The notes beneath the pieces are model-generated. The model worked only from the letters and a program-made list of their open reading frames with translations, did not search any database and was not told where the DNA came from. A stretch of 64,000 nucleotides of DNA from a bacterium (GTDB lineage: Bacteria > Armatimonadota > Fimbriimonadia > Fimbriimonadales > Fimbriimonadaceae), in assembly GCA_013823945.1 (NCBI GenBank), contig PNMZ01000007.1:62001-126000 (forward strand). The letters run 5' to 3'. The translations under genes and the position numbers were made by a program. Numbering within the stretch: the first letter of the stretch is position 1; the number at the start of each line of letters is the position of its first letter. This document shows positions 1 to 64,000 of the stretch, in pieces.

Positions 1-89
1 GACTTGAGAAATACGACGCCAAGAGCACCGAGAATGGCGATGGCGGACAGGAGGTAGAACGCGACCTGGTTGAGCAGGGTCGAGCTCAT
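1..89 (-). CDS. nuoJ: NADH-quinone oxidoreductase subunit J, N-terminal fragment
   Basis: Only the first 29 codons lie in the window; the gene runs off the left edge. The start ATG is at 87-89 on the minus strand. The visible residues begin MSSTLLNQVAFYLLSAIAIL and continue with a GALGVVFLK-like stretch, which is a first membrane helix of the NuoJ type. NuoJ is a proton-pumping membrane-arm subunit of complex I. It follows nuoG and nuoH on the same strand, which supports the call. The fragment is too short to check anything beyond the first helix. Confidence 0.7.
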   Translation of the reverse strand, partial: MSSTLLNQVAFYLLSAIAILGALGVVFLK

Positions 90-182
90 TGTTTTCGCGT
101 GCCTCCTCGGGCGTTCAGTTGTTTCGTTCTCATTTTGTTATTCCGCGACCATCCCAGTTTGGTCGTGGGTTTTTGAAATCGG

Positions 183-1544
183 TTAGGGGGATTTGGGGGT
201 TGATGGGTCAACCATGGCAACGGATCGCCTTCCGGCTTCGGGATTGACCATTGTGACGGTGCGTTTGGTGGTGGCAGGGGCTCCTTTCTTGCTAACGGTG
301 AGGATGTTCAGGTAGATGATGTAGCCGATGACCATGGCTCCGATTGCGGCGGCCCATCCGCCAGCGACTCCGTAGAGTTCTGTACCGATGACCCAGAGTC
401 CGACGACAATGAAGTTAGCGACACTGAGGGGGAGGAGTGATTTCCAGCCCAGGTTCATCAATTGGTCGTAGCGGAGTCTTGGAAGGGTTGCCCGGAGCCA
501 AATGAAGAATGTGATTCCACCGAAACACTTGCCAAGGAAAACCAGGGGAGCGAGCCAGTAGTTTGCGTTGCTGAGGAACTTAAAGATTCCGGCTCCAGTG
601 GCGTCGTGCAAGGCCATCCAGTTGACGGGGAGGATGTTGTATCCGCCCAGGAAGAGAGTGGCGAAAACACCGGAGAAAACGAACATTGCGGCGTATTCAC
701 CCATAAAGAAGACCGCGAACTTCATTGAGCTGTACTCTGTGTGATAGCCAGCAATGAGTTCATTTTCTGCTTCGGGAAGGTCGAATGGTGCGCGGTTGGT
801 TTCGGCGACGAGGGCGATTAGGAAGATGACTGCGCTAATGAAGCCGAATGGGGTGAGGATGAACCAGTTTTGTGCCCAGGGCACAGCGCCCCAGAGAGGG
901 CCTTCTTGGATGGCGACGACGTTGGTGAGCTTCATGCTTCCGACGGCCATTACGATTGCCGCGACGGACATGGCCATGGCAAGTTCGTAGCTGATCAATT
1001 GTGCGGAGGCACGGAGGCCGCCCATGAGTGAATACTTGTTGTTGGATGCATAGCCGGCAAGGACAAGTCCATAGGCACCGAGGGAGGAAATTGCAAGAAC
1101 GTAGAGAACGCCGATTTCGACATCGGCAATGGGAGTCAGGATCCCGTAGAGACCGGTGCTTGGCCCCCAGGGGAGGGTGGCTCCGAGGGCGAATGCGGGG
1201 AAGAGGGCAATGGCGGGAGCGATGAAGTAGAGTTTGCGGTCTACGTCGGAGGGGGTGATGTCCTCTTTGAAAAAGAGCTTGACTCCGTCGAGGAGGGGTT
1301 GGATTAACCCGAATGTCCGGACTTTTTTTCCGGCGAGTCCTTTGAGGGGGAAATTGTCGGGGAATGTGATGGTTCCGGATCGGTTTGGCCCGATTCGGTC
1401 TTGCATCCAGGAGAGAAGACGGCGTTCCCACCAGATGAGAGGCGGGACGAGGGCGAGGACGGCACCGACGACGAAAATGACTCGGATGAGCCCCAACAGG
1501 AGGGGGTTATTTTCGTTTAGTTGGAAGAACCACTCTGCTACCAC
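183..1544 (-). CDS. nuoH: NADH-quinone oxidoreductase subunit H
   Basis: Membrane subunit of complex I that contributes to the quinone-binding site at the junction of the peripheral and membrane arms. The 453-residue protein has about eight hydrophobic helices. Family landmarks are WWERRLLSWMQDRIGPNR near residue 40, the acidic segment ALVAETNRAPFDLPEAENEL near residue 245, and the following GYHTEYSSMKFAVFFMGEY. It is longer than the usual 320-350 residues because of an extended loop and an extra C-terminal helix with a basic tail. It starts 34 bases after nuoG ends. nuoI, normally next, is absent; nuoJ follows after 93 bases. Confidence 0.96.
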   Translation of the reverse strand: MVAEWFFQLNENNPLLLGLIRVIFVVGAVLALVPPLIWWERRLLSWMQDRIGPNRSGTITFPDNFPLKGLAGKKVRTFGLIQPLLDGVKLFFKEDITPSDVDRKLYFIAPAIALFPAFALGATLPWGPSTGLYGILTPIADVEIGVLYVLAISSLGAYGLVLAGYASNNKYSLMGGLRASAQLISYELAMAMSVAAIVMAVGSMKLTNVVAIQEGPLWGAVPWAQNWFILTPFGFISAVIFLIALVAETNRAPFDLPEAENELIAGYHTEYSSMKFAVFFMGEYAAMFVFSGVFATLFLGGYNILPVNWMALHDATGAGIFKFLSNANYWLAPLVFLGKCFGGITFFIWLRATLPRLRYDQLMNLGWKSLLPLSVANFIVVGLWVIGTELYGVAGGWAAAIGAMVIGYIIYLNILTVSKKGAPATTKRTVTMVNPEAGRRSVAMVDPSTPKSP

Positions 1545-1578
1545 GTTGACCTCACTTTACCCGCCGAGTTTCGCCTGA

Positions 1579-3717
1579 CTAGGCGAGTTTCGGGAAGCTC
1601 CCGGCGAAAGCCTGTTGGTCGAAGGGTTTGTTGCTTTGGGGTAGGAGGAAACCAGCTTTAGGGAGTTGGCTGTAAGTTGCCCCTTGGAAATCAGGATTTT
1701 GCTTGGCGATTTCATCCATGATCTCGGATGGATTGAAAGCTGGGGTTCCAGGTTTGATGCGAAGTTGGAGCTCGGTAAAGATCCGCCAAGGGGCTTTGGA
1801 TTCCCCGGGAGTTGGGAGGATTTGAGCCATACGTTGAACTCGGAATTCAGAGCTGGTGTATGTGCCGTCTTGTTCGGCGGGGAGGGCCATCGGAAGGATG
1901 TGGGTTGCATAGGATGCGGCAGTTCCTGGTATGGCGGTGATGAGGATCAGATTTTCAACGGATTCAAGTGCGGATTCAGCGAGTTCTCGGAATGGCGTTT
2001 GATCGATGGGATCGAAATCGACGAGGATCAGGGTTTTGACTTTGCCCGTGGCGCAATTTTCGAGGATCGACTTTGTATTGTTTTGGTCGGAAACCGGAAC
2101 GGCTCCGAGGAGGTGGGCTCCGGCGGAGTTGCAATGGAGGCCCATGTAGTTAAAGGCTTGGTTGTGCGAGGCTGCTGATCCGGCGAGGATGTGGTAGGCG
2201 GCAACTCCGTTTTCGGAAGAAGTCAGGGAATGAGTTGTGATTGTTGTTACGCTGTCGCCTTTTAGGACTTCGGCGGCGGCGTGGACGTGATCCTCGTTAA
2301 GTCCTGATTTGGTGCAGGCATCGGCAAAGTTCACGCCGGATGCGGCAGGGGTGCCGAGGGCGGATGCAATGGCGGCTGCGGCGAAATTTTCTGTGCCGGG
2401 GAGGTATCGCAGAATTGTGTGGGCGAAGGAGTCCGCTTCTGTTGGTTCGGAGGTTGCGACGACGACCTTCATTCCCCGTTGGAACCAGCCCTTGCGGACG
2501 CGCAGGAAGGACATGGGTTGCTCTTCGGCGAGGGAAGTACCGAATACGAGGACTCCGCTTTGGTGTTCCAGTTCGGCGATAGGGGTGCGGCGGATGCCGC
2601 CGAAGAGGTTTTCGGCTCGTGATTTCGAGTCAAGAAAATCTCCAGTTGATCGGGAATCGACATGTGGCGAACCGACTTGGTTGAAAAGTGATTGCGCGGT
2701 AAACAGGCTTTCGTTGCTGAGAGACTGGCTCAAGAGGAGGGCAGCAGAATCTCCAGCATTTTCGAGAAGGGCAGCGACTTCTTTGTTGATGTCGCTCCAG
2801 GAAGTGCGAACGAATTCATCGCCCACCCGCTTGTTCGGAGCGGTAAGTCTGGCAGGGTCGTTGTAAAAGTCGTGTCCGAATTTGCACCGGTCGGCGGTCC
2901 ACTCTTCATTGACCGCTTCATTGGTGCGTCCGTTGATGCGAATGAATTTTGAGCCGCGGTAGTCGAACCAGATATTGGTTCCGCAGGGGGTGACGGTGCA
3001 TATCCCGGGTTTGGTTTCGAGATCCCACGGTCGGGCGCGGAATCGGTAGCGGGCGGAGGTGAGGGCTCCTACGGGGCAAATTTCGATGACATTTCCGCTA
3101 AATTTGGATTCAAAGTCAGTGAGTTGAAACGTTGAGGGTTGCATTTCGGCCCCTCGGAAACGGAAGGCGAGTTGAGCATCGCCGCTAATTTCTTCGGTAA
3201 AGCGAACGCAGCGACCGCATTGGATACAGCGTTCGAGGTCGAGGGTGACGTATTGGCTGAGAGGATAGGCTTTCGGAAGGTGCCGTTTGACTTCAATGAA
3301 TCGGCTGGTTGAAGGGCCATAGGCAAGAGTGTTGTTTTGGAGAGGGCATTCTCCGCCTCGGTCGCATATTGGGCAATCGAGGGGGTGGTTGATCAAGAGG
3401 AATTCGAGGACGCCTTTACGATCTTTGTGGATTTGTTCGGTGTCGGTATAGATGACCATGTTGTCGCCGGCGGGGAGAGTGCAGGCGGCTTGGGGTTTTG
3501 GCATTTTGCGGACGGAGCCGTCTGGTTGTTTGAATCCGACTTCGACGAGGCACATCCGGCACATGCCGACCGGTTTCATGCGAGGGTGGTAGCAGAAAAT
3601 AGGAACTTCAAGGCCGAGTCGTTTCACGGATTCGACGATGAGTTCGTCTTTTGGAACCTGAAGTTCAATATCGTTGATCGTGATGGTGACCAGTTGTTCT
3701 TGTGCTACAGATGCCAT
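1579..3717 (-). CDS. nuoG: NADH-quinone oxidoreductase subunit G
   Basis: Peripheral-arm iron-sulfur subunit of complex I, 712 residues. The N-terminus is a [2Fe-2S] ferredoxin domain with cysteines in IFCYHP, MCRMC and AACTLP (residues about 40-85). Next comes the His/Cys cluster motif HPLDCPICDRGGEC (about 110-125), then a [4Fe-4S] set in CIQCGRC and CPVGAL. After these is a molybdopterin-oxidoreductase-like fold with a GICTVTPCG entry motif. The C-terminal half is divergent, as is usual in NuoG, where the molybdopterin fold no longer binds cofactor. It is first in the visible nuoG-nuoH-nuoJ run; other subunits must lie elsewhere. Confidence 0.95.
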   Translation of the reverse strand: MASVAQEQLVTITINDIELQVPKDELIVESVKRLGLEVPIFCYHPRMKPVGMCRMCLVEVGFKQPDGSVRKMPKPQAACTLPAGDNMVIYTDTEQIHKDRKGVLEFLLINHPLDCPICDRGGECPLQNNTLAYGPSTSRFIEVKRHLPKAYPLSQYVTLDLERCIQCGRCVRFTEEISGDAQLAFRFRGAEMQPSTFQLTDFESKFSGNVIEICPVGALTSARYRFRARPWDLETKPGICTVTPCGTNIWFDYRGSKFIRINGRTNEAVNEEWTADRCKFGHDFYNDPARLTAPNKRVGDEFVRTSWSDINKEVAALLENAGDSAALLLSQSLSNESLFTAQSLFNQVGSPHVDSRSTGDFLDSKSRAENLFGGIRRTPIAELEHQSGVLVFGTSLAEEQPMSFLRVRKGWFQRGMKVVVATSEPTEADSFAHTILRYLPGTENFAAAAIASALGTPAASGVNFADACTKSGLNEDHVHAAAEVLKGDSVTTITTHSLTSSENGVAAYHILAGSAASHNQAFNYMGLHCNSAGAHLLGAVPVSDQNNTKSILENCATGKVKTLILVDFDPIDQTPFRELAESALESVENLILITAIPGTAASYATHILPMALPAEQDGTYTSSEFRVQRMAQILPTPGESKAPWRIFTELQLRIKPGTPAFNPSEIMDEIAKQNPDFQGATYSQLPKAGFLLPQSNKPFDQQAFAGSFPKLA

Positions 3718-3934
3718 GGTGTTACGCCTGGGTTGGCAGAGGTGTTCCCCTCGGTGTGAGGGTGTACCCTAAACTACGGGGCGAGTGCACCGAACTTCCC
3801 AGGGAATTGCAGACGTCGGGGAGTTTGATGGAATTACCGGGTTTCTTTGACTGTGGATTAATTGCTACAGTTTTTTGCCAGAAATCAGGATATATTTCAT
3901 TTGTGTGAATATTGATTCACAGGTGAGATTGAAC

Positions 3935-6900
3935 ATGCGTGCGAGAAGAATGCGATTGAATGTGGCAGTTGCGGCAGCCATAGCGTTGGCAAGTTTTGGA
4001 GTGGCGGATAGTCGAAGGTTTGTTTCGATTGACGTTGACATCGAATTGACCCGAGTTGACCAAGGGACGCTGGAAAGCTTGGTGATGGGGTGGGGGCGAG
4101 TTGTTTCGCGAGACGACAAGACTGTTCGAGTCCGTTTGGATGATCCGTTGGAGGTTGCGGATCGGTTGAAGAGTTTGCGCGGCCGCAAGACGGTTAAAAG
4201 TGTTACAGCGATTGCACCTTTGATGCCGGGTGAGAATTTGTTGGCTCGTCCACGTACAGAGTTGAATCAGGTTTATCGGGAGTACCGGGAAAGCTACATT
4301 GCTTGGGCAAAGGCAACGGGAACCGCTCTCAAGGTTGGGGAAGCGGGCGAAACAAAGGTTCCGGGCACCGGGTTTTTGCAATCGTATCTCCAATATCGCC
4401 ACGACAGATCGTATCCGAATGAGTTCATTGATATGTCGGGTTATGAGGATGTTGCGAACAGGAGGACATTTGAATTTGATTTACAGAATCGAGCGCAGGC
4501 GAGTCGCGAGTCGAAATCGCTTGACTTAGGTTTTTTTGGCGGACGAGTTGAACCCAAATCGGGGTCAGCCGGGGGCCCAGAGGACATTACAGGTCAATGG
4601 GAGTTCACGGGACCACGCGATTTGCGAGCACCATATCGAATCTATTTTGGATTGAGTCCGGTGAATGGTCGGGCGAACGCGGTGGCATTTGACCCGATTG
4701 ATTCAAACACATACTATGCCGGAGGCGCACAGGGTGGTGTTTGGAAGACCACAGATGGTGGGGTGAACTGGTCGAGTACGACGGATGGTTGGCCCTTGTT
4801 GGGTGTGAGCTCGTTGGCAGTCCATCCAACGAATCGAGACATTGTTTTGGCTGGTACAGGCGACTTTTTTGGCAACGACGTTGCGGGAATTGGTGTGATG
4901 CGCAGTACGGACGGTGGTGCGACTTGGACTCGAACGGGACTGAATATGGGTTCAGCAAGAATTTCGATGATCAAGTTCTATCCGGAGAACCCGAGCGTTG
5001 TAATTGCTACGGCGGGTAAAGGTGGGGAGCGAGGGATATACCGATCGACTGATGCGGGGGCAACTTGGACGGAGCAGGTCACGACCGATTCAGATTGGGC
5101 GGATTTAGAGATTGGAGCTTTACGCGGAGATGGGAGCCGAACGATTTGGGCTTGTTCTGGTGGGAATCCAGGGATTATTCGGTATTCCGATAACCAAGGC
5201 GTGAACTGGACGACGGTAACTTCGCCGGTTTCAGGAAGCCAGAATCCGTTGCAAATTGCGACGAGTAAGACGAATCCGGATCGGGTTTATTTGATGTCGA
5301 CGACGGCGCGACGGCTCTATCGTTCCGATGATAAAGGAGCGAGTTGGACGGATATTTCAGCTGGGTTCCAGAATGGTTCGAACAACTATAACTGGAGTCA
5401 GGGTTGGTATGACTATTATCTGGATGCAACGACTCGAAACACCGCGAACGGTCCGGTGGATGTTCTTTTTGCGGGATTGATAGACATCGTGATGTCGATT
5501 GATGGGGGAACGACTTGGCGGAATATTGGCGGAAGCAATTACACGGCTGCTTACTCTGGAACTGCGATTGTTCACCAAGATAACCACAACATTGCGATTG
5601 ACCCGAACAATCCTTTGCGAGCCTTGGTGGCGACGGATGGTGGTGTGTTCCGGATGCTTTACAACAACACGAACGACACTGTGAGTTGGACGAATTTGAA
5701 CAAGAACTTGGGGATTACCCAGTTTTATACGTTGGCGGTGCACCCGACAAACAAGGATTACATCAAGGGTGGAACTCAGGATAACTCGACGCCACACTCG
5801 TTTGGGAATTTGATCCAGTGGGGTAACCCCGGAGCGGGAGATGGGGCTGGATGCGCGATCAACCCGAACAATCCCAACATTCAATATAACTCAAGTCAAT
5901 TTCATGGGTTGGATCGAACAACAAATAGTTATAGTTCTTCAAGCGGGTTTGCACCGAGTTTCGGGAGTGATTCAGTTCCGTTCATTGGGGATTTGTGGCT
6001 TGATCCGAATGATCCGACGAACGTTTATGTGAACACGAACTATTTGTGGCGGTACAAGGAAGGGACGGGGACTTGGACTCCTCGATTGGGTGGTCAGTTG
6101 CTTTCGGCGGGCGGCCAAGTTCGGTCGATGGGCTTTAGTTCGAGCAGCAACATCTTCTACACGGGCGCGAGTGACGGCGACGTTTACATGACCCGTAACT
6201 TTGGATCGACTTGGACGAGATTGGATGAGCTTGTTGGCTTCACTAACCGGTCTGTTCTTGACATCAGTGTTAGCCCTAGGAATACCGATGACATTTTGTT
6301 GGCGGTAGGTGGTTCGGGGGCGCATTTGTACCGGATTACGGGGACAAATACGGCAAGCCCGGTTTTGACGAACGTTAGCGGCAGCGGCTCTACGGGTCTG
6401 CCCAACGTTGCGGCAAGTTCGATCGCACGTGATCCTTGGCAGCCGGAGACCAAATGGTATGTTGCAACTGACGTCGGCGTATTCATGACGTCAAACGCAG
6501 GGGCAACATGGACGGACATTACTCAAAGTCGCGGACTTCCGAATGTTGAAGTGCGTCGCTTGGTTGCGAACAAGACGACAGGCTATTTGACGGCCGCAAC
6601 TTATGGTCGAGGAATGTGGCGGATTAAGATTATTCCGGCCCAAATTCAGAGCGTCGTTGCGAATCCGACTTCGGTTATGAGCGGGGATGGAGGGACGGTT
6701 GTTGTTTCGATTGACCGACCAGCTCCGGAAGCGATCACTATTCCTCTGCTCGACAATTCTGCAAATCTGAATTTGCCGAGTTCGGTGACTTTTGCAGTTG
6801 GCCAAAGCTCGGTGACTGTTCCCTACACGACGAACGAGGTCACGACTTCAGAAACAGTGACGATTTCGGCGGAGTTGGGTGGAACGGCAACGGCGACGGT

Positions 6901-7357
6901 ACAGGTCCGGGCAACGGCGAACTTTGCGTTGACTCGGTTTAATTTGAGCAACTCTTCGAATGCGGCGGGAACGCTGGGCAGCATGGCCAACTCGGACAAT
7001 ACGCGGTTGAGTTGGGTGATGCGACGGCCGAGTAGTGGTTCGACGACGTTGTTTGGTCGCACCCGAGTAGCGACTCCCAATGCCAGTCGGCTCCGGATCG
7101 AAGTCGAAGGGTTCACGACCGTGGCGGGCTTGACTTATCAAATCTTGGCGTTTGATAACTCGGCTGGATTTTTCCGAGTGATCGGTTCAGGTGTGACAGG
7201 TACGAGCGATGGCTTCTATTCGGCGGACATCTTGAATCCGGCGGCCTATTACTCGCCGACGACTGAATTGCAGATTGCCTTTGAAGTCTTGCCTAGTAGC
7301 AGCTCGGGGAACTTCACGACGGCGGTTGACAGAGTCCGAGTTCGAGCTTTGCCGTAA
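3935..7357 (+). CDS. secreted Asp-box (BNR/sortilin-type) repeat protein
   Basis: A 1140-residue exported protein. The ATG at 3935 is preferred over the in-frame one 60 bases upstream because AGGTGAG lies just before it and it starts a clear signal peptide (MRARRMRLNVAVAAAIALAS). The central 650 residues carry at least eight Asp-box motifs of the S/T-x-D-x-G-x-T/S-W kind (TDGGVNW, TDGGATW, TDAGATW, DDKGASW, IDGGTTW, RNFGSTW, SNAGATW), typical of sortilin/VPS10-like beta-propellers. An Ig/Calx-beta-like domain (about residues 890-990) and a beta-rich C-terminal domain follow. No catalytic residues of sialidases are evident, so a binding or cell-surface role is more likely than hydrolysis. It is a single-gene unit with its own terminator. 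Confidence 0.9.
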   Translation: MRARRMRLNVAVAAAIALASFGVADSRRFVSIDVDIELTRVDQGTLESLVMGWGRVVSRDDKTVRVRLDDPLEVADRLKSLRGRKTVKSVTAIAPLMPGENLLARPRTELNQVYREYRESYIAWAKATGTALKVGEAGETKVPGTGFLQSYLQYRHDRSYPNEFIDMSGYEDVANRRTFEFDLQNRAQASRESKSLDLGFFGGRVEPKSGSAGGPEDITGQWEFTGPRDLRAPYRIYFGLSPVNGRANAVAFDPIDSNTYYAGGAQGGVWKTTDGGVNWSSTTDGWPLLGVSSLAVHPTNRDIVLAGTGDFFGNDVAGIGVMRSTDGGATWTRTGLNMGSARISMIKFYPENPSVVIATAGKGGERGIYRSTDAGATWTEQVTTDSDWADLEIGALRGDGSRTIWACSGGNPGIIRYSDNQGVNWTTVTSPVSGSQNPLQIATSKTNPDRVYLMSTTARRLYRSDDKGASWTDISAGFQNGSNNYNWSQGWYDYYLDATTRNTANGPVDVLFAGLIDIVMSIDGGTTWRNIGGSNYTAAYSGTAIVHQDNHNIAIDPNNPLRALVATDGGVFRMLYNNTNDTVSWTNLNKNLGITQFYTLAVHPTNKDYIKGGTQDNSTPHSFGNLIQWGNPGAGDGAGCAINPNNPNIQYNSSQFHGLDRTTNSYSSSSGFAPSFGSDSVPFIGDLWLDPNDPTNVYVNTNYLWRYKEGTGTWTPRLGGQLLSAGGQVRSMGFSSSSNIFYTGASDGDVYMTRNFGSTWTRLDELVGFTNRSVLDISVSPRNTDDILLAVGGSGAHLYRITGTNTASPVLTNVSGSGSTGLPNVAASSIARDPWQPETKWYVATDVGVFMTSNAGATWTDITQSRGLPNVEVRRLVANKTTGYLTAATYGRGMWRIKIIPAQIQSVVANPTSVMSGDGGTVVVSIDRPAPEAITIPLLDNSANLNLPSSVTFAVGQSSVTVPYTTNEVTTSETVTISAELGGTATATVQVRATANFALTRFNLSNSSNAAGTLGSMANSDNTRLSWVMRRPSSGSTTLFGRTRVATPNASRLRIEVEGFTTVAGLTYQILAFDNSAGFFRVIGSGVTGTSDGFYSADILNPAAYYSPTTELQIAFEVLPSSSSGNFTTAVDRVRVRALP

Positions 7358-7371
7358 GGTTTAGGTGAGTG

Positions 7372-7410
7372 GACTGGGGATTCCATGGTGGAGTCCCCAG
7401 TCTTTTTTTT
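7372..7410 (+). terminator. rho-independent terminator of the Asp-box protein gene
   Basis: Perfect 9-bp stem GACTGGGGA/TCCCCAGTC (7372-7380 with 7394-7402) followed at once by eight T. It lies 15 bases after the stop codon and separates the gene from sufB. Confidence 0.93.
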
Positions 7411-7428
7411 CGGTTGGTGGGTCAAAGT

Positions 7429-7447
7429 GGACTAAAGAGTAAACTTT
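7429..7447 (+). promoter_or_regulatory. putative Rrf2/IscR-type operator upstream of sufB
   Basis: GGACTAAAGAGTAAACTTT lies 62 bases before the sufB start. It matches 16 of 19 bases of a second site at 15955-15973 at the head of sufS, and its core GACTAAAnAGT resembles IscR type-1 sites (GACTAAAATAGTC-like). It sits inside a wider inverted repeat TCAAAGT...ACTTTGA (7422-7428 with 7442-7448). Binding by the Rrf2 protein encoded at 17958-18446 is inferred. Confidence 0.5.
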
Positions 7448-7508
7448 GATACAGGCGCTTCGTAGTAGGCGTTGTCCCGATTGGGTTGATTCCGAAGGAA
7501 TTTGAGAA

Positions 7509-9011
7509 ATGTTGGATTCGATGAGTGAAACAGTGAAGGATCAGGTGGCGGTTGATGCGCCGGAATTTGAAAACGATGATGCTCTGTTGGAGCATTATGC
7601 GGAGCGGGAATATCAATGGGGATTTGTGAGTGATGTTGAAAGTGACACGTTGCCGCCAGGTTTGAATGAGGATGTGATTCGGTTTATCAGCGCGAAGAAA
7701 GGTGAGCCGGAATGGATGTTGGAGTTTCGGTTAAAGGCGTTCGAGCATTTGAAAACGATGGATTATCCGAAATGGCCGAATGTGGGTTATGAACAGCCAG
7801 ATTTGCAGTCAATCTCTTATTTTTCGGCCCCGAAGAAGATGCCGAAGTTGAATTCGCTGGACGAGGCTGATCCGGAATTGATTGCGACGTTCAACAAATT
7901 GGGGATTCCGCTGGAAGAGCAAAAGATTTTTGCGAACGTTGCGGTGGATGCAGTTTTTGACAGTGTGAGCGTGGCGACGACGTTCAAAGAAACGTTGAAG
8001 GCGGCGGGTGTGATCTTTATGCCGATCAGTGAGGCGTTGCGGGAGCACCCGGAATTGGTGAAGAAGTACATCGGCTCGGTGGTGCCTTATACGGACAACT
8101 TTTATGCGACTTTGAACTCAGCAGTATTTACGGATGGTTCGTTTGTGTTTGTTCCGAAGGGGGTTTCTTGCCCGATGGAGCTGAGCACATACTTCCGGAT
8201 CAACGAGCAGAACACTGGTCAGTTTGAGCGAACGTTGATTGTGTGTGAGGAAGGGGCGAAGGTTTCTTACCTCGAGGGATGCACGGCGCCGAAGCGCGAC
8301 GAAAACCAGCTTCATGCGGCGGTGGTTGAACTCTGGGCGGATGCCGATGCGGAAATCAAGTATTCGACGGTTCAGAACTGGTACCCGGGGGACAAAGATG
8401 GCAAGGGTGGGATTTTCAACTTTGTGACCAAGCGCGCCCGGTGCGAGGGTGACCGCAGCAAGGTGACTTGGACTCAGGTGGAGACCGGTTCGAGCATTAC
8501 GTGGAAGTATCCGAGCGTGATTTTGAAGGGTGATTCGAGTGTGGGTGAGTTTTATTCGGTGGCCCTGACGGCGGGCAAACAGCAAGCCGACACGGGCACA
8601 AAGATGATCCACATTGGGAAGAACACTCGGTCGACGATTGTGAGCAAGGGGATTTCGGCGGGCAATGGTCAGAACACTTACCGTGGGTTGGTGAAGATCA
8701 ACGCAGGGGCTGAGGGCGCGCGGAATTATTCGGTCTGCGACTCGATGCTGATGGGCGACCGGTGCGGGGCGCACACATTCCCTTATATTGAGGTGAAGAA
8801 TAATTCGGCGACAATGGAGCACGAGGCGACGACTTCGAAGATTGGCGAGGATCAGTTGTTCTATTTGGCCCAGCGGGGGATTAGCGAGGAGGACGCAGTG
8901 AACATGATTGTTTCTGGGTTCTGCAAGGATGTTTTCCGTGAGTTGCCGATGGAGTTTGCGGTGGAGGCTCAGAAGCTGTTGGCGGTGAGTTTGGAGCACT
9001 CGGTCGGTTAG
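7509..9011 (+). CDS. sufB: Fe-S cluster assembly scaffold SufB
   Basis: Scaffold subunit of the SUF system, on which [4Fe-4S] clusters are built and then passed to carrier proteins. The 500-residue length fits the family. Landmarks are [17 protein letters not shown], the [19 protein letters not shown] strand pair, [36 protein letters not shown] and the C-terminal [21 protein letters not shown] 7509 is chosen because AAGGA lies nine bases upstream; the second ATG, four codons on, is also possible. sufC and sufD, normally adjacent, are not here, and the remaining suf genes lie 7 kb away at 15.9-18.8 kb. Confidence 0.97.
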
Positions 9012-9033
9012 GCTTATCAATGGATTTTTGATG

Positions 9034-9070
9034 CAGGCCAAGGCAATACGGATTGCTTTGGCCTGTATAC
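9034..9070 (+). terminator. terminator after sufB
   Basis: 14-bp stem CAGGCCAAGGCAAT/ATTGCTTTGGCCTG (9034-9047 with 9052-9065, one G-U pair), loop ACGG, then TATACTTTTT. It lies 22 bases after the sufB stop. Confidence 0.85.
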
Positions 9071-9080
9071 TTTTTGAACT

Positions 9081-10481
9081 ATGAGTATTAGTGAGCGATT
9101 GGTGAAGGCCCCTCGGCGGAAGTGGGTGATTGGATGTTCTTTGGTAGGGGTTTTGGTTTTGGGGTTGGTTGGATTTGCGGTTTTGCAGGTTGTGGATTAT
9201 CCGGTGGTGGCTTTGCGGGCGGAGAAGGTTGCGGCGGAGTATCGGGCGGCGGGGTTGCCTTGGGTGGCGGAAGATTTGGAAAAGTTCTCGGGCACGGGCT
9301 CAAATGTGGGCGAGCCGATGGTGACGATTTTGGAGGATCGAGTACCGCTTTGGTCCAAGAAGAGCCAACCAATTTTTGATTTGATTGCGGAAGGCAAATA
9401 CGGTCAGGCACGGCGTGAAGTTGACGCATTGAGCGCACCGACCGTGCGTGAATTTGCGGCGATGGGTTCTTTAGATCAGATTTGGTTGTCAAAGGATTGG
9501 GATTTGGGCCCCAATGTGTTGTTTCCAGAATATGCGGATGTGAAAATCGGAGTGAAGATGCTTTCGGCGCGAGCAGAATTGCGGGCGCGAGACGGTGACT
9601 TGAATGGGGCCCTGGCAGACTTACGGTCGAGCTATGCGATTTCGAATAAAGTTGGTCGGAACCCAAATTTGATTGCAATGCTGGTGGGAATTGCTTGCCG
9701 GGCGATTACGAATCGGGCGGTCTTGTATGTTGCGGATGCTCGGCCCAACGATTCGGCATGGATTGATCGTTTGCGAGTCGAGGTGGAGGGATGGCGTCCG
9801 GAGGCTGATTTGAATTTGGCTATGCAGGGAGAGGCTTACATGGGAGTAGCTTTTTATCGCAATTTTCGAGGTCGGATTGTTCCGGGCAGTTTTGATTTTG
9901 AGGAGGCTGCCAGATACAACCCTTCTGACCGGCTGAAGCGGAGTGGATTCCCGGAGGGGGTGATGAACCGTGCGATGATGGTTCGGCATATGGAAGCTCA
10001 CGTGGACATGCAGAAAATCGTGAAGAAGTTTGAGGGTGATCCGGTTGGAATGACCCGGGCCTTGGACAAGTTCACGGCAAGTTTTGAGTCTGGACCGCTG
10101 AAGTTGAGTCAGCTTGGCAATCGCGTATTATTTCCGGTTTATTCTCAGGCGGGAGAAGCGGTGGCGAAAGATGAGATGATGCCTAAGATCGCGGCGGCGG
10201 TGCTTTGGGCTCGGGGAGAGAAGATTCGGACGGGGAGCTATCCAAAGTCAGGGAAACGTTACGAGATTATTGATTTTCATACAGGTGATTTTGTGAAGGT
10301 GAAGATTATTGGGGAGAGGATCGTTGTTTATTCTATTGGAAAGGATGGAGTAGATCAGGGCGGGGCGAATTTGCTTGATTATGGGGGTAAAGGTGATGAC
10401 TTGGGAGAAGCATTTCCGCCTAAAAAGCGAGAAGCAATTGTGAAATCGGGCGGCTCGTCAGGTGGGCCGGGCCCCCGGTGA
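9081..10481 (+). CDS. membrane-anchored protein of unknown function
   Basis: 466 residues, not recognised. A basic start (RLVKAPRRKW) is followed by one hydrophobic helix at about residues 16-38, so the rest should lie outside the cytoplasmic membrane. The body is largely helical, with short TPR-like stretches (ELRARDGDLNGALADLRSSY near residue 160). The end has a short motif VVYSIGKDGVDQGG, similar to the tail of pseudopilin-like and planctomycete hypothetical proteins, and then a charged, Gly-rich tail. It follows the sufB terminator closely, but a job in Fe-S assembly is not implied. It appears to be a single-gene unit. Confidence 0.8.
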   Translation: MSISERLVKAPRRKWVIGCSLVGVLVLGLVGFAVLQVVDYPVVALRAEKVAAEYRAAGLPWVAEDLEKFSGTGSNVGEPMVTILEDRVPLWSKKSQPIFDLIAEGKYGQARREVDALSAPTVREFAAMGSLDQIWLSKDWDLGPNVLFPEYADVKIGVKMLSARAELRARDGDLNGALADLRSSYAISNKVGRNPNLIAMLVGIACRAITNRAVLYVADARPNDSAWIDRLRVEVEGWRPEADLNLAMQGEAYMGVAFYRNFRGRIVPGSFDFEEAARYNPSDRLKRSGFPEGVMNRAMMVRHMEAHVDMQKIVKKFEGDPVGMTRALDKFTASFESGPLKLSQLGNRVLFPVYSQAGEAVAKDEMMPKIAAAVLWARGEKIRTGSYPKSGKRYEIIDFHTGDFVKVKIIGERIVVYSIGKDGVDQGGANLLDYGGKGDDLGEAFPPKKREAIVKSGGSSGGPGPR

Positions 10482-10786
10482 TTCGTGAAGAGTGGGGAGT
10501 CAAATCTGAGTTCAGCGGGCGACTTTTTATCATGGTTGGATGTAGTCGGTGATAGACTAGAAGATTCGTTATAGCCGGAAGCGTTAACTCTTTCGGAGAT
10601 AGTTAAAGTGTGAGTATTCACAAACCTGAAAGTTACTAACTCATGGAGAGATAATCTTCCGTACGAGACAGTTGCATTTGGAAGGAGTGCGAAATTAAAG
10701 CGTCATATCCGACTTTTGGTCCGTATTTTAGCTGGACTTGGAACTAGAACGTTATGGTGCGCTTCTAAGTTTCCGGAACACAGACG
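10482..10786. other. gene-free interval upstream of the marR-like gene
   Basis: 305 bases with no supportable ORF, no hairpin with a T-run, and no recognisable repeat. It is AT-richer than its surroundings and presumably carries the promoter of the following regulator. No convincing -35/-10 pair or operator could be picked out by eye. Confidence 0.5.
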
Positions 10787-11254
10787 ATGCCTCACATCAT
10801 TTCACGAAATCATCAAAATGCTTGGCGTTCATTACTCATTGCCCAGAGTTGGGCGATACGACAGATCGAATTTCAGCTCCGAAAGGCTAATGAAATTTCG
10901 TTTGACGTTTATGAGGTCTTGCAGACGCTTGAAGATTCTGAGGGGGGGAAGCTCCGAATGAGCGATTTAGCGGATCGAATCCTTTTTAGCCGAAGTGGCC
11001 TGACCCGAATGATTGATCGGTTGGAAGAGCTTGGTTATGTCGTTCGGGAACCGAGTCCGGATGACCGGCGGGGTTGGTATGCCGTGGTTACTCCCAAGGG
11101 GAAGGAGGTTCGCCATCGTGCTTGTGATATTGTCCAAACGACTTTGCAGGCGATCTGGGAGCGATCTTTGAGTGATGAAGAAGCGGTAGCACTTGTTCCG
11201 GTTATGGAAAGTGTGACGAAATCGGCCCGTAATTACGAGCCGATTCGGGGATAA
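10787..11254 (+). CDS. MarR-family transcriptional regulator
   Basis: 155 residues with the MarR winged-helix layout: N-terminal dimer helix, the helix-turn-helix RMSDLADRILFSRSGLTRMI (residues about 62-81), the wing with EPSPDDRRGWYAVVTPKG, and a C-terminal dimer helix. The DRR wing motif is characteristic. Such proteins usually repress a neighbouring gene and release DNA on binding small phenolic or oxidant ligands. The nearest gene is a convergent hydrolase 6 bases away, so the target is unclear; autoregulation from the 305-base upstream gap is likely. Confidence 0.92.
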   Translation: MPHIISRNHQNAWRSLLIAQSWAIRQIEFQLRKANEISFDVYEVLQTLEDSEGGKLRMSDLADRILFSRSGLTRMIDRLEELGYVVREPSPDDRRGWYAVVTPKGKEVRHRACDIVQTTLQAIWERSLSDEEAVALVPVMESVTKSARNYEPIRG

Positions 11255-11260
11255 TTCAGT

Positions 11261-13099
11261 TCAGTTCAATTTGTCCACAATGAGGCGGCTCGGGTTCGGG
11301 CCGCCCATTGTTATTTTGATGTTGGCGGATTGGAAATCGGAGTCGATTGCGGTGAAGATATTCATGAATTTGTGCGGATTCCTGTCGACCAAAGGGAACC
11401 AGGATGACTGGACTTGGATCATGATCCGGTGGCCCTTTTTGAATGTGTGACAGGTGTCGGGGAGGGTGAATGGAACGCGTTCGACTTTGGTGGGATCCAT
11501 GGGTTGTGGATTTTGGAAGCTGTTACGGAATTTGGCCCGCATGACTTCGCCCCGGACGAGCATTTGGAAGTTGGGGTTTGCGGGATGGGTAGCGGGGAAA
11601 ACATCGATGAGTTTGGCGACGAAATCGCAGTCTGTGCCGGAGATTTGGGCGTTGATCACTGCGTCCACGTTTCCAGCTACGGTGAAGTCTTCGGTGAGTG
11701 GCTCGGTGGTGAACGTCAAGACATCGGGTCTTTGGGAGGCAAATGTTTGGTCGGCAAGCATGTACTCGCGAGTTCGGCGAAGCAGAGTACCGCCTTGATA
11801 CGGAACCGGGCTCGCGGGATTGCTCACATAGGTTGCGGTTCCGGATTGGGGGGCTTGGTTGACGGTCAGTTTGTTATTGGGTTGGAAGTTGAGGGTGGTG
11901 TCCTTGGTGGCTTTGGGTGGCCATTCGTTGAATCGTCGCCAAGTGTTGTTTCCACTATCGAACATGGTAGCTTTGGGGAGGGTGACTTGGCCGTTGCCGC
12001 GCAGGAAGGCATCGAAGAAGGGGAATTCGATTTCTTCCTGGAAGAATTGACTGGTGTTTGAGCCCCAGTCGTGGACGTGGAATTTTTGACCGTCTGCGCC
12101 AGCCCACATGCCGTGGTACCAGGGCCCCATGATGATCCAGTTGTTGGGTTGATTGGCTTGGACTTCAGCTGATTTGTAGCAGGCGAGGGGGCCATAGCAG
12201 TCTTCTGCGTCAAAGAATCCGCCGACCCAAAGCATTGCCGACTTGATATCTTTGAGACCGGATGGTACAGACCGAGTTTGCCAGTAGTCGTTGTAGGTGT
12301 CGTTGCGGACAATGTCGGACCAATAGGGGACTGCGCCTTTATACAGTTTGGGTTCTACGTTGGAGAGGGCTCCGAGGTCGAGGAAGTATTTGTATGCATC
12401 ACCATTGAGGTTGATGGGGATGCCAGCGGGTCGAGTCGGGCCGGGTTGATTTTGGGGGATGCCGAACCCGCTGAAAAAGCTGATGAAATCTTGGAGCATA
12501 AAGGCTCCGTTGTGGTGCATATCGTCGCCGAGGAACCAGTCGGCGGTAGGTGCCTGGGGGGATACGGCTTTGAGAGCCGGGTGGCCCGACATTGCGCCGA
12601 GGGCAGCGTATCCTCCGGGGTAACTGATGCCCCAGAGTCCGACGCGCTTATTGTTGTTGGGTACGTTGTTGATTAGGAATTCGACTGAATCGTAGGTGTC
12701 GGTTGATTCATCTATATCGGCGGGGTTGGGGGCGAGGCCGTTGTGTTGCCATGAATTTGTGAGTTGGGGTCGCAGGTTTTCGAAAACACCTTCGGACATG
12801 TATTTTCCCCGGACATCTTGAAAGGCGAAGATGTATCCGGATTCGACCATTCTTTTTGAGCCTCGGAAGCCGCGTTTATATGATGTTGGGCCGTAGGGTC
12901 CGGCGGAATAGGGAGTGCGTTCTAGGAGGATCGGGCCAGGAGATCGGCTGTTTTTAGGGACATAGACGCTGGTGTAGAGCTTTGTGCCATCGCGCATGGG
13001 GATCATGTACTCGTACTTCTGGTGCGTTTCGGTAGCAGCTTGTGCGGAAGCAAGGGCGGCAAACGCGAGGACGAGTGTTGCGATAGGCATGCGCATCAT
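11261..13099 (-). CDS. secreted CocE/NonD-family X-Pro dipeptidyl-peptidase-like hydrolase
   Basis: 612-residue serine hydrolase with an N-terminal signal peptide ending near ASAQA. The alpha/beta-hydrolase core has YMIPMRDGTKLYTSVYVP, the oxyanion/DVRG strand FAFQDVRGKYMSEG, and the nucleophile elbow GISYPGG (Ser near residue 160). The C-terminal jelly-roll domain typical of X-Pro dipeptidyl-peptidase C-terminal modules begins near residue 430. The family cleaves proline-containing peptides, acyl esters or beta-lactam/amide bonds; the substrate cannot be read from the sequence. It is convergent with the MarR gene and lies downstream of msrB on the same strand. Confidence 0.92.
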   Translation of the reverse strand: MMRMPIATLVLAFAALASAQAATETHQKYEYMIPMRDGTKLYTSVYVPKNSRSPGPILLERTPYSAGPYGPTSYKRGFRGSKRMVESGYIFAFQDVRGKYMSEGVFENLRPQLTNSWQHNGLAPNPADIDESTDTYDSVEFLINNVPNNNKRVGLWGISYPGGYAALGAMSGHPALKAVSPQAPTADWFLGDDMHHNGAFMLQDFISFFSGFGIPQNQPGPTRPAGIPINLNGDAYKYFLDLGALSNVEPKLYKGAVPYWSDIVRNDTYNDYWQTRSVPSGLKDIKSAMLWVGGFFDAEDCYGPLACYKSAEVQANQPNNWIIMGPWYHGMWAGADGQKFHVHDWGSNTSQFFQEEIEFPFFDAFLRGNGQVTLPKATMFDSGNNTWRRFNEWPPKATKDTTLNFQPNNKLTVNQAPQSGTATYVSNPASPVPYQGGTLLRRTREYMLADQTFASQRPDVLTFTTEPLTEDFTVAGNVDAVINAQISGTDCDFVAKLIDVFPATHPANPNFQMLVRGEVMRAKFRNSFQNPQPMDPTKVERVPFTLPDTCHTFKKGHRIMIQVQSSWFPLVDRNPHKFMNIFTAIDSDFQSANIKITMGGPNPSRLIVDKLN

Positions 13100-13126
13100 G
13101 CCCGCTATTGTGCATGAATTCGGGGA

Positions 13127-13669
13127 TTAAAGTGCTGGTTTGAACTTTAGAATTTCACCGTTGATGCAGTAACGAATTCCAGTTTTGTCTTTTGGGCCGT
13201 CGTCAAAGACATGACCGAGGTGTCCATCGCATCGGGAGCAGAGGACTTCAACCCGAACCATTCCGAAGCTGAGATCAGTTTTGAGCCAGACATTTTCGCG
13301 GCTGAATGGTTGGAAAAAGCTGGGCCAGCCAGTTCCAGAATCAAATTTAGAATCAGCTTTGAAGAGGGCGAGATCGCAGCCAACGCAGTGATATGTACCG
13401 TCTCCTTTTTTCTCGAGCTGTCCGGAGCAAAATGCGGCTTCGGTGCCTTTGTTTCGGAGAATGCGGTACTGCTCGGTAGTGAGTTCTTTTTTCCACTCAG
13501 CATCAGTTTTAACGACTTTATCTTTGCGCTTAGGGGAAACTTCTTCGATCGTGAGTCCGGCATAGGTTTTCGGCTTGCCGTTTTGAGAATTTGGTTGGGA
13601 CTGTAAGGCATAGACTCCGAGGGCAAAGGCGGCGAGGGCAAGGGTTGTGGCTATCAGTCCGAGTTTCAT
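13127..13669 (-). CDS. msrB: exported peptide-methionine (R)-S-oxide reductase
   Basis: Reduces the R epimer of methionine sulfoxide in proteins. The 180 residues include a signal sequence or membrane anchor (KLGLIATTLALAAFALGVYA), so the enzyme acts outside the cytoplasm. Zinc cysteines are in CVGC and CSRC; the core motifs FDSGTGWPSFFQP and DGHLGHVFDDGP are intact. The catalytic cysteine is kept in RYCINGEILKF, although the usual RYCINSAAL ending is altered. It lies 27 bases upstream of the CocE-type hydrolase gene and may be co-transcribed with it. Confidence 0.95.
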   Translation of the reverse strand: MKLGLIATTLALAAFALGVYALQSQPNSQNGKPKTYAGLTIEEVSPKRKDKVVKTDAEWKKELTTEQYRILRNKGTEAAFCSGQLEKKGDGTYHCVGCDLALFKADSKFDSGTGWPSFFQPFSRENVWLKTDLSFGMVRVEVLCSRCDGHLGHVFDDGPKDKTGIRYCINGEILKFKPAL

Positions 13670-13736
13670 GTAATGTATGAAACGCAGTTTAATAAGAAAG
13701 AGTTCGTACTGGTAGGGATGACAGAATAAGGTTCAA

Positions 13737-14651
13737 ATGAGTGGCGGACGTTTTTTTTATGCCAATGAGGGTTCTCGGCGTTCTCGGACGGCGTTCTTTG
13801 ATGCGTTAGAGGCTTTGGTTGAGGCAGGAATAGGGTTTGATGAGACTCGCTTGTGTGGCGATCAAGCGGAATTAGATGGAATTGTTCGGGAGCGACTGGC
13901 GGGAGGTGCTGAGGCGATTTTTGTTGGCGGTGGGGATGGCACTTTGGGGGGCGTGAGTGAACACTTTCGAGGTTCTGAGACAATTTTCGGAGCGGTGCCG
14001 TTAGGGACAGGGAATCAGTTTGCACGTGAGGTGGGTTTGCCGGAGGAGTTGCGAGCTTATGCAGCAACGGTGGCTCAGGGCCGGTTAGCTTGGCTTGACT
14101 TGGGCCTCTGTAACGGTCAAGGATTTTTGACGGTTGCGACATTGGGCTTGACGACCGAGATAGCACGGAATTTGGAGTCGAAGGGGGTTTTAGGGAAGGC
14201 GAGTTACGTTCCGGCTTTGGCAGCCGCTTTGAAAAAGATGAGGCCTTTTGAAGTTGAAATTGAGGGGGAAGGCGAGACGATTTTTGGTTCTATGGTTCAG
14301 GTTGTGGTTTGCAATGGTCGGACTCATGCGGGGCCTTTTTTGGCGAGTCCGGATGCAACGATCACGGATGGGATGTTTGATGTTTACGCGTTGAAACCGA
14401 TGGGTATGGGCGAGATGGTAGGTGCGGCAGTTTTGGCTCTTGGGGGCGAGCATACAAATACTAAGGAGGTTGATGCCATGAAAGCAAATCGGCTTGTAGT
14501 TCGCACCAGACCTAAGCTTCCGGTGGTTCTTGACGGGGAAGAATGTTGGTTTGATGAGATGACTTTTGAAATCGTTCCAGCGGCTTTCCGGGCGGTTGTG
14601 GGTCCGGGAATGCGGGTGCCTCAGGATCGGTTGAGTTCGGTGGAATGGTAA
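13737..14651 (+). CDS. diacylglycerol/sphingosine-kinase-like lipid kinase (YegS/BmrU family)
   Basis: 304 residues. The nucleotide-binding signature VGGGDGTLGGV is at about residues 62-72, followed by AVPLGTGNQFAREVGLP, both hallmarks of the DAGK catalytic domain. The C-terminal beta-sandwich includes VVVCNGRTHAGPF and a late LDGEECWFD. Members phosphorylate diacylglycerol or related lipids, or take part in undecaprenyl or isoprenoid lipid metabolism; the substrate is not predictable here. It is divergent from msrB across 67 bases, and AAGG lies upstream of the ATG. Confidence 0.9.
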   Translation: MSGGRFFYANEGSRRSRTAFFDALEALVEAGIGFDETRLCGDQAELDGIVRERLAGGAEAIFVGGGDGTLGGVSEHFRGSETIFGAVPLGTGNQFAREVGLPEELRAYAATVAQGRLAWLDLGLCNGQGFLTVATLGLTTEIARNLESKGVLGKASYVPALAAALKKMRPFEVEIEGEGETIFGSMVQVVVCNGRTHAGPFLASPDATITDGMFDVYALKPMGMGEMVGAAVLALGGEHTNTKEVDAMKANRLVVRTRPKLPVVLDGEECWFDEMTFEIVPAAFRAVVGPGMRVPQDRLSSVEW

Positions 14652-14664
14652 ACGGTTTAGAACA

Positions 14665-15732
14665 CTAATCCAATTCGACAAGGGATTTTTGGAATGCAAG
14701 TTCGGGGCGGAGGAGGCGGGCGTTTGGTCGTGCGACGAGCCAGCCCTGGATAAGGTCGAATTTTGATCTTTCGGCTAAGGCGAGTTGAGCAACTGATTCG
14801 ATCCCTTCGGCGACGGTTTTTGCGCCAAGCGATTTTGCGAAATTCACGAGAGATGAGAGGAGAATTTCCTTGGCTTCATCGTCGGTGGCTTGGAGGAGGG
14901 TGCGGTCGAACTTGATGATGTCAGGACGGATCAGCTCGGCCATGGCAATGGTGCTATGCCCTGATCCGAAGTCGTCGAGAGCGATTTTCGCACCTGATTC
15001 GCGGATTGTGGCCACGAGATTGAGGAGAGCGTTTTCGGAAGGAAATTGATCGGCTTCGACGAATTCGAAGACGACCTGGGCGGGGTTGATTCCAGCTCCA
15101 CGCATGGCGAAGACGGTGCTGTGAAGGTCTTCCAGAGAGTTGGCAAAGCTATCGGGGCAAAGGTTGATAAAGATGAGTTCTTCGGGGCCGAGTTGCTCGT
15201 AGAGGCATTGAAGGGCAGCGATGCGGGCGGATCGGTCGAATTCTTTTTTGCGACCGAGTTTTGCGGCGGCAGACACCATTTCAAATCCAGATCGAATTCC
15301 TGTGTGGTCAACGCCTCGGGCGAGGGCTTCAAAGCCTATGACTCGGCAAGATTTGAGGCAGTAGATGGGTTGATAGTAAGAGATGATGCGATTCTCGGTG
15401 AGAATATCGTTGAACCAGCGACCGGAAACTTGGGTGACGAGGTCGTTGAGGGACAGGGATCGCCAAGGCTCGAGGGGTTCGTCGGCGGAGTATCGGACGG
15501 CGGTGCAGGATGTGAGGTCATCGGGGCTCAATCCGTTGACGAACTGTTCCAGTAGTTGTTCCCAGCCCAAACCGGACAAGTGGAATACGGAGGTGTTCAG
15601 GTCGTCGGACTGTCCCAGATCAAGTCCTTTTGTGACGACATGCGGTCGGTCGCTGTAGATAGCGACACCCGCACCTCTGTATTCTTTTTGCAAACGGTCG
15701 CTGGCGCTGAATATGAATTCGCGCAGTGACAA
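14665..15732 (-). CDS. EAL-domain cyclic-di-GMP phosphodiesterase
   Basis: 355 residues. An N-terminal region of about 110 residues matches no known sensor fold that I can name. The EAL domain starts at YYQPIYCLKSCRVIGFEALAR. Residues for metal binding and catalysis appear present: the E of FEAL, N in FINLCPD, E in FEFVEAD, DD in DDFGSGHS, K in IIKFDRTLL, E in VAEGIES and Q in LIQGW. An active enzyme that hydrolyses c-di-GMP to pGpG is therefore expected. No GGDEF domain is attached. It is convergent with the lipid-kinase gene and divergent from sufS. A link to the pilus genes further on is possible but unsupported. Confidence 0.93.
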   Translation of the reverse strand: MSLREFIFSASDRLQKEYRGAGVAIYSDRPHVVTKGLDLGQSDDLNTSVFHLSGLGWEQLLEQFVNGLSPDDLTSCTAVRYSADEPLEPWRSLSLNDLVTQVSGRWFNDILTENRIISYYQPIYCLKSCRVIGFEALARGVDHTGIRSGFEMVSAAAKLGRKKEFDRSARIAALQCLYEQLGPEELIFINLCPDSFANSLEDLHSTVFAMRGAGINPAQVVFEFVEADQFPSENALLNLVATIRESGAKIALDDFGSGHSTIAMAELIRPDIIKFDRTLLQATDDEAKEILLSSLVNFAKSLGAKTVAEGIESVAQLALAERSKFDLIQGWLVARPNARLLRPELAFQKSLVELD

Positions 15733-15942
15733 GTCGAATCCTCGATTGATTGGGGTGCGGCGTTGTGAGAACGTTCACTCCCCGAATAAATGCTAGGGTC
15801 AAATATACCAGGCTGGAGCGGAGTTTTCCACATCTGTGGAAAAAGTTGTGAAAAAGTTTTAGTTGTCAGTTGTTTTTAATAGAACGAATTTGCGGTGGGG
15901 CTTTTTGAAATGTTGAAGTTAAGAAGTTGGTAGAACTGAGAT

Positions 15943-17157
15943 GTGGTGGAAACCGGACTAAAAAGTGAATTTTCGATTTTAGGTCGAGAAGTGAACGGGC
16001 GTCGGTTGGTTTATTTGGACAATGCAGCAACGACGCAGCGTCCGGATTGTGTTTTGCGGGCCATGGATGACTTTTCGCGAACGATGAATGCCAATGTTCA
16101 CCGAGGGGTTCATCGGTTGAGTCAAGAAGCGACGGAAGCTTTTGAACGGGCAAGGGATATTGTTCGAGATTTTGTTGGAGCGGGGGAAAGCGCAGAAATT
16201 CTGTGGACGAAGGGGTGCACGGAAAGTTTGAATTTGGTTGCTCAGGGGTGGGGCGGAGCGAATTTGAAGGCCGGCGATGAGGTGCTTTTGAACACGGGAG
16301 AGCACCATGCGGACATTGTTCCGTGGCAGTTAGTTGCCGAAAGGACAGGTGCTTTAGTGCGGTCGATCCCGATTGATGATGATGGTGTGATTGATCTGGA
16401 TGCTTTGCGGGGGATGGTCGGGCCGAGGACGAAGGCGATTGGGGTCAAGCACGTATGCAATGCAACGGGGGTGATTCATCCGGTGAAGGAGATTGCGGAG
16501 ATTGCTCATTCGGTCGGGGCGGTGATAGTGGTGGACGGTGCTCAGGCATTGGCTCACGTTATCGTCGATGTGCGGGAATTGGGAGCAGATTTTTATTCGA
16601 TGAGTTCGCATAAGGTCTATGGTCCGATGGGGATGGGGGCTTTATATGGTCGGCGTGAGCTTTTGGAAGCGATGCCGCCGTTCATGGGGGGTGGGGACAT
16701 GATTCGAACGGTGAGCTTTGAGGGAACGACTTTTAATGAGATTCCGAACAAGTTTGAGCCGGGGACGCCAAATGTTCCGGGGGCGATAGGATTTGCTCGA
16801 GCTTTAGAGTGGGTTCAAGAGAAGGGATTGGGAGAGTTGTCGCGGATTGAAAACGAGTTGGCGGTTCGCGCGCGGGATGAGTTGTTAGAGATTCCGGGGG
16901 TTCGATTGGTCGGGCGAAGCGTTCCACAGGCGAGTGTCGTGAGTTTCGTGACGGATTTTGCGCATCCGCATGACTTGGGGACGATTTTGGATGGATTTGG
17001 GGTGGCGATTCGGAGCGGTCATCACTGCTGTATGCCCTTGATGAACCGGTTAGGGATACCGGGCACGGCTCGGGCAAGTTTTGCGGCGTATAATACGAAT
17101 GTGGACATAAAAGTCCTGATTGATGGAGTGCGAAAAGCACGGGAGATTTTTGGCTGA
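15943..17157 (+). CDS. sufS: cysteine desulfurase SufS
   Basis: PLP enzyme that takes sulfur from cysteine as a persulfide for Fe-S cluster assembly. 404 residues from a GTG start; no ATG fits, and the family-typical LVYLDNAATTQRP falls at the expected distance. The PLP lysine is K224 in SSHKVYGP. The mobile active-site cysteine is in RSGHHCCMPLM near residue 365. It is first gene of an operon whose members overlap by one base each: its TGA shares its A with the ATG of sufU. The second putative Rrf2 operator overlaps codons 5-11. Confidence 0.96.
   Translation: MVETGLKSEFSILGREVNGRRLVYLDNAATTQRPDCVLRAMDDFSRTMNANVHRGVHRLSQEATEAFERARDIVRDFVGAGESAEILWTKGCTESLNLVAQGWGGANLKAGDEVLLNTGEHHADIVPWQLVAERTGALVRSIPIDDDGVIDLDALRGMVGPRTKAIGVKHVCNATGVIHPVKEIAEIAHSVGAVIVVDGAQALAHVIVDVRELGADFYSMSSHKVYGPMGMGALYGRRELLEAMPPFMGGGDMIRTVSFEGTTFNEIPNKFEPGTPNVPGAIGFARALEWVQEKGLGELSRIENELAVRARDELLEIPGVRLVGRSVPQASVVSFVTDFAHPHDLGTILDGFGVAIRSGHHCCMPLMNRLGIPGTARASFAAYNTNVDIKVLIDGVRKAREIFG
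15955..15973 (+). promoter_or_regulatory. second copy of the putative Rrf2/IscR-type operator, at the head of sufS
   Basis: GGACTAAAAAGTGAATTTT, 16 of 19 bases identical to the site upstream of sufB. It lies just inside the sufS coding region if the GTG at 15943 is the start. The pairing of the two sites with an Rrf2 gene in this operon suggests a common repressor; this is inference. Confidence 0.45.
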
Positions 17158-17591
17158 TGTTGAGTGAGCTTTACCAGGAAGTGATTTTGGATCATGGAAA
17201 GAAGCCGCGCAATTTTGGCTTGATGGAGGGGTGTACGCATTCTGCAGAAGGCTTCAATACTCTTTGTGGGGATCGCGTCCGGGTGTTTTTGTTGATTGTG
17301 GGTGATGTGGTGAAAGATGTTCGGTTTGAGGGCGAAGGGTGTGCAATTTGTACGGCGAGCGCAAGTTTGATGACTCAGATGGTGCGGGGCAAACGAATTG
17401 ACGAAGTGGAAACGCTTTTTGGCCATTTTCAGACCGCGGTGACCTCTGAGGGTGCTGATTTGACGGGGTTGGATGAATTGGAGGCACTGGTTGGTGTACG
17501 GCAGTATCCGAACCGTGTGAAATGCGCGACTTTGGCCTGGCATGCGATCTGTGCGGCTTTCGATTCTCCAGTATCCCAGGAGGTTTCGTGA
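17157..17591 (+). CDS. sufU: SufU-like sulfur-transfer/scaffold protein
   Basis: 144 residues of the IscU/SufU fold. It begins LYQEVILDHGKKPRNFG, as SufU does. The zinc/cluster ligands appear as TLCGD (usually PTCGD), GCAICTAS and RVKCATLAWHA. In Gram-positive SUF systems SufU is a zinc protein that receives the persulfide from SufS. The pairing with sufS through a one-base overlap supports that role here. The extra Cys where Ser is usual (GCAIC) is a minor oddity. Confidence 0.93.
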   Translation: MLSELYQEVILDHGKKPRNFGLMEGCTHSAEGFNTLCGDRVRVFLLIVGDVVKDVRFEGEGCAICTASASLMTQMVRGKRIDEVETLFGHFQTAVTSEGADLTGLDELEALVGVRQYPNRVKCATLAWHAICAAFDSPVSQEVS

Positions 17592-17956
17592 TGCCAGAGA
17601 AGATTGACAGTGGGCCGGTGAGTGATCCGGGTCATTTGAATTCAATTCAGCGGGCATTGCTGGAGGGAGAGATCATTGAGTCGATTCGACAGGTTTACGA
17701 CCCCGAGTTGCCGATCAATGTTTATGATTTGGGTTTGATTTATGGATTAAACGTGAGCCATGAGGGGGTTGTGGACATTACGATGACTTTGACGAGTCCG
17801 GCTTGTCCAGTGGCGGGGACGTTGCCGGGGGAAGTTGAGCAAGCGGCATTGAATACGCCGGGGGTGAAGTCGGCATCAGTTGATTTGGTTTGGGATCCGC
17901 CTTATACGATTGATCGTATGCCGGAGCACATTCGGTTGGAATTGGGACTGTTCTGA
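17591..17956 (+). CDS. sufT: SufT-like MIP18/DUF59 Fe-S maturation protein
   Basis: 121 residues. The ATG at 17591 overlaps the sufU stop and is preceded by a strong AGGAGG, so the longer in-frame start 69 bases upstream is rejected. The domain is the MIP18/PaaD-like fold with IRQVYDPELPINVYDLGLIYG, MTLTSPACPVAGTLPGEVE and VDLVWDPPYT. Relatives (SufT) aid maturation of Fe-S proteins, particularly under high cluster demand. Its place inside the suf operon supports that function rather than a phenylacetate-oxygenase role. Confidence 0.92.
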   Translation: MPEKIDSGPVSDPGHLNSIQRALLEGEIIESIRQVYDPELPINVYDLGLIYGLNVSHEGVVDITMTLTSPACPVAGTLPGEVEQAALNTPGVKSASVDLVWDPPYTIDRMPEHIRLELGLF

Positions 17957-17957
17957 A

Positions 17958-18446
17958 ATGAAATTTAGTGCACAAGAAGAATATGGGTTGCGGTGCTTGA
18001 TTGCTTTGGCGCGGAAAGGCGTGGGACAGTCAATGACGATTCCGGAAATTAGTGATCAGGAAGGGTTGACGAGTAGTCACGTGGCGAAGATTCTGGCAAT
18101 TTTGCGTCGCAGTGGTTTTGTGGCAAGCACTCGGGGCCAATCGGGAGGTTATGCACTGGCGATGGAACCTCGGGATATGGTTTTGCGCGATGTTTTGGAG
18201 CCCTTAGGGGGGCGGATGTTTAGTGAGGAGTTTTGTGAGCGGCACACGGGAATCTTGGCGAATTGTGTGCACGAGACGGATTGCACTTTGCGACCGCTTT
18301 GGAATGGGATTCAGCAGGCGGTGGATGGCATCGTGGGTCGGTATACGATTCAGGATTTGCTCGACGGAGTGATTGAGCCGCCCAAGATTCAGTTAAGTGT
18401 GACACGGCGGGCTCCCGTTGAAATTGAAGACGAGGCGTGTTGCTGA
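17958..18446 (+). CDS. Rrf2-family (IscR/SufR-like) regulator
   Basis: 162 residues; ATG 17958 lies one base after the sufT stop. The Rrf2 winged helix is clear: MKFSAQEEYGLRCLIALA, the helix-turn-helix ISDQEGLTSSHVAKILAIL and the wing STRGQSGGYALA. The cluster-binding region carries FCERHTGILANC and then VHETDCTLRPLW, three cysteines in IscR-like spacing, so sensing through an Fe-S cluster is expected. It should control its own suf operon and perhaps sufB. The C-terminal CC pair is an extra feature. Confidence 0.93.
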   Translation: MKFSAQEEYGLRCLIALARKGVGQSMTIPEISDQEGLTSSHVAKILAILRRSGFVASTRGQSGGYALAMEPRDMVLRDVLEPLGGRMFSEEFCERHTGILANCVHETDCTLRPLWNGIQQAVDGIVGRYTIQDLLDGVIEPPKIQLSVTRRAPVEIEDEACC

Positions 18447-18790
18447 TGAGTTTTCCGGTTGTGATTAGCGACACGGCCGTGCCTCAGATTCGGCGACTGT
18501 TGGAACGGAAAGGCAAACCGGGGAGCTTTTTGCGAATTGGAGTGAAAGGGGGCGGATGTTCGGGTCTTGAGTATTTGTTTGCGCTCGATGAGGTTGAGCT
18601 GGAAGGGGACTTTGTTTGGGAATTGGATGGGGTGGTGATTCGGCTTGATCCGAAGTCGGCAAAGTTTTTGGATGGGGCGGCTTTGGTTTATACGGGGAAT
18701 TTGATGGGGGGAGGGTTCGCGTTTGAGAATCCGAATGCGGAACGGAGTTGTGGATGCGGTACGAGTTTTACGCCGCGAAAGACCGGCTAA
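18446..18790 (+). CDS. sufA: A-type Fe-S carrier (SufA/IscA/ErpA family)
   Basis: 114 residues from the ATG at 18446, which overlaps the rrf2 stop by one base; an ATG three codons upstream is also in frame but less likely. Ligand cysteines are in GGGCSGLEY and in SCGCGTSF near the C-terminus, the normal C-x63/65-C-x-C pattern. The protein carries clusters from the SufB scaffold to target proteins. Last gene of the suf operon. Its last 4 bases overlap the convergent YdeI-like gene, so no separate terminator exists here. Confidence 0.94.
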   Translation: MSFPVVISDTAVPQIRRLLERKGKPGSFLRIGVKGGGCSGLEYLFALDEVELEGDFVWELDGVVIRLDPKSAKFLDGAALVYTGNLMGGGFAFENPNAERSCGCGTSFTPRKTG

Positions 18791-19380
18791 GGTTTCTTTG
18801 GCCACTGATTGGCTCGGATGTTTTGCTCTGCGAGTTCGGCGGTTTGGTTGATTCGTTTCTGCCTTGTACTGGGGGTTTTCGCTTGAAGGATCCACTCGAG
18901 AATTCCTCGCTGGGCGGACTTGGGGAAGGCTTGGAAGTTAGATTTTGCTTGGGGGTAATTATGGAATGTTTGGTCTAGATCGGTTGGAATCACAAGGTTT
19001 TCGACATCGTTGAGGGCGTCCCACGTTCCAGATTCTCGAGCGAGATTGATGGCTTTGAGTCCGGCTTCTTGCATTTGAGACTGTTCGATCATTTTTTGTG
19101 CTCTGGATTTGTTGAGAGCAGACCAGAGTGATTTTGGACTGCGCGGTGCGATATAAAGCATTGTGCGGATATCGTCAAGTTTTGCGGGTTTGCTGTCTAT
19201 CCATCCGAAGCAGAGGGCTTCTTCGACGATGTCGTCTTGAGTGAGATGGAATTGAGGGTTTGCGGCTTTTTTGTAGGTGATGAGCCAGATCCCTTGGTTT
19301 GTCTTGTGATTTTGGACTAACCAGTCTCGCCACTGTTGGCGGGACTGGACTTCGACAGAATTAGGTGGAGGAATTGGCAT
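18787..19380 (-). CDS. YdeI/OmpD-associated family protein
   Basis: 197 residues. Typical features of the YdeI (bacteriocin-protection/OmpD-associated) family are WRDWLVQNHKTNQGIWLITYKK near residue 15, IVEEALCFGWIDSKP near residue 50, and the C-terminal region AFPKSAQRGILEWILQAKT-x-RQKRI with a run of basic residues. Its biochemical role is not established for the family. It is just downstream (4 bases) of the alcohol-dehydrogenase-like gene and probably shares its transcript. The 4-base end overlap with sufA is tail to tail. Confidence 0.9.
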   Translation of the reverse strand: MPIPPPNSVEVQSRQQWRDWLVQNHKTNQGIWLITYKKAANPQFHLTQDDIVEEALCFGWIDSKPAKLDDIRTMLYIAPRSPKSLWSALNKSRAQKMIEQSQMQEAGLKAINLARESGTWDALNDVENLVIPTDLDQTFHNYPQAKSNFQAFPKSAQRGILEWILQAKTPSTRQKRINQTAELAEQNIRANQWPKKP

Positions 19381-19384
19381 CGAC

Positions 19385-20353
19385 TCAGAAAGTGATTATG
19401 ACATTGCCTATCTTGCGCCCTGAATCAACGAGAGCGTGAGCGGCGGCGATTTGGTCGAGGGGGAATGTTTGATCAATGACGGGGGTGAATTCGCCTTGAT
19501 CAGCCAGCTCCGCAAGGAATTGAATGTCTTCGGGTTTTGTGACGACGGGGGCAGCGATGACTTTTTTGCCGCTTCCCATCGATTGTAACGGAGCTGCGAG
19601 CAGATCTCGAAAAGACACGACGATGAGGAGAAGGCGACCTTTGGGGTGGAGAATTGATCGAGTGTTTTGCTGGTTGAGCGAGCCAATGCAATCCAAAATG
19701 ATGTCGAATTGATCGGGTAGTTCAGTGATTTTTGTGGTGCGATAGTCGATTACATGGTCGGCACCTAAACTCTGGACGAGTGCGTGGTTTGGCGAACTGC
19801 AAACGGCGGTTATTTCGGCTTTGAAGTGTTTGGCGAGTTGGATAGCGGCGGTGCCGACACCCCCCGATGCCCCGTTGATGAGGATTCGATCTCCGGGTTT
19901 GATGTTGGCGCGGCGGAGAAAACTAAGGGCGGTTGTTCCCCCGAAACATATTGCGGCGGACTGTTCATGGGATAGAGATTTTGGTTTGTGAACGATTGCT
20001 CCGGTTTCGGGGAAAGTCTTGAATTCGACGTAACAACCCATTTTTGCATCACTAAAGGCGATGACTTCATCACCCGGTTTGAACTTGGTTACTCCTTGTC
20101 CAACGGCTTCGATGACTCCGGAGAGTTCGGTGCCGAGGACTTGGTTTCGAGGAGCTTTTGCTCCGAAGATGAATTTTCCGATTAGGTTGAAACCCGGGGG
20201 GAGGTTGAATGCACGGAGCCGAGCATCGCCAGAGGTCACGGTGGTGGCATGGAGTTTTATGAGGACTTCGTTTTCTTTGGGGGTGGGTTTGGGGAGATCA
20301 ACGATTTGGAGGACATCAGGTGGGCCGTACGATTTGTAAATTGCTGCGCGCAT
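19385..20353 (-). CDS. NAD(P)-dependent medium-chain dehydrogenase/quinone-oxidoreductase-like protein
   Basis: 322 residues of the zinc-free MDR/QOR type. The N-terminal GroES-like domain begins MRAAIYKSYGPPDVLQIVDL. The Rossmann motif INGASGGVGTAAIQLAKHF is at about residues 160-178. The usual catalytic-zinc Cys/His set is missing, so an NADPH-dependent quinone or enone reductase is likelier than an alcohol dehydrogenase. The C-terminus ends in DSGRKIGNVIITF, common in this subgroup. It is followed by the YdeI-like gene after 4 bases. Confidence 0.92.
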   Translation of the reverse strand: MRAAIYKSYGPPDVLQIVDLPKPTPKENEVLIKLHATTVTSGDARLRAFNLPPGFNLIGKFIFGAKAPRNQVLGTELSGVIEAVGQGVTKFKPGDEVIAFSDAKMGCYVEFKTFPETGAIVHKPKSLSHEQSAAICFGGTTALSFLRRANIKPGDRILINGASGGVGTAAIQLAKHFKAEITAVCSSPNHALVQSLGADHVIDYRTTKITELPDQFDIILDCIGSLNQQNTRSILHPKGRLLLIVVSFRDLLAAPLQSMGSGKKVIAAPVVTKPEDIQFLAELADQGEFTPVIDQTFPLDQIAAAHALVDSGRKIGNVIITF

Positions 20354-20429
20354 GAGATTTTCTGTTCCAGGAGATAAACGTTTTGGGATAGGGGGGATTG
20401 GGTCGTTTCGCGCTTCAATTTCGTCTACC

Positions 20430-20460
20430 CCACCCCCAACCCTCCCCGATCAGGTCGAGG
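20430..20460. repeat. partial copy of the GC-rich intergenic repeat
   Basis: The 116-base gap between the dehydrogenase-like and csaA genes holds CCCCACCCCCAACCCTCCCC, similar to the left half of the palindromic repeat found in full at 20923-20974. The right half is missing. Weak on its own; the three better copies within 2.5 kb support it. Confidence 0.4.
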
Positions 20461-20469
20461 ACAGGCTAT

Positions 20470-20808
20470 TTAGAAGAGTTTTGTGCCATTCGGGACGGGG
20501 TGTTCGGGGCGGGTGAGGGTGACGTTGCCTTGTTCGTCGGCGAAACCGGTGACGAGGCATTCGGAAATGAACGGACCGATTTGCTTGGGGGGAAAGTTGG
20601 TGACAGCGACGACTTGGGAGCCGATGAGTTGTTCGGGCGTGTAGTAATGGGTGATCTGAGCGGATGAGCGTTTTATGCCGATTTGGGGGCCGAAGTCAAT
20701 AGTGAGTTTGTAGGCGGGTTTCCGGGCTTCTGGGAAGGGTTCGGTGTGGGTGATTGTTCCGACGCGGAGTTCGACGGCTTCGAATTGGGGGTATGTGATA
20801 AGCGGCAT
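20470..20808 (-). CDS. csaA: CsaA-like tRNA-binding protein
   Basis: 112 residues, a single OB-fold of the Trbp111/CsaA type. It starts ITYPQFEAVELRVGTI and contains TIDFGPQIGIKRSSAQITHYY, the NFPPKQIGPFISECLVTGF strand and the late LTRPEHPVPNGTKLF, all standard for CsaA. Members bind tRNA non-specifically and have been described as export-related chaperones. The first 39 coding bases after the start region are duplicated at 20976-21014. Confidence 0.95.
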   Translation of the reverse strand: MPLITYPQFEAVELRVGTITHTEPFPEARKPAYKLTIDFGPQIGIKRSSAQITHYYTPEQLIGSQVVAVTNFPPKQIGPFISECLVTGFADEQGNVTLTRPEHPVPNGTKLF

Positions 20809-20922
20809 TTCCTTGGTTAAACTCCGTCCGAGTCAGTCCGGGCCAGTTGCAAGTTCTCCCGCTCAAATTTGTACGGGGGGGGGCCTAAGTAGTGAATATG
20901 ACGCGTTGTATTTGAGATTTGA

Positions 20923-20974
20923 GCAACCCCACCCGGCCCTTCGGACCACCCTCCCCAAACTTGGGGAGGGAATT
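20923..20974. repeat. GC-rich palindromic intergenic repeat, copy A
   Basis: Left arm GCAACCCCACCCGGCCCTTC with GGACCACC, then a perfect 10-bp palindrome CCCTCCCCAA/TTGGGGAGGG (20949-20958 with 20961-20970) and a GAATTT end. It resembles copy B at 22690-22768 over both halves. It sits between the real csaA start and a duplicated csaA fragment. Confidence 0.8.
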
Positions 20975-20975
20975 T

Positions 20976-21023
20976 GACGCGGAGTTCGACGGCTTCGAAT
21001 TGGGGGTATGTGATTTGGAGCAT
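20976..21023 (-). pseudogene. duplicated csaA 5-prime fragment
   Basis: The 39 bases at 20976-21014 are identical to 20761-20799 inside csaA. Read on the minus strand from the ATG at 21021-21023 they give MLQITYPQFEAVELRV, against MPLITYPQFEAVELRV in the real gene, and then run into repeat copy A. It is a 16-codon remnant, not a functional gene. Confidence 0.85.
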
Positions 21024-21175
21024 TTGATTGTCGTTGGATTGCCTCATTATTTTGTTCCGCCCGAGGGCGGAGTCGGGATTGTCTTTTCAATCCTGACGAG
21101 GGCGCGGCATCGGGCCGGGCGGGACAAAGATTGAATTGTGAACGTTCATTGCGACTGTCTGAGTATTCTATTGCA

Positions 21176-22672
21176 ATGAGTTCTGGGCTTGAGAGTTTGA
21201 AGAGTCGGTTGGCGAAAGTGAACGCGTTGAATTCGGCGATTGCGTTGATGGATTGGGATCAGCAGTGCTTGATGCCATCGGGGGGTGCGGATGCTCGGGG
21301 GGAACACGTGGGGATTTTGAGCGGGATGGCGCACGAGATGTTCGTCAGCGAGGAAACTCAACGAGCCCTTGAGAACGCTGAGAAGGAAGTGAGCGGAGGG
21401 GACGAAGATGATTCGGCGATGGTGCGAGTGGTGCGCCGAAACATGGACATTGAGACGAAATTACCTCAGGCATTGATCGAAGAGCGGGCGAAGCTTTCTG
21501 CGGTGGGACACGAAGTGTGGGTGAAGGCTCGGAAAGAGAACGACTTTAAGGCGTTTGAGCCGATTTTGACGCAGACGGTGGACATCAGCCAGCGGATCGC
21601 GGAGTATTTGGGTTATGAAGATCACCCTTATGATGCGGTGACGGATCAGTTTGAGCAGGGAGCGAGTCGAAAGTTTTGGGATGGCATGTTTGATTCGATT
21701 CGTCAGCCGTTGACGGATTTGGTGGCGGAGATCAAGGCAAGTCCGAATCAGCCTGATGATTCGTTTTTGACGGGGCAATGGGATGAGGGAGCTCAGCGGG
21801 CTTTCTCGATGAAGTTACTAGATGGGATTGGGTTCCGGTTGGATCGGGGTCGGCTGGATACGGCTCCGCATCCGTTCTGTACGAATTTTGCGATTGGGGA
21901 TGTGCGGCTGACGACTCGGTTTTTGGACTATTTGCCGAGTGCGGTTTTTGGGAGTTTGCATGAGGCGGGGCACGGTATGTATGAACAAGGGAGCCCGGAT
22001 GAGTGGGATCGTACACCTCTGGCGGGCGGGGTGAGTTTAGGTTGGCACGAGAGCCAGTCGCGGACTTGGGAGAACATTGTGGGGCGGAGCAAGGCGTTTT
22101 GGCGGCACTTTTATGGTGACTTGCAAGGAGCGTTTCCGGCTTTGGCGAGTGTGGATTTGGATACGTTTTATCGGGCCGTCAATCGGAGTCAGCCGACATT
22201 GATTCGGGTGGAGGCGGACGAGGTGACCTATAACCTGCACATCATGGTGCGATATGAGCTTGAGAAGGGGATGCTGGATGGTTCGATTAAGGTGAGCGAG
22301 GTTCCGGATGCTTGGAATGCGCGGTACGAGGAGTATTTGGGAATTACTCCGCCGAATGATGCGAACGGGTGTTTGCAGGATGTTCACTGGAGCGGCGGGT
22401 TGCTGGGTTACTTCCCGACGTATTCGATGGGGAATATCTTGAGCTATCAGTTGTGGGAGCTTTTGGAGGCAGATTTGGGCGATACGGAGGCGTTGATGGA
22501 AGCGGGGAATTTTGGGCCGATTTTGGAGTGGTTGCAGGTGAAGGTTTATCGTCAGGGGTCGAAGTATCCGCCGCAGGAGTTGTTGCGGCGGGTGTGCGGA
22601 GGTGGTTTGGATGCGGAGCCGTATTTGAGGCGGATTCGGGCGAAATATTCGGAGATTTACGGGTTGGGGTAG
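21176..22672 (+). CDS. M32-family metallocarboxypeptidase (Taq/thermostable type)
   Basis: 498 residues from the ATG at 21176; a TTG 45 bases upstream would add a segment unlike the family. The zinc-binding HEXXH is HEAGH in FGSLHEAGHGMYEQG (about residue 255), followed by LGWHESQSRTWENIVGRS and IRVEADEVTYNLHIMVRYELE, the standard M32 motifs. It removes C-terminal residues with broad specificity and acts in the cytoplasm (no signal peptide). Its last 35 bases, including the stop, occur again at 22793-22827 behind a repeat. Confidence 0.95.
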   Translation: MSSGLESLKSRLAKVNALNSAIALMDWDQQCLMPSGGADARGEHVGILSGMAHEMFVSEETQRALENAEKEVSGGDEDDSAMVRVVRRNMDIETKLPQALIEERAKLSAVGHEVWVKARKENDFKAFEPILTQTVDISQRIAEYLGYEDHPYDAVTDQFEQGASRKFWDGMFDSIRQPLTDLVAEIKASPNQPDDSFLTGQWDEGAQRAFSMKLLDGIGFRLDRGRLDTAPHPFCTNFAIGDVRLTTRFLDYLPSAVFGSLHEAGHGMYEQGSPDEWDRTPLAGGVSLGWHESQSRTWENIVGRSKAFWRHFYGDLQGAFPALASVDLDTFYRAVNRSQPTLIRVEADEVTYNLHIMVRYELEKGMLDGSIKVSEVPDAWNARYEEYLGITPPNDANGCLQDVHWSGGLLGYFPTYSMGNILSYQLWELLEADLGDTEALMEAGNFGPILEWLQVKVYRQGSKYPPQELLRRVCGGGLDAEPYLRRIRAKYSEIYGLG

Positions 22673-22689
22673 GTTTAAATCGGCTCTTT

Positions 22690-22768
22690 GCAACCCCGCC
22701 CGACCCTGCGGGCCACCCCCTGTTCAAGCCAGAGGCAGGCTCTCCCTAGACTTGGGGAGGGAAATTGC
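22690..22768. repeat. GC-rich palindromic intergenic repeat, copy B
   Basis: GCAACCCCGCCCGACCCTGC with GGGCCACC at 22690-22717 matches the left arm of copy A, and ACTTGGGGAGGGAAATT at 22750-22766 matches its right arm. About 30 bases of a different middle (containing AAGCCAGAGGCAGGCTCTCC) separate them, so this copy is longer than copy A. Confidence 0.75.
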
Positions 22769-22792
22769 AAGGATATAACTTTGAATTGAACG

Positions 22793-22827
22793 GGGCGAAG
22801 TATTCGGAGATTTACGGGTTGGGGTAG
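22793..22827 (+). pseudogene. duplicated 3-prime end of the M32 carboxypeptidase gene
   Basis: Bases 22793-22827 match 22638-22672 at 34 of 35 positions and still encode the terminal AKYSEIYGLG and stop. Nothing upstream in frame is coding. It lies directly beyond repeat copy B, mirroring the arrangement at csaA. Confidence 0.85.
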
Positions 22828-22909
22828 AAACTTTGACTCTAAGCAATTCGATTCCTGTCGATTTTAGTCAGTTTCATAATTCAAACCTAGTGAATTGGTT
22901 GGAGTTCTG

Positions 22910-23000
22910 CCCCCTCCTAAGTCCTCCCCCAACGGGAGAGGAGGGCAGCAATCAACATCGAACTCATTGGATCGGCTCTATCATCCTTTCCCATCTGGGG
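22910..23000. repeat. degenerate GC-rich repeat, copy D
   Basis: Two pieces resemble the repeat family: CCTCCCCCAACGGGAGAGGAGGG (imperfect palindrome) near 22921-22943, and CCCATCTGGGGAGGGA near 22989-23004. The interval 22673-23016 otherwise holds no gene; the short ORF through it is an accident of the repeats. Confidence 0.45.
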
Positions 23001-23016
23001 AGGGATCCGGCAACAT

Positions 23017-25113
23017 CTAGAATATTTCGGGGATGGTAATTCCCATGTTGTGAAGGGTGAAGGAGTAGACGTCGGTGACGGCTTCGAGGGCTTTTCGGAT
23101 CGGGGTTCCAGCACCGTGTCCGGCGGAGGATTCGATGCGGATCAGAACGGGGGCGGGGCCGGCTTGGACGGCTTGGAGTCTGGCGGCGTATTTGAACGAG
23201 TGGGCGGGGACAACACGGTCGTCGGTGTCGGCAGTGGTGACGAGGGTTGCGGGGTAGTGGGTGTTCGGTTTGAGGTTGTGGTAGGGGCTGATGCGGTACA
23301 GGCTGAAGAACTCGTCTTGGTTCTCGGGCGAGCCGTAATCGCCTTCCCATGCGGCACCGATGGTGAACTTATTGAATCGGAGCATGTCCATGACGCCGAC
23401 TTCGGGGATGCATACTCCGAAGAGATCGGGGCGTTGGTTCATAGCAACCCCGATGAGGAGCCCGCCGTTTGATCCGCCTTGGATGGCGAGGCGTTTGGGG
23501 GTGGTGTAGCCTTCGTTGACGAGGTATTCACCGCAGGCGATGAAGTCATCGTATGCGTTTTGGCGACGAACTTTGGTCGCGGCCTCGTGCCAGGCTTTGC
23601 CGTACTCGGATCCGCCGCGGATGTTGGCGAGGCACCAGATTCCACCCATGTCCATCCAGACGGTGCGGGAGGTGCTGAACCAAGGGGTTTGGGAAGCGCC
23701 GAATCCGCCATAGGCGTAAAGGAGGGTGGGGTTGTTTCCCGTGATTTTCAGGTCTTTGCGGTGGACGATGTACATCGGCACTTTTGTGCCGTCGGGGGAA
23801 GTGACGAAAACTTGCTTAGCGGTGTATTTGGAAGGGTCGAGGGGGAGTTCGGGTTTTCGGTAGATCTCGGACGTGTTGGCGGCGGCGTTGTACTTGTAGA
23901 TCGTTGCGGGGGTTGTGAAGTCGGCGTAACTGTAGTAGGTTTCGTCGGAGTTTGATGATCCAGTGAATCCGGTTACGGCACCGAGTCCGGCGAGGGGGAT
24001 ATTCTTCATCGGGTTGCCGGCGAGGTCAAAGGTTTCGACGACGGCGTGAGCGTCCTTCATGTATTGGACGATGATGCGGGATTGGGTGAGGGATGCTCCT
24101 TCGATGGCTTCGGCTCGGGCGGGAATGACATCGGTCATTGCGCCTCCGGAGAGTGGCATGGAGATGATTTTGCCAGTTGGGGCGTCTTTGCTCGTGCGGA
24201 TGAAGAGTCGGCTATTGCGGATTGCTAGAGGGGTGTAGTTGGCGTCGTTGGCATCGAGGATTTTGTTGATGGTGACGGTTTTGCCATCGTGATTGACGTG
24301 CCAGATGCGATTGTTGGTTGAGCCGGGTTCATCACTATAAATGAAAAGCTCTTGTTTGGCGTCGTCCATTGCGGGGTAGAGGAACGTTTGGGGTTTGGTT
24401 TTGTCTTCGTAGATCAGTTGGTCGGTTGATTGGTCGAGGCCGACGCTGTGGAAGTAGATGGATGAGTTTTCGTTGGCGGCGGTGAGGGCGGTGTCACCTT
24501 CGGGCGCGGGGTATCGGAGGTAGTAAAAGCCGGTACCGTCGGAGTTGATTACTCCGCCCCCAAATTTGGACCACTTGACGGGTTGGCCGATAGTTTTTCC
24601 GGTGGCGACATCGAGGACATTCCACTCAATCCAGTCGGAGCCAGCTTTGGAAACGCCATAAAGCATTCGTGAGCCGTCGTTATTGAAATCGGTTCCGCTG
24701 AGGGCGACGGTGCCATCGGTGCTGAGGGTGTTGGGGTCGAGGAGGATACGGGGGGTTGCGCCGGGTCGATCAACGACGTAGATCACGTTTTGGGGGAGGA
24801 GTCCGGAATTGTAGCCATAGAATGTGCGCTGACCTTTTTGGACGGGGATGTCGAATCGTTCGTAATTGACGCGGCGGAGGAGTTCGTCGAGGAGGGGTTT
24901 GCGGTTGGGGATTTGGTTGAGGAATCGGTTCGTGAGTTCGTTTTGGGCTTCGGCCCAGGCTTTGACCTCGGGGGTGGTGATGGGTTGTTCGAGCCAACGG
25001 TAGGGGTCAGCGACGGTGATACCGTGGTAGGTGTCGGTTTGGTTGACGGTTTTTGTGGGCGGATAGATCCAGGATTGGGTGAGCATGGTGGTTGCGAGGA
25101 GGGCGGGGATCAT
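23017..25113 (-). CDS. secreted prolyl oligopeptidase (S9A family)
   Basis: 698 residues. An N-terminal signal-like segment (MIPALLATTMLTQSW) precedes YPPTKTVNQTDTYHGITVADPYRWLE, the usual S9A opening. A seven-bladed propeller region follows to about residue 410, then the catalytic domain with FGASQTPWFSTSRTVWMDMGG, ANIRGGSEYGKAWHEAATK, the nucleophile in IQGGSNGGLLIGV, and the C-terminal catalytic His in SAGHGAGT. It cleaves short peptides after proline. It is divergent from hicB across 51 bases. Confidence 0.96.
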   Translation of the reverse strand: MIPALLATTMLTQSWIYPPTKTVNQTDTYHGITVADPYRWLEQPITTPEVKAWAEAQNELTNRFLNQIPNRKPLLDELLRRVNYERFDIPVQKGQRTFYGYNSGLLPQNVIYVVDRPGATPRILLDPNTLSTDGTVALSGTDFNNDGSRMLYGVSKAGSDWIEWNVLDVATGKTIGQPVKWSKFGGGVINSDGTGFYYLRYPAPEGDTALTAANENSSIYFHSVGLDQSTDQLIYEDKTKPQTFLYPAMDDAKQELFIYSDEPGSTNNRIWHVNHDGKTVTINKILDANDANYTPLAIRNSRLFIRTSKDAPTGKIISMPLSGGAMTDVIPARAEAIEGASLTQSRIIVQYMKDAHAVVETFDLAGNPMKNIPLAGLGAVTGFTGSSNSDETYYSYADFTTPATIYKYNAAANTSEIYRKPELPLDPSKYTAKQVFVTSPDGTKVPMYIVHRKDLKITGNNPTLLYAYGGFGASQTPWFSTSRTVWMDMGGIWCLANIRGGSEYGKAWHEAATKVRRQNAYDDFIACGEYLVNEGYTTPKRLAIQGGSNGGLLIGVAMNQRPDLFGVCIPEVGVMDMLRFNKFTIGAAWEGDYGSPENQDEFFSLYRISPYHNLKPNTHYPATLVTTADTDDRVVPAHSFKYAARLQAVQAGPAPVLIRIESSAGHGAGTPIRKALEAVTDVYSFTLHNMGITIPEIF

Positions 25114-25164
25114 TGGATTGAGTTTACTTGGTCGGTACGAATTGTGGCGTAAACTAGAATTGAA

Positions 25165-25383
25165 ATGCGGTTTCAGGTGGTGTTCACTTTTGATGAGGGA
25201 TACGGGGGGTACTTCGCCGATGCTCCGGAGTTACCGGCGTGTATTAGTCAAGGCAAGACGATTGAGGAAGCAACAGAGAATGTTCGGGAAGCGATCCAGG
25301 GGTATCTGGAAGTTTTGGCGGAAAGAGGCGAGCCGTATGTACCTGAATCGAGATTTATTCTCGTTGGAGAAGTTGCAGTTTAA
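25165..25383 (+). CDS. hicB: HicB-family antitoxin (toxin partner decayed)
   Basis: 72 residues with the HicB partial RNase-H-like fold: FQVVFTFDEGYGGYFADAPELPACISQGKTIEEATENVREAIQ in order, without an added DNA-binding domain. In intact systems HicB binds and inactivates the HicA mRNA interferase. Here the gene directly downstream is a broken hicA, so HicB has no visible partner in the window. It may protect against a HicA elsewhere in the genome or be on the way to loss. The hicB-then-hicA order is common for this subfamily. Confidence 0.88.
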   Translation: MRFQVVFTFDEGYGGYFADAPELPACISQGKTIEEATENVREAIQGYLEVLAERGEPYVPESRFILVGEVAV

Positions 25384-25385
25384 CG

Positions 25386-25605
25386 ATGCCTCCGCTTCCC
25401 GTTTTGTCTTGAGAAGCAACTCGGCGGATTTTTGAAATTTTAGGGTGGCAATTTGCTCGACAGCGGGGATCTCAAATGATTTTGAGAAGGCTTTCCGATC
25501 CTTACGATCCCTCGGCATAAAGAGCTTGCGACGGGAACGCTTAGAGGTTTGATACGGCAATCTGGGATTACAGTTGAAGAATTTTTGATTGCCATGAAGG
25601 GCTGA
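25386..25605 (+). pseudogene. hicA: hicA toxin pseudogene
   Basis: Begins two bases after hicB. Frame 1 from ATG 25386 reads MPPLPVLS-stop-EATRRIFEILGWQFARQRGS, then QMIL. A one-base shift near 25490 then leads into EGFPILTIPRHKELATGTL followed by RGLIRQSGITVEEFLIAMKG and a stop at 25603-25605. Together these are a full HicA. Three lesions are visible: TGA at codon 9 (25410-25412), the frameshift, and Gln in place of the catalytic His of the GSHxIL motif. Any one should abolish toxin activity. A double sequencing error would not explain the His change. Confidence 0.88.
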
Positions 25606-25624
25606 CTCTGTAATAATCAGCTTT

Positions 25625-27388
25625 ATGATTTCGGCGATGTTGGGGATGGCGATGGTGGCACGTGGGGGAGTGGATTTTGATTGGACGTTGACGTGTGAAC
25701 GGACGGATTTTCGGGCGACAGGGCGGTATGCCGAAGCGTTGAGGTTCTGTGAGCAGTTGGGGTTACAGGACAATGTTTCGGTATTTCCGATTGGTAAGTC
25801 GCCGGAGGGGCGGGAGATGGTCGTGGTTGTGGTGAGTACGGATTCGGATGTTTTGAATTTTGAGAATCGAAAGAAGCCGCTTTTGTTTGTGAACAATGGG
25901 ATTCATAGTGGGGAGATTGATGGGAAGGATGCGACGCTTGTTTTGGCGCGGCGATTGGTAAATCCGGATGGGGCACCAGAGGAGGCGAATTGGAGTGGAT
26001 TGCTGGATAAGGCGAGCTTTGCATTTATTCCCGTTTTGAGTGTGGATGGTCACGAGCGGTTTTCGAGGTTTAACCGGGTCAATCAGAACGGCCCGGAGGA
26101 GATGGGGTGGCGGGCAACGAGCGAGAACTTGAATTTGAACCGCGATTTTGCGAAGATTGACGGGTTGGAGATGCGGAACTTGCTTGAGTTTGTGAACGAC
26201 ATCGAGCCTGATTTTTATATTGATAACCATGTTACAGATGGTGGTGATTGGCAATATGTTGTGCAGTGGGATGTTCCGAGGTATCCGACGATGGCGAAAG
26301 CGACGGTGGATGTTTCGCAAAAGTTTGTTGACGAAGTGATGCCGAAATTGACGAAATCAGGTTTTGAGAATGCGCCTTATTTTGGGGGTTTTGATGATCG
26401 GAATCCGGGTCGAGGAATTACTTTGGGGTTTTATGGTCCGAGATATTCGACGGGATATTGGGCGATGCGGAATCGGCCTTCGATGCTGGTTGAAACCCAT
26501 GTTTTGAAGCCTTACAAGGAGCGATATGACGCAACTTTGGAGTTGAATCGGTTGACTTTGGAGTGGGTGGGAGCGAATGCGAGTTTGTTGCGGGTTCGGA
26601 ATCAATATGGGGATGTTGAAGGGATGGCGATGGACGAGGGTGAGGATGTTGTTCTGACAGCTCGAAATTCAGGCAAAACAAAGCCGTATGTCTTTAAAGG
26701 TTTGAAGTTTGATCCCTACAAGAGCGATGTGAGCGGGGCGGAGATTCCGAGGTGGACGCGAGAGAAAGTGAATCACGAAACGGTGATTCGGGATGAATTT
26801 GAGGCGGGGGTGTCGGCGAAGGCACCGGCGGGTTGGTTTGTGCCGAGTTATTTACGTTCCGTTGTGGATCGGTTGCAGGTTCATGGGGTTCAGATGATTC
26901 CGGTTCGGGACGAGGCGGTGGGCACGACTGTCCGGTGGACGGTACAGAAATTTGATGGTGTGAGTTTGGGGACGTCGACTTTTGAGGGTCGGACGATGCC
27001 TCGGTTCAAGGTGATTGATGTTGAGCGGGACATTGTGGTTCCGGCGGGATTTGTGGTTCCGGTGAACCAGCGATTGGTGCGGTTGGCGGCTCAGCTTTTG
27101 GAGCCAACTTCGGGTGACAGTTTTGCCGCTTGGGGCTTTTTGAATGCATATTTGGAGAGCAAGGAGTATGCAGAGGCTTATGCGATGGAGCCGATTGCGC
27201 AGGAGATGTTGAAGGATCCGGCAACAAAGGCGGCATTTGAAGAAGCGTTGAAAGATGTTTCGTTTGCCGGGAGCCCGGGGGCGCGGCTGAATTGGTTCTA
27301 TGAGCGGAGTCCTTGGTTTGACCAGCGGTACTTGATTCATCCGATTTATCGGCTGACAGGCACCGAAATGGCTCGGCTTATTCCTTAA
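25625..27388 (+). CDS. M14-family zinc carboxypeptidase-like protein
   Basis: 587 residues. The zinc site is H and E in NNGIHSGEIDGKDA (about residues 98-101) and a later His in YIDNHVTDGGDWQY (about 200). A probable catalytic Glu lies in RPSMLVETHVLKPY. The opening MISAMLGMAMVARGG is a weak signal peptide, so export is likely but not certain. Members trim C-terminal residues or act on cell-wall peptides. The C-terminal 250 residues form an additional domain without a recognised name. It follows the hicA remnant by 19 bases. Confidence 0.9.
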   Translation: MISAMLGMAMVARGGVDFDWTLTCERTDFRATGRYAEALRFCEQLGLQDNVSVFPIGKSPEGREMVVVVVSTDSDVLNFENRKKPLLFVNNGIHSGEIDGKDATLVLARRLVNPDGAPEEANWSGLLDKASFAFIPVLSVDGHERFSRFNRVNQNGPEEMGWRATSENLNLNRDFAKIDGLEMRNLLEFVNDIEPDFYIDNHVTDGGDWQYVVQWDVPRYPTMAKATVDVSQKFVDEVMPKLTKSGFENAPYFGGFDDRNPGRGITLGFYGPRYSTGYWAMRNRPSMLVETHVLKPYKERYDATLELNRLTLEWVGANASLLRVRNQYGDVEGMAMDEGEDVVLTARNSGKTKPYVFKGLKFDPYKSDVSGAEIPRWTREKVNHETVIRDEFEAGVSAKAPAGWFVPSYLRSVVDRLQVHGVQMIPVRDEAVGTTVRWTVQKFDGVSLGTSTFEGRTMPRFKVIDVERDIVVPAGFVVPVNQRLVRLAAQLLEPTSGDSFAAWGFLNAYLESKEYAEAYAMEPIAQEMLKDPATKAAFEEALKDVSFAGSPGARLNWFYERSPWFDQRYLIHPIYRLTGTEMARLIP

Positions 27389-27396
27389 TTCAACTT

Positions 27397-27425
27397 TTGA
27401 AAACTGATTGAATTCACTATAATAT
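27397..27425 (+). promoter_or_regulatory. sigma-70-type promoter, probably giving a leaderless transcript
   Basis: TTGAAA (27397-27402), a 17-base spacer and TAATAT (27420-27425). The next gene's ATG is at 27433, only seven bases after the -10 box, so transcription would start at or next to the start codon. There is no Shine-Dalgarno sequence upstream. Confidence 0.6.
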
Positions 27426-27432
27426 AAGTGTT

Positions 27433-29592
27433 ATGGTGGCTTCATTGGTTTTGGGTTTGGCATTGGCGCAGGCTGAGCCAGTTCGTGATTTTAAGTTTCC
27501 GGTCATGAGTGTCCGCGAGTTTGGGGATTGGTTGGGGAAGGAGACGGGCCGATTGGTGATTGTCGGGCCAGAGGTCGGCGATCGGAATGTTTATATTAAT
27601 GTTAAGAAGAGGAGCTTGCCGGAGTTGGTGAAGTTGGTTGAGCAGGGCGTGAATTTTCAAGTACTGGATAGGAATGGGGCGTTGACTTTTTTACCGGGGA
27701 AGGAGGTTCCAGCGGAGCAGGATTTTGATCATTTTGAGAAGAATTTGGAGCGGATCGTGGCTTCGAGTTATTCGGACGAGGCGATGAAGAAGGCGATGGC
27801 TGATTTGAAGGAGTTATCCAAGCAAATCAAGCCGGATGGTGACTACGATCCGAAATTGTATCAACAACTCAACAAGTTGGGAAAATTTGATCCGGCATTT
27901 GCGGTTTTGCATGAGTGTTTGAAGACTTTGGGAGTTCGTGGGATTACGTCATTACCAATGGATGACCGGGTGGTTTTTTCGACTAAGACGACGCGTTTAC
28001 AGCGGGCTTGGCCAACAGATGCCAATCGTCAGAAGAGATGGTTGAATGAAGCGGCGATTCGGAAGAATCAGATTTTGGGAGCGGGAGGTGGATTTTCGGA
28101 TGAGGAGTTGACAAAGCTGTATTTTTATAGTGAATTGATGGAGGAGTGGGGTGGGGTTGAGAATCCGGTTTCGGATTTTCACTTGGTGGTGACTCGGGGG
28201 ATGGGTTCGGTTTCGGCGGAATTGCGCTGCTTTAATGCGGAGGGAAGGATGGTTCGTACGGTGAGTGAGTACATCTCGACGGGGGAGGATGATAGTCGAT
28301 TTGAGGAAGTGGATTATCGAGATTTTGAGAATCTCTATGCTGATTTGAAGGGGGAATTTGTATTGTCTGAATCCGATTCTCTGGAACTGGAGCGCATGCA
28401 GAAACTCTATACCTTTTGGGGTGATGCGGGGGATGTGAGCCGTGCGGATTTGGAGTATTTTGCGACGCTTGACCAGGTGAACCCGATGAAAGGAGTTTAT
28501 AGTCGCATTTTGGACTATGGGTGTGAGGTTACGGGGAACGAGGCGGTGATGGAAGTTGCGGCTCCGATCCTGTGGCTCGGGGGTTCGGACAGTAAGAAAC
28601 TGAAGGCGAATGAGATTGCTCGAATATTTGTGAGTGACGAGCTGAAAGAGCAACGAAACAGTTTGATTGTCAAGCCGGAAAGGAATCGGAGTGTTTTTAG
28701 TGACTATTACGTTCCGATGAGATCTTTGGCCATGGTTGCACGGACGGTTCTGCGGGATGGGGTGTTGACGTTGGATGGATTGGCGGATGCGGTGAAGGCG
28801 TTGCCAAACCGGAAGCAGGTGAATCAGCTCGTGCAGTCGGCAGTGGCGATTTCTGGTCAGACATCAGACATGGGTTCGGGTGATGGTCTTGGCACGGCGG
28901 GGCTCGAAATTTATGCGATGTTGAGTTCGGCTCAACGCCGGTTGGTGACTTCCGAAACGGGATTTGTGATGCGTTGGGGCCAGATGCCGGCAGGCGTTCA
29001 GGCTTTGTTGGAGTTGTTGGTTCGGCAGAACGAGTTGGAAGTGACGATTGGGCGTAACGATGTGAATTCGACGGCGGGGGCGCAGCCGGTTGAAGAGATG
29101 GATGAAGAAATGGATGAGCATTGGGAAGGTCATCCTCAGATGGGTTTGGAGCAGACGGTTTTCTTAGCGGGCCAGGAAGGATTTCCGGGGGAGATTCGGT
29201 TGAAAATGGATCGACAGTCGGGGGTGGTTGTGAAGCAATCCACCAGCGAATATTCTTATCGGCAGTTTATGTCGCCTGAGGCTTTGGCTTATCAAGAGTA
29301 TTACCTGGAGGAAGCGAAGCGTCGGGGGGAGATGGTTGGCGGGCGAGATGAATGGACTTATGAATATGCGGCGGGGAATCAGCAGAGTTTGGGTCTGAAT
29401 TTGCAGTTTGGGAAGTTTTGGTGCGGGGAGTACCGGTTCTCGTTTTTGGATCGGTCGGTGAAGTTTTCGGGGTTAGAGGGTTTGCCTCAGTCGGTTCGTG
29501 ATGATATTGCGAAGCGGAAGGCGGAGATTCGGAAGATGATGGAAGAGGGTGGGGGCGGGATTCCACCGGCGAAATTGAAAGTGTCGTATTAA
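27433..29592 (+). CDS. secreted protein with an STN-like N-terminal domain, function unknown
   Basis: 719 residues, not recognised as a whole. A short signal sequence (LVLGLALAQA) is followed by a segment resembling the short STN fold of secretins and TonB receptors: FPVMSVREFGDWLGKETG, then VYINVKKRSLPELVKLVEQ and FQVLDRNGALTFLPG (residues about 20-90). The rest is mixed helix/strand with several acidic stretches and has no secretin pore signature. It lies upstream of the pilus operon but is separated from it by 187 bases, so a role with the secretin is only a guess. Confidence 0.8.
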   Translation: MVASLVLGLALAQAEPVRDFKFPVMSVREFGDWLGKETGRLVIVGPEVGDRNVYINVKKRSLPELVKLVEQGVNFQVLDRNGALTFLPGKEVPAEQDFDHFEKNLERIVASSYSDEAMKKAMADLKELSKQIKPDGDYDPKLYQQLNKLGKFDPAFAVLHECLKTLGVRGITSLPMDDRVVFSTKTTRLQRAWPTDANRQKRWLNEAAIRKNQILGAGGGFSDEELTKLYFYSELMEEWGGVENPVSDFHLVVTRGMGSVSAELRCFNAEGRMVRTVSEYISTGEDDSRFEEVDYRDFENLYADLKGEFVLSESDSLELERMQKLYTFWGDAGDVSRADLEYFATLDQVNPMKGVYSRILDYGCEVTGNEAVMEVAAPILWLGGSDSKKLKANEIARIFVSDELKEQRNSLIVKPERNRSVFSDYYVPMRSLAMVARTVLRDGVLTLDGLADAVKALPNRKQVNQLVQSAVAISGQTSDMGSGDGLGTAGLEIYAMLSSAQRRLVTSETGFVMRWGQMPAGVQALLELLVRQNELEVTIGRNDVNSTAGAQPVEEMDEEMDEHWEGHPQMGLEQTVFLAGQEGFPGEIRLKMDRQSGVVVKQSTSEYSYRQFMSPEALAYQEYYLEEAKRRGEMVGGRDEWTYEYAAGNQQSLGLNLQFGKFWCGEYRFSFLDRSVKFSGLEGLPQSVRDDIAKRKAEIRKMMEEGGGGIPPAKLKVSY

Positions 29593-29700
29593 TTTTGGTG
29601 TTCCTCCATGTTTCAGGCTACACCTTTAGGTTTCGAGCTTTTAAGACTGCCAAGTTTTTAGCTCAGTCCAAAATAAGATTTTAAGGTTTTAGTTTGAAAA

Positions 29701-29758
29701 GCTGACAAATCCCCTAAGTATTGGGTTTCGGGTGACCAATACATTTACCTGGGTCAGC
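29701..29758 (+). promoter_or_regulatory. foldable leader upstream of the pilus operon
   Basis: An outer stem GCTGAC/GTCAGC (29701-29706 with 29753-29758) encloses a second stem GTATTGG/CCAATAC (29718-29724 with 29736-29742) with an 11-base loop. AAAT/ATTT could extend the pairing. It ends 21 bases before the first start codon, within reach of the Shine-Dalgarno sequence. It does not match riboswitch classes I can recall, including c-di-GMP-I. A regulatory role is inferred. Confidence 0.4.
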
Positions 29759-29779
29759 ACGACCAGAGAAGGTAATTGA

Positions 29780-30595
29780 ATGTACGAACAGTACTGGGGA
29801 TTAAACGAAGCACCATTCACATTGACGCCAGATCCGCGTTTCTTGTACATGAGTCGGGCGCATGAAGATGCTCTGATGATGTTGCATTACGCGATTGCGA
29901 GAAACAAGGGCGCGGCGATGCTGTGCGGCGAGATCGGTCTGGGTAAGACGACGATTAGCCGGAAATTGCTTGAGATGCTTGACCCGGTTCAGTACCGGAT
30001 TGTTTTGATTGTGAATCCGATTTTGACTCCGACGCAGATGTTGCAGGAGATTCTTTCTCAGCTTGATGTTGAGACGAATTCGCGGAACCGGCAGGTTTTG
30101 GTTCAGCAACTTCACTTGACGTTGATTGAGAATTATGACCGTGGGCGCCGGGTTGTGCTGATGATTGACGAGGCACATTTGATTCGGAGCAGCAACAGTT
30201 TTGAAGAGTTGCGTTTGCTCTTGAATTGCCAGATGAACGACCAGTTTCTGATCAGCTTGGTGCTGCTTGGTCAGAAAGAGTTGTTGCCTAAGTTGAAGAA
30301 AGTTCCGGCTTTGGAGCAACGGATGGCGGTTCGTCACCAGATCAAACCTTTGGACGTGCTCGATACGGGTGAGTTGATTTTGTTCCGGTTGCGAATTGCG
30401 GGATTCCAGGAGGATCGCAGTCCGTTTACGCCCGAGGCGATTCATGAGATTCACCGGTTGAGTGGTGGCGCGCCTCGAGTCGTGATTCAGCTTGCGGACA
30501 ACGCGATGTTGATGGCGATGGCGCGGAAAGAGAAGTTCGTTGACGGTTATTTGATAAAGGAAGTGGGCGAAGAGTTCACGGGAGCGGCAGCATGA
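29780..30595 (+). CDS. ExeA/GspA-like AAA ATPase of the pilus/secretion operon
   Basis: 271 residues. It begins MYEQYWGLNEAPFTLTPDPRF, the conserved opening of ExeA/MshM-type ATPases. Walker A is GEIGLGKTT (about residues 52-60), Walker B is VVLMIDEAH (about 126-134), and sensor-like LLGQKELLPKL and LSGGAPRVV follow. In other diderms ExeA works with a peptidoglycan-binding partner to insert the secretin in the outer membrane. Here the peptidoglycan-binding domain is absent. It is the first gene of the run ending in pilQ, which suits such a role. It overlaps the next gene by four bases. Confidence 0.92.
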   Translation: MYEQYWGLNEAPFTLTPDPRFLYMSRAHEDALMMLHYAIARNKGAAMLCGEIGLGKTTISRKLLEMLDPVQYRIVLIVNPILTPTQMLQEILSQLDVETNSRNRQVLVQQLHLTLIENYDRGRRVVLMIDEAHLIRSSNSFEELRLLLNCQMNDQFLISLVLLGQKELLPKLKKVPALEQRMAVRHQIKPLDVLDTGELILFRLRIAGFQEDRSPFTPEAIHEIHRLSGGAPRVVIQLADNAMLMAMARKEKFVDGYLIKEVGEEFTGAAA

Positions 30596-31080
30596 ATTTT
30601 GCGGATGCGATTCGAAAAGTTTCGGCGGATGCGCCAGCGAGCCAGGCCTTGGGTTTGGGCGAAGCAGCGGTTACGCCGGTTCAACCTGCTCCGCAAGCTC
30701 CGGTCTCGACGATTGGGGTGAGTATTGGTTCGCCAGTATTCCCGGGTGTTGAAGGCTTGGGAGTTGATCCGGCGAGTATTCCGGCTCCGGCAAGTCAGGC
30801 GGTTCACTCAGGGAATGTGGTTCGGCTTGAGCTGTTTTTGACAGCGGAGCAGATGAGTGGTTTGTTCAAGGCGATCATGGCGGGTCAACACACGGTCATG
30901 ACAGCCAGAGAAGCCGCCGCTTATTTGCGAGTGAGCAAAGACACTTTGATGAAATTGGCGGAAGAGGGTGAGATTCCTGGGATTGTCATTGATGGTCGCT
31001 GGCGTTTCCCGAAACCGAATTTGGACGAATGGTTGACAATGCAGTCGATTGGTCACGAGGAGACAGAACATGTCGCTTAA
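30592..31080 (+). CDS. excisionase-type helix-turn-helix protein inside the pilus operon
   Basis: 162 residues. The first 90 are an Ala/Pro/Gly-rich, probably flexible region (QALGLGEAAVTPVQPAPQAP and similar). The C-terminal 60 residues are an HTH_17/excisionase-family DNA-binding domain: MTAREAAAYLRVSKDTLMKLAEE, then the wing GIVIDGRWRFPKPNLDEWL. It overlaps the ATPase gene by 4 bases and pilM by 11 bases, so translation of all three is likely coupled. A DNA-binding protein here may regulate the operon. It has no neighbouring integrase, so a phage role is unlikely. Confidence 0.88.
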   Translation: MNFADAIRKVSADAPASQALGLGEAAVTPVQPAPQAPVSTIGVSIGSPVFPGVEGLGVDPASIPAPASQAVHSGNVVRLELFLTAEQMSGLFKAIMAGQHTVMTAREAAAYLRVSKDTLMKLAEEGEIPGIVIDGRWRFPKPNLDEWLTMQSIGHEETEHVA

Positions 31081-32158
31081 TCCCTTTAAGAAACCGAGTT
31101 ATGTGGGTGTGGACATTGGCCACAAGCACATCAAATTAGTGCAATTGGATCGCATGGGAACGGGTTGGAGAGTGACCAAACAGGTTTCGATTCCGACACC
31201 ATCCGATTCAGTCAAGGATGCAGTTGTGGTTGATCCGGATGTTGTCGGGATTGCGATCAAGGCAGGAATGCGCGAGCACAAGATTACGGCCAGCCAGGCC
31301 GTTATTGGTGTTTCGGGTGCTTCGGTGATTGTCCGAACGATCAAGGTTGCGAAGATGACTCCGCAGATGCTTCGGAAGACGATCAAGTACGAAGCGGGCC
31401 ATTACGTTCCGAGTTCGATCGAGGATAGTTACATCGAATGTGAGATCATCGGGGACGCTCCGGAAGAGGGCCTGATGGAAGTTTTGATTGTAGCTGCTCC
31501 GCGAGAAATCGTGGAGAGTAAGTTAGCCGCAGTTGAGCGAGCAGACCTTGAGGTGGACATTGTTGATGTCGAAGCGTTTGCGCTTTATCGCAGTTTGATT
31601 GAATCAGATGAGCATTCGGTTTTGAACCAGATGACGGTTGCGATTGTTGACATTGGTGCAGCGGCAACGACGGTGAGTGTGATTACAAACGGGAAGTTTG
31701 CGATGACACGTACGATTGTCCAGGCTGGTCAGGTGATGACGGATGCTTTGAGGACTTACTTCCAGCTTTCGGATGAGCAGGCAGAACAGGGCAAGTCGCA
31801 GCTTGACTTTTCGCCGCTCGTGGCAAACCCGTTGACGGAGAATGCGCCTTTGAAGGTGATTCAGACTCACGTTGATGATTTGGCGCGTGAGATTCGGCGG
31901 TCGCTGGGTTACTTCCAGTCGCAGCAGACCGAGAGTTCGAAGAACAACCCGGTGACGCATATTGTTCTCACAGGCGGCGGAGCGAAGCTTCACGGCTTGG
32001 GTGAGTACATGGCGAACAAGTTGGGTGCGGAAGTGATCACCACGGGTGTTTTTGACAATCCGAAATTTGTACCGGCCGGGATTGAACCCCCGGGCAAGGG
32101 ACTAGAGTGGGCGGTAGCCACGGGGCTTGCAATGCGCGCTCATACAAAGGCGGCTTAA
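31070..32158 (+). CDS. pilM: type IV pilus assembly protein PilM
   Basis: 362 residues from the ATG at 31070, which has GAGGAG ten bases upstream; the in-frame start 21 bases earlier is less likely. PilM is a cytoplasmic actin-like ATPase that binds the PilN N-terminus and links the inner-membrane alignment complex to the motor. Landmarks are NPFKKPSYVGVDIGHKHIKL, the conserved AVIGVSGASVIVRTIKVAKM, VAIVDIGAAATTVSV and VLTGGGAKLHGLGEYM. The order pilM-N-O-P-Q is the classical one. Confidence 0.96.
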   Translation: MSLNPFKKPSYVGVDIGHKHIKLVQLDRMGTGWRVTKQVSIPTPSDSVKDAVVVDPDVVGIAIKAGMREHKITASQAVIGVSGASVIVRTIKVAKMTPQMLRKTIKYEAGHYVPSSIEDSYIECEIIGDAPEEGLMEVLIVAAPREIVESKLAAVERADLEVDIVDVEAFALYRSLIESDEHSVLNQMTVAIVDIGAAATTVSVITNGKFAMTRTIVQAGQVMTDALRTYFQLSDEQAEQGKSQLDFSPLVANPLTENAPLKVIQTHVDDLAREIRRSLGYFQSQQTESSKNNPVTHIVLTGGGAKLHGLGEYMANKLGAEVITTGVFDNPKFVPAGIEPPGKGLEWAVATGLAMRAHTKAA

Positions 32159-32170
32159 GGAGTCAATGAT

Positions 32171-32767
32171 ATGCCAAACATTAACTTAATTCAAGAGAAG
32201 CGGTTTGCGGCTCGCCAGAAGAACAAGCAGATTCAATTTGCGCTGCTTGGCACGATGGCGATCGGCGCGTTATCGGTACTCGGGACAATTGTCCTGTTTA
32301 TTGATACGACACGGCTGAACTTGCAGGCGGGTGCTTTGGAGCAGAAGAAGCTCGAGCTAGAGCCGACTTTGCAAGAGCTCGCGGCAAACCAGGCGGCATT
32401 GGAGACGATGCGTCCCCGGATTGACACCTTAGACACGGCTCGCAAGGATTCAACCAAATGGGAAGTTGTTCTTGCTTATTTGACAACGAATACTCCGAAT
32501 GACACCTGGTTGACGAGTGTAAAGGCCTTCAAGCAAGACACGACAACACCGATGGTTTTGACCTTTAACGGGGTGAGTACGAAGCAGGAGTTTGTTGGTG
32601 AGTTTCAGTATCGTTTGGGGCTTTGCGAGGAGTTGGAAGGTCCGACTCTGAAGTACACCCAGCCGAAATTCAGCAACAAGGGCCAGATGTTGGAATTTGA
32701 ATTGACCGCAAATATGGCGGGAACAGTTCAGGAAGAAGAAACGGCAACGGAGGTTGAAACCCCATGA
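32171..32767 (+). CDS. pilN: type IV pilus assembly protein PilN
   Basis: 198 residues. It opens with the PilM-binding motif MPNINLIQEKRFAARQ, equivalent to the INLLP motif of PilN, followed by one membrane helix at about residues 24-45, a coiled-coil stretch and a ferredoxin-like periplasmic fold. With PilO it forms the inner-membrane alignment subcomplex. The start is 12 bases after the pilM stop, preceded by AAGGAG. The ATGA overlap with pilO indicates translational coupling. Confidence 0.93.
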   Translation: MPNINLIQEKRFAARQKNKQIQFALLGTMAIGALSVLGTIVLFIDTTRLNLQAGALEQKKLELEPTLQELAANQAALETMRPRIDTLDTARKDSTKWEVVLAYLTTNTPNDTWLTSVKAFKQDTTTPMVLTFNGVSTKQEFVGEFQYRLGLCEELEGPTLKYTQPKFSNKGQMLEFELTANMAGTVQEEETATEVETP

Positions 32768-33480
32768 AAACAAATGAACGGATGAAGGTTGTTGCTTTGA
32801 TCGCCGTCGTTGTGCTGTTGATTGGCGGTGGTTTGATCTACTGGCAATACAGTGCGCGGGGTGAAGCTCAGACACGGGTTGCTTCCTTGCAAGCCGAGCT
32901 TCCGGATGCGGATCAGGTGAATGCAGACTTGGTGACAAGTCAGCAGGAACTTGAGGCGGCACGGATTCAGCTTGAGCACTTGGAGCGAGCATTGCCGGAG
33001 TCAGCTTACATTCCGACCCTGTTGAAGGAGTTGGAGATGCTCGGGACTTCTAAGAGTGTGAAGATCACGGGTATTCGGCCGATTTTAGAGGTTGTGGGAA
33101 CCGAAGAAACGGGTCTCGATGACTCGGGTTATCAGAAGCTCGATATTGACATCACGGGTACGGGGACGTACCGGGCGATGTTGGAAATGATTTCCGCCCT
33201 GAAGGACTTCCCGAAGATTTTGGCGGTGAACACGATCAACATGCAGCCGAAGCAAGGTTCTGAAGGTGCGGCAGGTGACTTGGATGCAACGATTCGCTTG
33301 CGGGCGTTTGTGTTCAAGGAGCCGCTCCCGCCGGTTGAAGGCAGTACGGAAGATCTTCGTCAGCGCGAGTCTGGTGACGGTACGGAAGGTGAGTCGGGCA
33401 CTGGAACTGATGGTTCTGGTTCGACGATCAAGACCGAGGGCCTTGACACGCGACGAATGCGAAAGGATGTGGCGCTATGA
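32764..33480 (+). CDS. pilO: type IV pilus assembly protein PilO-like
   Basis: 238 residues. One N-terminal membrane helix (VVALIAVVVLLIGGGLIYW, about residues 9-27), a coiled coil (LVTSQQELEAARIQLEHLE), then a PilO-like fold with LPESAYIPTLLKELEMLGT and the YRAMLEMISALKDFPKIL helix. The C-terminal 45 residues are Gly/Ser/Glu-rich and probably disordered, ending in a basic patch. It pairs with PilN in the inner-membrane complex. It overlaps its neighbours on both sides by four bases. Confidence 0.92.
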   Translation: MKTNERMKVVALIAVVVLLIGGGLIYWQYSARGEAQTRVASLQAELPDADQVNADLVTSQQELEAARIQLEHLERALPESAYIPTLLKELEMLGTSKSVKITGIRPILEVVGTEETGLDDSGYQKLDIDITGTGTYRAMLEMISALKDFPKILAVNTINMQPKQGSEGAAGDLDATIRLRAFVFKEPLPPVEGSTEDLRQRESGDGTEGESGTGTDGSGSTIKTEGLDTRRMRKDVAL

Positions 33481-34166
33481 AAGACGACAAGAAGAAGATG
33501 ATGATCTTGGGTGTTCTCGCCCTTGTGATGATCGCAGTTGGTGCCTTTAGCTTTATGGGTGGTGGCGGTGCGGCTGCAACTACTGAGGTTGTCGCGACGA
33601 CGGAAACACCAACGGAAGGAACAGCCGGTGACGGCACCGAAGCTGGTGTTGAAGGTGAAGAAGGTGTCGAAGGTGTTGAAGGTGAAGAAGGAGGTCTGCC
33701 TACTGAGGGAGACGGGGCTTTGGCACTCATGCCTTTGCCCGTTCGTGATCCGTTCACCGTTCCGGCTGGTTTGGATGATCGCATTCAGGCGGCTCCGCCC
33801 GCTCCCGTCCAGCAAAATCCGGCTCCGGCTGTCCAAAGGTCCAATCCTCAACCTCCGACAATGCACGCCGGGAATGCTCCGCTGACTCCGCCGATGGGTG
33901 GTGGTTTGCCGAGTTTTGGTGAGGGGAATGAAGTTTCACTTCCACCGGTCGTGGCGAAGCCGCAATACACGGTGAAGGGAATTATGTTGGGCGCGAAGCC
34001 GCTCGCAGTTTTTGAAGACGGCGACGGGAACCAGAAGTTGGTTTCAGTTGGCGGTTCAGTTGACGGAGACACCCGTGTTGTCGCGATTGATAAGGGTCGC
34101 GTCACGGTGTCGTACAAGGGCAAGCAGCATACGCTTGTCATCGAGGAGGAAGCACGCAATGACTAA
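33477..34166 (+). CDS. pilP: PilP-like linker protein of the pilus alignment complex
   Basis: 229 residues. A basic start (KDDKKKMMILG) and one membrane helix precede a Thr/Glu/Gly-rich spacer (residues 30-85) and a Pro-rich region with VRDPFTVP, the usual PilP entry motif. The C-terminal 70 residues (QYTVKGIMLGAKPLAVFE through VSVGGSVDGDTRVVAIDKG) match the PilP/GspC homology-region beta fold that contacts PilQ. The position between pilO and pilQ supports the call although overall similarity to PilP is modest. It has a membrane helix rather than the lipoprotein anchor of proteobacterial PilP. Confidence 0.82.
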   Translation: MKDDKKKMMILGVLALVMIAVGAFSFMGGGGAAATTEVVATTETPTEGTAGDGTEAGVEGEEGVEGVEGEEGGLPTEGDGALALMPLPVRDPFTVPAGLDDRIQAAPPAPVQQNPAPAVQRSNPQPPTMHAGNAPLTPPMGGGLPSFGEGNEVSLPPVVAKPQYTVKGIMLGAKPLAVFEDGDGNQKLVSVGGSVDGDTRVVAIDKGRVTVSYKGKQHTLVIEEEARND

Positions 34167-36963
34167 GACAGTAACTTGGGCGATTGCCCTGGGTTTGATC
34201 AGTTCGGCTGGTTTTGCTCAGGCGCGATCCGAAATTCGTTCGGTCACCCATGAAAAGGGTTCGAACGGAGCGCACAGTATTGTTGTGTCAGGGGTTGATC
34301 TGGCCAAGCCAACGATCATAAACCTGACCAGCAGAAACACGACGATTATTGAGTTTGATGCTCATTTGGTAGCCGATCGCGGTCGGATCAACGTTCAGGA
34401 TGCGGGTGTCAGCTCGGTTCAGTTTGGTTGGTATTCGGCGAATCCGCCGAAGGTTCGTTTGGCTTTCCGTCTTTCGGGAGCGTTTGCTCCGAAGTTCGAA
34501 ACGACAAAGACGGGATGGGCGATTCGATTTGGTGGTTCGGTGAAGACTGAAGCGACTCAGACGAAAACGACCACGACCTCGGCACCGAAATTGACGGCTC
34601 CGAACTCTACGGCTCAACCGAAACTTTCGACCTCTAAGGTAAAACCCGTTGTTTCGACACCGGTTGAAGAGGCTTTGCCCATGCCGGGTGAGAAAGGGGC
34701 TCCGAAGCCGGTTGCTGGTTCTCCGATGGCGCGAGCACAGGAGGCATCAAAGGTAACTGAGTCCACTCCTAAGACAACTCAAACTCCGGCGGAGCGCATG
34801 AATTCGATTTGGGGAACCGATACTCCGAATCAAAAGGTGACCGAGACGACCAATACTCAACAAGCAGTTGCGAAGGCGGCGGTGAATAATCCGCTTGCCC
34901 AGATGGTGAGTTTGGATTTCGTTGGTACGGACATCATCCAGATTTTGAAAGCTCTGTCGATTCAATCGGGCGTGAACATTGTTTCGGCACCCGAGGTGAG
35001 TCCGATTGACAAGCCGGTTCGTTTGACGTTGTCTTTGAATCGAGTTTCGTTGGACGAGGCTTTGACTTATGTGACAGCGATTGCGAATCTCAGATTTGCA
35101 AAAGTTGGCAATACTTACATTGTCACTCCGAGTGAAAATTTCTCGGCGGCGATGCGCCAGGTTATGGAGCGCATGGGCGGTCGGTATGAAACTCGGGTTG
35201 TCAACCTTGTGAGTGGTCAGGCTCAGAAGATTAAGGAAGCGACCGAGAAGGCTATTTCACCAGCGGGACAGAAAGGCTTTTATGAAGTGATTGTTCCGAC
35301 GGCGGCTGATCTGCCGGGCGTGGCCCTTTCTCCGACAGCGGCTCCGGCGCAGGGTGCCAACGGCGAACCTGCGGCAGCACCGACTCAAGAAGCACCTCGT
35401 CCATCTGGTCGCATTTACTACTTGATGGTGGTGGGTGATCCGGCTCGTGTTTCGGAAGTGGAAACCTATATCCGCGACTTGGATGCGAAGATTGCTGATT
35501 CGAGTTCGTTCAACCGCAAAGCAGATATGGCAACGATTGTTGTTCCTGTCCAGAGCGGCGAAACGGCACGAATCAAGTTGATGATTGACCGATTGGTTGC
35601 TGAGCATCCTCGGGCGGCTGAGTTCAGCATTCAAGAATCGATTTTGGAAGGTACGACCAAGGGCGAATCCATGACGATGACCCTCTTGATGATCGGCCCC
35701 AAGGATGATGTTTCGAAGCTGGAGAATTTCGCCAAGACTTTGGATCGTGAGCTTTGCGCCGTGATGGGCAAGAGCTTTGAGGATGATCTGATTGGTCTTG
35801 AGAAGTTCTATGAAGTTGTTGACCTTAACTACGCGGAACCGAGCTTGATTGAGCTTGATTTGAAGAGCCGATTTAAGGGTCTGCAGGTGAGTCTGTTGCC
35901 GGATGCCGTGACTCCGGGAATTTCTGGAAAAACGAGTAATTCTGAACAAAACACCGGGGCAACTGGTGGCGGAACGGGTGGCGAAGGTGCAGCTGGTGAC
36001 GGCGGTACGGAAACCCAATCCGGAACGAAGACGGAAGAGCGAACGATCACGGGTCGGGAGCCGATGAAGTTGATTCTTCGAGGGACTCGAGCCCAGATCG
36101 AAGAGGCTAAGAGCTACCTTGCTATGGTTGACGTCGCTCCTAAGCAAATTGCTCTAGAACTTCGGGTTCTGGAAATGACGAAAGAAGAAGCCGAGCGAAT
36201 CGGTTTGGACTGGACGCTTGTGACGGGTGGACGATTGAATCCGATTCGGATCAACCAAGGCCTTGGTGATACGGGGGCAACTCCGGGCACGGTCGGCGGG
36301 AACTTCCAGTTCAATGCTGCCGACAGTGCAAGCTTCTTGGCGACGCTCGACAAGTTCAATGGCGGTCGAAACTTGATTGCACGCCCGAATGCTCTGGTCA
36401 GCGATGGTCGCGGAACGCGGTTGTTCGTTGGTGACACGGTTCGGTATGTGAAGACGATTCAGTCAACGCAGAACGGGACGACGGTTGAGACCGACGAAGT
36501 TCAGGTTGGGGTGACATTTGACATTAAGGCCCGAATTGGCGGCGATGGTCAGATTTCGCTTGACTTGAATCAGAACTTCAATATTCTCACGGGCTTCACG
36601 CCGGTTCCCGGTGGTGGAAACTTGCCGCAGACCAGCGACCGTTTGACGAGCATGTTCGTGAATATGCGCAGTGGTGAGACCCTGGCATTGGGTGGATTGA
36701 TTCTGGAACAAGATCGCCGCCGCGCCAATGGGATTCCTTTGCTGAAAGATCTGCCGATCATTGGAGCGTTGTTCCGACGAACGGACAACCTGAAGCAAAA
36801 GACGGAGATTGTGTTCTTCTTGACGGCTCAGGAAGTGAATGCAGGGAACCGCGCCAATGCAGCATCCCCGGCAAACAATGCAGGAAAGGTTCCTGATCCA
36901 TTGGGTGACTATAATCGCTCGCGAGCACCGAAAGGTGGTTCGGGTGCGAAAGCACTGAGATAG
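34159..36963 (+). CDS. pilQ: type IV pilus secretin PilQ
   Basis: 934 residues. The ATG at 34159 follows GAGGAGG and begins a signal peptide (MTKTVTWAIALGLISSAGFA); the longer frame back to 34012 is rejected. The AMIN domain is at about 25-130, then a Thr/Pro linker, an STN domain (MVSLDFVGTDIIQILKALSI, about 250-330), N-domains split by an Ala/Pro insert, a Gly/Thr-rich spacer near residue 600, and the C-terminal secretin pore ending MRSGETLALGGLILEQDRRR, LKDLPIIGALFRR and KTEIVFFLTA. It forms the outer-membrane ring for the pilus. It overlaps pilP by eight bases. Confidence 0.96.
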   Translation: MTKTVTWAIALGLISSAGFAQARSEIRSVTHEKGSNGAHSIVVSGVDLAKPTIINLTSRNTTIIEFDAHLVADRGRINVQDAGVSSVQFGWYSANPPKVRLAFRLSGAFAPKFETTKTGWAIRFGGSVKTEATQTKTTTTSAPKLTAPNSTAQPKLSTSKVKPVVSTPVEEALPMPGEKGAPKPVAGSPMARAQEASKVTESTPKTTQTPAERMNSIWGTDTPNQKVTETTNTQQAVAKAAVNNPLAQMVSLDFVGTDIIQILKALSIQSGVNIVSAPEVSPIDKPVRLTLSLNRVSLDEALTYVTAIANLRFAKVGNTYIVTPSENFSAAMRQVMERMGGRYETRVVNLVSGQAQKIKEATEKAISPAGQKGFYEVIVPTAADLPGVALSPTAAPAQGANGEPAAAPTQEAPRPSGRIYYLMVVGDPARVSEVETYIRDLDAKIADSSSFNRKADMATIVVPVQSGETARIKLMIDRLVAEHPRAAEFSIQESILEGTTKGESMTMTLLMIGPKDDVSKLENFAKTLDRELCAVMGKSFEDDLIGLEKFYEVVDLNYAEPSLIELDLKSRFKGLQVSLLPDAVTPGISGKTSNSEQNTGATGGGTGGEGAAGDGGTETQSGTKTEERTITGREPMKLILRGTRAQIEEAKSYLAMVDVAPKQIALELRVLEMTKEEAERIGLDWTLVTGGRLNPIRINQGLGDTGATPGTVGGNFQFNAADSASFLATLDKFNGGRNLIARPNALVSDGRGTRLFVGDTVRYVKTIQSTQNGTTVETDEVQVGVTFDIKARIGGDGQISLDLNQNFNILTGFTPVPGGGNLPQTSDRLTSMFVNMRSGETLALGGLILEQDRRRANGIPLLKDLPIIGALFRRTDNLKQKTEIVFFLTAQEVNAGNRANAASPANNAGKVPDPLGDYNRSRAPKGGSGAKALR

Positions 36964-36982
36964 TCTTCAGCTGCGTGCTTGT

Positions 36983-37025
36983 GAAGCGGGACAGGTTCAT
37001 TTGAACCTGTCCCGCTTCTTTTTGT
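36983..37025 (+). terminator. strong terminator of the pilus operon
   Basis: Perfect 16-bp stem GAAGCGGGACAGGTTC/GAACCTGTCCCGCTTC (36983-36998 with 37003-37018), 4-base loop, then a T-run broken by nothing until 37025. It starts 19 bases after the pilQ stop. Confidence 0.96.
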
Positions 37026-37046
37026 GTGTTGGCGTATGATAAATAA

Positions 37047-37439
37047 GTGGCGGATGAGCGGTTGACCAAGGAGGAGGATGTTGAGGAGATATTGCGGTTA
37101 GCCGTGCGTGAGTCGTCAGGTGATGGGGAAGATTTGCGCGAGCGAATGAGGGTGAGTGCGGCGGAACTGGGGATTAGTGAAGAGCAGTTGCGGGCGGCGG
37201 AGGAGAAGTATTTTGCCGAGCGAGATGCGGAAGTTTTGCGAGATCAGGAACAGCGCGCGCGTCGTTGGGAGATTTTGAAATTCGTAGGGATTGGGGTTTT
37301 GGTTGTAGCATCAATCGGGTTGGGGATTGCGATGATGAACTCTGGAGGAGGTGGATTTTGTTTTATTGGTGCGTTTGCTCCGGCTTTGGCGTGGCGGCAG
37401 TTGCGACGAAATGGGGATCGGCAACGCGATGATGCTTGA
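37047..37439 (+). CDS. small membrane protein with an N-terminal helical domain, paralogue 1
   Basis: 130 residues from a GTG start. Residues 1-60 are a charged helical domain (EEDVEEILRLAVRESSGDGE, then AAELGISEEQLRAAEEKYFAER). A basic segment and two closely spaced hydrophobic stretches (ILKFVGIGVLVVASIGLGIA and FCFIGAFAPALAW) follow. It shares the whole N-terminal domain with the next gene. No function is known to me; the layout resembles 2TM-domain proteins. It comes 22 bases after the pilus terminator. Confidence 0.75.
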   Translation: MADERLTKEEDVEEILRLAVRESSGDGEDLRERMRVSAAELGISEEQLRAAEEKYFAERDAEVLRDQEQRARRWEILKFVGIGVLVVASIGLGIAMMNSGGGGFCFIGAFAPALAWRQLRRNGDRQRDDA

Positions 37440-37454
37440 TCTTGTAAGATAGGT

Positions 37455-37940
37455 TTGGTGGAAAACGAGCATTTGCGTTCGGACGATGATGTTGAGGCGA
37501 TTTTGCGGTTGGCGGTGAATCAAAATGCGGGGTCGTCGTCGGATTTGCGCGCTCGTTTGATGGAAACGGCGAGTGAGTTGGGATTGAGCCCGGAGCAGGT
37601 TGCGGCGGCGGAACGGGAGTATTTGGCGACGAAGGAGCGGGAGGTTGTGGCTCGGAGTGAGGAGGAGGAAGAGGCGCGGCTGTGGAAGGAGTTCCGAGTG
37701 CGGCAGCGTGGGGATTTGATTTCGCACTTGGGGAGTTATTTGGGGGTAAATGCGGGCTTAATGGCGATGGATTGGTTTCAGGGGGGTGGGATTGACTGGG
37801 CGTTCTGGCCTTTGATGGGTTGGGGGATTGCAATTGTGATCCATATATTTAGTTTTGCAGCGGGGACGACAGAGGATAGTTTGGATGAGTTTGAGAAGTT
37901 TAAGCGGAAGAAGCGGAAATCTAGCGGCTCGTCAGATTGA
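37455..37940 (+). CDS. 2TM-domain protein, paralogue 2
   Basis: 161 residues; the start is TTG 37455 or GTG 37458 with the same frame. The N-terminal domain (SDDDVEAILRLAVNQNAGSS, then ASELGLSPEQVAAAEREYLA) is clearly paralogous to the preceding gene. The C-terminal half has the 2TM pattern: a WKEFRVRQRGDLISHLGSYL entry helix, then two membrane spans (GLMAMDWFQGG... and FWPLMGWGIAIVIHIFSF), and a Lys-rich tail. Function unknown. The last 20 bases overlap the convergent crcB. Confidence 0.75.
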   Translation: MVENEHLRSDDDVEAILRLAVNQNAGSSSDLRARLMETASELGLSPEQVAAAEREYLATKEREVVARSEEEEEARLWKEFRVRQRGDLISHLGSYLGVNAGLMAMDWFQGGGIDWAFWPLMGWGIAIVIHIFSFAAGTTEDSLDEFEKFKRKKRKSSGSSD

Positions 37941-38304
37941 ATCCGATGGCGGCGGCAATGAGACCGAGAGTGATTTGGAGAAGAGCGTTGAAGATGGCGT
38001 GAGCGGCTTGTCCTTTTTGGAAGTGGGTAAGGAGATCGAGGGAGAGGGAGCTGAATGTGGTGAATCCGCCGAGGATTCCGATGGCGGCGAAGAGATAGAG
38101 GGGCTGAGTGCGATCGGTAAAGTGGCCGGCGAGCAGGCCGATGAGGAATGAACCAACGATGTTGACGGATGCGACGGCGAGATAGGGGTGATCGGGGTTG
38201 ATTCGGTGGAGGATTTGGGAAATGGCGAAGCGGATGACGCTTCCGATTGCTCCGCCGATCGCGACGGAGAGATAGGTTTGTATTGGGTGGGTGGGGTTTT
38301 CCAC
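37921..38304 (-). CDS. crcB: fluoride ion channel CrcB/Fluc
   Basis: 127 residues with four membrane helices. The Fluc signatures are present: GGAIGSVIRFAISQ near the start, the SVNIVGSFLIGLLAG helix with the conserved Asn, and GILGGFTTFSSLSLD (the phenylalanine-box region). It works as a dual-topology dimer exporting fluoride. There is no room for a fluoride riboswitch because the upstream gene ends only six bases away. It is last in a minus-strand run that begins with GH31 and coaD. Confidence 0.95.
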   Translation of the reverse strand: MENPTHPIQTYLSVAIGGAIGSVIRFAISQILHRINPDHPYLAVASVNIVGSFLIGLLAGHFTDRTQPLYLFAAIGILGGFTTFSSLSLDLLTHFQKGQAAHAIFNALLQITLGLIAAAIGFNLTSR

Positions 38305-38310
38305 CGGGAA

Positions 38311-38904
38311 TTAGACTTTTGCGCGTTCGCGTTCAGTTTCGACGATTGCGTGGGTCATTGTTTCGGTTTGGGTGATTTGGCTTTGGAGTTCACGCTTGCC
38401 TCGTTCGACGGTGCTGAGGACTTTTCCGACGACGTTTTCTAGGTTCTGGAGAGTGTCGGAGGCGTAGTGATCGGCTCCTCGGCGCATTTCTCGGGCGTCT
38501 TTTTCGGCAGATTTTCGCATCTCTTCGGCTTGAGCTTTGGCGATGCGAGTGATTTCGTCTTCGGCGACGAGTTGCTCGGATTTGAGTTGGGCTTGCTGAA
38601 CGATGAGGCTGGCTTGTCGTTCGGCATCGGCAACCATTTGGGTTGCTTTGGCATGTGCGGCTTCGAGAAGGGCGGTCGATTCTTCTTCGGCGCTGGCCAT
38701 GAGGCGTTCGGTTTCTCGGGTGAGGCTGGCGGCGTCTTTCATTTCCCGGGGCATAGACGCGCGAATTTGTTCAACTTGGAAACTGAGGTCTTCTTTTTTG
38801 AATCCGAAGGCGATGTTTCCGAAGGTTCTGGTGCCTTCGATTTTAGATTTGAGGTTCTCGAGGAGTCGAAGAACATCAATGGAATAGTCTGATCGGATTG
38901 CCAT
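38311..38904 (-). CDS. DivIVA-like/ATP-synthase-b-like coiled-coil protein
   Basis: 197 residues, almost entirely helical and charged. Residues 1-45 are a small head (YSIDVLRLLENLKSKIEGTR, FGFKKEDLSFQVEQIR), followed by about 130 residues of continuous coiled coil rich in Ala, Glu, Lys and Gln. No membrane segment. The head-plus-coil layout recalls DivIVA-family proteins next to coaD in other bacteria. A scaffolding role at the cell pole or division site is a guess. It lies 58 bases downstream of coaD and 6 bases upstream of crcB. Confidence 0.8.
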   Translation of the reverse strand: MAIRSDYSIDVLRLLENLKSKIEGTRTFGNIAFGFKKEDLSFQVEQIRASMPREMKDAASLTRETERLMASAEEESTALLEAAHAKATQMVADAERQASLIVQQAQLKSEQLVAEDEITRIAKAQAEEMRKSAEKDAREMRRGADHYASDTLQNLENVVGKVLSTVERGKRELQSQITQTETMTHAIVETERERAKV

Positions 38905-38962
38905 AGGGGTTGACCGCCAAAGCGTGCTTATAGTTTAACACGAGATTTCTTCGCTAAAAGGT

Positions 38963-39457
38963 TCACGACCCAGGTGAATCTGCGAGTCTCTTGGCAATTA
39001 ACTTTTCCACCGGAGCCGGTACGAACTGCTGGTAGTTGCCACCGTGGCGGGCGACTTCGCGGACAACGGAGCTGGCGAGGAAGCTGAATTCTTCTTTAGC
39101 GATGAGGAAAACGGTTTCGATTTCGGGGTTGAGTTTGCGGTTGGCGAGTCCGATTCGAAGTTCGTATTCGTAGTCGGAGATGGCGCGGAGTCCCCGGAGG
39201 ATGATGCGGGCGTTTTCTTGTTGGGCGAAGTCCACGAGGAGTCCGGAGAAGGATTTGACTTTGACGTTGGGGAGGTGGGCGGTGGAGTCGGCGAGGGCTT
39301 GGAGTCTTTGGTCGAGGGGGAGGTAGGGGGCTTTGTCGGAGTTGACCCCGATGGCGACGATGAGTTCGTCATACATTTCGGCAGCTCGTTCGATGATATC
39401 GAGGTGACCGATGGTGGGGGGATCGAACGATCCGGGGTAGATGGCCCTTCGGGTCAT
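38963..39457 (-). CDS. coaD: pantetheine-phosphate adenylyltransferase
   Basis: Transfers AMP from ATP to 4-phosphopantetheine, the penultimate step of coenzyme A synthesis. 164 residues, family length. Motifs are AIYPGSFDPPTIGHLDII (with the T/HxGH nucleotidyltransferase site), the ILRGLRAISDYEYELRIGLA helix and the C-terminal FSFLASSVVREVARHGG. The start ATG is preceded by GATCCCGACC with no strong Shine-Dalgarno. It follows the GH31 gene after 15 bases and is probably read from the same transcript. Confidence 0.97.
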   Translation of the reverse strand: MTRRAIYPGSFDPPTIGHLDIIERAAEMYDELIVAIGVNSDKAPYLPLDQRLQALADSTAHLPNVKVKSFSGLLVDFAQQENARIILRGLRAISDYEYELRIGLANRKLNPEIETVFLIAKEEFSFLASSVVREVARHGGNYQQFVPAPVEKLIAKRLADSPGS

Positions 39458-39472
39458 GGTCGGGATTCTACT

Positions 39473-41800
39473 TTATTGGATTGAAAGCCGCTTTATCTTG
39501 ATTGGTTTACCGGTGATGTGGAGGCGGTGAGGGGATTGTTTGGCGCGGGAGCCGTTGATTTTGACGAATTTGTGACCGGGAGTCAGGAGGAAGTTGGGGG
39601 TGATGGGGTCGTGGCCTTGGTGGAGGGTTTCGGTGGTGATTTCGAGGCCTTTCTTGGTGCCTCGGACGGTGATTTGGATTTCAGTGTATTCGCCGTGGGT
39701 GTGGTTGTCGGTCAGTCCGTCGTCGGCGAGGTAGGTGGTGGTGGTTTCGCCGCGCCAGTCCTCGGGGAAAGCGAGGAGGAAGGCCGGGGCATCAAGGTTG
39801 ACGCGGTTGGTGGTGGGGAGTTCTGGCTGGAGCGGCGTGATGCTCGCGGTGCGGAAGAAGAGGGGGGTCTCGGTGCGTTTTGCTTGGAGGACGTATTTGC
39901 CGGGGGCCATCCAGGTGCCAGTGGCGGCATCGAACCATGGGTGTTTACCGGGAAGGACGAGGCCGCGCGTTTCGGATTTTTGTTCGATGATGGGGGCTTG
40001 GAGGATGTTGGGGCCAACGAGGAATTGATCGTTGATTTCATCGAGGTTTTTGCCGGAGAAGTCGTGGAACAGAGGGCGGAGGAATGGCGCTCCGGTTCGT
40101 TCGTGGGCGATGAAGAGGTTGTAGAGATACGGCAGGAATTGATAGCGAAGCCGGATGTAGTGGGCGACGTTATCCCGGGTGGTAGCGGGGTAGGCAAATG
40201 GTTCTTGGGGTTTGGTGCCGTTGTTGCTGTGATTGCGGGCGAAGGGGAAGAGGAAGTTGGCTTGCATCCAGCGCTCCATGAGTCGGGGGGCGGAATTTCC
40301 GCCGAATCCACCGATGTCGGCACCATTGAAGATGTGACCGGAGAGGTTCATGCCGAGGCTGGTGGTGATGCTGAGTTTGAGATAGAAATCGTTGGCGACA
40401 TTGTCACCTGTCCAGATGGCGGCATAGCGCGAGGTTCCGGTGAATCCGGATCGTGAGAGGATGAAGGGGCGTTCGTTGGGGACGGCTTGTTTGAACCCGG
40501 CGAAGGTGGCCATTTGCATCCCGAGGCTGTATTGGTTGCGGTGGAGGTGGTGACTGTGCCGGCCGTTTTGGAAGAGCATATCGGAGGGGTCGACGGGTCC
40601 GGTGGAGGGGTCGTTCATGTCCACCCAGCAGGCACCGAATCCGGAGTTTCGGAATTCGGAAGAGTAGGTTGCCCACCACTCGCGAGGTTTGGTAAGAGTG
40701 AAGTCGGGGAATACGGTTTCGCCGGGCCAAACGAGGCCGATGAAGGGATTTCCTTCGGTGTTTTGGCAGAAGACATTTTGCTTGATGCCGTCGTCATAAA
40801 CGCGGTATCCGGGTTCGGATTTCACGCCGGGGTCAATGATGGGGACGATGCGAATGTTGTCTTTGGCGAGTTCTTTGGCAGTGCCTTCCACCTTTTGGGG
40901 AAAAAGTGACTCATTGGTTTGGAAGATTCGATAGCCATCCATGTAGTCGAGGTCGAGCCAAAGACCGGAGACAGGGATTTCGTGCTTTTTGAATTGGTCG
41001 CGAAGGTTGATGAGGTCATTGTGTCCGCCGTAACCCCAGCGGGATTGGTGGTAGCCGAGGCTCCAAACGGGTGGGCGCGGACAGGTGCCAACCAATTGGT
41101 TGAGTTTGGATGTAAGTTCAGCGAGTGACTCGGCGGTGAGGATGACGAGATCAGGTTGTCCATCGTACGCACCGAGGATGAGGTGGGGGGATGTGCGTTG
41201 CCATTCGACAAAGACTCGGGAGTCGTCTTTGCCGGGGGTTTCCATGAAAGTGGGGGCAGGGTTGTGGAGGAGGAATCCGGCGTATTGGTTTTCGGCGAAC
41301 TTGACTGCGATGTAGGGGGTTGTGAAGTAGCTGGGGTCGGTGGGATGGCCCCCCCATTGCGCCCAGTGGAAGTCTGACCAGACATCGGTGTTCCAGTTGA
41401 CGGTGCGGTATCCGGACAGTTCGAGTTCGCCGAATGATTTCTGGCCCATTCCGTAATAGCGGGTGGATTCGGCAACGAGGAATTGAAAGATGGAGGCTTG
41501 TCCGTTAAGCCCAATACTCGCTTCGGGCACGCCGAGAATTGTTTGATTTTCAGCGGGGATGACGAGTTGATTGTCGGTGAAGTGGGCGGACGGGGTTTTG
41601 AGTGGGTCGGGGAAATTGAGAGGCGTGAGGGCGAGATTTTCGGGCCAGGTATCTCCGGCGGTGAGGTGGATGCGGTGGATGTTATTTTGGTAGGAAGTGA
41701 TGTGGAGATGGGCTAGGCGGTTTTTGAATTGGAGAGAGTTATTTTTCCCGGCTTGGGCAAAGGTGAAGTTTGCGGGGCTGGGGTACTTGTTGTAGAACAT
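39473..41800 (-). CDS. glycoside hydrolase family 31 alpha-glycosidase
   Basis: 775 residues without an obvious signal peptide. The N-terminal beta-sandwich runs to about 235 and includes YYGMGQKSFGELELSGYRTV. The (beta/alpha)8 barrel has VWSLGYHQSRWGYGG, SGLWLDLDYMDGYRIF, the nucleophile Asp in CWVDMNDPSTG (about residue 408) and the probable acid/base Asp in AIWTGDNVANDF (about 470). C-terminal beta domains close the protein. Members are alpha-glucosidases, alpha-xylosidases or transglycosylases; the substrate cannot be assigned. It lies 58 bases after the transporter permease gene. Confidence 0.95.
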   Translation of the reverse strand: MFYNKYPSPANFTFAQAGKNNSLQFKNRLAHLHITSYQNNIHRIHLTAGDTWPENLALTPLNFPDPLKTPSAHFTDNQLVIPAENQTILGVPEASIGLNGQASIFQFLVAESTRYYGMGQKSFGELELSGYRTVNWNTDVWSDFHWAQWGGHPTDPSYFTTPYIAVKFAENQYAGFLLHNPAPTFMETPGKDDSRVFVEWQRTSPHLILGAYDGQPDLVILTAESLAELTSKLNQLVGTCPRPPVWSLGYHQSRWGYGGHNDLINLRDQFKKHEIPVSGLWLDLDYMDGYRIFQTNESLFPQKVEGTAKELAKDNIRIVPIIDPGVKSEPGYRVYDDGIKQNVFCQNTEGNPFIGLVWPGETVFPDFTLTKPREWWATYSSEFRNSGFGACWVDMNDPSTGPVDPSDMLFQNGRHSHHLHRNQYSLGMQMATFAGFKQAVPNERPFILSRSGFTGTSRYAAIWTGDNVANDFYLKLSITTSLGMNLSGHIFNGADIGGFGGNSAPRLMERWMQANFLFPFARNHSNNGTKPQEPFAYPATTRDNVAHYIRLRYQFLPYLYNLFIAHERTGAPFLRPLFHDFSGKNLDEINDQFLVGPNILQAPIIEQKSETRGLVLPGKHPWFDAATGTWMAPGKYVLQAKRTETPLFFRTASITPLQPELPTTNRVNLDAPAFLLAFPEDWRGETTTTYLADDGLTDNHTHGEYTEIQITVRGTKKGLEITTETLHQGHDPITPNFLLTPGHKFVKINGSRAKQSPHRLHITGKPIKIKRLSIQ

Positions 41801-41858
41801 GGGCCAGGTTCAATTGTGCTTGTTTGGGGGTTTGGGCCTGGGTCAGTTTTGCGGGGGA

Positions 41859-42953
41859 TCAAGAATGCCAAAACGAATTTGAATTTCGGCCGGGGGCAAG
41901 AGTTTGTCCTGATTGGGTGATGGCATGTTTGGCGAGTGCGGACTGCACAACTGTTTGCGTCCAAGAAGTGGACCATCCGAGTTCGGCGGTGAGGTGAGAA
42001 ATGGTGTTTTCTGTCGCCTCTTCGGGGGTGTTTTGGTGGGCTTCGAGATGGATGATGAGAGCTTGGATCGCTTGATTGATTTGGTCTCGTTGGCGGAGTT
42101 TGGTTTGAGCGACAATGCCGTTTCGGGGGGCGAGGACAGCGGTTGCGGAAAAGATGATTCCGAGAAGAGTTGCGATCATTCCGGAAACGCTTAGGTCGAA
42201 AGTGAAAGCGAGCCATGTTCCGACAAGGGATGTTGCAAGTCCGAAGAGGGCACTGATTCGGAGAACGCCGCTGACGCGGTGACTGAGGAGTCGTGCGGTT
42301 GCGGCAGGAATGATAACAAGGGCCACGGTGAGAATCGCTCCGACGGCGGCGAATGCGGAGATTGTGCTGACGCTGACGATGGTCATGAGACCGTAGTGGA
42401 GAGCGATGGGGGTGAATCCACTCACGGTGGCGAGGAGGGGGTCGAAGGTGGCTAGTTTAAGCTCTTTTCGAAAAAGGGTCAGGAAAAGAGTGGTGACGAT
42501 GAGGGCGAAGCCGAGCAACCAGATGGATTGGGGGCCGAGATCTGTTCCGCCTAATTTTAGTCGGTCAAATGGGGCGAGCGTGACTTCGCCAAAGAGGACG
42601 GAGTCGGTATCGAGGTGGACGTTGCTGAAGTCTTGGCTGATCCAGATGACTCCAAGAGCAAACAAGAAGGGGAAGACGAGGCCGATTGCGGCGTCTTGCT
42701 TGATCCGGCGTTTGCCAGTGAGATATTCGACGAGCCAGACAGTCAGCATTCCGCTCAAGAGGGCACCAATCAGCCCAGTCAGAAGGTTTGGTCCGTTTGC
42801 GATCCAGAATCCGGCAACGAGTCCGGGGAGGATGCTGTGGCTGATGGCGTCGGCAATCATTGCGGATTTTCGGATGATCAAGTAGGCACCTGCGAGGGCA
42901 CAAGTGAATCCTGCGAGTCCGGCAATGAGATAGATCCAGATGAGTGGACTCAT
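41859..42953 (-). CDS. metal ABC transporter permease (ABC-3 family) with C-terminal extension
   Basis: 364 residues. About eight membrane helices form the TroC/D-MntB-ZnuB fold: ALAGAYLIIRKSAMIADAIS, IKQDAAIGLVFPFLFALGVI, FDPLLATVSGF and VGAILTVALVIIPAATARLL are family hallmarks. Residues after about 275 (TKLRQRDQINQAIQALIIH through SWTQTVVQSALAKHAI) form a soluble helical extension like the winged-helix tail fused to some TroD/MntB permeases. It takes Mn, Zn or Fe across the inner membrane with the partner permease, ATPase and lipoprotein. It overlaps the next gene by four bases. Confidence 0.94.
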   Translation of the reverse strand: MSPLIWIYLIAGLAGFTCALAGAYLIIRKSAMIADAISHSILPGLVAGFWIANGPNLLTGLIGALLSGMLTVWLVEYLTGKRRIKQDAAIGLVFPFLFALGVIWISQDFSNVHLDTDSVLFGEVTLAPFDRLKLGGTDLGPQSIWLLGFALIVTTLFLTLFRKELKLATFDPLLATVSGFTPIALHYGLMTIVSVSTISAFAAVGAILTVALVIIPAATARLLSHRVSGVLRISALFGLATSLVGTWLAFTFDLSVSGMIATLLGIIFSATAVLAPRNGIVAQTKLRQRDQINQAIQALIIHLEAHQNTPEEATENTISHLTAELGWSTSWTQTVVQSALAKHAITQSGQTLAPGRNSNSFWHS

Positions 42954-43813
42954 GCGGTCTTGACCTCTGGTGTGCGTTTTTTGCGGTGTGAAAGGGAATA
43001 AAGGATTTGGGACAAAGCGACCGCTAGAGTTGAAATGATGACAACAGTTGGTCCGGTAGGAAGGTTTGGCGTATTGACCGAAATCAGAGCTCCGGTTGCG
43101 GAACTAACAAGCCCAAAGATCGCGGCAATGATGAGAAGTTGAGATGTGCTCCTCACCCACGGTCGGGCGGCAATGGTGGGAGCGACAAGGAGGGCACTGA
43201 GGAGAACAACGCCGACAGTATTGAGCCCGATGATGATTCCTGCAACGAGGAGGGTGGTTTGAAGGAACTCGATTCGGGCTGTATTGAGCCCGGAAGCTCG
43301 AGCAAAATCCGGATCAAAGGCGAGGAGTTGGTAGGGTTGGCGAATACGAATGAGGACAGCGGTTGCAACCGTTCCGACGATCAGGATGGCAATCACGTTT
43401 TCTTGAACAAGGGCGGCGGCTTGACCAAAGAGGATTGTGTCGAGACCGGCTTGGTTTGCGGAGGGAGAGCGTTGGATCAGGCTGAGCAGGAGGACGCCGA
43501 GTCCGAAAAGTGATGTCAGGGCAATACCGAGGGCGGTATTCCAGTCGGTTCGGGTTTTGGTTGTGATCCACCGCACCCATGCCATGGCAAGTCCAGCGGT
43601 GAGGGCTGCTCCGATGAGGATTGGGAGGGGGGCTTTACTTCCGGTGAGCAGAAATCCTAGGCAAACTCCGGGAAGGGCAGCGTGGGCAAGAGTGTCTCCG
43701 ACAAGGCTTTGTCGGCGAAGGACGGCGAAGCTCCCCAGGATGGCGCAAAACAGGCCAAGAGACATTGTGCCGAGGAGGATTGTGCGGAGGGTGTAGTCGG
43801 TGAATATGCTCAC
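42950..43813 (-). CDS. metal ABC transporter permease (ABC-3 family)
   Basis: 287 residues, second membrane subunit of the transporter. Typical segments are LGLFCAILGSFAVLRRQSLV, GDTLAHAALPGVCLGFLL, FDPDFARASGLN and VGVVLLSALLVAPTIAARPW. A pair of different permeases, rather than a homodimer, is the TroC/TroD (Mn/Zn) pattern. It overlaps the ATPase gene and the other permease gene by four bases each, so the operon is translationally coupled. Confidence 0.95.
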   Translation of the reverse strand: MSIFTDYTLRTILLGTMSLGLFCAILGSFAVLRRQSLVGDTLAHAALPGVCLGFLLTGSKAPLPILIGAALTAGLAMAWVRWITTKTRTDWNTALGIALTSLFGLGVLLLSLIQRSPSANQAGLDTILFGQAAALVQENVIAILIVGTVATAVLIRIRQPYQLLAFDPDFARASGLNTARIEFLQTTLLVAGIIIGLNTVGVVLLSALLVAPTIAARPWVRSTSQLLIIAAIFGLVSSATGALISVNTPNLPTGPTVVIISTLAVALSQILYSLSHRKKRTPEVKTA

Positions 43814-44535
43814 GGTTTGAGGACTCCAGCGAATCCATATGTTTGAGCGAGGAGTTCAGGAGTAAAAATTCCAGCGGTTGGTCCGGAGGCAATAATTTTG
43901 CGGTTCAGGAGGGTGATGTGGTCAAAGTACTGACCTACGGTTTCCAGGTCGTGGTGGACGACAATGGCGGTTTTTCCAGCGGAGCGCATGGATTGAAGGA
44001 CTTCAAAAATTTGTTGTTCGCTGGCGGCATCGATTCCGGCGAACGGTTCATCCATCAGGGTGACAGGGGCATTTTGGGCGAGTGCACGGGCCAGGAATAC
44101 GCGTTGTTGCTGGCCGCCAGAAAGCTCCGAGATTTGGCGATGGGCAAAATCTTGCATTCGGACGGCTTCGAGGGCGGCTTGGGCGCGATCATGTTCGGCT
44201 TTGCCGGGGCGCTTGAACCATCCGAGTGATCGATAGGTTCCCATGAGAACAACTTCGGCGACGTCGGTAGGGAAATCCCAGTCGACGGAGGAGCGTTGTG
44301 GGACGTAGCCAAGGCTCTTGATTCCCTCGGGGTTGGGGGTATTGAGGATGGAGATCGTTCCGGCCGACGGTTTCTGGAGTCCCAAGATCGTGCGGATGAG
44401 AGTGGACTTTCCGGCTCCGTTCGGTCCGACGATGGCGCAAAGTTTTCCGGCAGGGAGATCGAGATCGATATCAAAGAGAACGGGTTCGGCGTGGTAGGAA
44501 ACGGTGAGGTCACGAATGGAGAGGGAGTTGCTCAT
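43810..44535 (-). CDS. metal ABC transporter ATP-binding protein
   Basis: 241 residues. Walker A is AIVGPNGAGKSTLIRTILGL (about residues 34-53), the signature is LSGGQQQRVFLARAL, Walker B is VTLMDEPFAGID, and the switch His is in VVHHDL. The sequence LGYVPQRSSVDWDFPTDVAEVVLMG is typical of TroB/MntA-type metal ATPases. It powers uptake through the two ABC-3 permeases encoded just downstream. Four-base overlaps on both sides. Confidence 0.97.
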   Translation of the reverse strand: MSNSLSIRDLTVSYHAEPVLFDIDLDLPAGKLCAIVGPNGAGKSTLIRTILGLQKPSAGTISILNTPNPEGIKSLGYVPQRSSVDWDFPTDVAEVVLMGTYRSLGWFKRPGKAEHDRAQAALEAVRMQDFAHRQISELSGGQQQRVFLARALAQNAPVTLMDEPFAGIDAASEQQIFEVLQSMRSAGKTAIVVHHDLETVGQYFDHITLLNRKIIASGPTAGIFTPELLAQTYGFAGVLKP

Positions 44536-45449
44536 TTGAGGGCGTTCGCGATGGTGTTGGTGTTATGGCGAATCATGCCGATGTAGGTTGCTTCGGGAGT
44601 TCCGTTTGCACCGAGGGCATCGGAGAAAAGTTCGCCGCCGATTTTGACTTCCCAGTTCCGGTCTTGGACAGCTTTTTGAAGGGCGCGGATGGTGGCGGGA
44701 TTGACACTGGTTTCGACGAAGATAGCTTTGATTTTTTTGGATGCGATTGTGTCTGCGAGTTGGACGATGGTTTGAGCGGAGGCTTCGGTGACGGTGTTGG
44801 TGCCTTGGATTCCGAGGACTTGGAGGTTGTAGCGCTTGCCGTAGTACTCGAAGGCGTCGTGGGCAGTGATCAACACACGGCTATCTTCGGGAATTGAGTT
44901 GAGGCTTTTTCGAGTTTCTGCGTCGAGTTCTTTGAGTTCAGATTGATAGGCTTTCCAATTGTTGACGACATGCATGCTGATGGATTTTCCGCGCATGTCG
45001 GTGAGTTTTTTGGCGAGAGCGGTGCCGACTTCTTGCCAGAGGGTGGGGTCGTGCCAGATGTGGGGGTCAGATTGTCCGCCGGTGGACAGGATGAGGTTTT
45101 TGGGGATTGCCTCGCCCGCACTGAATGATTTTTCGCCGAGGCTTTCGAGGATGTCGGTCATTCGGCCTTCGAGGTGGAGTCCGCCATAGACGACGAGGTC
45201 GGCGGATTGGATTTTCTCGAGGTCTCCAGCGGTGGGTTTGTAAAGGTGGGGATCAACGCCGGGGCCCATGAGGGGGGTGACTTCGCAATGCTCCCCGCAG
45301 ATGTTGGTGGTGAGGTCAGCGAGCATTCCGGTTGTGGCGACAACGTTTATTTTGGTGGAAGAGGAGTTTTGTTGAGTTTGGCAACCAGTTAAGATGCCTG
45401 CGGCTAGAGTGCAGATGAGCAGGAGGCGGAAGAGTGAACCCAGGTGCAT
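44532..45449 (-). CDS. metal-binding lipoprotein of the ABC transporter (TroA/PsaA/MntC type)
   Basis: 305 residues. A lipoprotein signal ends in LTGC (Cys at about residue 22). Metal ligands expected for the cluster A-I fold are His in VDPHLYKPTAGD, His in SDPHIWHDPTLW, Glu in FVETSVNPATI and Asp in ELFSDALG. The His-His-Glu-Asp set and the lack of a His-rich loop favour Mn or Fe over Zn. The TNTVTEASAQTIVQLA helix is standard. First gene of the four-gene operon; its promoter has an overlapping palindrome. Confidence 0.94.
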   Translation of the reverse strand: MHLGSLFRLLLICTLAAGILTGCQTQQNSSSTKINVVATTGMLADLTTNICGEHCEVTPLMGPGVDPHLYKPTAGDLEKIQSADLVVYGGLHLEGRMTDILESLGEKSFSAGEAIPKNLILSTGGQSDPHIWHDPTLWQEVGTALAKKLTDMRGKSISMHVVNNWKAYQSELKELDAETRKSLNSIPEDSRVLITAHDAFEYYGKRYNLQVLGIQGTNTVTEASAQTIVQLADTIASKKIKAIFVETSVNPATIRALQKAVQDRNWEVKIGGELFSDALGANGTPEATYIGMIRHNTNTIANALK

Positions 45450-45453
45450 TTTG

Positions 45454-45472
45454 TTAACCTTGGTTAATTATA
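45454..45472 (-). promoter_or_regulatory. -10 box and palindromic operator of the metal transporter operon
   Basis: On the minus strand a perfect TATAAT (complement of 45467-45472) is followed at once by the inverted repeat TTAACC-AA-GGTTAA (45454-45467), which ends five bases before the start codon. The -35 is poor, which suits activation or tight repression. A DtxR/MntR- or Fur/Zur-type repressor could block the site when metal is plentiful. The implied 5-prime leader is only about ten bases. Confidence 0.6.
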
Positions 45473-45513
45473 GGGGATTTTTAGGTTGTTATTTTAGAGG
45501 CCTAGGGAAAAAG

Positions 45514-45544
45514 AAACCCCCTCGGTGAGTAGCCGAGGGGGTTT
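45514..45544 (-). terminator. terminator between the repeat lipoprotein and the transporter operon
   Basis: 12-bp stem AAACCCCCTCGG/CCGAGGGGGTTT (45514-45525 with 45533-45544), followed on the minus strand by TTTCTTTTTCCC. It ends the transcript of the lipoprotein gene before the transporter promoter. Confidence 0.88.
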
Positions 45545-45577
45545 TGTTGTTTCTGAACTAGTCAGAAACGGTTGTGA

Positions 45578-45943
45578 TTAGTGACCTTCGCCTTCAGCGT
45601 GGTTGTGTCCGGTGTGATCTTCGCCATCTTTCTTCATGTCAGCAGCGCCTTCCTTAACGGTTTCGCCTGCTTTTTCCATGGCTTCGCCAGCTTTTTCACC
45701 AGCTTCGGCTGCGCCTTCTTTCACGGCTTCGCCTGCACCTTCGACGGCTTCGCCAGCTTTGTCAGCGGCTTCTCCGGCGGCGGCACCTGCATCTTCAACT
45801 GCTTCGCCAGCTTTTTCGCCAGCATCGGTTGCGGTTTCAGCGGCTTTGTCGCCAGCTTCGGCAGCTTGCTCACATCCAACGAAAGCAAATGCGCTCAAAA
45901 GAAGAGCGGCAACTGCGACGAGGAAGAACTTGTTGTTTTTCAT
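45578..45943 (-). CDS. Ala/Glu/Gly repeat lipoprotein with His-rich tail
   Basis: 121 residues. The signal peptide ends at SAFAFVGC, a lipobox, so the mature protein starts with a lipid-modified Cys near residue 24. Residues 27-105 are about seven 11-residue repeats of the type KAGEAVEgAGE, as in LEA-like and apolipoprotein-like amphipathic helices. The last residues, DHTGHNHAEGEGH, contain four His and three acidic residues and could bind a divalent metal. No family assigned. It lies next to the Mn/Zn-type transporter but has its own terminator, so a metal-related job is inferred. Confidence 0.85.
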   Translation of the reverse strand: MKNNKFFLVAVAALLLSAFAFVGCEQAAEAGDKAAETATDAGEKAGEAVEDAGAAAGEAADKAGEAVEGAGEAVKEGAAEAGEKAGEAMEKAGETVKEGAADMKKDGEDHTGHNHAEGEGH

Positions 45944-46110
45944 GATTTGACTATAGTCTCCAGTGTTGTTTTTGCCCGTTTCCCAAATTTTTGAATGGTA
46001 GCGGACTGTTTTCAGGACGTAATTCTGAGTTGCGAGGATGCAATTTCAGGGATTGGGGCCTCATTCGGCATTGAATTGAAGCTACAAACGACCTAGTGAA
46101 TTTAACAGTA

Positions 46111-46140
46111 TAGCCCGGTGGATGGTTCCCGACCGGGCTA
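46111..46140 (-). terminator. possible terminator after the outer-membrane barrel gene
   Basis: 9-bp stem TAGCCCGGT/ACCGGGCTA (46111-46119 with 46132-46140) lies 15 bases after the stop of the gene at 46155-47246. The following bases on the minus strand are only moderately T-rich, so efficiency is uncertain. Confidence 0.6.
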
Positions 46141-46154
46141 CTCAGGATGCCGGA

Positions 46155-47246
46155 TTAGAATCGGAGGGCGTAGGAAAGGAGTCCGCTGGAATTGCCCCCG
46201 AAGGCGAGATTGAATCCGCCGAGGCCAACTCCGAGAGTGAAACCTGAGCGCGATTCGTAGCCACCGCGAAGGGCGATTGAACCAGCCATGAGTTCCGCAC
46301 CAGCCCGGAATTCTTGTGATCCGGCACCGTTGAACATATCAACGAAGTCGGCGGCAAAGACAACTGAGCCGGGAGCGACATATCCAAACCCGGTGTTGAA
46401 TGTCCGTTGGTACGGTCTGATGATGCTGTTTTGCAGGAGGGGATCGGTTGCGTTGAAGGTTGTCCGGGGTTCGACAAGGTTTTCGATGGTTGCGCCAAAG
46501 AAGAATCCCTGATCTTTTGAGGCACTGGAGACAAATCCGAGGTCGAGGCCGACGCCTGATTCATCGAGGATGTCGTTACCGTTCATTTCTGGTGCAAGGG
46601 CACCGGCGGTGTTGTTTTGAATACTATTGGCGTCGGCGAATCGGTGGGTGTAGTAACTGCGGACGAACTTGACTCGGATCCCGACGGAGAGATCCATATT
46701 GCCGGGAGTGTTGAGGCGTCGGCCGTAACCGATCCCAATTTGGTAACCACCCAGGCCGTAGGCATCGAGTCGTGAGTTCACAGGGACGTTGCCTTGGGCA
46801 CCGGAGCTGACCCAGTTGCGCAGGTCGGCATTGGGAAGTCCAGCAACGAGGGCATCTCCGTTAAAATCGAGGGCAAATCCGTTGGCAAGAAATCCGAGGC
46901 CACCACCGGCTCCGAATTCGAATTTTTCGTCTCCAAGGGCGCGAGCGATTGTTGAGAGTTGGTTGGCGTCGAGTCCACCTTGATCGATATCGCCAAAGTA
47001 GTCGCTGAGATCGCTTAGGCTGATGCTTTGGGTTCGGAATGAGAATCGGGGGAATTGGAATCTGGCGGCGGACGGGGCGAGGCCGTACATGGCGGGGTTG
47101 AGTCTTCCGGAATAGATGTAGTCTCCCGGAAGGGCGAGACCGGCGCGGCCCATGCCGGATGCGCGCCCGGAGCCGATTGTCCAATCGGCGCATGACATGG
47201 TGGTAAGGGCAAGGGCTCCGCAGAGGAGAATCGTTCGTTTCATCAT
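46155..47246 (-). CDS. outer-membrane beta-barrel protein (TraF_2/PorV-like)
   Basis: 363 residues. A signal peptide ends near CADWTIG; the following GSGRASGMGRAGLALPGDYI and NPAMYGLAPSA are the usual opening of TraF_2 and FadL/PorV-like barrels. The rest alternates short hydrophobic/polar strands rich in Gly and aromatic residues and ends in a C-terminal Phe (LLSYALRF), the BAM recognition signal. The substrate is unknown. AAGGA precedes the first of two adjacent ATG codons at the expected distance. Confidence 0.82.
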   Translation of the reverse strand: MMKRTILLCGALALTTMSCADWTIGSGRASGMGRAGLALPGDYIYSGRLNPAMYGLAPSAARFQFPRFSFRTQSISLSDLSDYFGDIDQGGLDANQLSTIARALGDEKFEFGAGGGLGFLANGFALDFNGDALVAGLPNADLRNWVSSGAQGNVPVNSRLDAYGLGGYQIGIGYGRRLNTPGNMDLSVGIRVKFVRSYYTHRFADANSIQNNTAGALAPEMNGNDILDESGVGLDLGFVSSASKDQGFFFGATIENLVEPRTTFNATDPLLQNSIIRPYQRTFNTGFGYVAPGSVVFAADFVDMFNGAGSQEFRAGAELMAGSIALRGGYESRSGFTLGVGLGGFNLAFGGNSSGLLSYALRF

Positions 47247-47350
47247 GTTTTATCCTTGGCTGAAGTGACAATTTTACTAGGCAGGTGCACTGAAATGGTT
47301 TGGGTTATTTGGTCTTTTCGATTCGGCTAACCAGGTACATTTGGAGTCCA

Positions 47351-48610
47351 ATGCACAAACCGATTGTTGTTGTTGGTGCTGGCTTGTCCGGTTTGGTCTG
47401 CGCTCGTCGTCTGGAACAGGCGGGGCGCAATGTTTTGGTATTGGATGCAGGCGATGGGCCGGGAGGTCGAATCCGGACGGTTAATGTGGATGGTTTCCGA
47501 TTGGATCGTGGGTTTCAGGTTTTTTTTGAGGCTTATCCTAATGCGAAATTAGAACTTGATTTGGCGGCATTAAATTTGAAGGATTTTGAACCTGGGTGCA
47601 TGGTTTTTGATGGGAAGAAGTTGCGCGAAGTTCACCGTGAGAACATTCTGCAGACGATTTTTGGGAAATGGGTTTCAGTTACTGATCTGCTTCGTTTTAA
47701 CCAATTGGGGGATGATCTTGACCATTTGACGGAGGATGAGGTGTGGGCTTTGGAAGATGAGCCGATGGTCGATTTTTTGAGGAAACGCAAGATTAGTCAG
47801 GAGGCGATTGATCAATTTGTACGCCCGTTTTTTGGAGGTGTGTTCTTAGATCCGACATTGGATGTGAGCAGCCGTCCATTTGCGTTTTATTGGCAGATGC
47901 TGGATCGAGCTCCAGCGACGATTCCGGCGGAGGGAATGCAAGCGATTCCTGATCAAATTGCGGCGGGGATTAGGCAGGAGTCATTCCGATTCGGGGTTAG
48001 GGTTGAGTCGTTGGTTCGTGAAGGGGGTCGAGTTTCTGGAGTACGGCTCGACTCAGGTGAAGTCATCGAGGCGGCACTGGTTGTTTTGGCGGTTGATCAA
48101 TCGGCGAGTTCACGGCTGACGGGAATTGGGACAGAGTGGTCGGCGAGACCTTGCACAACGGTTCACTTTGCGGCGAGTGAGCGGCCATTTTTCGAGTCGA
48201 TTTTGCATGTCAATGGTTCTGGGCTGGGGCGTGTGAACCATGTTGCTTGTATGACGAATGCATCCAAGTCACTAGCACCAAATGGTCAGTCATTAATTTC
48301 GGCTTCGATCTTGGGGGATCCACTGATGGGTGACTTGAATTTGGCGAAAGAAGTTCGCTATGAACTTACCAATTGGTTCCCAAAACAGAATGTGGAAGGT
48401 TGGCGACCGTTACGTGTTGATCGGATACCACATGCTCAGATGCCACAACCAGTTGGATTTATGGATCGGTTGACGCCGATGGCTCCAGAGGATGGTTTGT
48501 TGGTGGCGGGTGAGCATACGACTTATGCGGGAATTGATGGAGCGATTTTGAGTGGTCAGCGGGTTGCGGCCTTCGCAATGAAACCTGATCGGGAGCTTAC
48601 GACGGCGTGA
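47351..48610 (+). CDS. FAD-dependent amine-oxidase/phytoene-desaturase-like oxidoreductase
   Basis: 419 residues from the ATG at 47351; the upstream TTG frame lacks a ribosome site and would delay the FAD motif. The dinucleotide-binding motif VVVGAGLSGLVCARRLEQAG is followed by VLDAGDGPGGRIRT and GFRLDRGFQVFFEAYP, and near the C-terminus by LLVAGEHTTYAGIDGAILSG. This is the NAD(P)-binding-like, amine-oxidase/desaturase superfamily. The substrate is unclear. First of four genes that overlap by four bases each, ending in dapB. Confidence 0.92.
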   Translation: MHKPIVVVGAGLSGLVCARRLEQAGRNVLVLDAGDGPGGRIRTVNVDGFRLDRGFQVFFEAYPNAKLELDLAALNLKDFEPGCMVFDGKKLREVHRENILQTIFGKWVSVTDLLRFNQLGDDLDHLTEDEVWALEDEPMVDFLRKRKISQEAIDQFVRPFFGGVFLDPTLDVSSRPFAFYWQMLDRAPATIPAEGMQAIPDQIAAGIRQESFRFGVRVESLVREGGRVSGVRLDSGEVIEAALVVLAVDQSASSRLTGIGTEWSARPCTTVHFAASERPFFESILHVNGSGLGRVNHVACMTNASKSLAPNGQSLISASILGDPLMGDLNLAKEVRYELTNWFPKQNVEGWRPLRVDRIPHAQMPQPVGFMDRLTPMAPEDGLLVAGEHTTYAGIDGAILSGQRVAAFAMKPDRELTTA

Positions 48611-49590
48611 GGGTAGCGGTCGTCGGAGCCGGCATGGCCGGACTTGGGGCGGCTAGAACATTGCGTGTGGCGGGGATTGCCACGGTTATATTTGAGAAGT
48701 CACGGGGATTAGGTGGGCGTGTGGCGACCAGATACTTGGGCGATTACGCTTTTGACCACGGCGCGACGGTAATTTCTCCAAGGGGAAGTGAATTAGAGCG
48801 GGTGATCCTAGAAGAATTACCGACAGACGAACTCGTTGATGTGACGGCTCCGATTTATCTGGCTCATGATGACCGCGTGACGGCAGTTGACCCGGAAGGA
48901 GGAAAGATCAAGCGGTATGCCTATGCGAAAGGTAATTCGACGTTGGGCCGGCTTTTGGGGGAAGGGATTGAGTCTCGGTTAGAAATGCGTGTGGAGGAGA
49001 TATCAAAGAATGGGCCGCACTATTTGATTGATGGGGAGAGTTTTAGCCATGTGATTTTGAACCCGCCGATTCCTCAATCGGAGGTTTTACTTGCTAGCCT
49101 AGGGGACAAACGGAGTTTTCCGGGGGCGCAGTATCGGAAATGCCTGAGCGTTATGTTTGGGGTTGCTTCGGAAATTGATCGACCTTACCATGCGATACTG
49201 GATCCTAATCAGAGTCAGCCTTTGACATGGTTGAGTCTGGAGCATGTGAAATGTCCGGGAGGATTCCGGGCTCCAGACGGTCACGCGGCGGTTGTGGTGC
49301 AGATGAGTGCGCGGTATAGCCGCTATAGTTATGAACGGTCGGATGAGGATATTCTGCGAGAGACTTGGGTGGATGTCAAGCGGGTGTTAGAACTCGGAAA
49401 GGTGGGTTATGAAGTGAGTTCAGTGATGCGGTGGCGGTACAGTCACTCTTCCAACACGATTGGGTTTGAAACAGCGAATCCGCACGGGGCAAAGGTATTG
49501 GTTGTGGGCGATGGATTGAGTGGAGCTCGAACTCACCAGGCCTATGAGACAGGAGTTCGGGCGGCGCGTCAGATATTGGAGGATATATGA
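48607..49590 (+). CDS. renalase-like FAD/NAD(P)-dependent oxidoreductase
   Basis: 327 residues from a GTG that overlaps the previous stop (GTGA). Motifs are VAVVGAGMAGLGAARTLRVA, FEKSRGLGGRVATR and YAFDHGATVISPRG, the typical opening of bacterial renalase-like proteins. The C-terminus has VLVVGDGLSGARTHQAYETG with the late FAD contacts. Bacterial renalases oxidise isomeric dihydronicotinamides, a repair reaction; that activity is inferred. It is coupled to another FAD protein upstream. Confidence 0.9.
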   Translation: MRVAVVGAGMAGLGAARTLRVAGIATVIFEKSRGLGGRVATRYLGDYAFDHGATVISPRGSELERVILEELPTDELVDVTAPIYLAHDDRVTAVDPEGGKIKRYAYAKGNSTLGRLLGEGIESRLEMRVEEISKNGPHYLIDGESFSHVILNPPIPQSEVLLASLGDKRSFPGAQYRKCLSVMFGVASEIDRPYHAILDPNQSQPLTWLSLEHVKCPGGFRAPDGHAAVVVQMSARYSRYSYERSDEDILRETWVDVKRVLELGKVGYEVSSVMRWRYSHSSNTIGFETANPHGAKVLVVGDGLSGARTHQAYETGVRAARQILEDI

Positions 49591-50228
49591 AACGATTGAT
49601 TGGTGGAGTGGTGGTTGCGGGTCTGGCTTCCCTTGGTTGGGCGGGGGAAGTGATTTTGGATGTTGATGCGGGGGGTCTTAAAGGTTCGGCGACGTTGGTG
49701 AATCAGTTGTTACCAAATGGGTCGAAGTACGTTCGATTGGGGATGTTGTTGGAGGATGCGAGTGGGAAATCGGTGAGTGTGCTTCAGGAGTCCACTTATG
49801 ACAAGACTGGGCGTCCGGTTCGGCTTTTGCAACGGACGAATTTGAAAGGTGGATCGGCATTACAGTCGGTTGTAGTGACTTTTGATGACTCAGGAGCAAA
49901 TTTTAAGGTTGATCAGGGTGGGAAGACCTTGAATGATACGATCAAGTATCCGGCGGGGAAATCGGTTTTGGCGACGCCGGAATTTTGGTTTATCCGGGAT
50001 GTGGTGAATCCAGGCGGCGTGAAGAGTTATTGGCGGTTTGACATGGCGAAGCAGAATTGGGCCGAGATTAAGTGCGAATATCATGGTAAGCGGGATTTGA
50101 AGTGGGGGGGTAAGACGGTGAATGCGCATTTGGTGACGATGGGAGAAGGTCGGGCCTATTTGGACGATGCGGGAGACCCTTATGTGGTTGAGACAGGGAA
50201 CGGAAAGATGGTGAGACGAGCAAAATGA
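49587..50228 (+). CDS. exported protein of unknown function
   Basis: 213 residues. The ATG overlaps the previous stop by four bases. A clear signal peptide (KRLIGGVVVAGLASLGWAGE) precedes a beta-rich domain: VILDVDAGGLKGSATLVNQL, then a series of short strands with ESTYDKTGRPVRLLQRTN and YWRFDMAKQNWAEIKCEYHG. It resembles the general layout of LolA/YceI-like or DUF periplasmic proteins but no match is firm. Its place between two FAD enzymes and dapB gives no obvious function. Confidence 0.8.
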   Translation: MKRLIGGVVVAGLASLGWAGEVILDVDAGGLKGSATLVNQLLPNGSKYVRLGMLLEDASGKSVSVLQESTYDKTGRPVRLLQRTNLKGGSALQSVVVTFDDSGANFKVDQGGKTLNDTIKYPAGKSVLATPEFWFIRDVVNPGGVKSYWRFDMAKQNWAEIKCEYHGKRDLKWGGKTVNAHLVTMGEGRAYLDDAGDPYVVETGNGKMVRRAK

Positions 50229-51019
50229 TTAAGGTAGCGATTGCGGGGGCGGCGGGGAGAATGGGGCAGGAAGTTGTCAGGGCGGTGAGTTCAGCGCAGG
50301 ATATGGAATTGGTTGGAGCTTTTGACCGTTCGGTTGATTTTGCGAGTACGGGCACAATGTTAGGTGGGGGAGTCACAGATGTTCCTATAGGGCAGAAGAT
50401 TGGGGCGATGATGGATGAGACACAGCCTGACATTTTGGTGGAATTGACGCATTTGGCAGGCGCGGCGGATCATACTTTGAACGCATTGAAGCGAGGGATT
50501 TCGGTTGTGATCGGGACAAGTGGTCTGAATAACGAGGATCTACGAGCGATTCAGCTAAGTTGTGAGAGCTATGGTGCTTCGGCGATATTGGTACCGAATT
50601 TTGCAATTGGGGCGGTTCTAATGATGAAATTTGCGGAGATGGCGGCGAGATACTTCCCCCATGCGGAAGTAATGGAACTTCACCACGAGCAGAAAATGGA
50701 TGCGCCGAGTGGAACGGCGTGGCATACGGCGGAGCGGATCGCGGCGGCTCGGCAGAATGCGCCTCGATTACCGCACGGAGCAGTACAAAAAGCACCGGGG
50801 GCGAGAGGGGGCGAAGTAAAGGGTGTTCCTGTTCACTCGGTTCGGTTACCGGGTTATGTGGCGAGTCAAGAAGTGCTATTCGGCGGAGCGGGCGAACGTT
50901 TGACTTTGCGTCATGATTCGATTGACCGAGCGAGTTTTATGGCGGGAGTTTTGCTTGCGATCCGTGAGGTTCGTAATGTGAAGGGGTTCGTTGTTGGACT
51001 TGATCACGTTATGGGGTAG
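50225..51019 (+). CDS. dapB: 4-hydroxy-tetrahydrodipicolinate reductase
   Basis: Reduces the product of DapA to tetrahydrodipicolinate on the way to diaminopimelate and lysine. 264 residues. The Rossmann motif is VAIAGAAGRMGQEVVRAVS. The catalytic segment is MELHHEQKMDAPSGTAWHTA (about 155-175), with the His-His pair and Lys of the active site. PNFAIGAVLMMKFAEMAARY and the C-terminal ALL/VLLAIREV helix are also typical. Last of the four overlapping genes (ATGA with the preceding one). The end overlaps the convergent SRPBCC gene by 11 bases. Confidence 0.96.
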   Translation: MIKVAIAGAAGRMGQEVVRAVSSAQDMELVGAFDRSVDFASTGTMLGGGVTDVPIGQKIGAMMDETQPDILVELTHLAGAADHTLNALKRGISVVIGTSGLNNEDLRAIQLSCESYGASAILVPNFAIGAVLMMKFAEMAARYFPHAEVMELHHEQKMDAPSGTAWHTAERIAAARQNAPRLPHGAVQKAPGARGGEVKGVPVHSVRLPGYVASQEVLFGGAGERLTLRHDSIDRASFMAGVLLAIREVRNVKGFVVGLDHVMG

Positions 51020-51551
51020 ATGTCTCTTCTTTCGGTTCGTGGAGTTCAAAGTCGCTGACATAGCTGGCAGCTGAGTCGAAGAGTTCGGAGTTGATTTTGG
51101 CTTGTTCAGTTTCAAGATGTTCTTTAGTGACTCTGTGGCGGTAACTGAACATTTTGTCGAGTTTTTCGCTGACGGCGACTTCGTCAATGAGTTTGGCGAG
51201 CGGTCCGCCTTTCAGTTCGTAATGAATGGTGTCGCGGAGGATGCAATCACCTTCATTGTCGATGAAATCGTGGTGGTGCGTCCAGGATTTGAAGGGTGAT
51301 TTTTCGGCAGTGTCGGTGAATCCGTGGGGTGGATTGACTTTAGTGATGCGGGCCTTCCAGGTGAGCCAAATGCCGAACTGCTTGGTTTTCATCTCATGGA
51401 GGGCGCCTTCTTTGACATCAAGATTCTTACTGATGAGTTGAATTTCTTGCTCGGCGGGGGTGAGAATGCGGAGGGCTGATGCTGAGGAGTGGAAGTCCCA
51501 AAGTTTTTGAACTGGGGCTTTAATGTAGGTTTCAAAGACTTTTGTTGGCAT
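51009..51551 (-). CDS. SRPBCC-family (START-like) ligand-binding protein
   Basis: 180 residues. The fold is indicated by FETYIKAPVQKLWDFHSSASAL near the N-terminus, a run of beta strands with FGIWLTWKARITKVNPPHGF and ILRDTIHYELKGGPLAKLID, and a long C-terminal helix (SYRHRVTKEHLETEQ). This matches cyclase/dehydrase-like SRPBCC proteins, often next to or fused with epimerases. The ligand is unknown. Convergent with dapB. Confidence 0.9.
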   Translation of the reverse strand: MPTKVFETYIKAPVQKLWDFHSSASALRILTPAEQEIQLISKNLDVKEGALHEMKTKQFGIWLTWKARITKVNPPHGFTDTAEKSPFKSWTHHHDFIDNEGDCILRDTIHYELKGGPLAKLIDEVAVSEKLDKMFSYRHRVTKEHLETEQAKINSELFDSAASYVSDFELHEPKEETSTP

Positions 51552-51638
51552 CGTATCTTGATGATACGAAAAATTTGTGGAGTTAGTGTTAAGATTGTGG
51601 CAAGGATTGAATACATCCTTGCCACGTAAGCAATTGAG

Positions 51639-52547
51639 TTATGGTAGGGCGACCGCAGTTTGGGTGCTGAAGTCGTAATCCGGTCGAAACATGAAGGAGT
51701 GGCAACCAGTGGAGTCTTGCCATCGTGCGTTGGGCTCTGCGGTTCCGGCATAGTCGGTGAAGGGATCCTTGGTCGGATCAGTTGCTCCAGTCGATTTGAT
51801 ACCGATTTTTACCCATTTGGCATGGGAGTCGGCGTATGTGAATATGATTCCGCCGGAGTGGAGATCATAGCCCGTGTTGCGGGAGTTTGTAGATGCACGA
51901 CTGAGTGATCCGTTATTGGCAAATGAACATCCGGCGGCAGGTGGCTGGTAGATGCAGGGAGCACTTCCGGTGAAGCATCCGAGATACGGGTTGGCGTATG
52001 CCCAACCTTCGATGGATGCTCGACCTCGTCCATTCCAAAGAACGGGAAGTTGAGCAACCGAGGTAATTGAAGTATGGCTGTAGCTATTGAGCAGTCCGTT
52101 GTAGGTGTAGCTGATTGCGGGGGCACCTGACGGCGGAGTAAATCCGGGATAAGGGGAAGAAGTGACTCCGCCAACCTTCACTCCGTTAGGGTCGGACATG
52201 AGTTGGTAGTTTTTGACGTAAGGTTGGGTGTTGTTGACCCAAAATCCGGCAATTGAGGCGTTGATGACCGGGTCGTTTGAAACCAGCCAATTTCCGGCTG
52301 GAGTAAGGCGATCATAGTTGTATCGTGTTGGGGTGCCCGGCATGGGGGTGTAAGTGATCGGCATGACATCATCGTAATCGGCGAGATAGATGTGCATGGA
52401 AGTGCCAACTTGTTTGAGATTGCTGACGCTTGAAATTTTCTTTGCGGCGGCTTTGGCCTGGGCGAAAACGGGAAAGAGGATTGCGGCAAGGATCGCGATG
52501 ATTGCGATCACAACAAGCAGTTCAATGAGGGTAAAGGCTCTTTTCAT
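51639..52547 (-). CDS. prepilin-like protein with DUF1559-type body
   Basis: 302 residues. It starts with the type IV prepilin signal [20 protein letters not shown] (cleavage after the residue before FTLIE, with Glu at position 5), followed by [20 protein letters not shown], characteristic of Armatimonadota prepilins. The body has [21 protein letters not shown], and near the end [20 protein letters not shown], close to the H-x9-DG motif of planctomycete/armatimonad DUF1559 proteins. A short extra domain ends the protein. It likely assembles into a pseudopilus or surface fibre. It stands alone, away from the pilM-Q operon. Confidence 0.93.
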
Positions 52548-52648
52548 TTTGGGGGTGAGGGAGTGGCTCCCAATACTCTTAGGATGACTATAACACGAAG
52601 ATTGTTCGGTTCGGGCATATTGTGCTGTTTTTCAGGTTAGATATTGGA

Positions 52649-53677
52649 ATGCGACGGGCTTTGAGTTTGATGGTTTTGGGATTGGTGAGTGTCGGGTTAT
52701 CGGATGGGGTGGACGAGTATGTCAAGGCGAAAATGGAAGCTGACCATTTGCCGGGAGTTGCTTTTGCGGTGATAGATCCGGGTGGTAAGGTGGCATTTCG
52801 CAGTTACGGGGTTGCAAATCGAGAAACTGGAGAATTGTTTACAGAGAAGAGTACGCACCGTATCGCGAGTTTGAGTAAGCAGATGTGCAGTTTTGTCGCG
52901 CTGAGCTTGGTGCGGGACGGGAAATTGAGTTTAGATGATGAAGTGTTGCGGTGGTTTCCGAAGGGCAATCCGGGATGGAAAGGAATGACGGTGCGGCACT
53001 TGATGGGTCATACGAGCGGGATTGCTGATCCGGCGGGATTTTCATATTCCAAAGAGTATTCGACTGATGAGTATGTGGCGTTGCTGGCGAAGGCAGATCT
53101 GGAAACGAAGCCGGGCGAAAAGTATCGCTATAACAATTACGCTTATGGTTTGCTGGGCGAACTTTTGGGGATTGCGGGTGGCAGTTCCTTGCCGGAGTTG
53201 GCACGAAAGTACATTTTTGATCCGGTTGGGATGGCTGGAACGGGATATTACGTTGCGGGACAGAAACGGACCAATGAAGTTATTGCTTATCGGTGGAAAG
53301 ATGGGGGTTATGAAATTCCTTTGCGAGAGAGGCCGCGTATTTTCCACGGGAGCGGCGGGGTGTATTCAACTTTGGAGGATATGGTGAAGTACGAATTGGC
53401 TTTGCGCAATGGGGATTTGGATCAAAAAATTCTGATGCAGCAATGGACACCGAGCTTCCCGGCAGCGGGGAAATATGGTTTTGGGTGGCATGTGGGTGAT
53501 GAGGAATTGACGCATACGGGCACAACTTTTGGATACACGTCGGCATTTTTGCGGGATCGCAAGGCGGGTTGGACAGTGATTTTGTTCCGCAACAGTGATA
53601 CGGGGAGTCAGATGGACATGGCGCGGGAGATTCTCTCGAAGTGGCGCGCTCAGTTGGCTTCGCAGTCGAGGCAGTAA
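52649..53677 (+). CDS. exported class C beta-lactamase-related serine hydrolase
   Basis: 342 residues from the ATG at 52649; an in-frame ATG 27 bases upstream would weaken the signal peptide. Residues 1-20 are hydrophobic (RRALSLMVLGLVSVGLSDG). The SxxK motif is in HRIASLSKQMCSF (about residues 70-76), the YxN motif in YRYNNYAYGLLGEL, and a late HTGTTFGYTSAFLRD supplies the third motif. Relatives are DD-peptidases, esterases or beta-lactamases; antibiotic hydrolysis cannot be assumed. The end overlaps the convergent sigma-factor gene by 28 bases. Confidence 0.93.
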   Translation: MRRALSLMVLGLVSVGLSDGVDEYVKAKMEADHLPGVAFAVIDPGGKVAFRSYGVANRETGELFTEKSTHRIASLSKQMCSFVALSLVRDGKLSLDDEVLRWFPKGNPGWKGMTVRHLMGHTSGIADPAGFSYSKEYSTDEYVALLAKADLETKPGEKYRYNNYAYGLLGELLGIAGGSSLPELARKYIFDPVGMAGTGYYVAGQKRTNEVIAYRWKDGGYEIPLRERPRIFHGSGGVYSTLEDMVKYELALRNGDLDQKILMQQWTPSFPAAGKYGFGWHVGDEELTHTGTTFGYTSAFLRDRKAGWTVILFRNSDTGSQMDMAREILSKWRAQLASQSRQ

Positions 53678-54162
53678 TCGATATTGGCGCGGATTTTGGC
53701 CCGAGCGCGGTGGAGGCGGCTTTTTTGAGCAGCGAGCGAGATGTTGAGTCGTTGCGAAGTCTCGGGGCCACTTAAACCTTGGATGTCTCTCAGCTCAAAC
53801 ACATCGCGCTCCTCGTGAGTGAGGATTTCGAGGGCTTGGTGGACTTTTGTGACGAGGGTGGAATCTTGAAAATCGGGTTCCGCTGGCGGAGCGGGGTACA
53901 GGTCGGCGAGATCGGTTACGGGGAGGAGTGCTTCTTTGCGCTTTATTCGACCGCATATCCGGCGGCCAATGATGGCAAGCCATGCTTGGAATCGCTCTTT
54001 ATCTTCCAGAGATTGGTAGTGTTTGTAGGCGTTTAGAATTGCTTCGACGAGGGTGTCTTCAGCGTCTTCTCGGTTTCCGCAGACACGGAGCATTTGCCGA
54101 TAGACTTGATCTTTGTGGGCGTTCAGTAGGGTTTCAAATTGATCGATATTAGGCTTGGTCAT
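53650..54162 (-). CDS. ECF-type RNA polymerase sigma factor
   Basis: 170 residues from the ATG at 54162; the longer frame upstream lies over another gene and is not sigma-like. Region 2 has FETLLNAHKDQVYRQMLRVC and NREDAEDTLVEAILNAYKHY; region 4 has ILTHEERDVFELRDIQGLSG and the helix-turn-helix ETSQRLNISLAAQKSRLHRA. The C-terminus has a CLDC pair. No anti-sigma factor of known type is adjacent. The gene directly upstream, overlapping by 14 bases, is a protein of unknown function that might serve as partner. Confidence 0.92.
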   Translation of the reverse strand: MTKPNIDQFETLLNAHKDQVYRQMLRVCGNREDAEDTLVEAILNAYKHYQSLEDKERFQAWLAIIGRRICGRIKRKEALLPVTDLADLYPAPPAEPDFQDSTLVTKVHQALEILTHEERDVFELRDIQGLSGPETSQRLNISLAAQKSRLHRARAKIRANIDYCLDCEAN

Positions 54163-54667
54163 TGGACTCGATTTGATGATGGGATTGGTTTTGGGCCAGG
54201 AAATTCTGGATGTCTTCGGGGGATAGGATGATAATGTTTGGTTTTGCGAGTTTGGTGAATGTTTCGTTATCGGCGTGGTCGAGGGTGCCTTCGGCGTTGA
54301 ACTCTTCGAGGAGTTTGCTGAGGACTTCGCTGGGATTGGGGGGGTAGTCGTAGGCGTCAATCCAGAGTCCCGGTTGGGGTTCATCGGATTTATAGGCGAT
54401 GGCGGCAATGTAGAGTTCGTCGAGAGATTGATGTTCGGTTTCCGTACTCCAGACCCCGGTGCGGCAGGAGTGTCCGAGGGCGGTGAGTGCATGAGTTGCT
54501 TCTTCTAGGGGAATGGCGTGTTCGCAGCGGAAGAGGATTCGGTCAGTGGGATCGAGGTGGGTGAGAACTGTGTATCGTCCATCTCGGGACAGGTAGATCG
54601 TCGCTCCGTTGGGGTTGCGATTTTGCATTTCGGCAAGGAAACCGTCCCAATCGGTGAGGAGTTGCAT
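54149..54667 (-). CDS. protein of unknown function, co-transcribed with the sigma factor
   Basis: 172 residues, soluble, no signal peptide, acidic C-terminal half. Visible features are WDGFLAEMQNRNPNGATIYL at the start, a central YIAAIAYKSDEPQPGLWIDA and FNAEGTLDHADNETFTKLAK. No family recognised. It overlaps the sigma-factor gene by 14 bases, so the two are probably translated together. It could modulate the sigma factor, but no anti-sigma motif (such as a zinc-binding HxxxCxxC) is present. Confidence 0.75.
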   Translation of the reverse strand: MQLLTDWDGFLAEMQNRNPNGATIYLSRDGRYTVLTHLDPTDRILFRCEHAIPLEEATHALTALGHSCRTGVWSTETEHQSLDELYIAAIAYKSDEPQPGLWIDAYDYPPNPSEVLSKLLEEFNAEGTLDHADNETFTKLAKPNIIILSPEDIQNFLAQNQSHHQIESNDQA

Positions 54668-54724
54668 ATTTTTTATTATGGCCTGCCGTGAATTTTTGGT
54701 GGTGCAGACATCTGGACGGTGCCA

Positions 54725-55390
54725 TTAGTTGATGATTGCTGCTGTGTCTGATGGGGGTCGAGGTGAGAGTTTCCACGTGACCCCGTAATCGTCAGTTTGG
54801 GTGGCTTTGTCGCCAAAAAACTCGATGAGGGCTTGGGGGTCTTGGGAGTTGTTGGGATCGACGTAGAATGCAGGTCCGTGCGGAAGCCCGGGCTCAATAA
54901 CGAGCCGAATGTGGTTGGAATCAATCGTCCAGCCGGAGGGCGTTTTGGTGGCGGACTGTTGCAGGAGGTCGGCATAGAATTGAGCGGCTTTTGTGGATTC
55001 GTGGAGATGAAGGGCAATTTTGGGAAGAATGATTGGTGGGTTGGGATTGATAATGGGCCAGTTCGATTCGGGAAGGGTTTGGAAGACATTCCAACTGATG
55101 CCGAACGGATCGCAAAGGAGATTGAGTTGACCCTCGCCGTGCCATGTGAGCTCTTCGAATCCGAGGGCCCGAAGGAGGGGCCGTGCGGCATAGAGGTCGG
55201 GAGTGCTGAGTTCTAGGATGGGTGACTGTCGCTGACCAGGATCGACAAAGAATGAGAGGGATTCCGAAGTGAGTTTGAGCCCGTCGATTGAATGGTTAGG
55301 GGCGAGTTCAAAGAGAGTCGTGTAGAGTTTAACGAGGGGATCTGGATGGGGAGTTGTGAGTCCGACACAGGGGCTGAGATCAAACGCCAT
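54725..55390 (-). CDS. VOC/glyoxalase-like protein
   Basis: 221 residues in two similar halves, each with the beta-alpha-beta-beta-beta layout of the VOC superfamily (PCVGLTTPHPDPLVKLYTTL with LNLLCDPFGISWNVF, then IALHLHESTKAAQFYADLLQ with DDYGVTWKLSPR). Metal-binding residues are incomplete, so it may be a binding protein rather than an enzyme. It is divergent from the acetyl-CoA synthetase gene. Confidence 0.8.
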   Translation of the reverse strand: MAFDLSPCVGLTTPHPDPLVKLYTTLFELAPNHSIDGLKLTSESLSFFVDPGQRQSPILELSTPDLYAARPLLRALGFEELTWHGEGQLNLLCDPFGISWNVFQTLPESNWPIINPNPPIILPKIALHLHESTKAAQFYADLLQQSATKTPSGWTIDSNHIRLVIEPGLPHGPAFYVDPNNSQDPQALIEFFGDKATQTDDYGVTWKLSPRPPSDTAAIIN

Positions 55391-55452
55391 CGCTTTGAAA
55401 GATGATATCCAAAAAAGGTACCGGGTAAAACGGTTTATTCACGGAGACGAAG

Positions 55453-57453
55453 TTGTCAGAAACGATTGATACCCTACTGCAAGAGAACCGGAAGTTTGCG
55501 CCCAGTGCGGAGTTTGTTGCCCAAGCGAACATCAATGATGCGACGATCTATGAGTCGGCGGATTCAGATTGGCAGGGTTGGTGGACGAGTTGGGCGGAAA
55601 AACTCGATTGGTTCAAGAAGTGGGATACGGTTTTGGAATGGGAACAGCCGTTTGCAAAATGGTTCACGGGCGGAAAGATCAATGCTTGTTTCAATGCGGT
55701 TGATCGACATGTATTAGCGGGACGGGGTGATCGAGTGGCTTGGATTGCGGAAGGTGAGCCGGGCGATCAGCGTGTTTTCACCTATGCCGATGTATTGACG
55801 GAAGTTCAGAAGTTGGCGAATGCGCTGAAAGAGTTGGGGATCGGGAAAGGGGATCGAGTCTGTATTTACTTGGGCCAGGGTCCGGAACTGTGTTTGTCGA
55901 TGCTGGCATGCGCGCGGATTGGGGCGGTTCACTCGGTTATTTTTGGTGGATTTAGTGCTCAGTCGATTGCGGAGCGTGTGAATGATCAGGGGGCGAAGCT
56001 CATCATTACGGCTGATGGTTTGTGGCGACGGGGAAAAGTAATCGGGCTCAAAAAGATTGTTGATGACGCTTTGGATTTGGAATGTCCGACGGTTGAGCAC
56101 GTCTTGATTCATGAGCGAGTTGGAGTGGTCGGCCATGTGACGAACGGGATGGCGGCACCGGACTATGACCGGGGAATGGCGATACCGGGACGAGATGTTT
56201 GGTGGGATGAGATTGTGGAACTGCAATCAGCCGAGTGCGCTTGTGAAGAAATGGACAGCGAAGATTTGCTGTTTATTCTTTACACGAGCGGTTCGACGGG
56301 GAAGCCGAAAGGGATTATGCACACGACGGCGGGGTATTTGACGGGGACGAGTGCGACGTCGAAGCTAGTGTTTGATTTAAAGGATTCGGATGTCTATTGG
56401 TGTACGGCGGATTGTGGTTGGATCACGGGGCACAGTTATGTTGTGTATGGTCCGATGGCGAATGGCGTGACCCAGGTGCTTTATGAGGGGGCTCCGGATA
56501 CGCCGGATAAGGATCGGTTCTGGCGGATTATTGAACGGCATGGAGTGACGATTTTGTATACAGCTCCGACGGCAATCCGGACGTTTATGAAATGGGGCGA
56601 GGAGTACCCGAGGGGTTGTGATTTGAGTTCATTAAGACTCCTTGGTACGGTAGGTGAGCCGATCAATCCGGAAGCTTGGATTTGGTATCAAGAGGTGATT
56701 GGTGGAGGACGATGCCCGATTGTTGATACTTGGTGGCAGACAGAAACGGGTGCGATCATGATCACGCCGTTACCGGGGATTGTTTCGACGAAACCGGGGA
56801 GTGCGACGCGGACCTTCCCGGGTGTTTCCGCGACGATTTATGATGAGGATGGTAATGATTTGGTGAAGACTCACGGCATTCCGGTCGGTGGATTGCTTGT
56901 TTTGAATCGTCCTTGGCCGAGTATGTTGCGCGGAATATGGGGTGATGAGGAGCGGTATCGTCAGACTTATTGGAGTAAGTTCAGCGATGCTTATTTTGCG
57001 GGCGACGGGGCGAAGTTGGACGAAGAAGGCTATTTCTGGTTGCTTGGTCGGGTGGACGATATTATGTTGGTGAGCGGTCACAACATTTCAACGATGGAGG
57101 TTGAGAGCGCGTTGGTGGATCATCATTCGGTAGCGGAGAGTGCAGTGATTGGGAAGACACATGATGTGAAGGGTCAGTCAGTTGCGGCATTCGTGATTTT
57201 GAAGGGGCATGTTTCGCCTTCTGAGGAACTGAAGCAAGAGCTTCGGGCTCATGTTGCGACGAAGATTGGAGCGTTGGCGCGTCCGGATGATTTGTTCTTT
57301 ACGGCAGAGTTACCGAAGACTCGGAGTGGGAAGATCATGCGTCGGCTGCTGCGGGACATTGCGGAGGGCCGGGTGATGGGTGACGTGACGACCTTGGCTG
57401 ACCCCGGGGTTGTCGCGGCACTGAAGGGGCAGTATGAGGACAAGGAAGGGTAG
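55453..57453 (+). CDS. acsA: acetyl-CoA synthetase
   Basis: Converts acetate, ATP and CoA to acetyl-CoA through acetyl-AMP. 666 residues; the start is TTG at 55453 with GGAG ten bases upstream. Motifs are the P-loop-like LYTSGSTGKPKGIMHTT (about residues 276-292), WCTADCGWITGHSYVVYGP, DTWWQTETGAIMITPLPG, and the acetylation-site lysine in TRSGKIMRRLLRDIA near residue 630. N-terminal WWTSWAEKLDWFKKWDTVLE fits the AcsA N-domain. A single-gene unit. Confidence 0.96.
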   Translation: MSETIDTLLQENRKFAPSAEFVAQANINDATIYESADSDWQGWWTSWAEKLDWFKKWDTVLEWEQPFAKWFTGGKINACFNAVDRHVLAGRGDRVAWIAEGEPGDQRVFTYADVLTEVQKLANALKELGIGKGDRVCIYLGQGPELCLSMLACARIGAVHSVIFGGFSAQSIAERVNDQGAKLIITADGLWRRGKVIGLKKIVDDALDLECPTVEHVLIHERVGVVGHVTNGMAAPDYDRGMAIPGRDVWWDEIVELQSAECACEEMDSEDLLFILYTSGSTGKPKGIMHTTAGYLTGTSATSKLVFDLKDSDVYWCTADCGWITGHSYVVYGPMANGVTQVLYEGAPDTPDKDRFWRIIERHGVTILYTAPTAIRTFMKWGEEYPRGCDLSSLRLLGTVGEPINPEAWIWYQEVIGGGRCPIVDTWWQTETGAIMITPLPGIVSTKPGSATRTFPGVSATIYDEDGNDLVKTHGIPVGGLLVLNRPWPSMLRGIWGDEERYRQTYWSKFSDAYFAGDGAKLDEEGYFWLLGRVDDIMLVSGHNISTMEVESALVDHHSVAESAVIGKTHDVKGQSVAAFVILKGHVSPSEELKQELRAHVATKIGALARPDDLFFTAELPKTRSGKIMRRLLRDIAEGRVMGDVTTLADPGVVAALKGQYEDKEG

Positions 57454-57511
57454 AGGAATCCTGGCCTGAATACTTGGGTTTCGCTCCGTTAGCTTGGGGA
57501 ACAAGCTGGGT

Positions 57512-58333
57512 ATGGCTTGGACGAAGTTTGTTGTTGGGGTGTCAATGTGCGCCATTGTTGCGGCATTGGCAAGTTATCCGGTTGGTGCTCGGGCGCAATT
57601 AAGCATGATGGGTGGGGCGGCGCTGGCACCTAAGATCAATACTGGATCACTGGCGGGTGGGCAAAAGGCGATCAAGGGAGCTAAAGATGACAAGGCTAAA
57701 GCGGACGCTCGGGCTCAAGCAGTTAACGAGTTGATGGAGGAAGACGCAGGTCAGGCGGGTAAGCCCGATTTTTCGAAGTTGGATGCAAAGGTATATTCGG
57801 CGAGTGAATTGATCCAGGCGGTTTCTGCTCAGGGTTCGGAAAAGATGACGGGGACACCAGTTCGAGCGGAGGGGGTCGTTTTGAAGGTTTCAAAGTCAGG
57901 TGGTACTACGACGGTCTTCTTGGGAGCACCATCGAATCCGCAAGGGTCGCCCGTTTTTGCATTCCGTTTTGAAGGTGAGCGAGATTTTGCGGAAGGTTCA
58001 CCTCAAACGATCGAAGGTCGTTTTGGTGGTCGGATGAAGATGGACGGAATTCCGAATGATATCTACATTGTTTATGCTCAAGGGGCGGGCAAGTCTGAAG
58101 GAGCCGTCGCTTCTGCAGCGGAGCCGGAAAAGGTGGAGCCATTTGATGGATGGAAGTTTGTTGGTTCAGTTGAAGCAGAGGGTGGGGCGACAGGAGTTTT
58201 TGTTAAAGAAGGCAAAACGCTTTATGCTCAGCCAGGAGATCACTTGAGTGATGATGTAGTTGTAGTTCGGATGAAGGTTGGCGAAGCGGTTCTCTCTGAA
58301 GCCGGGAAAGCATCGGTTGTGAGTCCCTGGTAA
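57512..58333 (+). CDS. exported protein of unknown function
   Basis: 273 residues. The ATG at 57512 is preferred over the TTG at 57494, since it starts a clean signal peptide (AWTKFVVGVSMCAIVAALAS, cleaved near ARAQ). A Lys/Ala/Asp-rich helical stretch (AIKGAKDDKAKADARAQA) follows, then an OB-like beta domain (MTGTPVRAEGVVLKVSKSGG, FAFRFEGERDFAEGSPQTIE) and a C-terminal beta region with VFVKEGKTLYAQPGDH. Not recognised. The OB-like core suggests a small-molecule- or ion-binding periplasmic protein. Confidence 0.75.
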   Translation: MAWTKFVVGVSMCAIVAALASYPVGARAQLSMMGGAALAPKINTGSLAGGQKAIKGAKDDKAKADARAQAVNELMEEDAGQAGKPDFSKLDAKVYSASELIQAVSAQGSEKMTGTPVRAEGVVLKVSKSGGTTTVFLGAPSNPQGSPVFAFRFEGERDFAEGSPQTIEGRFGGRMKMDGIPNDIYIVYAQGAGKSEGAVASAAEPEKVEPFDGWKFVGSVEAEGGATGVFVKEGKTLYAQPGDHLSDDVVVVRMKVGEAVLSEAGKASVVSPW

Positions 58334-58396
58334 GAACTCCTGAATTCAAAAAGTTAAAGTGCGGTAAGAGGTTTTCTCTTGCTGCGCTTTGTGTTT

Positions 58397-58412
58397 TGGC
58401 ACGGCATGTGCG
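58397..58412 (+). promoter_or_regulatory. sigma-54-type promoter upstream of the PEP-CTERM gene
   Basis: TGGCACGGCATGTGCG has GG at 58398-58399 and GC at 58410-58411, exactly 12 bases apart, with a near-consensus TGGCACG block (consensus TGGCACG-N4-TTGC). It lies 75 bases before the start codon. RpoN-dependent expression of PEP-CTERM genes, with the PrsK/PrsR pair, is established in some proteobacteria. Confidence 0.72.
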
Positions 58413-58424
58413 CTTGTTTGCTCT

Positions 58425-58480
58425 TTGGTTCACCCAGCCTTCCAGGGTCTGGGTTCCTCTCAGGCAATGAGGGAGCAAAT
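58425..58480 (+). promoter_or_regulatory. structured 5-prime leader of the PEP-CTERM gene
   Basis: ACCCAG/CTGGGT (58432-58437 with 58449-58454) can pair. It is followed by CTGGGTTCCTCTCAG and a CTCA/TGAG hairpin that resemble the small-RNA candidate at 59385-59502. Ribosome site AGGGAG lies within the end of this block. Confidence 0.45.
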
Positions 58481-58485
58481 AAAAA

Positions 58486-59271
58486 ATGAAAAAGCAGCAA
58501 TTGATCGCAGTAACCGGCTTGGTCGCCGTCTTGGCCGCCTCAGCTAGTGCAACAACTTGGCACTTCGACTTAAAACCGCAGAATGGTGGTGGTCCGGGCT
58601 ATGGCTACAGTGCCACAGGTGGATCTGTGAAGCAGATTTCCAGTTCGTTCAACGATGTCACCGACCGATTGGCATTTGAAGCCACTTTTGGTAATTCCGC
58701 CGCTGGTACTTTGCCGGATGGTTACTGGCTTGTTTTGAACGACGGTCCCAACCCGAAAGGAACGAGTGATGAACTCGCGATTTTCTACTTTGATACGGGT
58801 GTGACGAACAACGGTCAAGCAAAGTTGACGGCTTACGGTTACAACGGTCAGAACGGCAATTCAAGCTATTTTGATGGATCCAATGCATCTGGTACTCAGG
58901 CACCGGACAAAATTGCGAGCAGTTTGACCACAAGCAACTTCGTGAATTCACTTTCCGTTGTGAATAACGCGAACGGAACCCGAACGATGAAGTTTGATAT
59001 CAATGCAGCGATCATCAACAATCACGATCCGAAATACGGTCCGGCGAGCAACTGGTTTGGAACTGGCTTTGACAACAAGGTTGGCATTTGGTTCCACCCG
59101 GTTGATGGTTTGGATGCTCAGTACGGCACCGATGGATTCTTGAAGAAGTTTGAATTCAGCAAGCAAGGCTGGGTTGATGGTCACAACTTGAATGCAGTTC
59201 CTGAACCGTTCACGATGGGTGCCTTGGGCTTGATGGCTTTGGCCGCTCGCCGAAAGAAGAAGAACGCTTAA
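58486..59271 (+). CDS. PEP-CTERM sorting-domain protein
   Basis: 261 residues. A signal peptide (KKQQLIAVTGLVAVLAASASA) precedes a 190-residue beta-rich, Gly/Asn/Ser-rich body. The C-terminus is the PEP-CTERM tripartite signal: VPEPFTMGALGLMALAARRK, that is the PEP motif, a hydrophobic helix and a basic cluster. Exosortase cleaves at this signal and passes the protein to the cell surface or exopolysaccharide. No exosortase is in the window. The RBS is AGGGAG, 12 bases before the ATG. A terminator follows. Confidence 0.95.
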   Translation: MKKQQLIAVTGLVAVLAASASATTWHFDLKPQNGGGPGYGYSATGGSVKQISSSFNDVTDRLAFEATFGNSAAGTLPDGYWLVLNDGPNPKGTSDELAIFYFDTGVTNNGQAKLTAYGYNGQNGNSSYFDGSNASGTQAPDKIASSLTTSNFVNSLSVVNNANGTRTMKFDINAAIINNHDPKYGPASNWFGTGFDNKVGIWFHPVDGLDAQYGTDGFLKKFEFSKQGWVDGHNLNAVPEPFTMGALGLMALAARRKKKNA

Positions 59272-59298
59272 TTGCTTTTCTGCTGAGAAGTAAGGCTC

Positions 59299-59332
59299 AA
59301 CAGCCCTCCTTGATCGGGGGGCTGTTTTTTTT
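59299..59332 (+). terminator. terminator of the PEP-CTERM gene
   Basis: 11-bp stem AACAGCCCTCC/GGGGGGCTGTT (59299-59309 with 59316-59326, one G-T pair), followed by a run of eight T. Confidence 0.92.
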
Positions 59333-59358
59333 CGAACTTCACAAGTTACTTGAGGTTT

Positions 59359-59374
59359 TGGCATGAAACGTGCT
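59359..59374 (+). promoter_or_regulatory. second sigma-54-type promoter
   Basis: TGGCATGAAACGTGCT, with GG at 59360-59361 and GC at 59372-59373, 12 bases apart. It is very like the promoter in front of the PEP-CTERM gene (TGGCA-TG/CG blocks and GTGC) and sits 27 bases after that gene's terminator. The only thing downstream on this strand is the small-RNA candidate. Confidence 0.68.
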
Positions 59375-59384
59375 TCTAAGTAAT

Positions 59385-59502
59385 GAAAGGAGCGCAGAAA
59401 ATCAGTATGGGTTTCCTGGGTTCTCTCAGCCACAGGCTGAGGCCCATTCCGACAGTAAACGGTGAGGGGCGGAGTGTTCGCCGCCCTCTCACCACTTTTT
59501 CT
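59385..59502 (+). ncRNA. candidate sigma-54-dependent small RNA, about 118 nt
   Basis: A transcript starting about 12 bases after the GC element at 59373 would run to the terminator at 59461-59502. It can form CTCAGCC/GGCTGAG (59425-59431 with 59435-59441), closed by ATGGG/CCCAT (59407-59411 with 59443-59447). The terminator stem is GGTGAG-GGGCGG/CCGCCC-T-CTCACC followed by T-rich DNA. No convincing ORF: the frame from ATG 59383 runs through the terminator. The segment CTGGGTTCTCTCAG also appears, with one extra base, in the PEP-CTERM leader. Confidence 0.6.
59461..59502 (+). terminator. terminator of the small-RNA candidate
   Basis: 12-bp stem with one bulged T (59461-59472 with 59481-59493), then ACTTTTTCTTT. 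The T-run is on the plus strand only, so it does not serve the convergent minus-strand gene. Confidence 0.88.
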
Positions 59503-60159
59503 TTAGAACCTGACTCCGATCATGTACGCCGGGCTTTTACCATTGATAAGGAAGAGACCAGTTGTGTATTGATCCCAGGAGTAGGTGACGAACGGATGGG
59601 TTTGGTGGCCTTCGTTTTGAAAGCCGAAAGTCCATCGATCTGGAGTTGTGTATTTTAACCCTACGAGTCCGTGAGCGTGATTTTCGTTGGAACGGAAACC
59701 GGCGCCCGAGTAGACATTCAGACTCGCCTCTCCGAGCGTCCAATTCTTCTCTGCGGTGACGCTGTAACCGGGGTTTCCGGTGCCGATGCCTTGGACACCC
59801 GCGGAAGCGTTGATTCCGGGAAATTTTGCTGATTCGGGAAGGATATTGATGCTCGCCAGCCAACGGAAGGAGTTTTGCTTATAGAGGTGGGCGACGCCGA
59901 GCGAAAGGCGCGGATTTGCTTGGTACCAGATAAACGTTTCTGCTTCTGTAATGGTGGTGGGTGCGATGACCGTGTTGATCATCCAGGTTGATGATTCCGC
60001 CGAACTGGCGGAGTATCCCCCGGCGACTCAGAGAGGGCAGCGGGCTTGACCGGTGCCTTGTTCTTGTTCCGGGAGTTTGGTTTCTGATTCAGAGTGGGCT
60101 TGGGCTGGGAGCCCGAAGGCTCCCAGCGCGAGCACCGCGAGGATGCTCTTGGTTGTCAT
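59503..60159 (-). pseudogene. exported barrel-like protein gene interrupted by one in-frame TGA
   Basis: Read from the ATG at 60159, 43 codons give a signal peptide (TTKSILAVLALGAFGLPAQA) and HSESETKLPEQEQGTGQARC-PL, then TGA (60028-60030). The same frame continues open for 174 codons, through the ATG at 59982, to a natural stop at 59503-59505. The second part is beta-rich and ends GKSPAYMIGVRF, a barrel-type C-terminus, but lacks its own signal peptide. This indicates one 218-codon gene. Either a nonsense mutation killed it, or the TGA is read as selenocysteine: context C-P-L-TGA and a hairpin of SECIS geometry follows. The ATG overlaps the stop of the Cys-rich peptide gene by four bases. 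Confidence 0.7.
59993..60017 (-). other. SECIS-like hairpin after the in-frame TGA
   Basis: On the minus strand, 15 bases after the TGA, TCCGCC/GGCGGA (60007-60012 with 59996-60001) form a stem with loop AGTTC; GAT/ATC (60015-60017 with 59993-59995) extend it across a two-base bulge. The distance from TGA to loop is 21 bases and the loop has G at position 2, within the limits described for bacterial SECIS elements. Such hairpins also arise by chance in GC-rich coding DNA. Confidence 0.35.
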
Positions 60160-60272
60160 TTGCAGGTGCAGTTTCCTTCTTGGTCGGCGCACTTGCAGCA
60201 GGTGCAAGGGTTGCATTGACAGTCAGGGCCGCAGGTGCAGCAGGGGCAACAGGTTTGTGTGTTTTCGTTCAT
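60156..60272 (-). CDS. 38-residue metallothionein-like Cys-rich peptide
   Basis: From ATG 60272 (AGGA eight bases upstream) the peptide has 13 Cys in 38 residues, at positions 8, 9, 11, 12, 14, 18, 20, 23, 25, 26, 28, 35 and 37. The patterns are CC-x-CC-x-C, C-x-C and C-x-CC-x-C. There are no aromatic residues and no signal peptide, so it should stay in the cytoplasm and bind Cu, Zn or Cd through thiolate clusters. It does not match the BmtA/SmtA zinc-finger metallothioneins or mycobacterial MymT that I know. It overlaps the following gene by ATGA and follows another Cys-rich secreted protein. Confidence 0.82.
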   Translation of the reverse strand: MNENTQTCCPCCTCGPDCQCNPCTCCKCADQEGNCTCK

Positions 60273-60332
60273 GTGTTCCTAATCGTGGTCATGGCTTCGG
60301 TTGGTTTTGAAGCGGATTGATTTGGGTGTTGA

Positions 60333-60692
60333 TTAGGATATTGGGGGGCCGCGAGGCGAGTGGCTGCGGTCGAGAACTTGGTGAGTGGTTAAGTCGGTTG
60401 ATGTGGGGTGTGGATCAGGTTGAAGGGATTGGGATGGGGTTTGGGTGGGGGATTTTTCGCTGGGGAGGGTGCCTTCCGGGGTGGGAAGGGTGACTTTTGT
60501 GTCGGCGGAGGGTGATTTTTCGGTCGCGCAGATGCAGGAGGGGGCTTGATCTTCGTGGGGGCATTGGCAGGCGGGGCCGCAGCAACAGGAGGAATTGGGT
60601 TGAAGGGGCTGGGCAAGGGTGGGGGCAACGACGGTGAGGATCGCGAGAGTGGCGGCGAATTTTTTTGCCAATTGGGCGAGGGGGTTATTCAC
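60333..60692 (-). CDS. exported Cys-rich protein
   Basis: 119 residues from a GTG start with AAGG six bases upstream. A signal peptide (KKFAATLAILTVVAPTLAQP) is followed by a compact Cys cluster SSCCCGPACQCPHEDQAPSC then IC, seven Cys within about 20 residues plus a His. The remaining 65 residues are Pro/Ser/Thr-rich and probably disordered, ending DRSHSPRGPPIS. It looks like a periplasmic metal-binding protein. It lies 60 bases upstream of the metallothionein-like gene on the same strand and probably shares its transcript. No family recognised. Confidence 0.72.
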   Translation of the reverse strand: MNNPLAQLAKKFAATLAILTVVAPTLAQPLQPNSSCCCGPACQCPHEDQAPSCICATEKSPSADTKVTLPTPEGTLPSEKSPTQTPSQSLQPDPHPTSTDLTTHQVLDRSHSPRGPPIS

Positions 60693-60751
60693 TTGCCTTG
60701 TGAGTAGTATAAATGATTTTTCAGTTTGGAAAGTTCGTGAGGCGTGAAAAG

Positions 60752-60785
60752 GCCCCGGAAGTTTGAAGTTTCCGGGGCTTTTTTG
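60752..60785 (-). terminator. terminator shared by pnp and the opposite strand
   Basis: 9-bp stem GCCCCGGAA/TTCCGGGGC (60752-60760 with 60770-60778), 19 bases after the pnp stop on the minus strand, where CTTTTC follows. The plus strand has a better T-run (six T), so it may stop transcripts from both sides. Confidence 0.8.
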
Positions 60786-60803
60786 TCTCCGGACTAGGAC
60801 AGC

Positions 60804-63134
60804 TTACTGACGTTTGCGGAAGCGGGAGCCGCCTTCGCCTTCGCTTTCTCGTCCGCCGCCATCGCGGCTGTCGCGTCGAGGGCCACGGTCACGGTCGCCG
60901 TAGCCACCGCGTCCGCCATCTCGACCACCGTCTCGACCGCCACGTCCGCCTCGATCTCTTCCGCCACCGTCGCGGTCTCGGCTGAAGGCTGGGCGTTCGC
61001 TGACGGGTGGGTTGGGATCGTTGAGTCGTTCGTTATCGGGGTTGAGGCCGATTGCGGAGAGGTTGATGCGGCCCATGCCGTCCACTTCGTGGACGCGGAC
61101 GTTGATGACGTCGCCTTCGCTGAGGACGTCATCGGGTCGTCCGATCTTGGCCTTGGTGAGTTGGTCGGTGGGAACCATTCCGTCTTTGCCGTTGGGCATG
61201 GAGACGAGGGCGCCTCGACCCATGAGTCGGGTGACGGTTCCGGTGAATTCGAATCCGACTTCAATTTCGGCGGTGAGGCCCTTGATCAATGCGACCGCTT
61301 TCGCAGCTTTTTCGCCGGTTGAGGAGGCGATGAGGACGCGGCCATCCTTTTGGACGTCGATTTCACAGCCAGATTCTTCGGTGATTCGGCGGATATTGGC
61401 TCCGCCAGGGCCGATGAGAAGGCCGATCTTCTCGGTATCGATTTGGAGGGTTTGGATGCGCGGAGCGGTTCCACTGAGTTCGGCTCTCGGCTTGGCAATC
61501 TCCTCTTCCATGATGTCGAGAATTTTGTACCGAGCATCTTTGGCTTGGGTGAGCGCGTCGATCAGGACTTGCTCGGGAATCCCTTCGAGTTTGGTGTCGA
61601 GTTGGAGGGCGGTGATGCCTTCTCGGGTTCCGGCGACTTTGAAGTCCATATCTCCGGTGTGGTCTTCGAGGCCTTGGATATCGGTGAGGATGGAGAAGTT
61701 CTTGCCATCGCTCATGAGTCCCATCGCGATTCCGGCGACGGGGGCCTTGATTTTGACACCGGCGTCCATGAGGGCGAGAGTTGAACCGCAGACGGAGGCC
61801 ATGGAGGACGATCCGTTGCTTTCGAGGACTTCGCTTATCAGGTGGACGGTGTAGGGGAAATCGGGGTCATCCATGGGGACGACGGCTTCGATGGCTCGCT
61901 CGGCGAGGGCACCGTGTCCGACTTCTCGGCGACCAGGGCCGCGGAGGGGTCGGGCTTCACCGACCGAGTAGGGCGGGAAGTTGTAGAAGTGCATGAAGCG
62001 CTTGGGCTCTTGTTCTTCATCGAGTTGGTCGAGGATGTCGGCGTATTGTGCATCCTTGGGCATCCCGAGGGTGAGAACGGTCATGACTTGAGTTTGACCG
62101 CGGGTGAAGAGTCCGGAACCGTGGACACGGGGGAGGAGACCAGCGACGGCCTCGATGGGTCGAAGTTCGTCGAGTTTGCGTCCGTCCGGTCGCTTGCCGT
62201 CTTTAATGACGGTGGCGCGGAGGACTTCCTTGATGGCTTTGTCGATGTATCCACCGAGGCTGGCGAGGAATTCGGCATCATCCTCTTTGCCGGCTTTGTA
62301 TTTCTCTTTGAGTTCCTTTTTGAGGGTTGACTCAGCGGCTTCGCGAACCGTTTTGTCTTTGTGGAAGAGGGCGGCGGTGATGGCCTTGCCTTCCTTCTTC
62401 ATGAGTTCTTCTAAGAATTTTTTGTCGGTCGGTTTGGACTCGACGACTCGTTTTTCCTTGCCGGCGATTTTGGCGAAGGCTTCGAATTCCTTGCAGATGA
62501 GTTGGATGTTTTCGTGGGCGAAGAGGAGGGCTTTGACCATGACTTCTTCGCTGACTTCCTTGGCACCGGATTCGACCATTGAGATTGCGCCTTTGTGTCC
62601 GGCGACGATGAGGTCAAGTGTACTGACCTTCATTTGTTCGTAGGTTGGGAAGACGATGAATTCACCTTCGATGAGTCCGATTCGGACGCATGCAATGGGG
62701 CCGTTGAACGGAACGTCGGATACGGCGAGAGCGGCTCCGGCGGCGTTGACGGCGAGGACATCGCTTGGTTGGGTGGCATCGATGCTAAACGGCATGGCGA
62801 TGACTTGGATTTCGTTGGTGCACCCTTTGGGGAAGAGGGGCCGGATGGGTCTGTCCATCAGTCGGCTGATGAGGGTTGCCTTGGTTGAGGGTCGTCCACC
62901 GCGTTTGATGACTCCGCCGGGGATTTTCCCGATGGCGTATTTGCGCTCTTCGAAGTCGCAGACGAGGGGGAGGAAGTCAATTCCATCTCGTGCGGTTTGG
63001 GACATTGTGGCGGTTCCGAGAATGACGGATTCGTTGACGCCGAGGAGAACTGAGCCGCCGGCTTGTTTGGCGACGCGACCTGATTCGAGGTGGAAGGTGT
63101 GCCCTCCGACCTCGAAAGTGTGAGTGTGAATCAT
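60804..63134 (-). CDS. pnp: polynucleotide phosphorylase with RGG-rich tail
   Basis: 3-prime to 5-prime phosphorolytic exoribonuclease. 776 residues: two RNase PH domains (first with VMTVLTLG-type and the second with HFYNFPPYSVGEARPLRGPGRREVGHGALAERA), the KH domain with IGLLIGPGGANIRRITEESG (about 555-575), and the S1 domain VGFEFTGTVTRLMGRGALVSM. After S1 is a tail of about 75 residues made mostly of Arg, Gly and Asp (GRDRGGRGGRDGGRDGGRGG-like), ending in RFRKRQ. The tail is unusual for PNPase and is likely disordered and RNA-binding. It follows rpsO by 25 bases. Confidence 0.97.
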   Translation of the reverse strand: MIHTHTFEVGGHTFHLESGRVAKQAGGSVLLGVNESVILGTATMSQTARDGIDFLPLVCDFEERKYAIGKIPGGVIKRGGRPSTKATLISRLMDRPIRPLFPKGCTNEIQVIAMPFSIDATQPSDVLAVNAAGAALAVSDVPFNGPIACVRIGLIEGEFIVFPTYEQMKVSTLDLIVAGHKGAISMVESGAKEVSEEVMVKALLFAHENIQLICKEFEAFAKIAGKEKRVVESKPTDKKFLEELMKKEGKAITAALFHKDKTVREAAESTLKKELKEKYKAGKEDDAEFLASLGGYIDKAIKEVLRATVIKDGKRPDGRKLDELRPIEAVAGLLPRVHGSGLFTRGQTQVMTVLTLGMPKDAQYADILDQLDEEQEPKRFMHFYNFPPYSVGEARPLRGPGRREVGHGALAERAIEAVVPMDDPDFPYTVHLISEVLESNGSSSMASVCGSTLALMDAGVKIKAPVAGIAMGLMSDGKNFSILTDIQGLEDHTGDMDFKVAGTREGITALQLDTKLEGIPEQVLIDALTQAKDARYKILDIMEEEIAKPRAELSGTAPRIQTLQIDTEKIGLLIGPGGANIRRITEESGCEIDVQKDGRVLIASSTGEKAAKAVALIKGLTAEIEVGFEFTGTVTRLMGRGALVSMPNGKDGMVPTDQLTKAKIGRPDDVLSEGDVINVRVHEVDGMGRINLSAIGLNPDNERLNDPNPPVSERPAFSRDRDGGGRDRGGRGGRDGGRDGGRGGYGDRDRGPRRDSRDGGGRESEGEGGSRFRKRQ

Positions 63135-63159
63135 TATTTGAGCCTCTGACTAACTTGCG

Positions 63160-63441
63160 TTAGCGAGGCCGCACTTCACGAATGCCAAGCTCAGCGATGA
63201 GCTCTCGGTACTTGACAACATCTTTATTTCGCAGGTAGCCCTCGAGTTTTCTTCGTTTTCCGACGAGCTTGAGGAGCCCTTGTCGGGAATGGAAGTCTTT
63301 CTTGTTTGTGCGCAGGTGATCAGTGATCTGAGCGATGCGCGCTTGGAGGACGGCGATTTGCACTTCGGGAGAGCCTGTGTCTCCTTCGGAAGTGGCATAT
63401 TTTTTGATGATTTCAGCTTTTGTAACGGGATGCAGTGGCAT
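63160..63441 (-). CDS. rpsO: 30S ribosomal protein S15
   Basis: 93 residues, slightly longer than the usual 88-89 because of a short N-terminal extension. Conserved parts are [40 protein letters not shown] and the C-terminal [21 protein letters not shown]15 binds helix 22 of 16S rRNA early in small-subunit assembly. The rpsO-pnp order is conserved in many bacteria and both are often regulated through the leader of rpsO. Confidence 0.97.
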
Positions 63442-63842
63442 TTGTTTAGTGTTGGCCTCGTTTTCATTGATGGATCTGACTTCACCGTTCTGCGGTCGAA
63501 TGATTCAGATCGGCGAGGCTATCTGAGTGCCGCTCTCTGCAAGCTCCTCTTGGGAAGAGATTCCAGACAACGGCGCGCAAAGTAGCCTTCGCTTTTGGGA
63601 TGATACCTTGTTGTGGGTGGATTCGGGATGGTCCTGGATGGGCTGGGGTACTTTTGGACTCTCATTTTTTCTTAAAACGGTCACAGTTCTGTGTTCATTC
63701 TGCTATCAAACTCGGCAAAGATTTTTTGTTGAATCTGCCTTGATCTTGCATTTTTCGGATTGATCTGATATTCTGAGTGCATTCAAGTGGATTGGTCAAG
63801 CGAGTGGCTCGATTCTCCACCTCTGAACGGGAAAGGAGCGAA
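63442..63842. other. divergent intergenic region between rpsO and the last gene
   Basis: 401 bases with no supportable gene. The left side would carry the rpsO promoter and leader; a small hairpin CTCTT-GGG-AAGAG is at 63547-63559, and no clear match to known S15 autoregulatory structures was found by eye. The right side holds a good sigma-70 promoter (next entry). Confidence 0.5.
63746..63774 (+). promoter_or_regulatory. sigma-70-type promoter of the last gene
   Basis: TTGCAT (63746-63751), 17-base spacer, TATTCT (63769-63774). The gene starts 69 bases further on, with AAAGGAG before the ATG. Confidence 0.65.
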
Positions 63843-64000
63843 ATGAGCATCAATCATCGTTTGAGTTTTGCCGCTTTGGCGGTTGTATTGGCATCTTGCG
63901 TGAATGCGCAATGGACCTTGGTTCCTCTGGCGACACCGCAATCGGGGATCTCGTATGCGCGCGGATCAGATGGGCCGTATCAAGTTGGTTCGAATAATTT
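63843..64000 (+). CDS. exported protein, N-terminal fragment
   Basis: The first 52 codons are visible; the gene runs off the right edge. ATG 63843 follows AAAGGAG. The start is a signal peptide (NHRLSFAALAVVLASCVNAQ, cleaved after NAQ or earlier, not a clear lipobox). The mature part begins WTLVPLATPQSGISYARGSD. No family can be assigned from this. Confidence 0.75.
   Translation, partial: MSINHRLSFAALAVVLASCVNAQWTLVPLATPQSGISYARGSDGPYQVGSNN

Follow-up and report, generated by a model that had tools for sequence, protein, structure and literature searches.

Comparison of genomes of one genus indicates that an element downstream of a PEP-CTERM protein gene is very likely a genuine small RNA (sRNA) family. 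The element lies in a window of 64,000 nucleotides (the whole stretch of DNA that was analyzed), which belongs to a Fimbriimonadaceae-type genome of 3.16 Mb, labelled G000. In our preferred reading, to which we assign a probability of roughly 0.55, it is a dedicated sRNA gene of ∼118 nt, which would be transcribed by sigma-54 RNA polymerase up to an intrinsic terminator and whose product would most likely be a trans-acting regulator. Sequence comparison shows that the gene exists, how it is built, and that it is conserved. An earlier note on this DNA had proposed a stand-alone sigma-54-driven small RNA with the same coordinates and a length of ∼118 bases; the coordinates and length hold, and both the occurrence in four species and an independent test with a covariance model support the proposal well. 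The features of the locus are listed in Table 1.

Table 1. Features of the sRNA locus and its surroundings (window coordinates)
Feature	Position	Strand	Remarks
Gene X	57494–58333	+	Family unassigned
Sigma-54 promoter of adjacent PEP-CTERM gene, TTGGCACGGCATGTGC	58396–58411	+	Best site of the window
Motif copy CTGGGTTCCTCTCAG in PEP-CTERM leader	58449–58463	+	
PEP-CTERM protein gene	58486–59271	+	Weak matches with NCBIfam; above curated cut-off in genome search
Conserved segment directly 5′ of the -24 element, AACTTCACAAGTTACTTGAGGTT	59335–59357	+	95.5% identity to G001 over 59335–59356
Sigma-54 (-24/-12) promoter TTGGCATGAAACGTGC	59358–59373	+	GG-N10-GC; kept in G001, G002, and G007
Predicted non-coding RNA, ∼118 nt	59385–59502	+	No conserved ORF; covariance model match in G007 and G002
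5′ hairpin H1, 3′ arm CTGGGTTC	59390–59423	+	Arm invariant in G000, G001, and G007
Hairpin H2, CTCAGCC-ACA-GGCTGAG	59425–59441	+	Kept in G001 as CTCAG/CTGAG; absent in G007
Conserved linker TTCCGACAG	59448–59456	+	Core TCCGACAG invariant in four species; candidate interaction site
Intrinsic terminator (12-bp stem, one bulge; T-run)	59461–59502	+	Stem 59461–59493
Convergent gene (candidate selenoprotein)	60159–59503	-	Stop codon at 59503
Metallothionein-like peptide MNENTQTCCPCCTCGPDCQCNPCTCCKCADQEGNCTC(K)	60272–60157	-	Adjoins secreted Cys-rich protein gene
Cys-rich secreted protein gene	60692–60333	-	Converges on sRNA element

On the + strand, gene X is followed by the PEP-CTERM gene, the terminator of that gene, and the sRNA element. 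Eight genomes of the genus (G000–G007) were compared, among which G001 is a complete genome that matches CP021423 (Uphvl-Ar1) in place and identity, and G003 and G004 correspond to two Fimbriimonadaceae MAGs. Gene X, for which Pfam gave no match, precedes the locus in each of the eight and is conserved. Downstream of X, G001 carries the PEP-CTERM gene and the sRNA element, as in G000. In G007 and G002, the sRNA element is located directly downstream of X, without a PEP-CTERM gene there. The G005 locus contains three tandem PEP-CTERM genes and no sRNA element; these paralogues lie downstream of X on contig C19 (∼2860–5670), each with its own -24/-12-like site. Neither the element nor the PEP-CTERM gene was found on the short contig of G006.

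The promoter that the earlier note described as a second -24/-12 promoter is present at the claimed place and is conserved in four species. In a consensus scan of both strands, it ranks second in the window, after the site of the PEP-CTERM gene, and both of these top sigma-54-like sites are intergenic and correctly oriented. In shuffled windows, about one site per 64 kb scores as high as the sRNA promoter. A sigma-54 gene is present once per genome in 8/8 genomes of the genus. The consensus match and its conservation suggest that the sRNA gene depends on sigma-54. Conservation extends upstream, and a 29-nt stretch up to the -24 box is also common to G003 and G004, in which the RNA itself has changed. 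A scan for the pattern of promoter plus TCCGACAG returned only chance-level matches elsewhere. Based on the usual spacing between promoter and start, the RNA is predicted to begin near 59385, which gives a length of ∼118 nt to the T-run at ∼59502. For the 132 nt that run from the promoter to the T-run, the folding z score is -4.0. No ORF or reading frame within the RNA is conserved between the species compared, so a small encoded protein was rejected, and the earlier view that no ORF is credible was borne out. The genes that come next downstream are encoded on the - strand.

Two covariance models were used to trace the element among relatives. Model R1, built from the four sequences of G000, G001, G007, and G002, matched only those four members of one genus among 85 genomes of the family; no copy was found with it in other genera of the family, and two weak matches in another genus resemble coding sequence. 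Model R2, built only from G000 and G001, provided an independent test on 46 kb of the six other genomes of the genus. Its best match was in G007 (52.6 bits, E = 8e-13) and its second in G002 (31.5 bits, E = 4e-7), with the next one at 0.065, and both top matches are syntenic, on the right strand, and beside a sigma-54 site. Between G000 and G001, the transcribed part is ∼85% identical, compared with ∼69% at third codon positions (p = 4e-4, from counts rounded from percentages); other short intergenic segments of this pair are also 81–87% identical, so pairwise conservation alone is a weak argument.

The order of promoter, hairpin, linker, and terminator is the same in G000, G001, G007, and G002. 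In the 5′ hairpin H1, GGAGCGCAG..AAATC pairs with GGTTT..CTGGGTTC both in the MFE structure and in the relatives, so the motif shared with the PEP-CTERM leader (see below) corresponds to the 3′ arm of a 5′ hairpin. H1 is predicted with the same length in G000, G001, and G007; across the 14 positions of each arm, 90.5% of cells in the three sequences are paired, compared with 24–57% when the arms are slid. The hairpin CTCAGCC/GGCTGAG proposed earlier is present as H2; the stem ATGGG/CCCAT that was thought to close it is not conserved, as G001 has CTGGT/CCCAT. An alternative stem, P1, which joins the 5′ end with TTCCGACAG, was rejected, as it is strong only in G007 and in G001 lies partly 5′ of the predicted start. 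The 12-bp terminator with its T-run was also recovered, with a bulge in its stem. The covariation of stems, which the earlier note had named as a check, is seen for the terminator, in which 100% of cells are paired in four species and four pairs are changed on both sides; H1 contains one compensatory pair, and three sequences are too few for a proof of covariation. The linker core TCCGACAG is identical in the four species, although their neighboring X proteins share only 47–54% identity with that of the window. The linker has unpaired probabilities of 0.72–0.99 in G000 and 0.57–0.84 in G001, and is predicted to be partly paired in G002. Its pairing thus differs among species, which makes its role as a contact site uncertain. 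Points against the sRNA reading are the absence of H2 in G007, the predicted pairing of the linker in G007, the different H1 region of G002, the sRNA of which lacks CTGGGTTC, the changed -12 element and RNA of G003 and G004, and the lack of the element in G005 and G006. A 5′ hairpin, a conserved linker, and a terminator in this order are typical of trans-acting sRNAs, a mode of action that we favor with moderate confidence.

The motif CTGGGTTC(C)TCTCAG, which the earlier note had reported as common to the PEP-CTERM leader and the sRNA, is indeed present in both. In G000 and G001, the shared segment is 14–15 nt long, and CTGGGTTCN{0,3}CTCAG has no further occurrence in the 3.16-Mb G000, nor in G001 outside the two orthologous places. 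The match between leader and sRNA was equalled by 7/3000 shuffles in G000 and 1/3000 in G001. Both RNAs are predicted to fold a hairpin close to their 5′ end, with CTGGGT(TC) as its 3′ arm, and in the G007 sRNA the CTGGGTTC arm is invariant while its partner arm varies. These observations favor the proposal of a free leader copy that titrates a protein binding CTGGGTTC and the following hairpin. However, the sRNA and the PEP-CTERM gene do not co-occur across species: G007 and G002 have the sRNA without this gene, and the three homologous PEP-CTERM genes of G005 occur without the motif and without the sRNA, which for that species is the outcome that the earlier note had named as a refutation. 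In addition, the sRNA covariance model does not match the leader, the two RNAs share no model or alignment match beyond the short motif, and the G002 sRNA does without the motif altogether. We therefore regard an untethered leader copy titrating the same regulator, as the earlier note envisaged, as unsupported and very unlikely. Since the sRNA is kept in four species, two of them without the PEP-CTERM gene, it is better seen as an sRNA in its own right. The motif was not found at the ∼60 other PEP-CTERM genes of G000. A match of CTGGGTTCTCTCAG in G005 is probably fortuitous, with no -24/-12 site evident there, and direct antisense pairing between sRNA and leader was rejected, as it was not better than for shuffled sRNA controls. 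The shared segment could mark a common binding partner in G000 and G001. It is a long shot that the sRNA coordinates the PEP-CTERM surface-protein program of Fimbriimonadaceae through the hairpin-plus-CUGGGUUC that it shares with the leader, with one RNA-binding protein reading both; if true, such reading would constitute post-transcriptional control of exosortase substrates.

G003 and G004 retain the upstream half of the promoter (TTTTGGCACGGTGTTTGA), and the -12 element reads GA instead of GC. What follows at the syntenic site (∼1735–1855 of the extracted locus in G003) is a short structured RNA of another kind, which ends in a terminator of its own, so the change in these two genomes may be either replacement or decay. 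The damaged -12 element and altered RNA, the three tandem PEP-CTERM genes of G005, each with a -24/-12-like site, and the motif common to sRNA and PEP-CTERM leader are all consistent with a decaying relic, that is, a promoter and leader that remain after the loss of a tandem PEP-CTERM copy and are transcribed without function. This origin is nevertheless improbable for the element as found in G000, G001, G007, and G002, as these species are too diverged for neutral retention and have kept the architecture, the linker, and a covarying terminator.

The RNA faces a convergent gene on the opposite strand, and its end coincides with the stop codon of this gene. The gene reads as a single 218-aa protein, which starts like a signal peptide and contains just one in-frame TGA, in a CPLU (CxxU) context; Pfam and NCBIfam gave no family match. 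The TGA occupies the same place in G001 and G004, i.e. in three species with G000. Shortly 3′ of it lies a bSECIS-like hairpin, the loop of which reads (A/G)GTTC and in which 3/6 pairs are compensated in the three species. The genome also contains a gene for tRNA-Sec (anticodon TCA). From its sequence, the convergent gene is a strong selenoprotein candidate. Cys-rich genes similar to the 60272–60157 region are found at the same place in G001–G004 and G007. The RNA might act in cis, tuning the convergent selenoprotein/metallothionein-like operon by antisense pairing, interference, or termination. The abutting ends would fit this, as would the convergent Cys-rich peptide gene that comes next in the four RNA-bearing species and in G003 and G004. 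Such a role appears unlikely to us, as the gene directly facing the RNA varies among species, the conserved parts are the 5′ hairpin and linker, which are far from the overlap, and the terminator, when read in reverse, lacks a T-run.

For the preferred trans-acting sRNA, the following sequence of events can be envisaged. An enhancer-binding protein would activate the sRNA gene along with other genes under sigma-54, among them some for PEP-CTERM proteins; sigma-54 RNA polymerase would transcribe the gene, and the intrinsic terminator would end an RNA in which H1, in this species followed by H2, precedes the conserved linker UUCCGACAGU and the terminator. Contacts with target mRNAs or an RNA-binding protein may then be made through the linker or the CUGGGUUC arm. 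The complement to the linker TTCCGACAG, CTGTCGGAR, has 30 sites in the genome, the sRNA itself included, with no enrichment over the control, and among the 29 sites inspected none was clearly at a ribosome-binding site/Shine-Dalgarno position, so linker-complementary mRNA targets were rejected.

G000 contains about 60 PEP-CTERM genes, a minority of which have strong sigma-54 sites. Among the PEP-CTERM genes inspected, 4/30 carry a strong -24/-12 site no more than 250 nt from the start, compared with ∼2% of random positions, so a sigma factor common to the RNA and some of the PEP-CTERM genes is probable. In Proteobacteria, sigma-54 promoters of PEP-CTERM genes are known, together with the PEP-CTERM box and PrsK/PrsR (Haft et al. 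2006, PMC1569441), and pepA of Aquincola is a PEP-CTERM gene with a sigma-54 promoter (PMC9850573). The same promoter class is found here at the neighboring PEP-CTERM gene and some others. Unlike the proteobacterial promoters, which lie upstream of protein genes, the one described here would drive an RNA without an ORF.

The element has the features of a sigma-54-dependent intergenic sRNA: a GG-N10-GC promoter at the right distance, no conserved ORF, and its own terminator. CrcZ/CrcY of Pseudomonas and Azotobacter belong to this kind of sRNA. GlmY of enterobacteria is described as a further precedent (PMC6075780), and Dv_sRNA2 of Desulfovibrio vulgaris as a target of a sigma-54 response regulator (PMC3333781). 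Like them, the element is an independent RNA gene that lies between other genes and is preceded by a -24/-12 promoter, and the genome resembles that of D. vulgaris in also having -24/-12 sites upstream of PEP-CTERM genes; unlike them, it is found in a different phylum. No sequence match was found to GlmY, CrcZ/CrcY, or Dv_sRNA2, and Rfam contained no family at gathering threshold, the weak match to PrrB_RsmZ being on the opposite strand (12.9 bits; gathering 44). The literature and Rfam release searched contained no described regulatory sRNA for Fimbriimonadaceae, and no literature linking Fimbriimonas with small RNAs was found. The element is thus a new, genus-restricted example of the sigma-54-dependent sRNA, itself a known kind. 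In a genome with ∼60 PEP-CTERM genes, a conserved sRNA behind a sigma-54 promoter offers a concrete starting point that is easy to test: start site and size are predicted, the linker is conserved, and the gene can be probed in a relative whose genome is complete (G001).

What the first reader, a model, noticed from the sequence alone, without database searches (positions are those of the whole stretch)
60156..60272. New-looking bacterial metallothionein: 13 Cys in 38 residues
The peptide has CC-x-CC-x-C, C-x-C and C-x-CC-x-C blocks and no signal peptide. It has a proper ribosome site and is coupled by ATGA to the next gene. It does not resemble SmtA/BmtA or MymT in size or spacing as I know them. 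Very short genes like this are often missed by annotation.
Basis: partly seen in the sequence, partly recalled or inferred. Interest (0 to 1): 0.72.

Follow-up and report, generated by a model that had tools for sequence, protein, structure and literature searches.

The report
Metallothionein-like peptide coupled to new selenoprotein
The tiny cysteine-packed gene is real and very probably makes a new kind of bacterial metal-binding peptide, and the gene it overlaps turns out to encode a previously unlisted selenium-containing outer-membrane protein that ordinary annotation would cut off at its UGA codon.

Summary
Confirmed, with a strand correction and a larger result next door. The ORF lies on the minus strand (60272→60156): 38 aa, 13 Cys, no His or aromatic residue, AGGA ribosome site, ATGA overlap with the next gene. 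It is coding: all 13 Cys are kept in G006, and an equivalent 45-47 aa/15-Cys gene sits at the same place in three other congeners (G003, G005, G007). G003 and G005 differ by eight codons there, all synonymous. Neither Pfam nor NCBIfam matches it, although SmtA hits PF02069. It is best read as a new metallothionein-like family; metal binding is inferred. The coupled gene (60159→59503) has an in-frame TGA at codon 44 and is a selenoprotein (CPLU motif, predicted 12-strand outer-membrane barrel). 26 of 30 aligned homologs carry TGA there and four carry Cys. A covarying SECIS hairpin follows the TGA, and SelB plus tRNA-Sec are present in all eight Sec-form and none of eight Cys-form genomes in one test. 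It is absent from a 2026 inventory of 119 prokaryotic selenoprotein families. Cys-rich genes sit upstream of this barrel far more often than of other genes, so the unit looks like a thiolate/selenolate metal-handling operon. Copper is likeliest but unproven.

The parts
60156..60272 (-). Metallothionein-like gene, 38 aa, 13 Cys, cytosolic (no signal peptide)
60277..60280 (-). AGGA ribosome binding site of the metallothionein-like gene
   Evidence: sequence
60156..60159 (-). ATGA stop/start overlap joining the metallothionein-like gene to the selenoprotein gene
   Evidence: sequence; same in G006
59503..60159 (-). Selenoprotein gene, 218 residues read through TGA: N-terminal hydrophobic segment, CPLU motif, predicted 12-strand outer-membrane barrel
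60028..60030 (-). In-frame TGA (Sec codon 44, motif CPLU)
59996..60012 (-). SECIS-like hairpin, columns 19-35 counted from the T of TGA, apical loop (A/G)GUUC
60333..60692 (-). Secreted Cys-rich protein, 119 aa (GTG start), CCCGPACQCP...CIC, C-terminal RGPP motif; a gene of this kind precedes the metallothionein-like gene in all five congeners that have it
60747..60786 (-). Terminator-like hairpin after pnp, separating the Cys-rich/selenoprotein unit from rpsO-pnp (coordinates approximate)
   Evidence: read by eye in the sequence; not scored with the terminator tool

Best explanation
Minus-strand 60692→59503 is a three-gene transcription unit for thiolate/selenolate metal handling. Gene 1 is a secreted Cys-rich protein. 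Gene 2, the finding, is a cytosolic metallothionein-like peptide that folds around metal ions, most likely Cu(I) or possibly Zn/Cd, through its 13 thiolates and so buffers them. Gene 3, translationally coupled by ATGA, is an outer-membrane beta-barrel selenoprotein whose CPxU motif is a redox or metal-binding site at the periplasmic mouth or in the lumen. Shown here: gene 2 is coding and under purifying selection; it is not PF02069; it follows gene 1 in five congeners; gene 3 is read through UGA by every sequence criterion (conserved TGA, Cys alternatives, covarying SECIS, matching SelB and tRNA-Sec, purifying selection after the TGA); Cys-rich genes precede barrels of this family far more often than other genes. 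Inferred: metal binding, which metal, outer-membrane location, a single transcript, and a shared role of the three genes.
For: Peptide: 13/13 Cys kept in G006; G003 vs G005: eight codon differences, all synonymous, flanking DNA about 89-91% identical; third type in G007. Coupling: sequence. Selenoprotein: TGA at one place across family and order; 21 CPLU, 5 UPxU, 4 CPxC of 30; hairpin 96% paired, 24 double-changed cells vs 5.7 in shuffles, 0/500; after the TGA 52.5 synonymous vs 32.5 non-synonymous differences, pN/pS 0.19; SelB over cut-off and tRNA-Sec in 8/8 Sec-form and 0/8 Cys-form genomes, also within genus g20; tRNA-Sec, anticodon TCA, in the window's genome. Barrel: (pLDDT 83.9; KdgM porin Z 17.2, 1.8 A over 148 residues). 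Cys-rich association: (8/19 vs 0/127 at 7 or more Cys in 30 aa, p 1.8e-8). Copper hints in some relatives: YtkA, double YHS and thioredoxin neighbours.
Against: The selenoprotein gene is absent next to the metallothionein-like gene in G003 (precise gap) and none was seen in the G007 stretch, so the peptide does not need it. In most other genera the upstream Cys-rich protein has a signal peptide, so cytosolic buffering is specific to this genus. The copper hints come from only a few relatives. No operator for a metal regulator was recognised upstream. More than half of the barrel loci have no Cys-rich gene by the stricter count.
Confidence: 0.72

Rival explanations
1. The Cys-rich ORF is a leader whose Cys codons sense Cys (or sulfur/selenium) supply and tune translation of the coupled selenoprotein, rather than a working metal-binding protein.
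For: ATGA overlap and direct adjacency to the selenoprotein start in G000 and G006; very high Cys codon density.
Against: The 47-aa version is kept letter for letter in G003 although the selenoprotein gene is missing there. Non-Cys residues are conserved as well. In other genera the equivalent gene has a signal peptide and does not overlap the barrel.
Confidence: 0.08
2. The peptide is a disulfide-rich or zinc-ribbon-like structural or signalling peptide (redox buffer, Zn-binding accessory, precursor peptide) and not a metal buffer.
For: Cys-rich small proteins have many roles; secreted CC-rich relatives could form disulfides.
Against: CxC and CC clusters with no His or aromatic residue and no hydrophobic core are the metallothionein pattern (general knowledge); a cytosolic location does not favour disulfides; no modifying-enzyme gene was seen in the short transcription unit.
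Confidence: 0.15
3. The downstream gene is a pseudogene or two genes split by a true TGA stop, so the coupling carries no meaning.
For: The standard code gives a 43-residue product and a separate 159-aa ORF.
Against: The same TGA recurs in 26 of 30 homologs with Cys in the other four; strong purifying selection after it; covarying SECIS; SelB and tRNA-Sec co-occurrence 8/8 vs 0/8.
Confidence: 0.02
4. The ORF is a chance Cys-rich reading frame.
For: It is only 38 codons long.
Against: 13 Cys is far above Markov controls (maximum 8), and congeners show purifying selection.
Confidence: 0.01

Closest known systems
Prokaryotic metallothionein SmtA/BmtA family (Pfam PF02069)
   Same: Small, Cys-rich, cytosolic; presumed metal-thiolate buffer
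   Different: No profile match; shorter (38 vs 54 aa in the SmtA control), more Cys, no His or aromatic residue; no divergent SmtB-type repressor seen next to it
MymT, copper metallothionein of Mycobacterium tuberculosis
   Same: Small, originally unannotated Cys-rich ORF; copper buffer (described in PMC7558416)
   Different: Different size and Cys spacing as recalled; not compared by alignment here
Animal and fungal CxC-rich metallothioneins
   Same: CxC-dominated, no aromatic or His; the 47-aa congener peptide shows a weak, non-significant resemblance to a metallothionein domain in the PDB (1qjl, E 3.1)
   Different: No significant sequence match; bacterial operon
Bacterial selenoproteins with CxxU/UxxU motifs (119 families in PMC13188914, Table 1)
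   Same: In-frame UGA, Cys-containing homologs, SECIS just downstream, CxxU or UxxU motif
   Different: No listed family is this small predicted beta-barrel with CPxU; the listed outer-membrane ones are an MtrB/PioB-type barrel and a TonB-dependent receptor
KdgM/NanC small porins and the copper barrel PcoB (fold only)
   Same: Small outer-membrane barrel; KdgM Z 17.2, PcoB Z 11.1
   Different: Sequence identity 6-10%; a shared fold shows no function

Membership tests
Prokaryotic metallothionein (PF02069) | Match to the curated profile | tested here: not met
   No hit up to E 10; SmtA control 1.5e-20
Metallothioneins in the broad sense | Small size, about a third Cys, CC/CxC motifs, few or no aromatic residues | tested here: met
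   38-47 aa, 32-34% Cys, no His or aromatic in all five congener sequences
Metallothioneins in the broad sense | Binds several d10 metal ions in thiolate clusters | not testable with these tools
   Needs purified peptide
Metallothioneins in the broad sense | Metal-inducible expression | not testable with these tools
   No expression data; no known operator recognised upstream
MymT | Sequence homology to MymT | not tested
   No pairwise comparison was made; no Pfam or NCBIfam hit of any kind
Bacterial selenoproteins | In-frame UGA conserved, with Cys at the same column in other homologs | tested here: met
Bacterial selenoproteins | SECIS hairpin just downstream of the UGA | tested here: met
   lost in Cys forms
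Bacterial selenoproteins | SelB and tRNA-Sec in the genome | tested here: met
Bacterial selenoproteins | Selenium present in the protein | not testable with these tools
   Needs 75Se labelling or mass spectrometry
Selenoprotein families listed in PMC13188914 Table 1 | Match to a listed family by model or description | tested here: not met
   NCBIfam scan of 30 members gives only stray single-member hits; table read. Listed families without an NCBIfam model were checked by description only
KdgM-type small porins | Homology to KdgM | tested here: inconclusive
   Z 17.2 but 10% identity and no sequence match

The most novel reading that the evidence does not exclude
A previously undescribed envelope metal-handling system in which Cys-rich carriers (cytosolic or secreted) work with a selenocysteine-containing outer-membrane barrel, the CPxU/UPxU site taking metal or electrons from the thiolate peptides and the barrel passing or exporting the metal.
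Probability: 0.25. Interest if true: 0.88.

Novelty: new variant of a known kind. Interest (0 to 1): 0.74.

Why it matters
It adds a new bacterial metallothionein-like family outside PF02069. It also uncovers a selenoprotein family, plus a paralogous double-Sec family, in a phylum for which the held literature had almost nothing on selenoproteins (one paper naming both). Sec in small outer-membrane barrels is unusual and raises a testable question about selenolate chemistry at the cell surface. Practically, standard annotation would truncate or miss all of these genes.

Tried and rejected
Pfam, NCBIfam and PDB sequence searches with the peptide gave nothing. The barrel had only sub-threshold Pfam hits in single members (OMP_b-brl 0.077, PagL 0.02) and no PDB sequence hit. 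A genome-contig scan with the barrel alignment found only the two Cys-form records, because its pattern back-translates Cys and cannot see TGA; so spread outside Armatimonadota is untested. The window peptide and barrel have no match in plasmids and the barrel none in viral contigs. A shared operator upstream of the operon was sought in five congeners without result. The best weak hits of the peptide elsewhere (G074; the 47-aa version in G053 and G183) were judged composition matches: those loci show no comparable Cys-rich frame. The idea that the TGA marks a pseudogene was rejected.

Full report
WHAT IS THERE. The reported span is correct but the gene is on the minus strand: ATG at 60272, stop at 60158-60156. 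The product is MNENTQTCCPCCTCGPDCQCNPCTCCKCADQEGNCTCK, 13 Cys of 38, with no His or aromatic residue. AGGA precedes the ATG by four bases. The stop and the next start share ATGA. The frame is open for only 40 codons, so there is no hidden signal peptide. Second-order Markov copies of the window (30 x 64 kb) never exceeded 8 Cys per 38 aa.

IS IT CODING. In G006 (same genus) the peptide differs at three residues (P/A, T/A, Q/E), none a Cys, with four synonymous changes counted (pN/pS 0.16). G005 and G003 have, at the same place after a secreted Cys-rich gene, a 47-aa/15-Cys peptide; the two differ in eight codons, all synonymous, while flanking DNA is about 89-91% identical. G007 has a 45-aa/15-Cys peptide, again after a secreted Cys-rich gene ending in RGPP. 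The five align around C-T-C and several C-x-C motifs. G002 and G004 show no such gene after pnp, and the G001 contig ends there. So the gene is real and selected; the exact spacing is not fixed across the genus.

KNOWN FAMILY? No Pfam or NCBIfam match, although the SmtA control is found at 1.5e-20. The PDB sequence search gave nothing meaningful. The peptide therefore fails membership of PF02069, but has the general make-up of metallothioneins; that it works like one is inference.

THE NEIGHBOUR. The coupled gene begins MTTKSILAV... and meets TGA after ...ARCPL; the same frame then continues for 174 codons. Searching relatives with the read-through protein found the same in-frame TGA in genome after genome. 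In 30 aligned homologs the motif is CPLU (21), UPxU (5) or CPxC (4). A hairpin at +18 to +34 after the T of TGA, with loop (A/G)GUUC in most, is kept in 25 aligned Sec forms with strong covariation (96% paired; 24 double-changed cells vs 5.7 in shuffles; 0 of 500 shuffles). It is gone in Cys forms that keep the same amino acids there (GASS in L022), so protein constraint alone does not explain it. After the TGA, G000 and G006 differ by 52.5 synonymous and 32.5 non-synonymous changes (pN/pS 0.19). SelB (349.6 bits, cut-off 242) and tRNA-Sec (73.2 bits, anticodon TCA) are in the window's genome. Among 16 genomes compared in one test, both are in all eight with the Sec form and in none of the eight with the Cys form, including a split inside one genus, g20. 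This is a selenoprotein by every sequence criterion; selenium itself was not measured. The 119 families and subfamilies listed in PMC13188914 contain no such protein, and NCBIfam does not recognise it.

SHAPE. The AlphaFold2 model (pLDDT 83.9, 30-row alignment) has 12 strands after the motif, and is closest in fold to the KdgM porin (Z 17.2, 1.8 A over 148 residues), with other porins and the copper barrel PcoB lower. The CPLU motif lies in the less certain N-terminal part. The fold supports an outer-membrane place and says nothing about function.

CONTEXT. Upstream genes with 7 or more Cys in 30 aa precede 8 of 19 barrel loci but 0 of 127 other genes in the same regions (p 1.8e-8; relatedness of loci is not corrected for). 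Outside the genus most have signal peptides (L048, L052, L055, L095, L101). In a few relatives the neighbours are YtkA, double-YHS and thioredoxin-type proteins, pointing to copper or thiol chemistry. In G003 the barrel gene is cleanly absent between the metallothionein-like gene and the next gene, so the peptide can act alone.

MECHANISM. Most likely the peptide is an intracellular thiolate buffer for a soft metal, made together with a secreted Cys-rich protein and, in G000, G005 and G006, a selenolate/thiol site on an outer-membrane barrel. The steps from sequence to metal, and from barrel to transport or redox, are inferred.

VERDICT. The more surprising part is the coupled selenoprotein family and its double-Sec paralogs.

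Noticed in passing
Window genome G000 contig C1 about 871220-871841 (L092); also L104, L125-L144: A second, paralogous barrel family that looks TGA-free as a 177-aa ORF is really preceded by a signal peptide and, as a rule, PTUTGUPGEG, with two in-frame TGA codons (UxxU) and a covarying SECIS-like hairpin at the same offset. Found in all 20 loci fetched for this check plus G000 and G007.
   Followed up: partly
G000 contig C1:4210-4785 (L091): Third paralog in the window's genome, with the Cys form KVFCPVCVANGY, beside two Sec-form paralogs.
   Followed up: no
L109 vs L110 (G003 vs G005): The selenoprotein gene is precisely absent in G003 while the secreted Cys-rich gene and the metallothionein-like gene are kept: a natural presence/absence pair.
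   Followed up: partly
L017, L026, L027, L029, L031, L099, L105, L108: In these homologs the first Cys of CPxU is also a TGA (UPxU), so the family spans CPxC, CPxU and UPxU: a natural set for studying Sec/Cys exchange.
   Followed up: no
window 58486-59271 (+): Secreted protein ending ...AVPEPFTMGALGLMALAARRKKKNA, which looks like a PEP-CTERM-type sorting tail.
   Followed up: no
window 60333-60692 (-) and L044, L047, L055, L057, L121: Secreted Cys-rich proteins share a proline-rich C-terminal RGPP/RAPP motif; the two scanned had no Pfam match.
   Followed up: partly
selenoprotein C-terminal half, alignment A1 around NENHAH and GHQTHPF: Paired HxH and HxxH motifs tend to be present together or lost together in homologs, as a metal site might be (by eye).
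   Followed up: no
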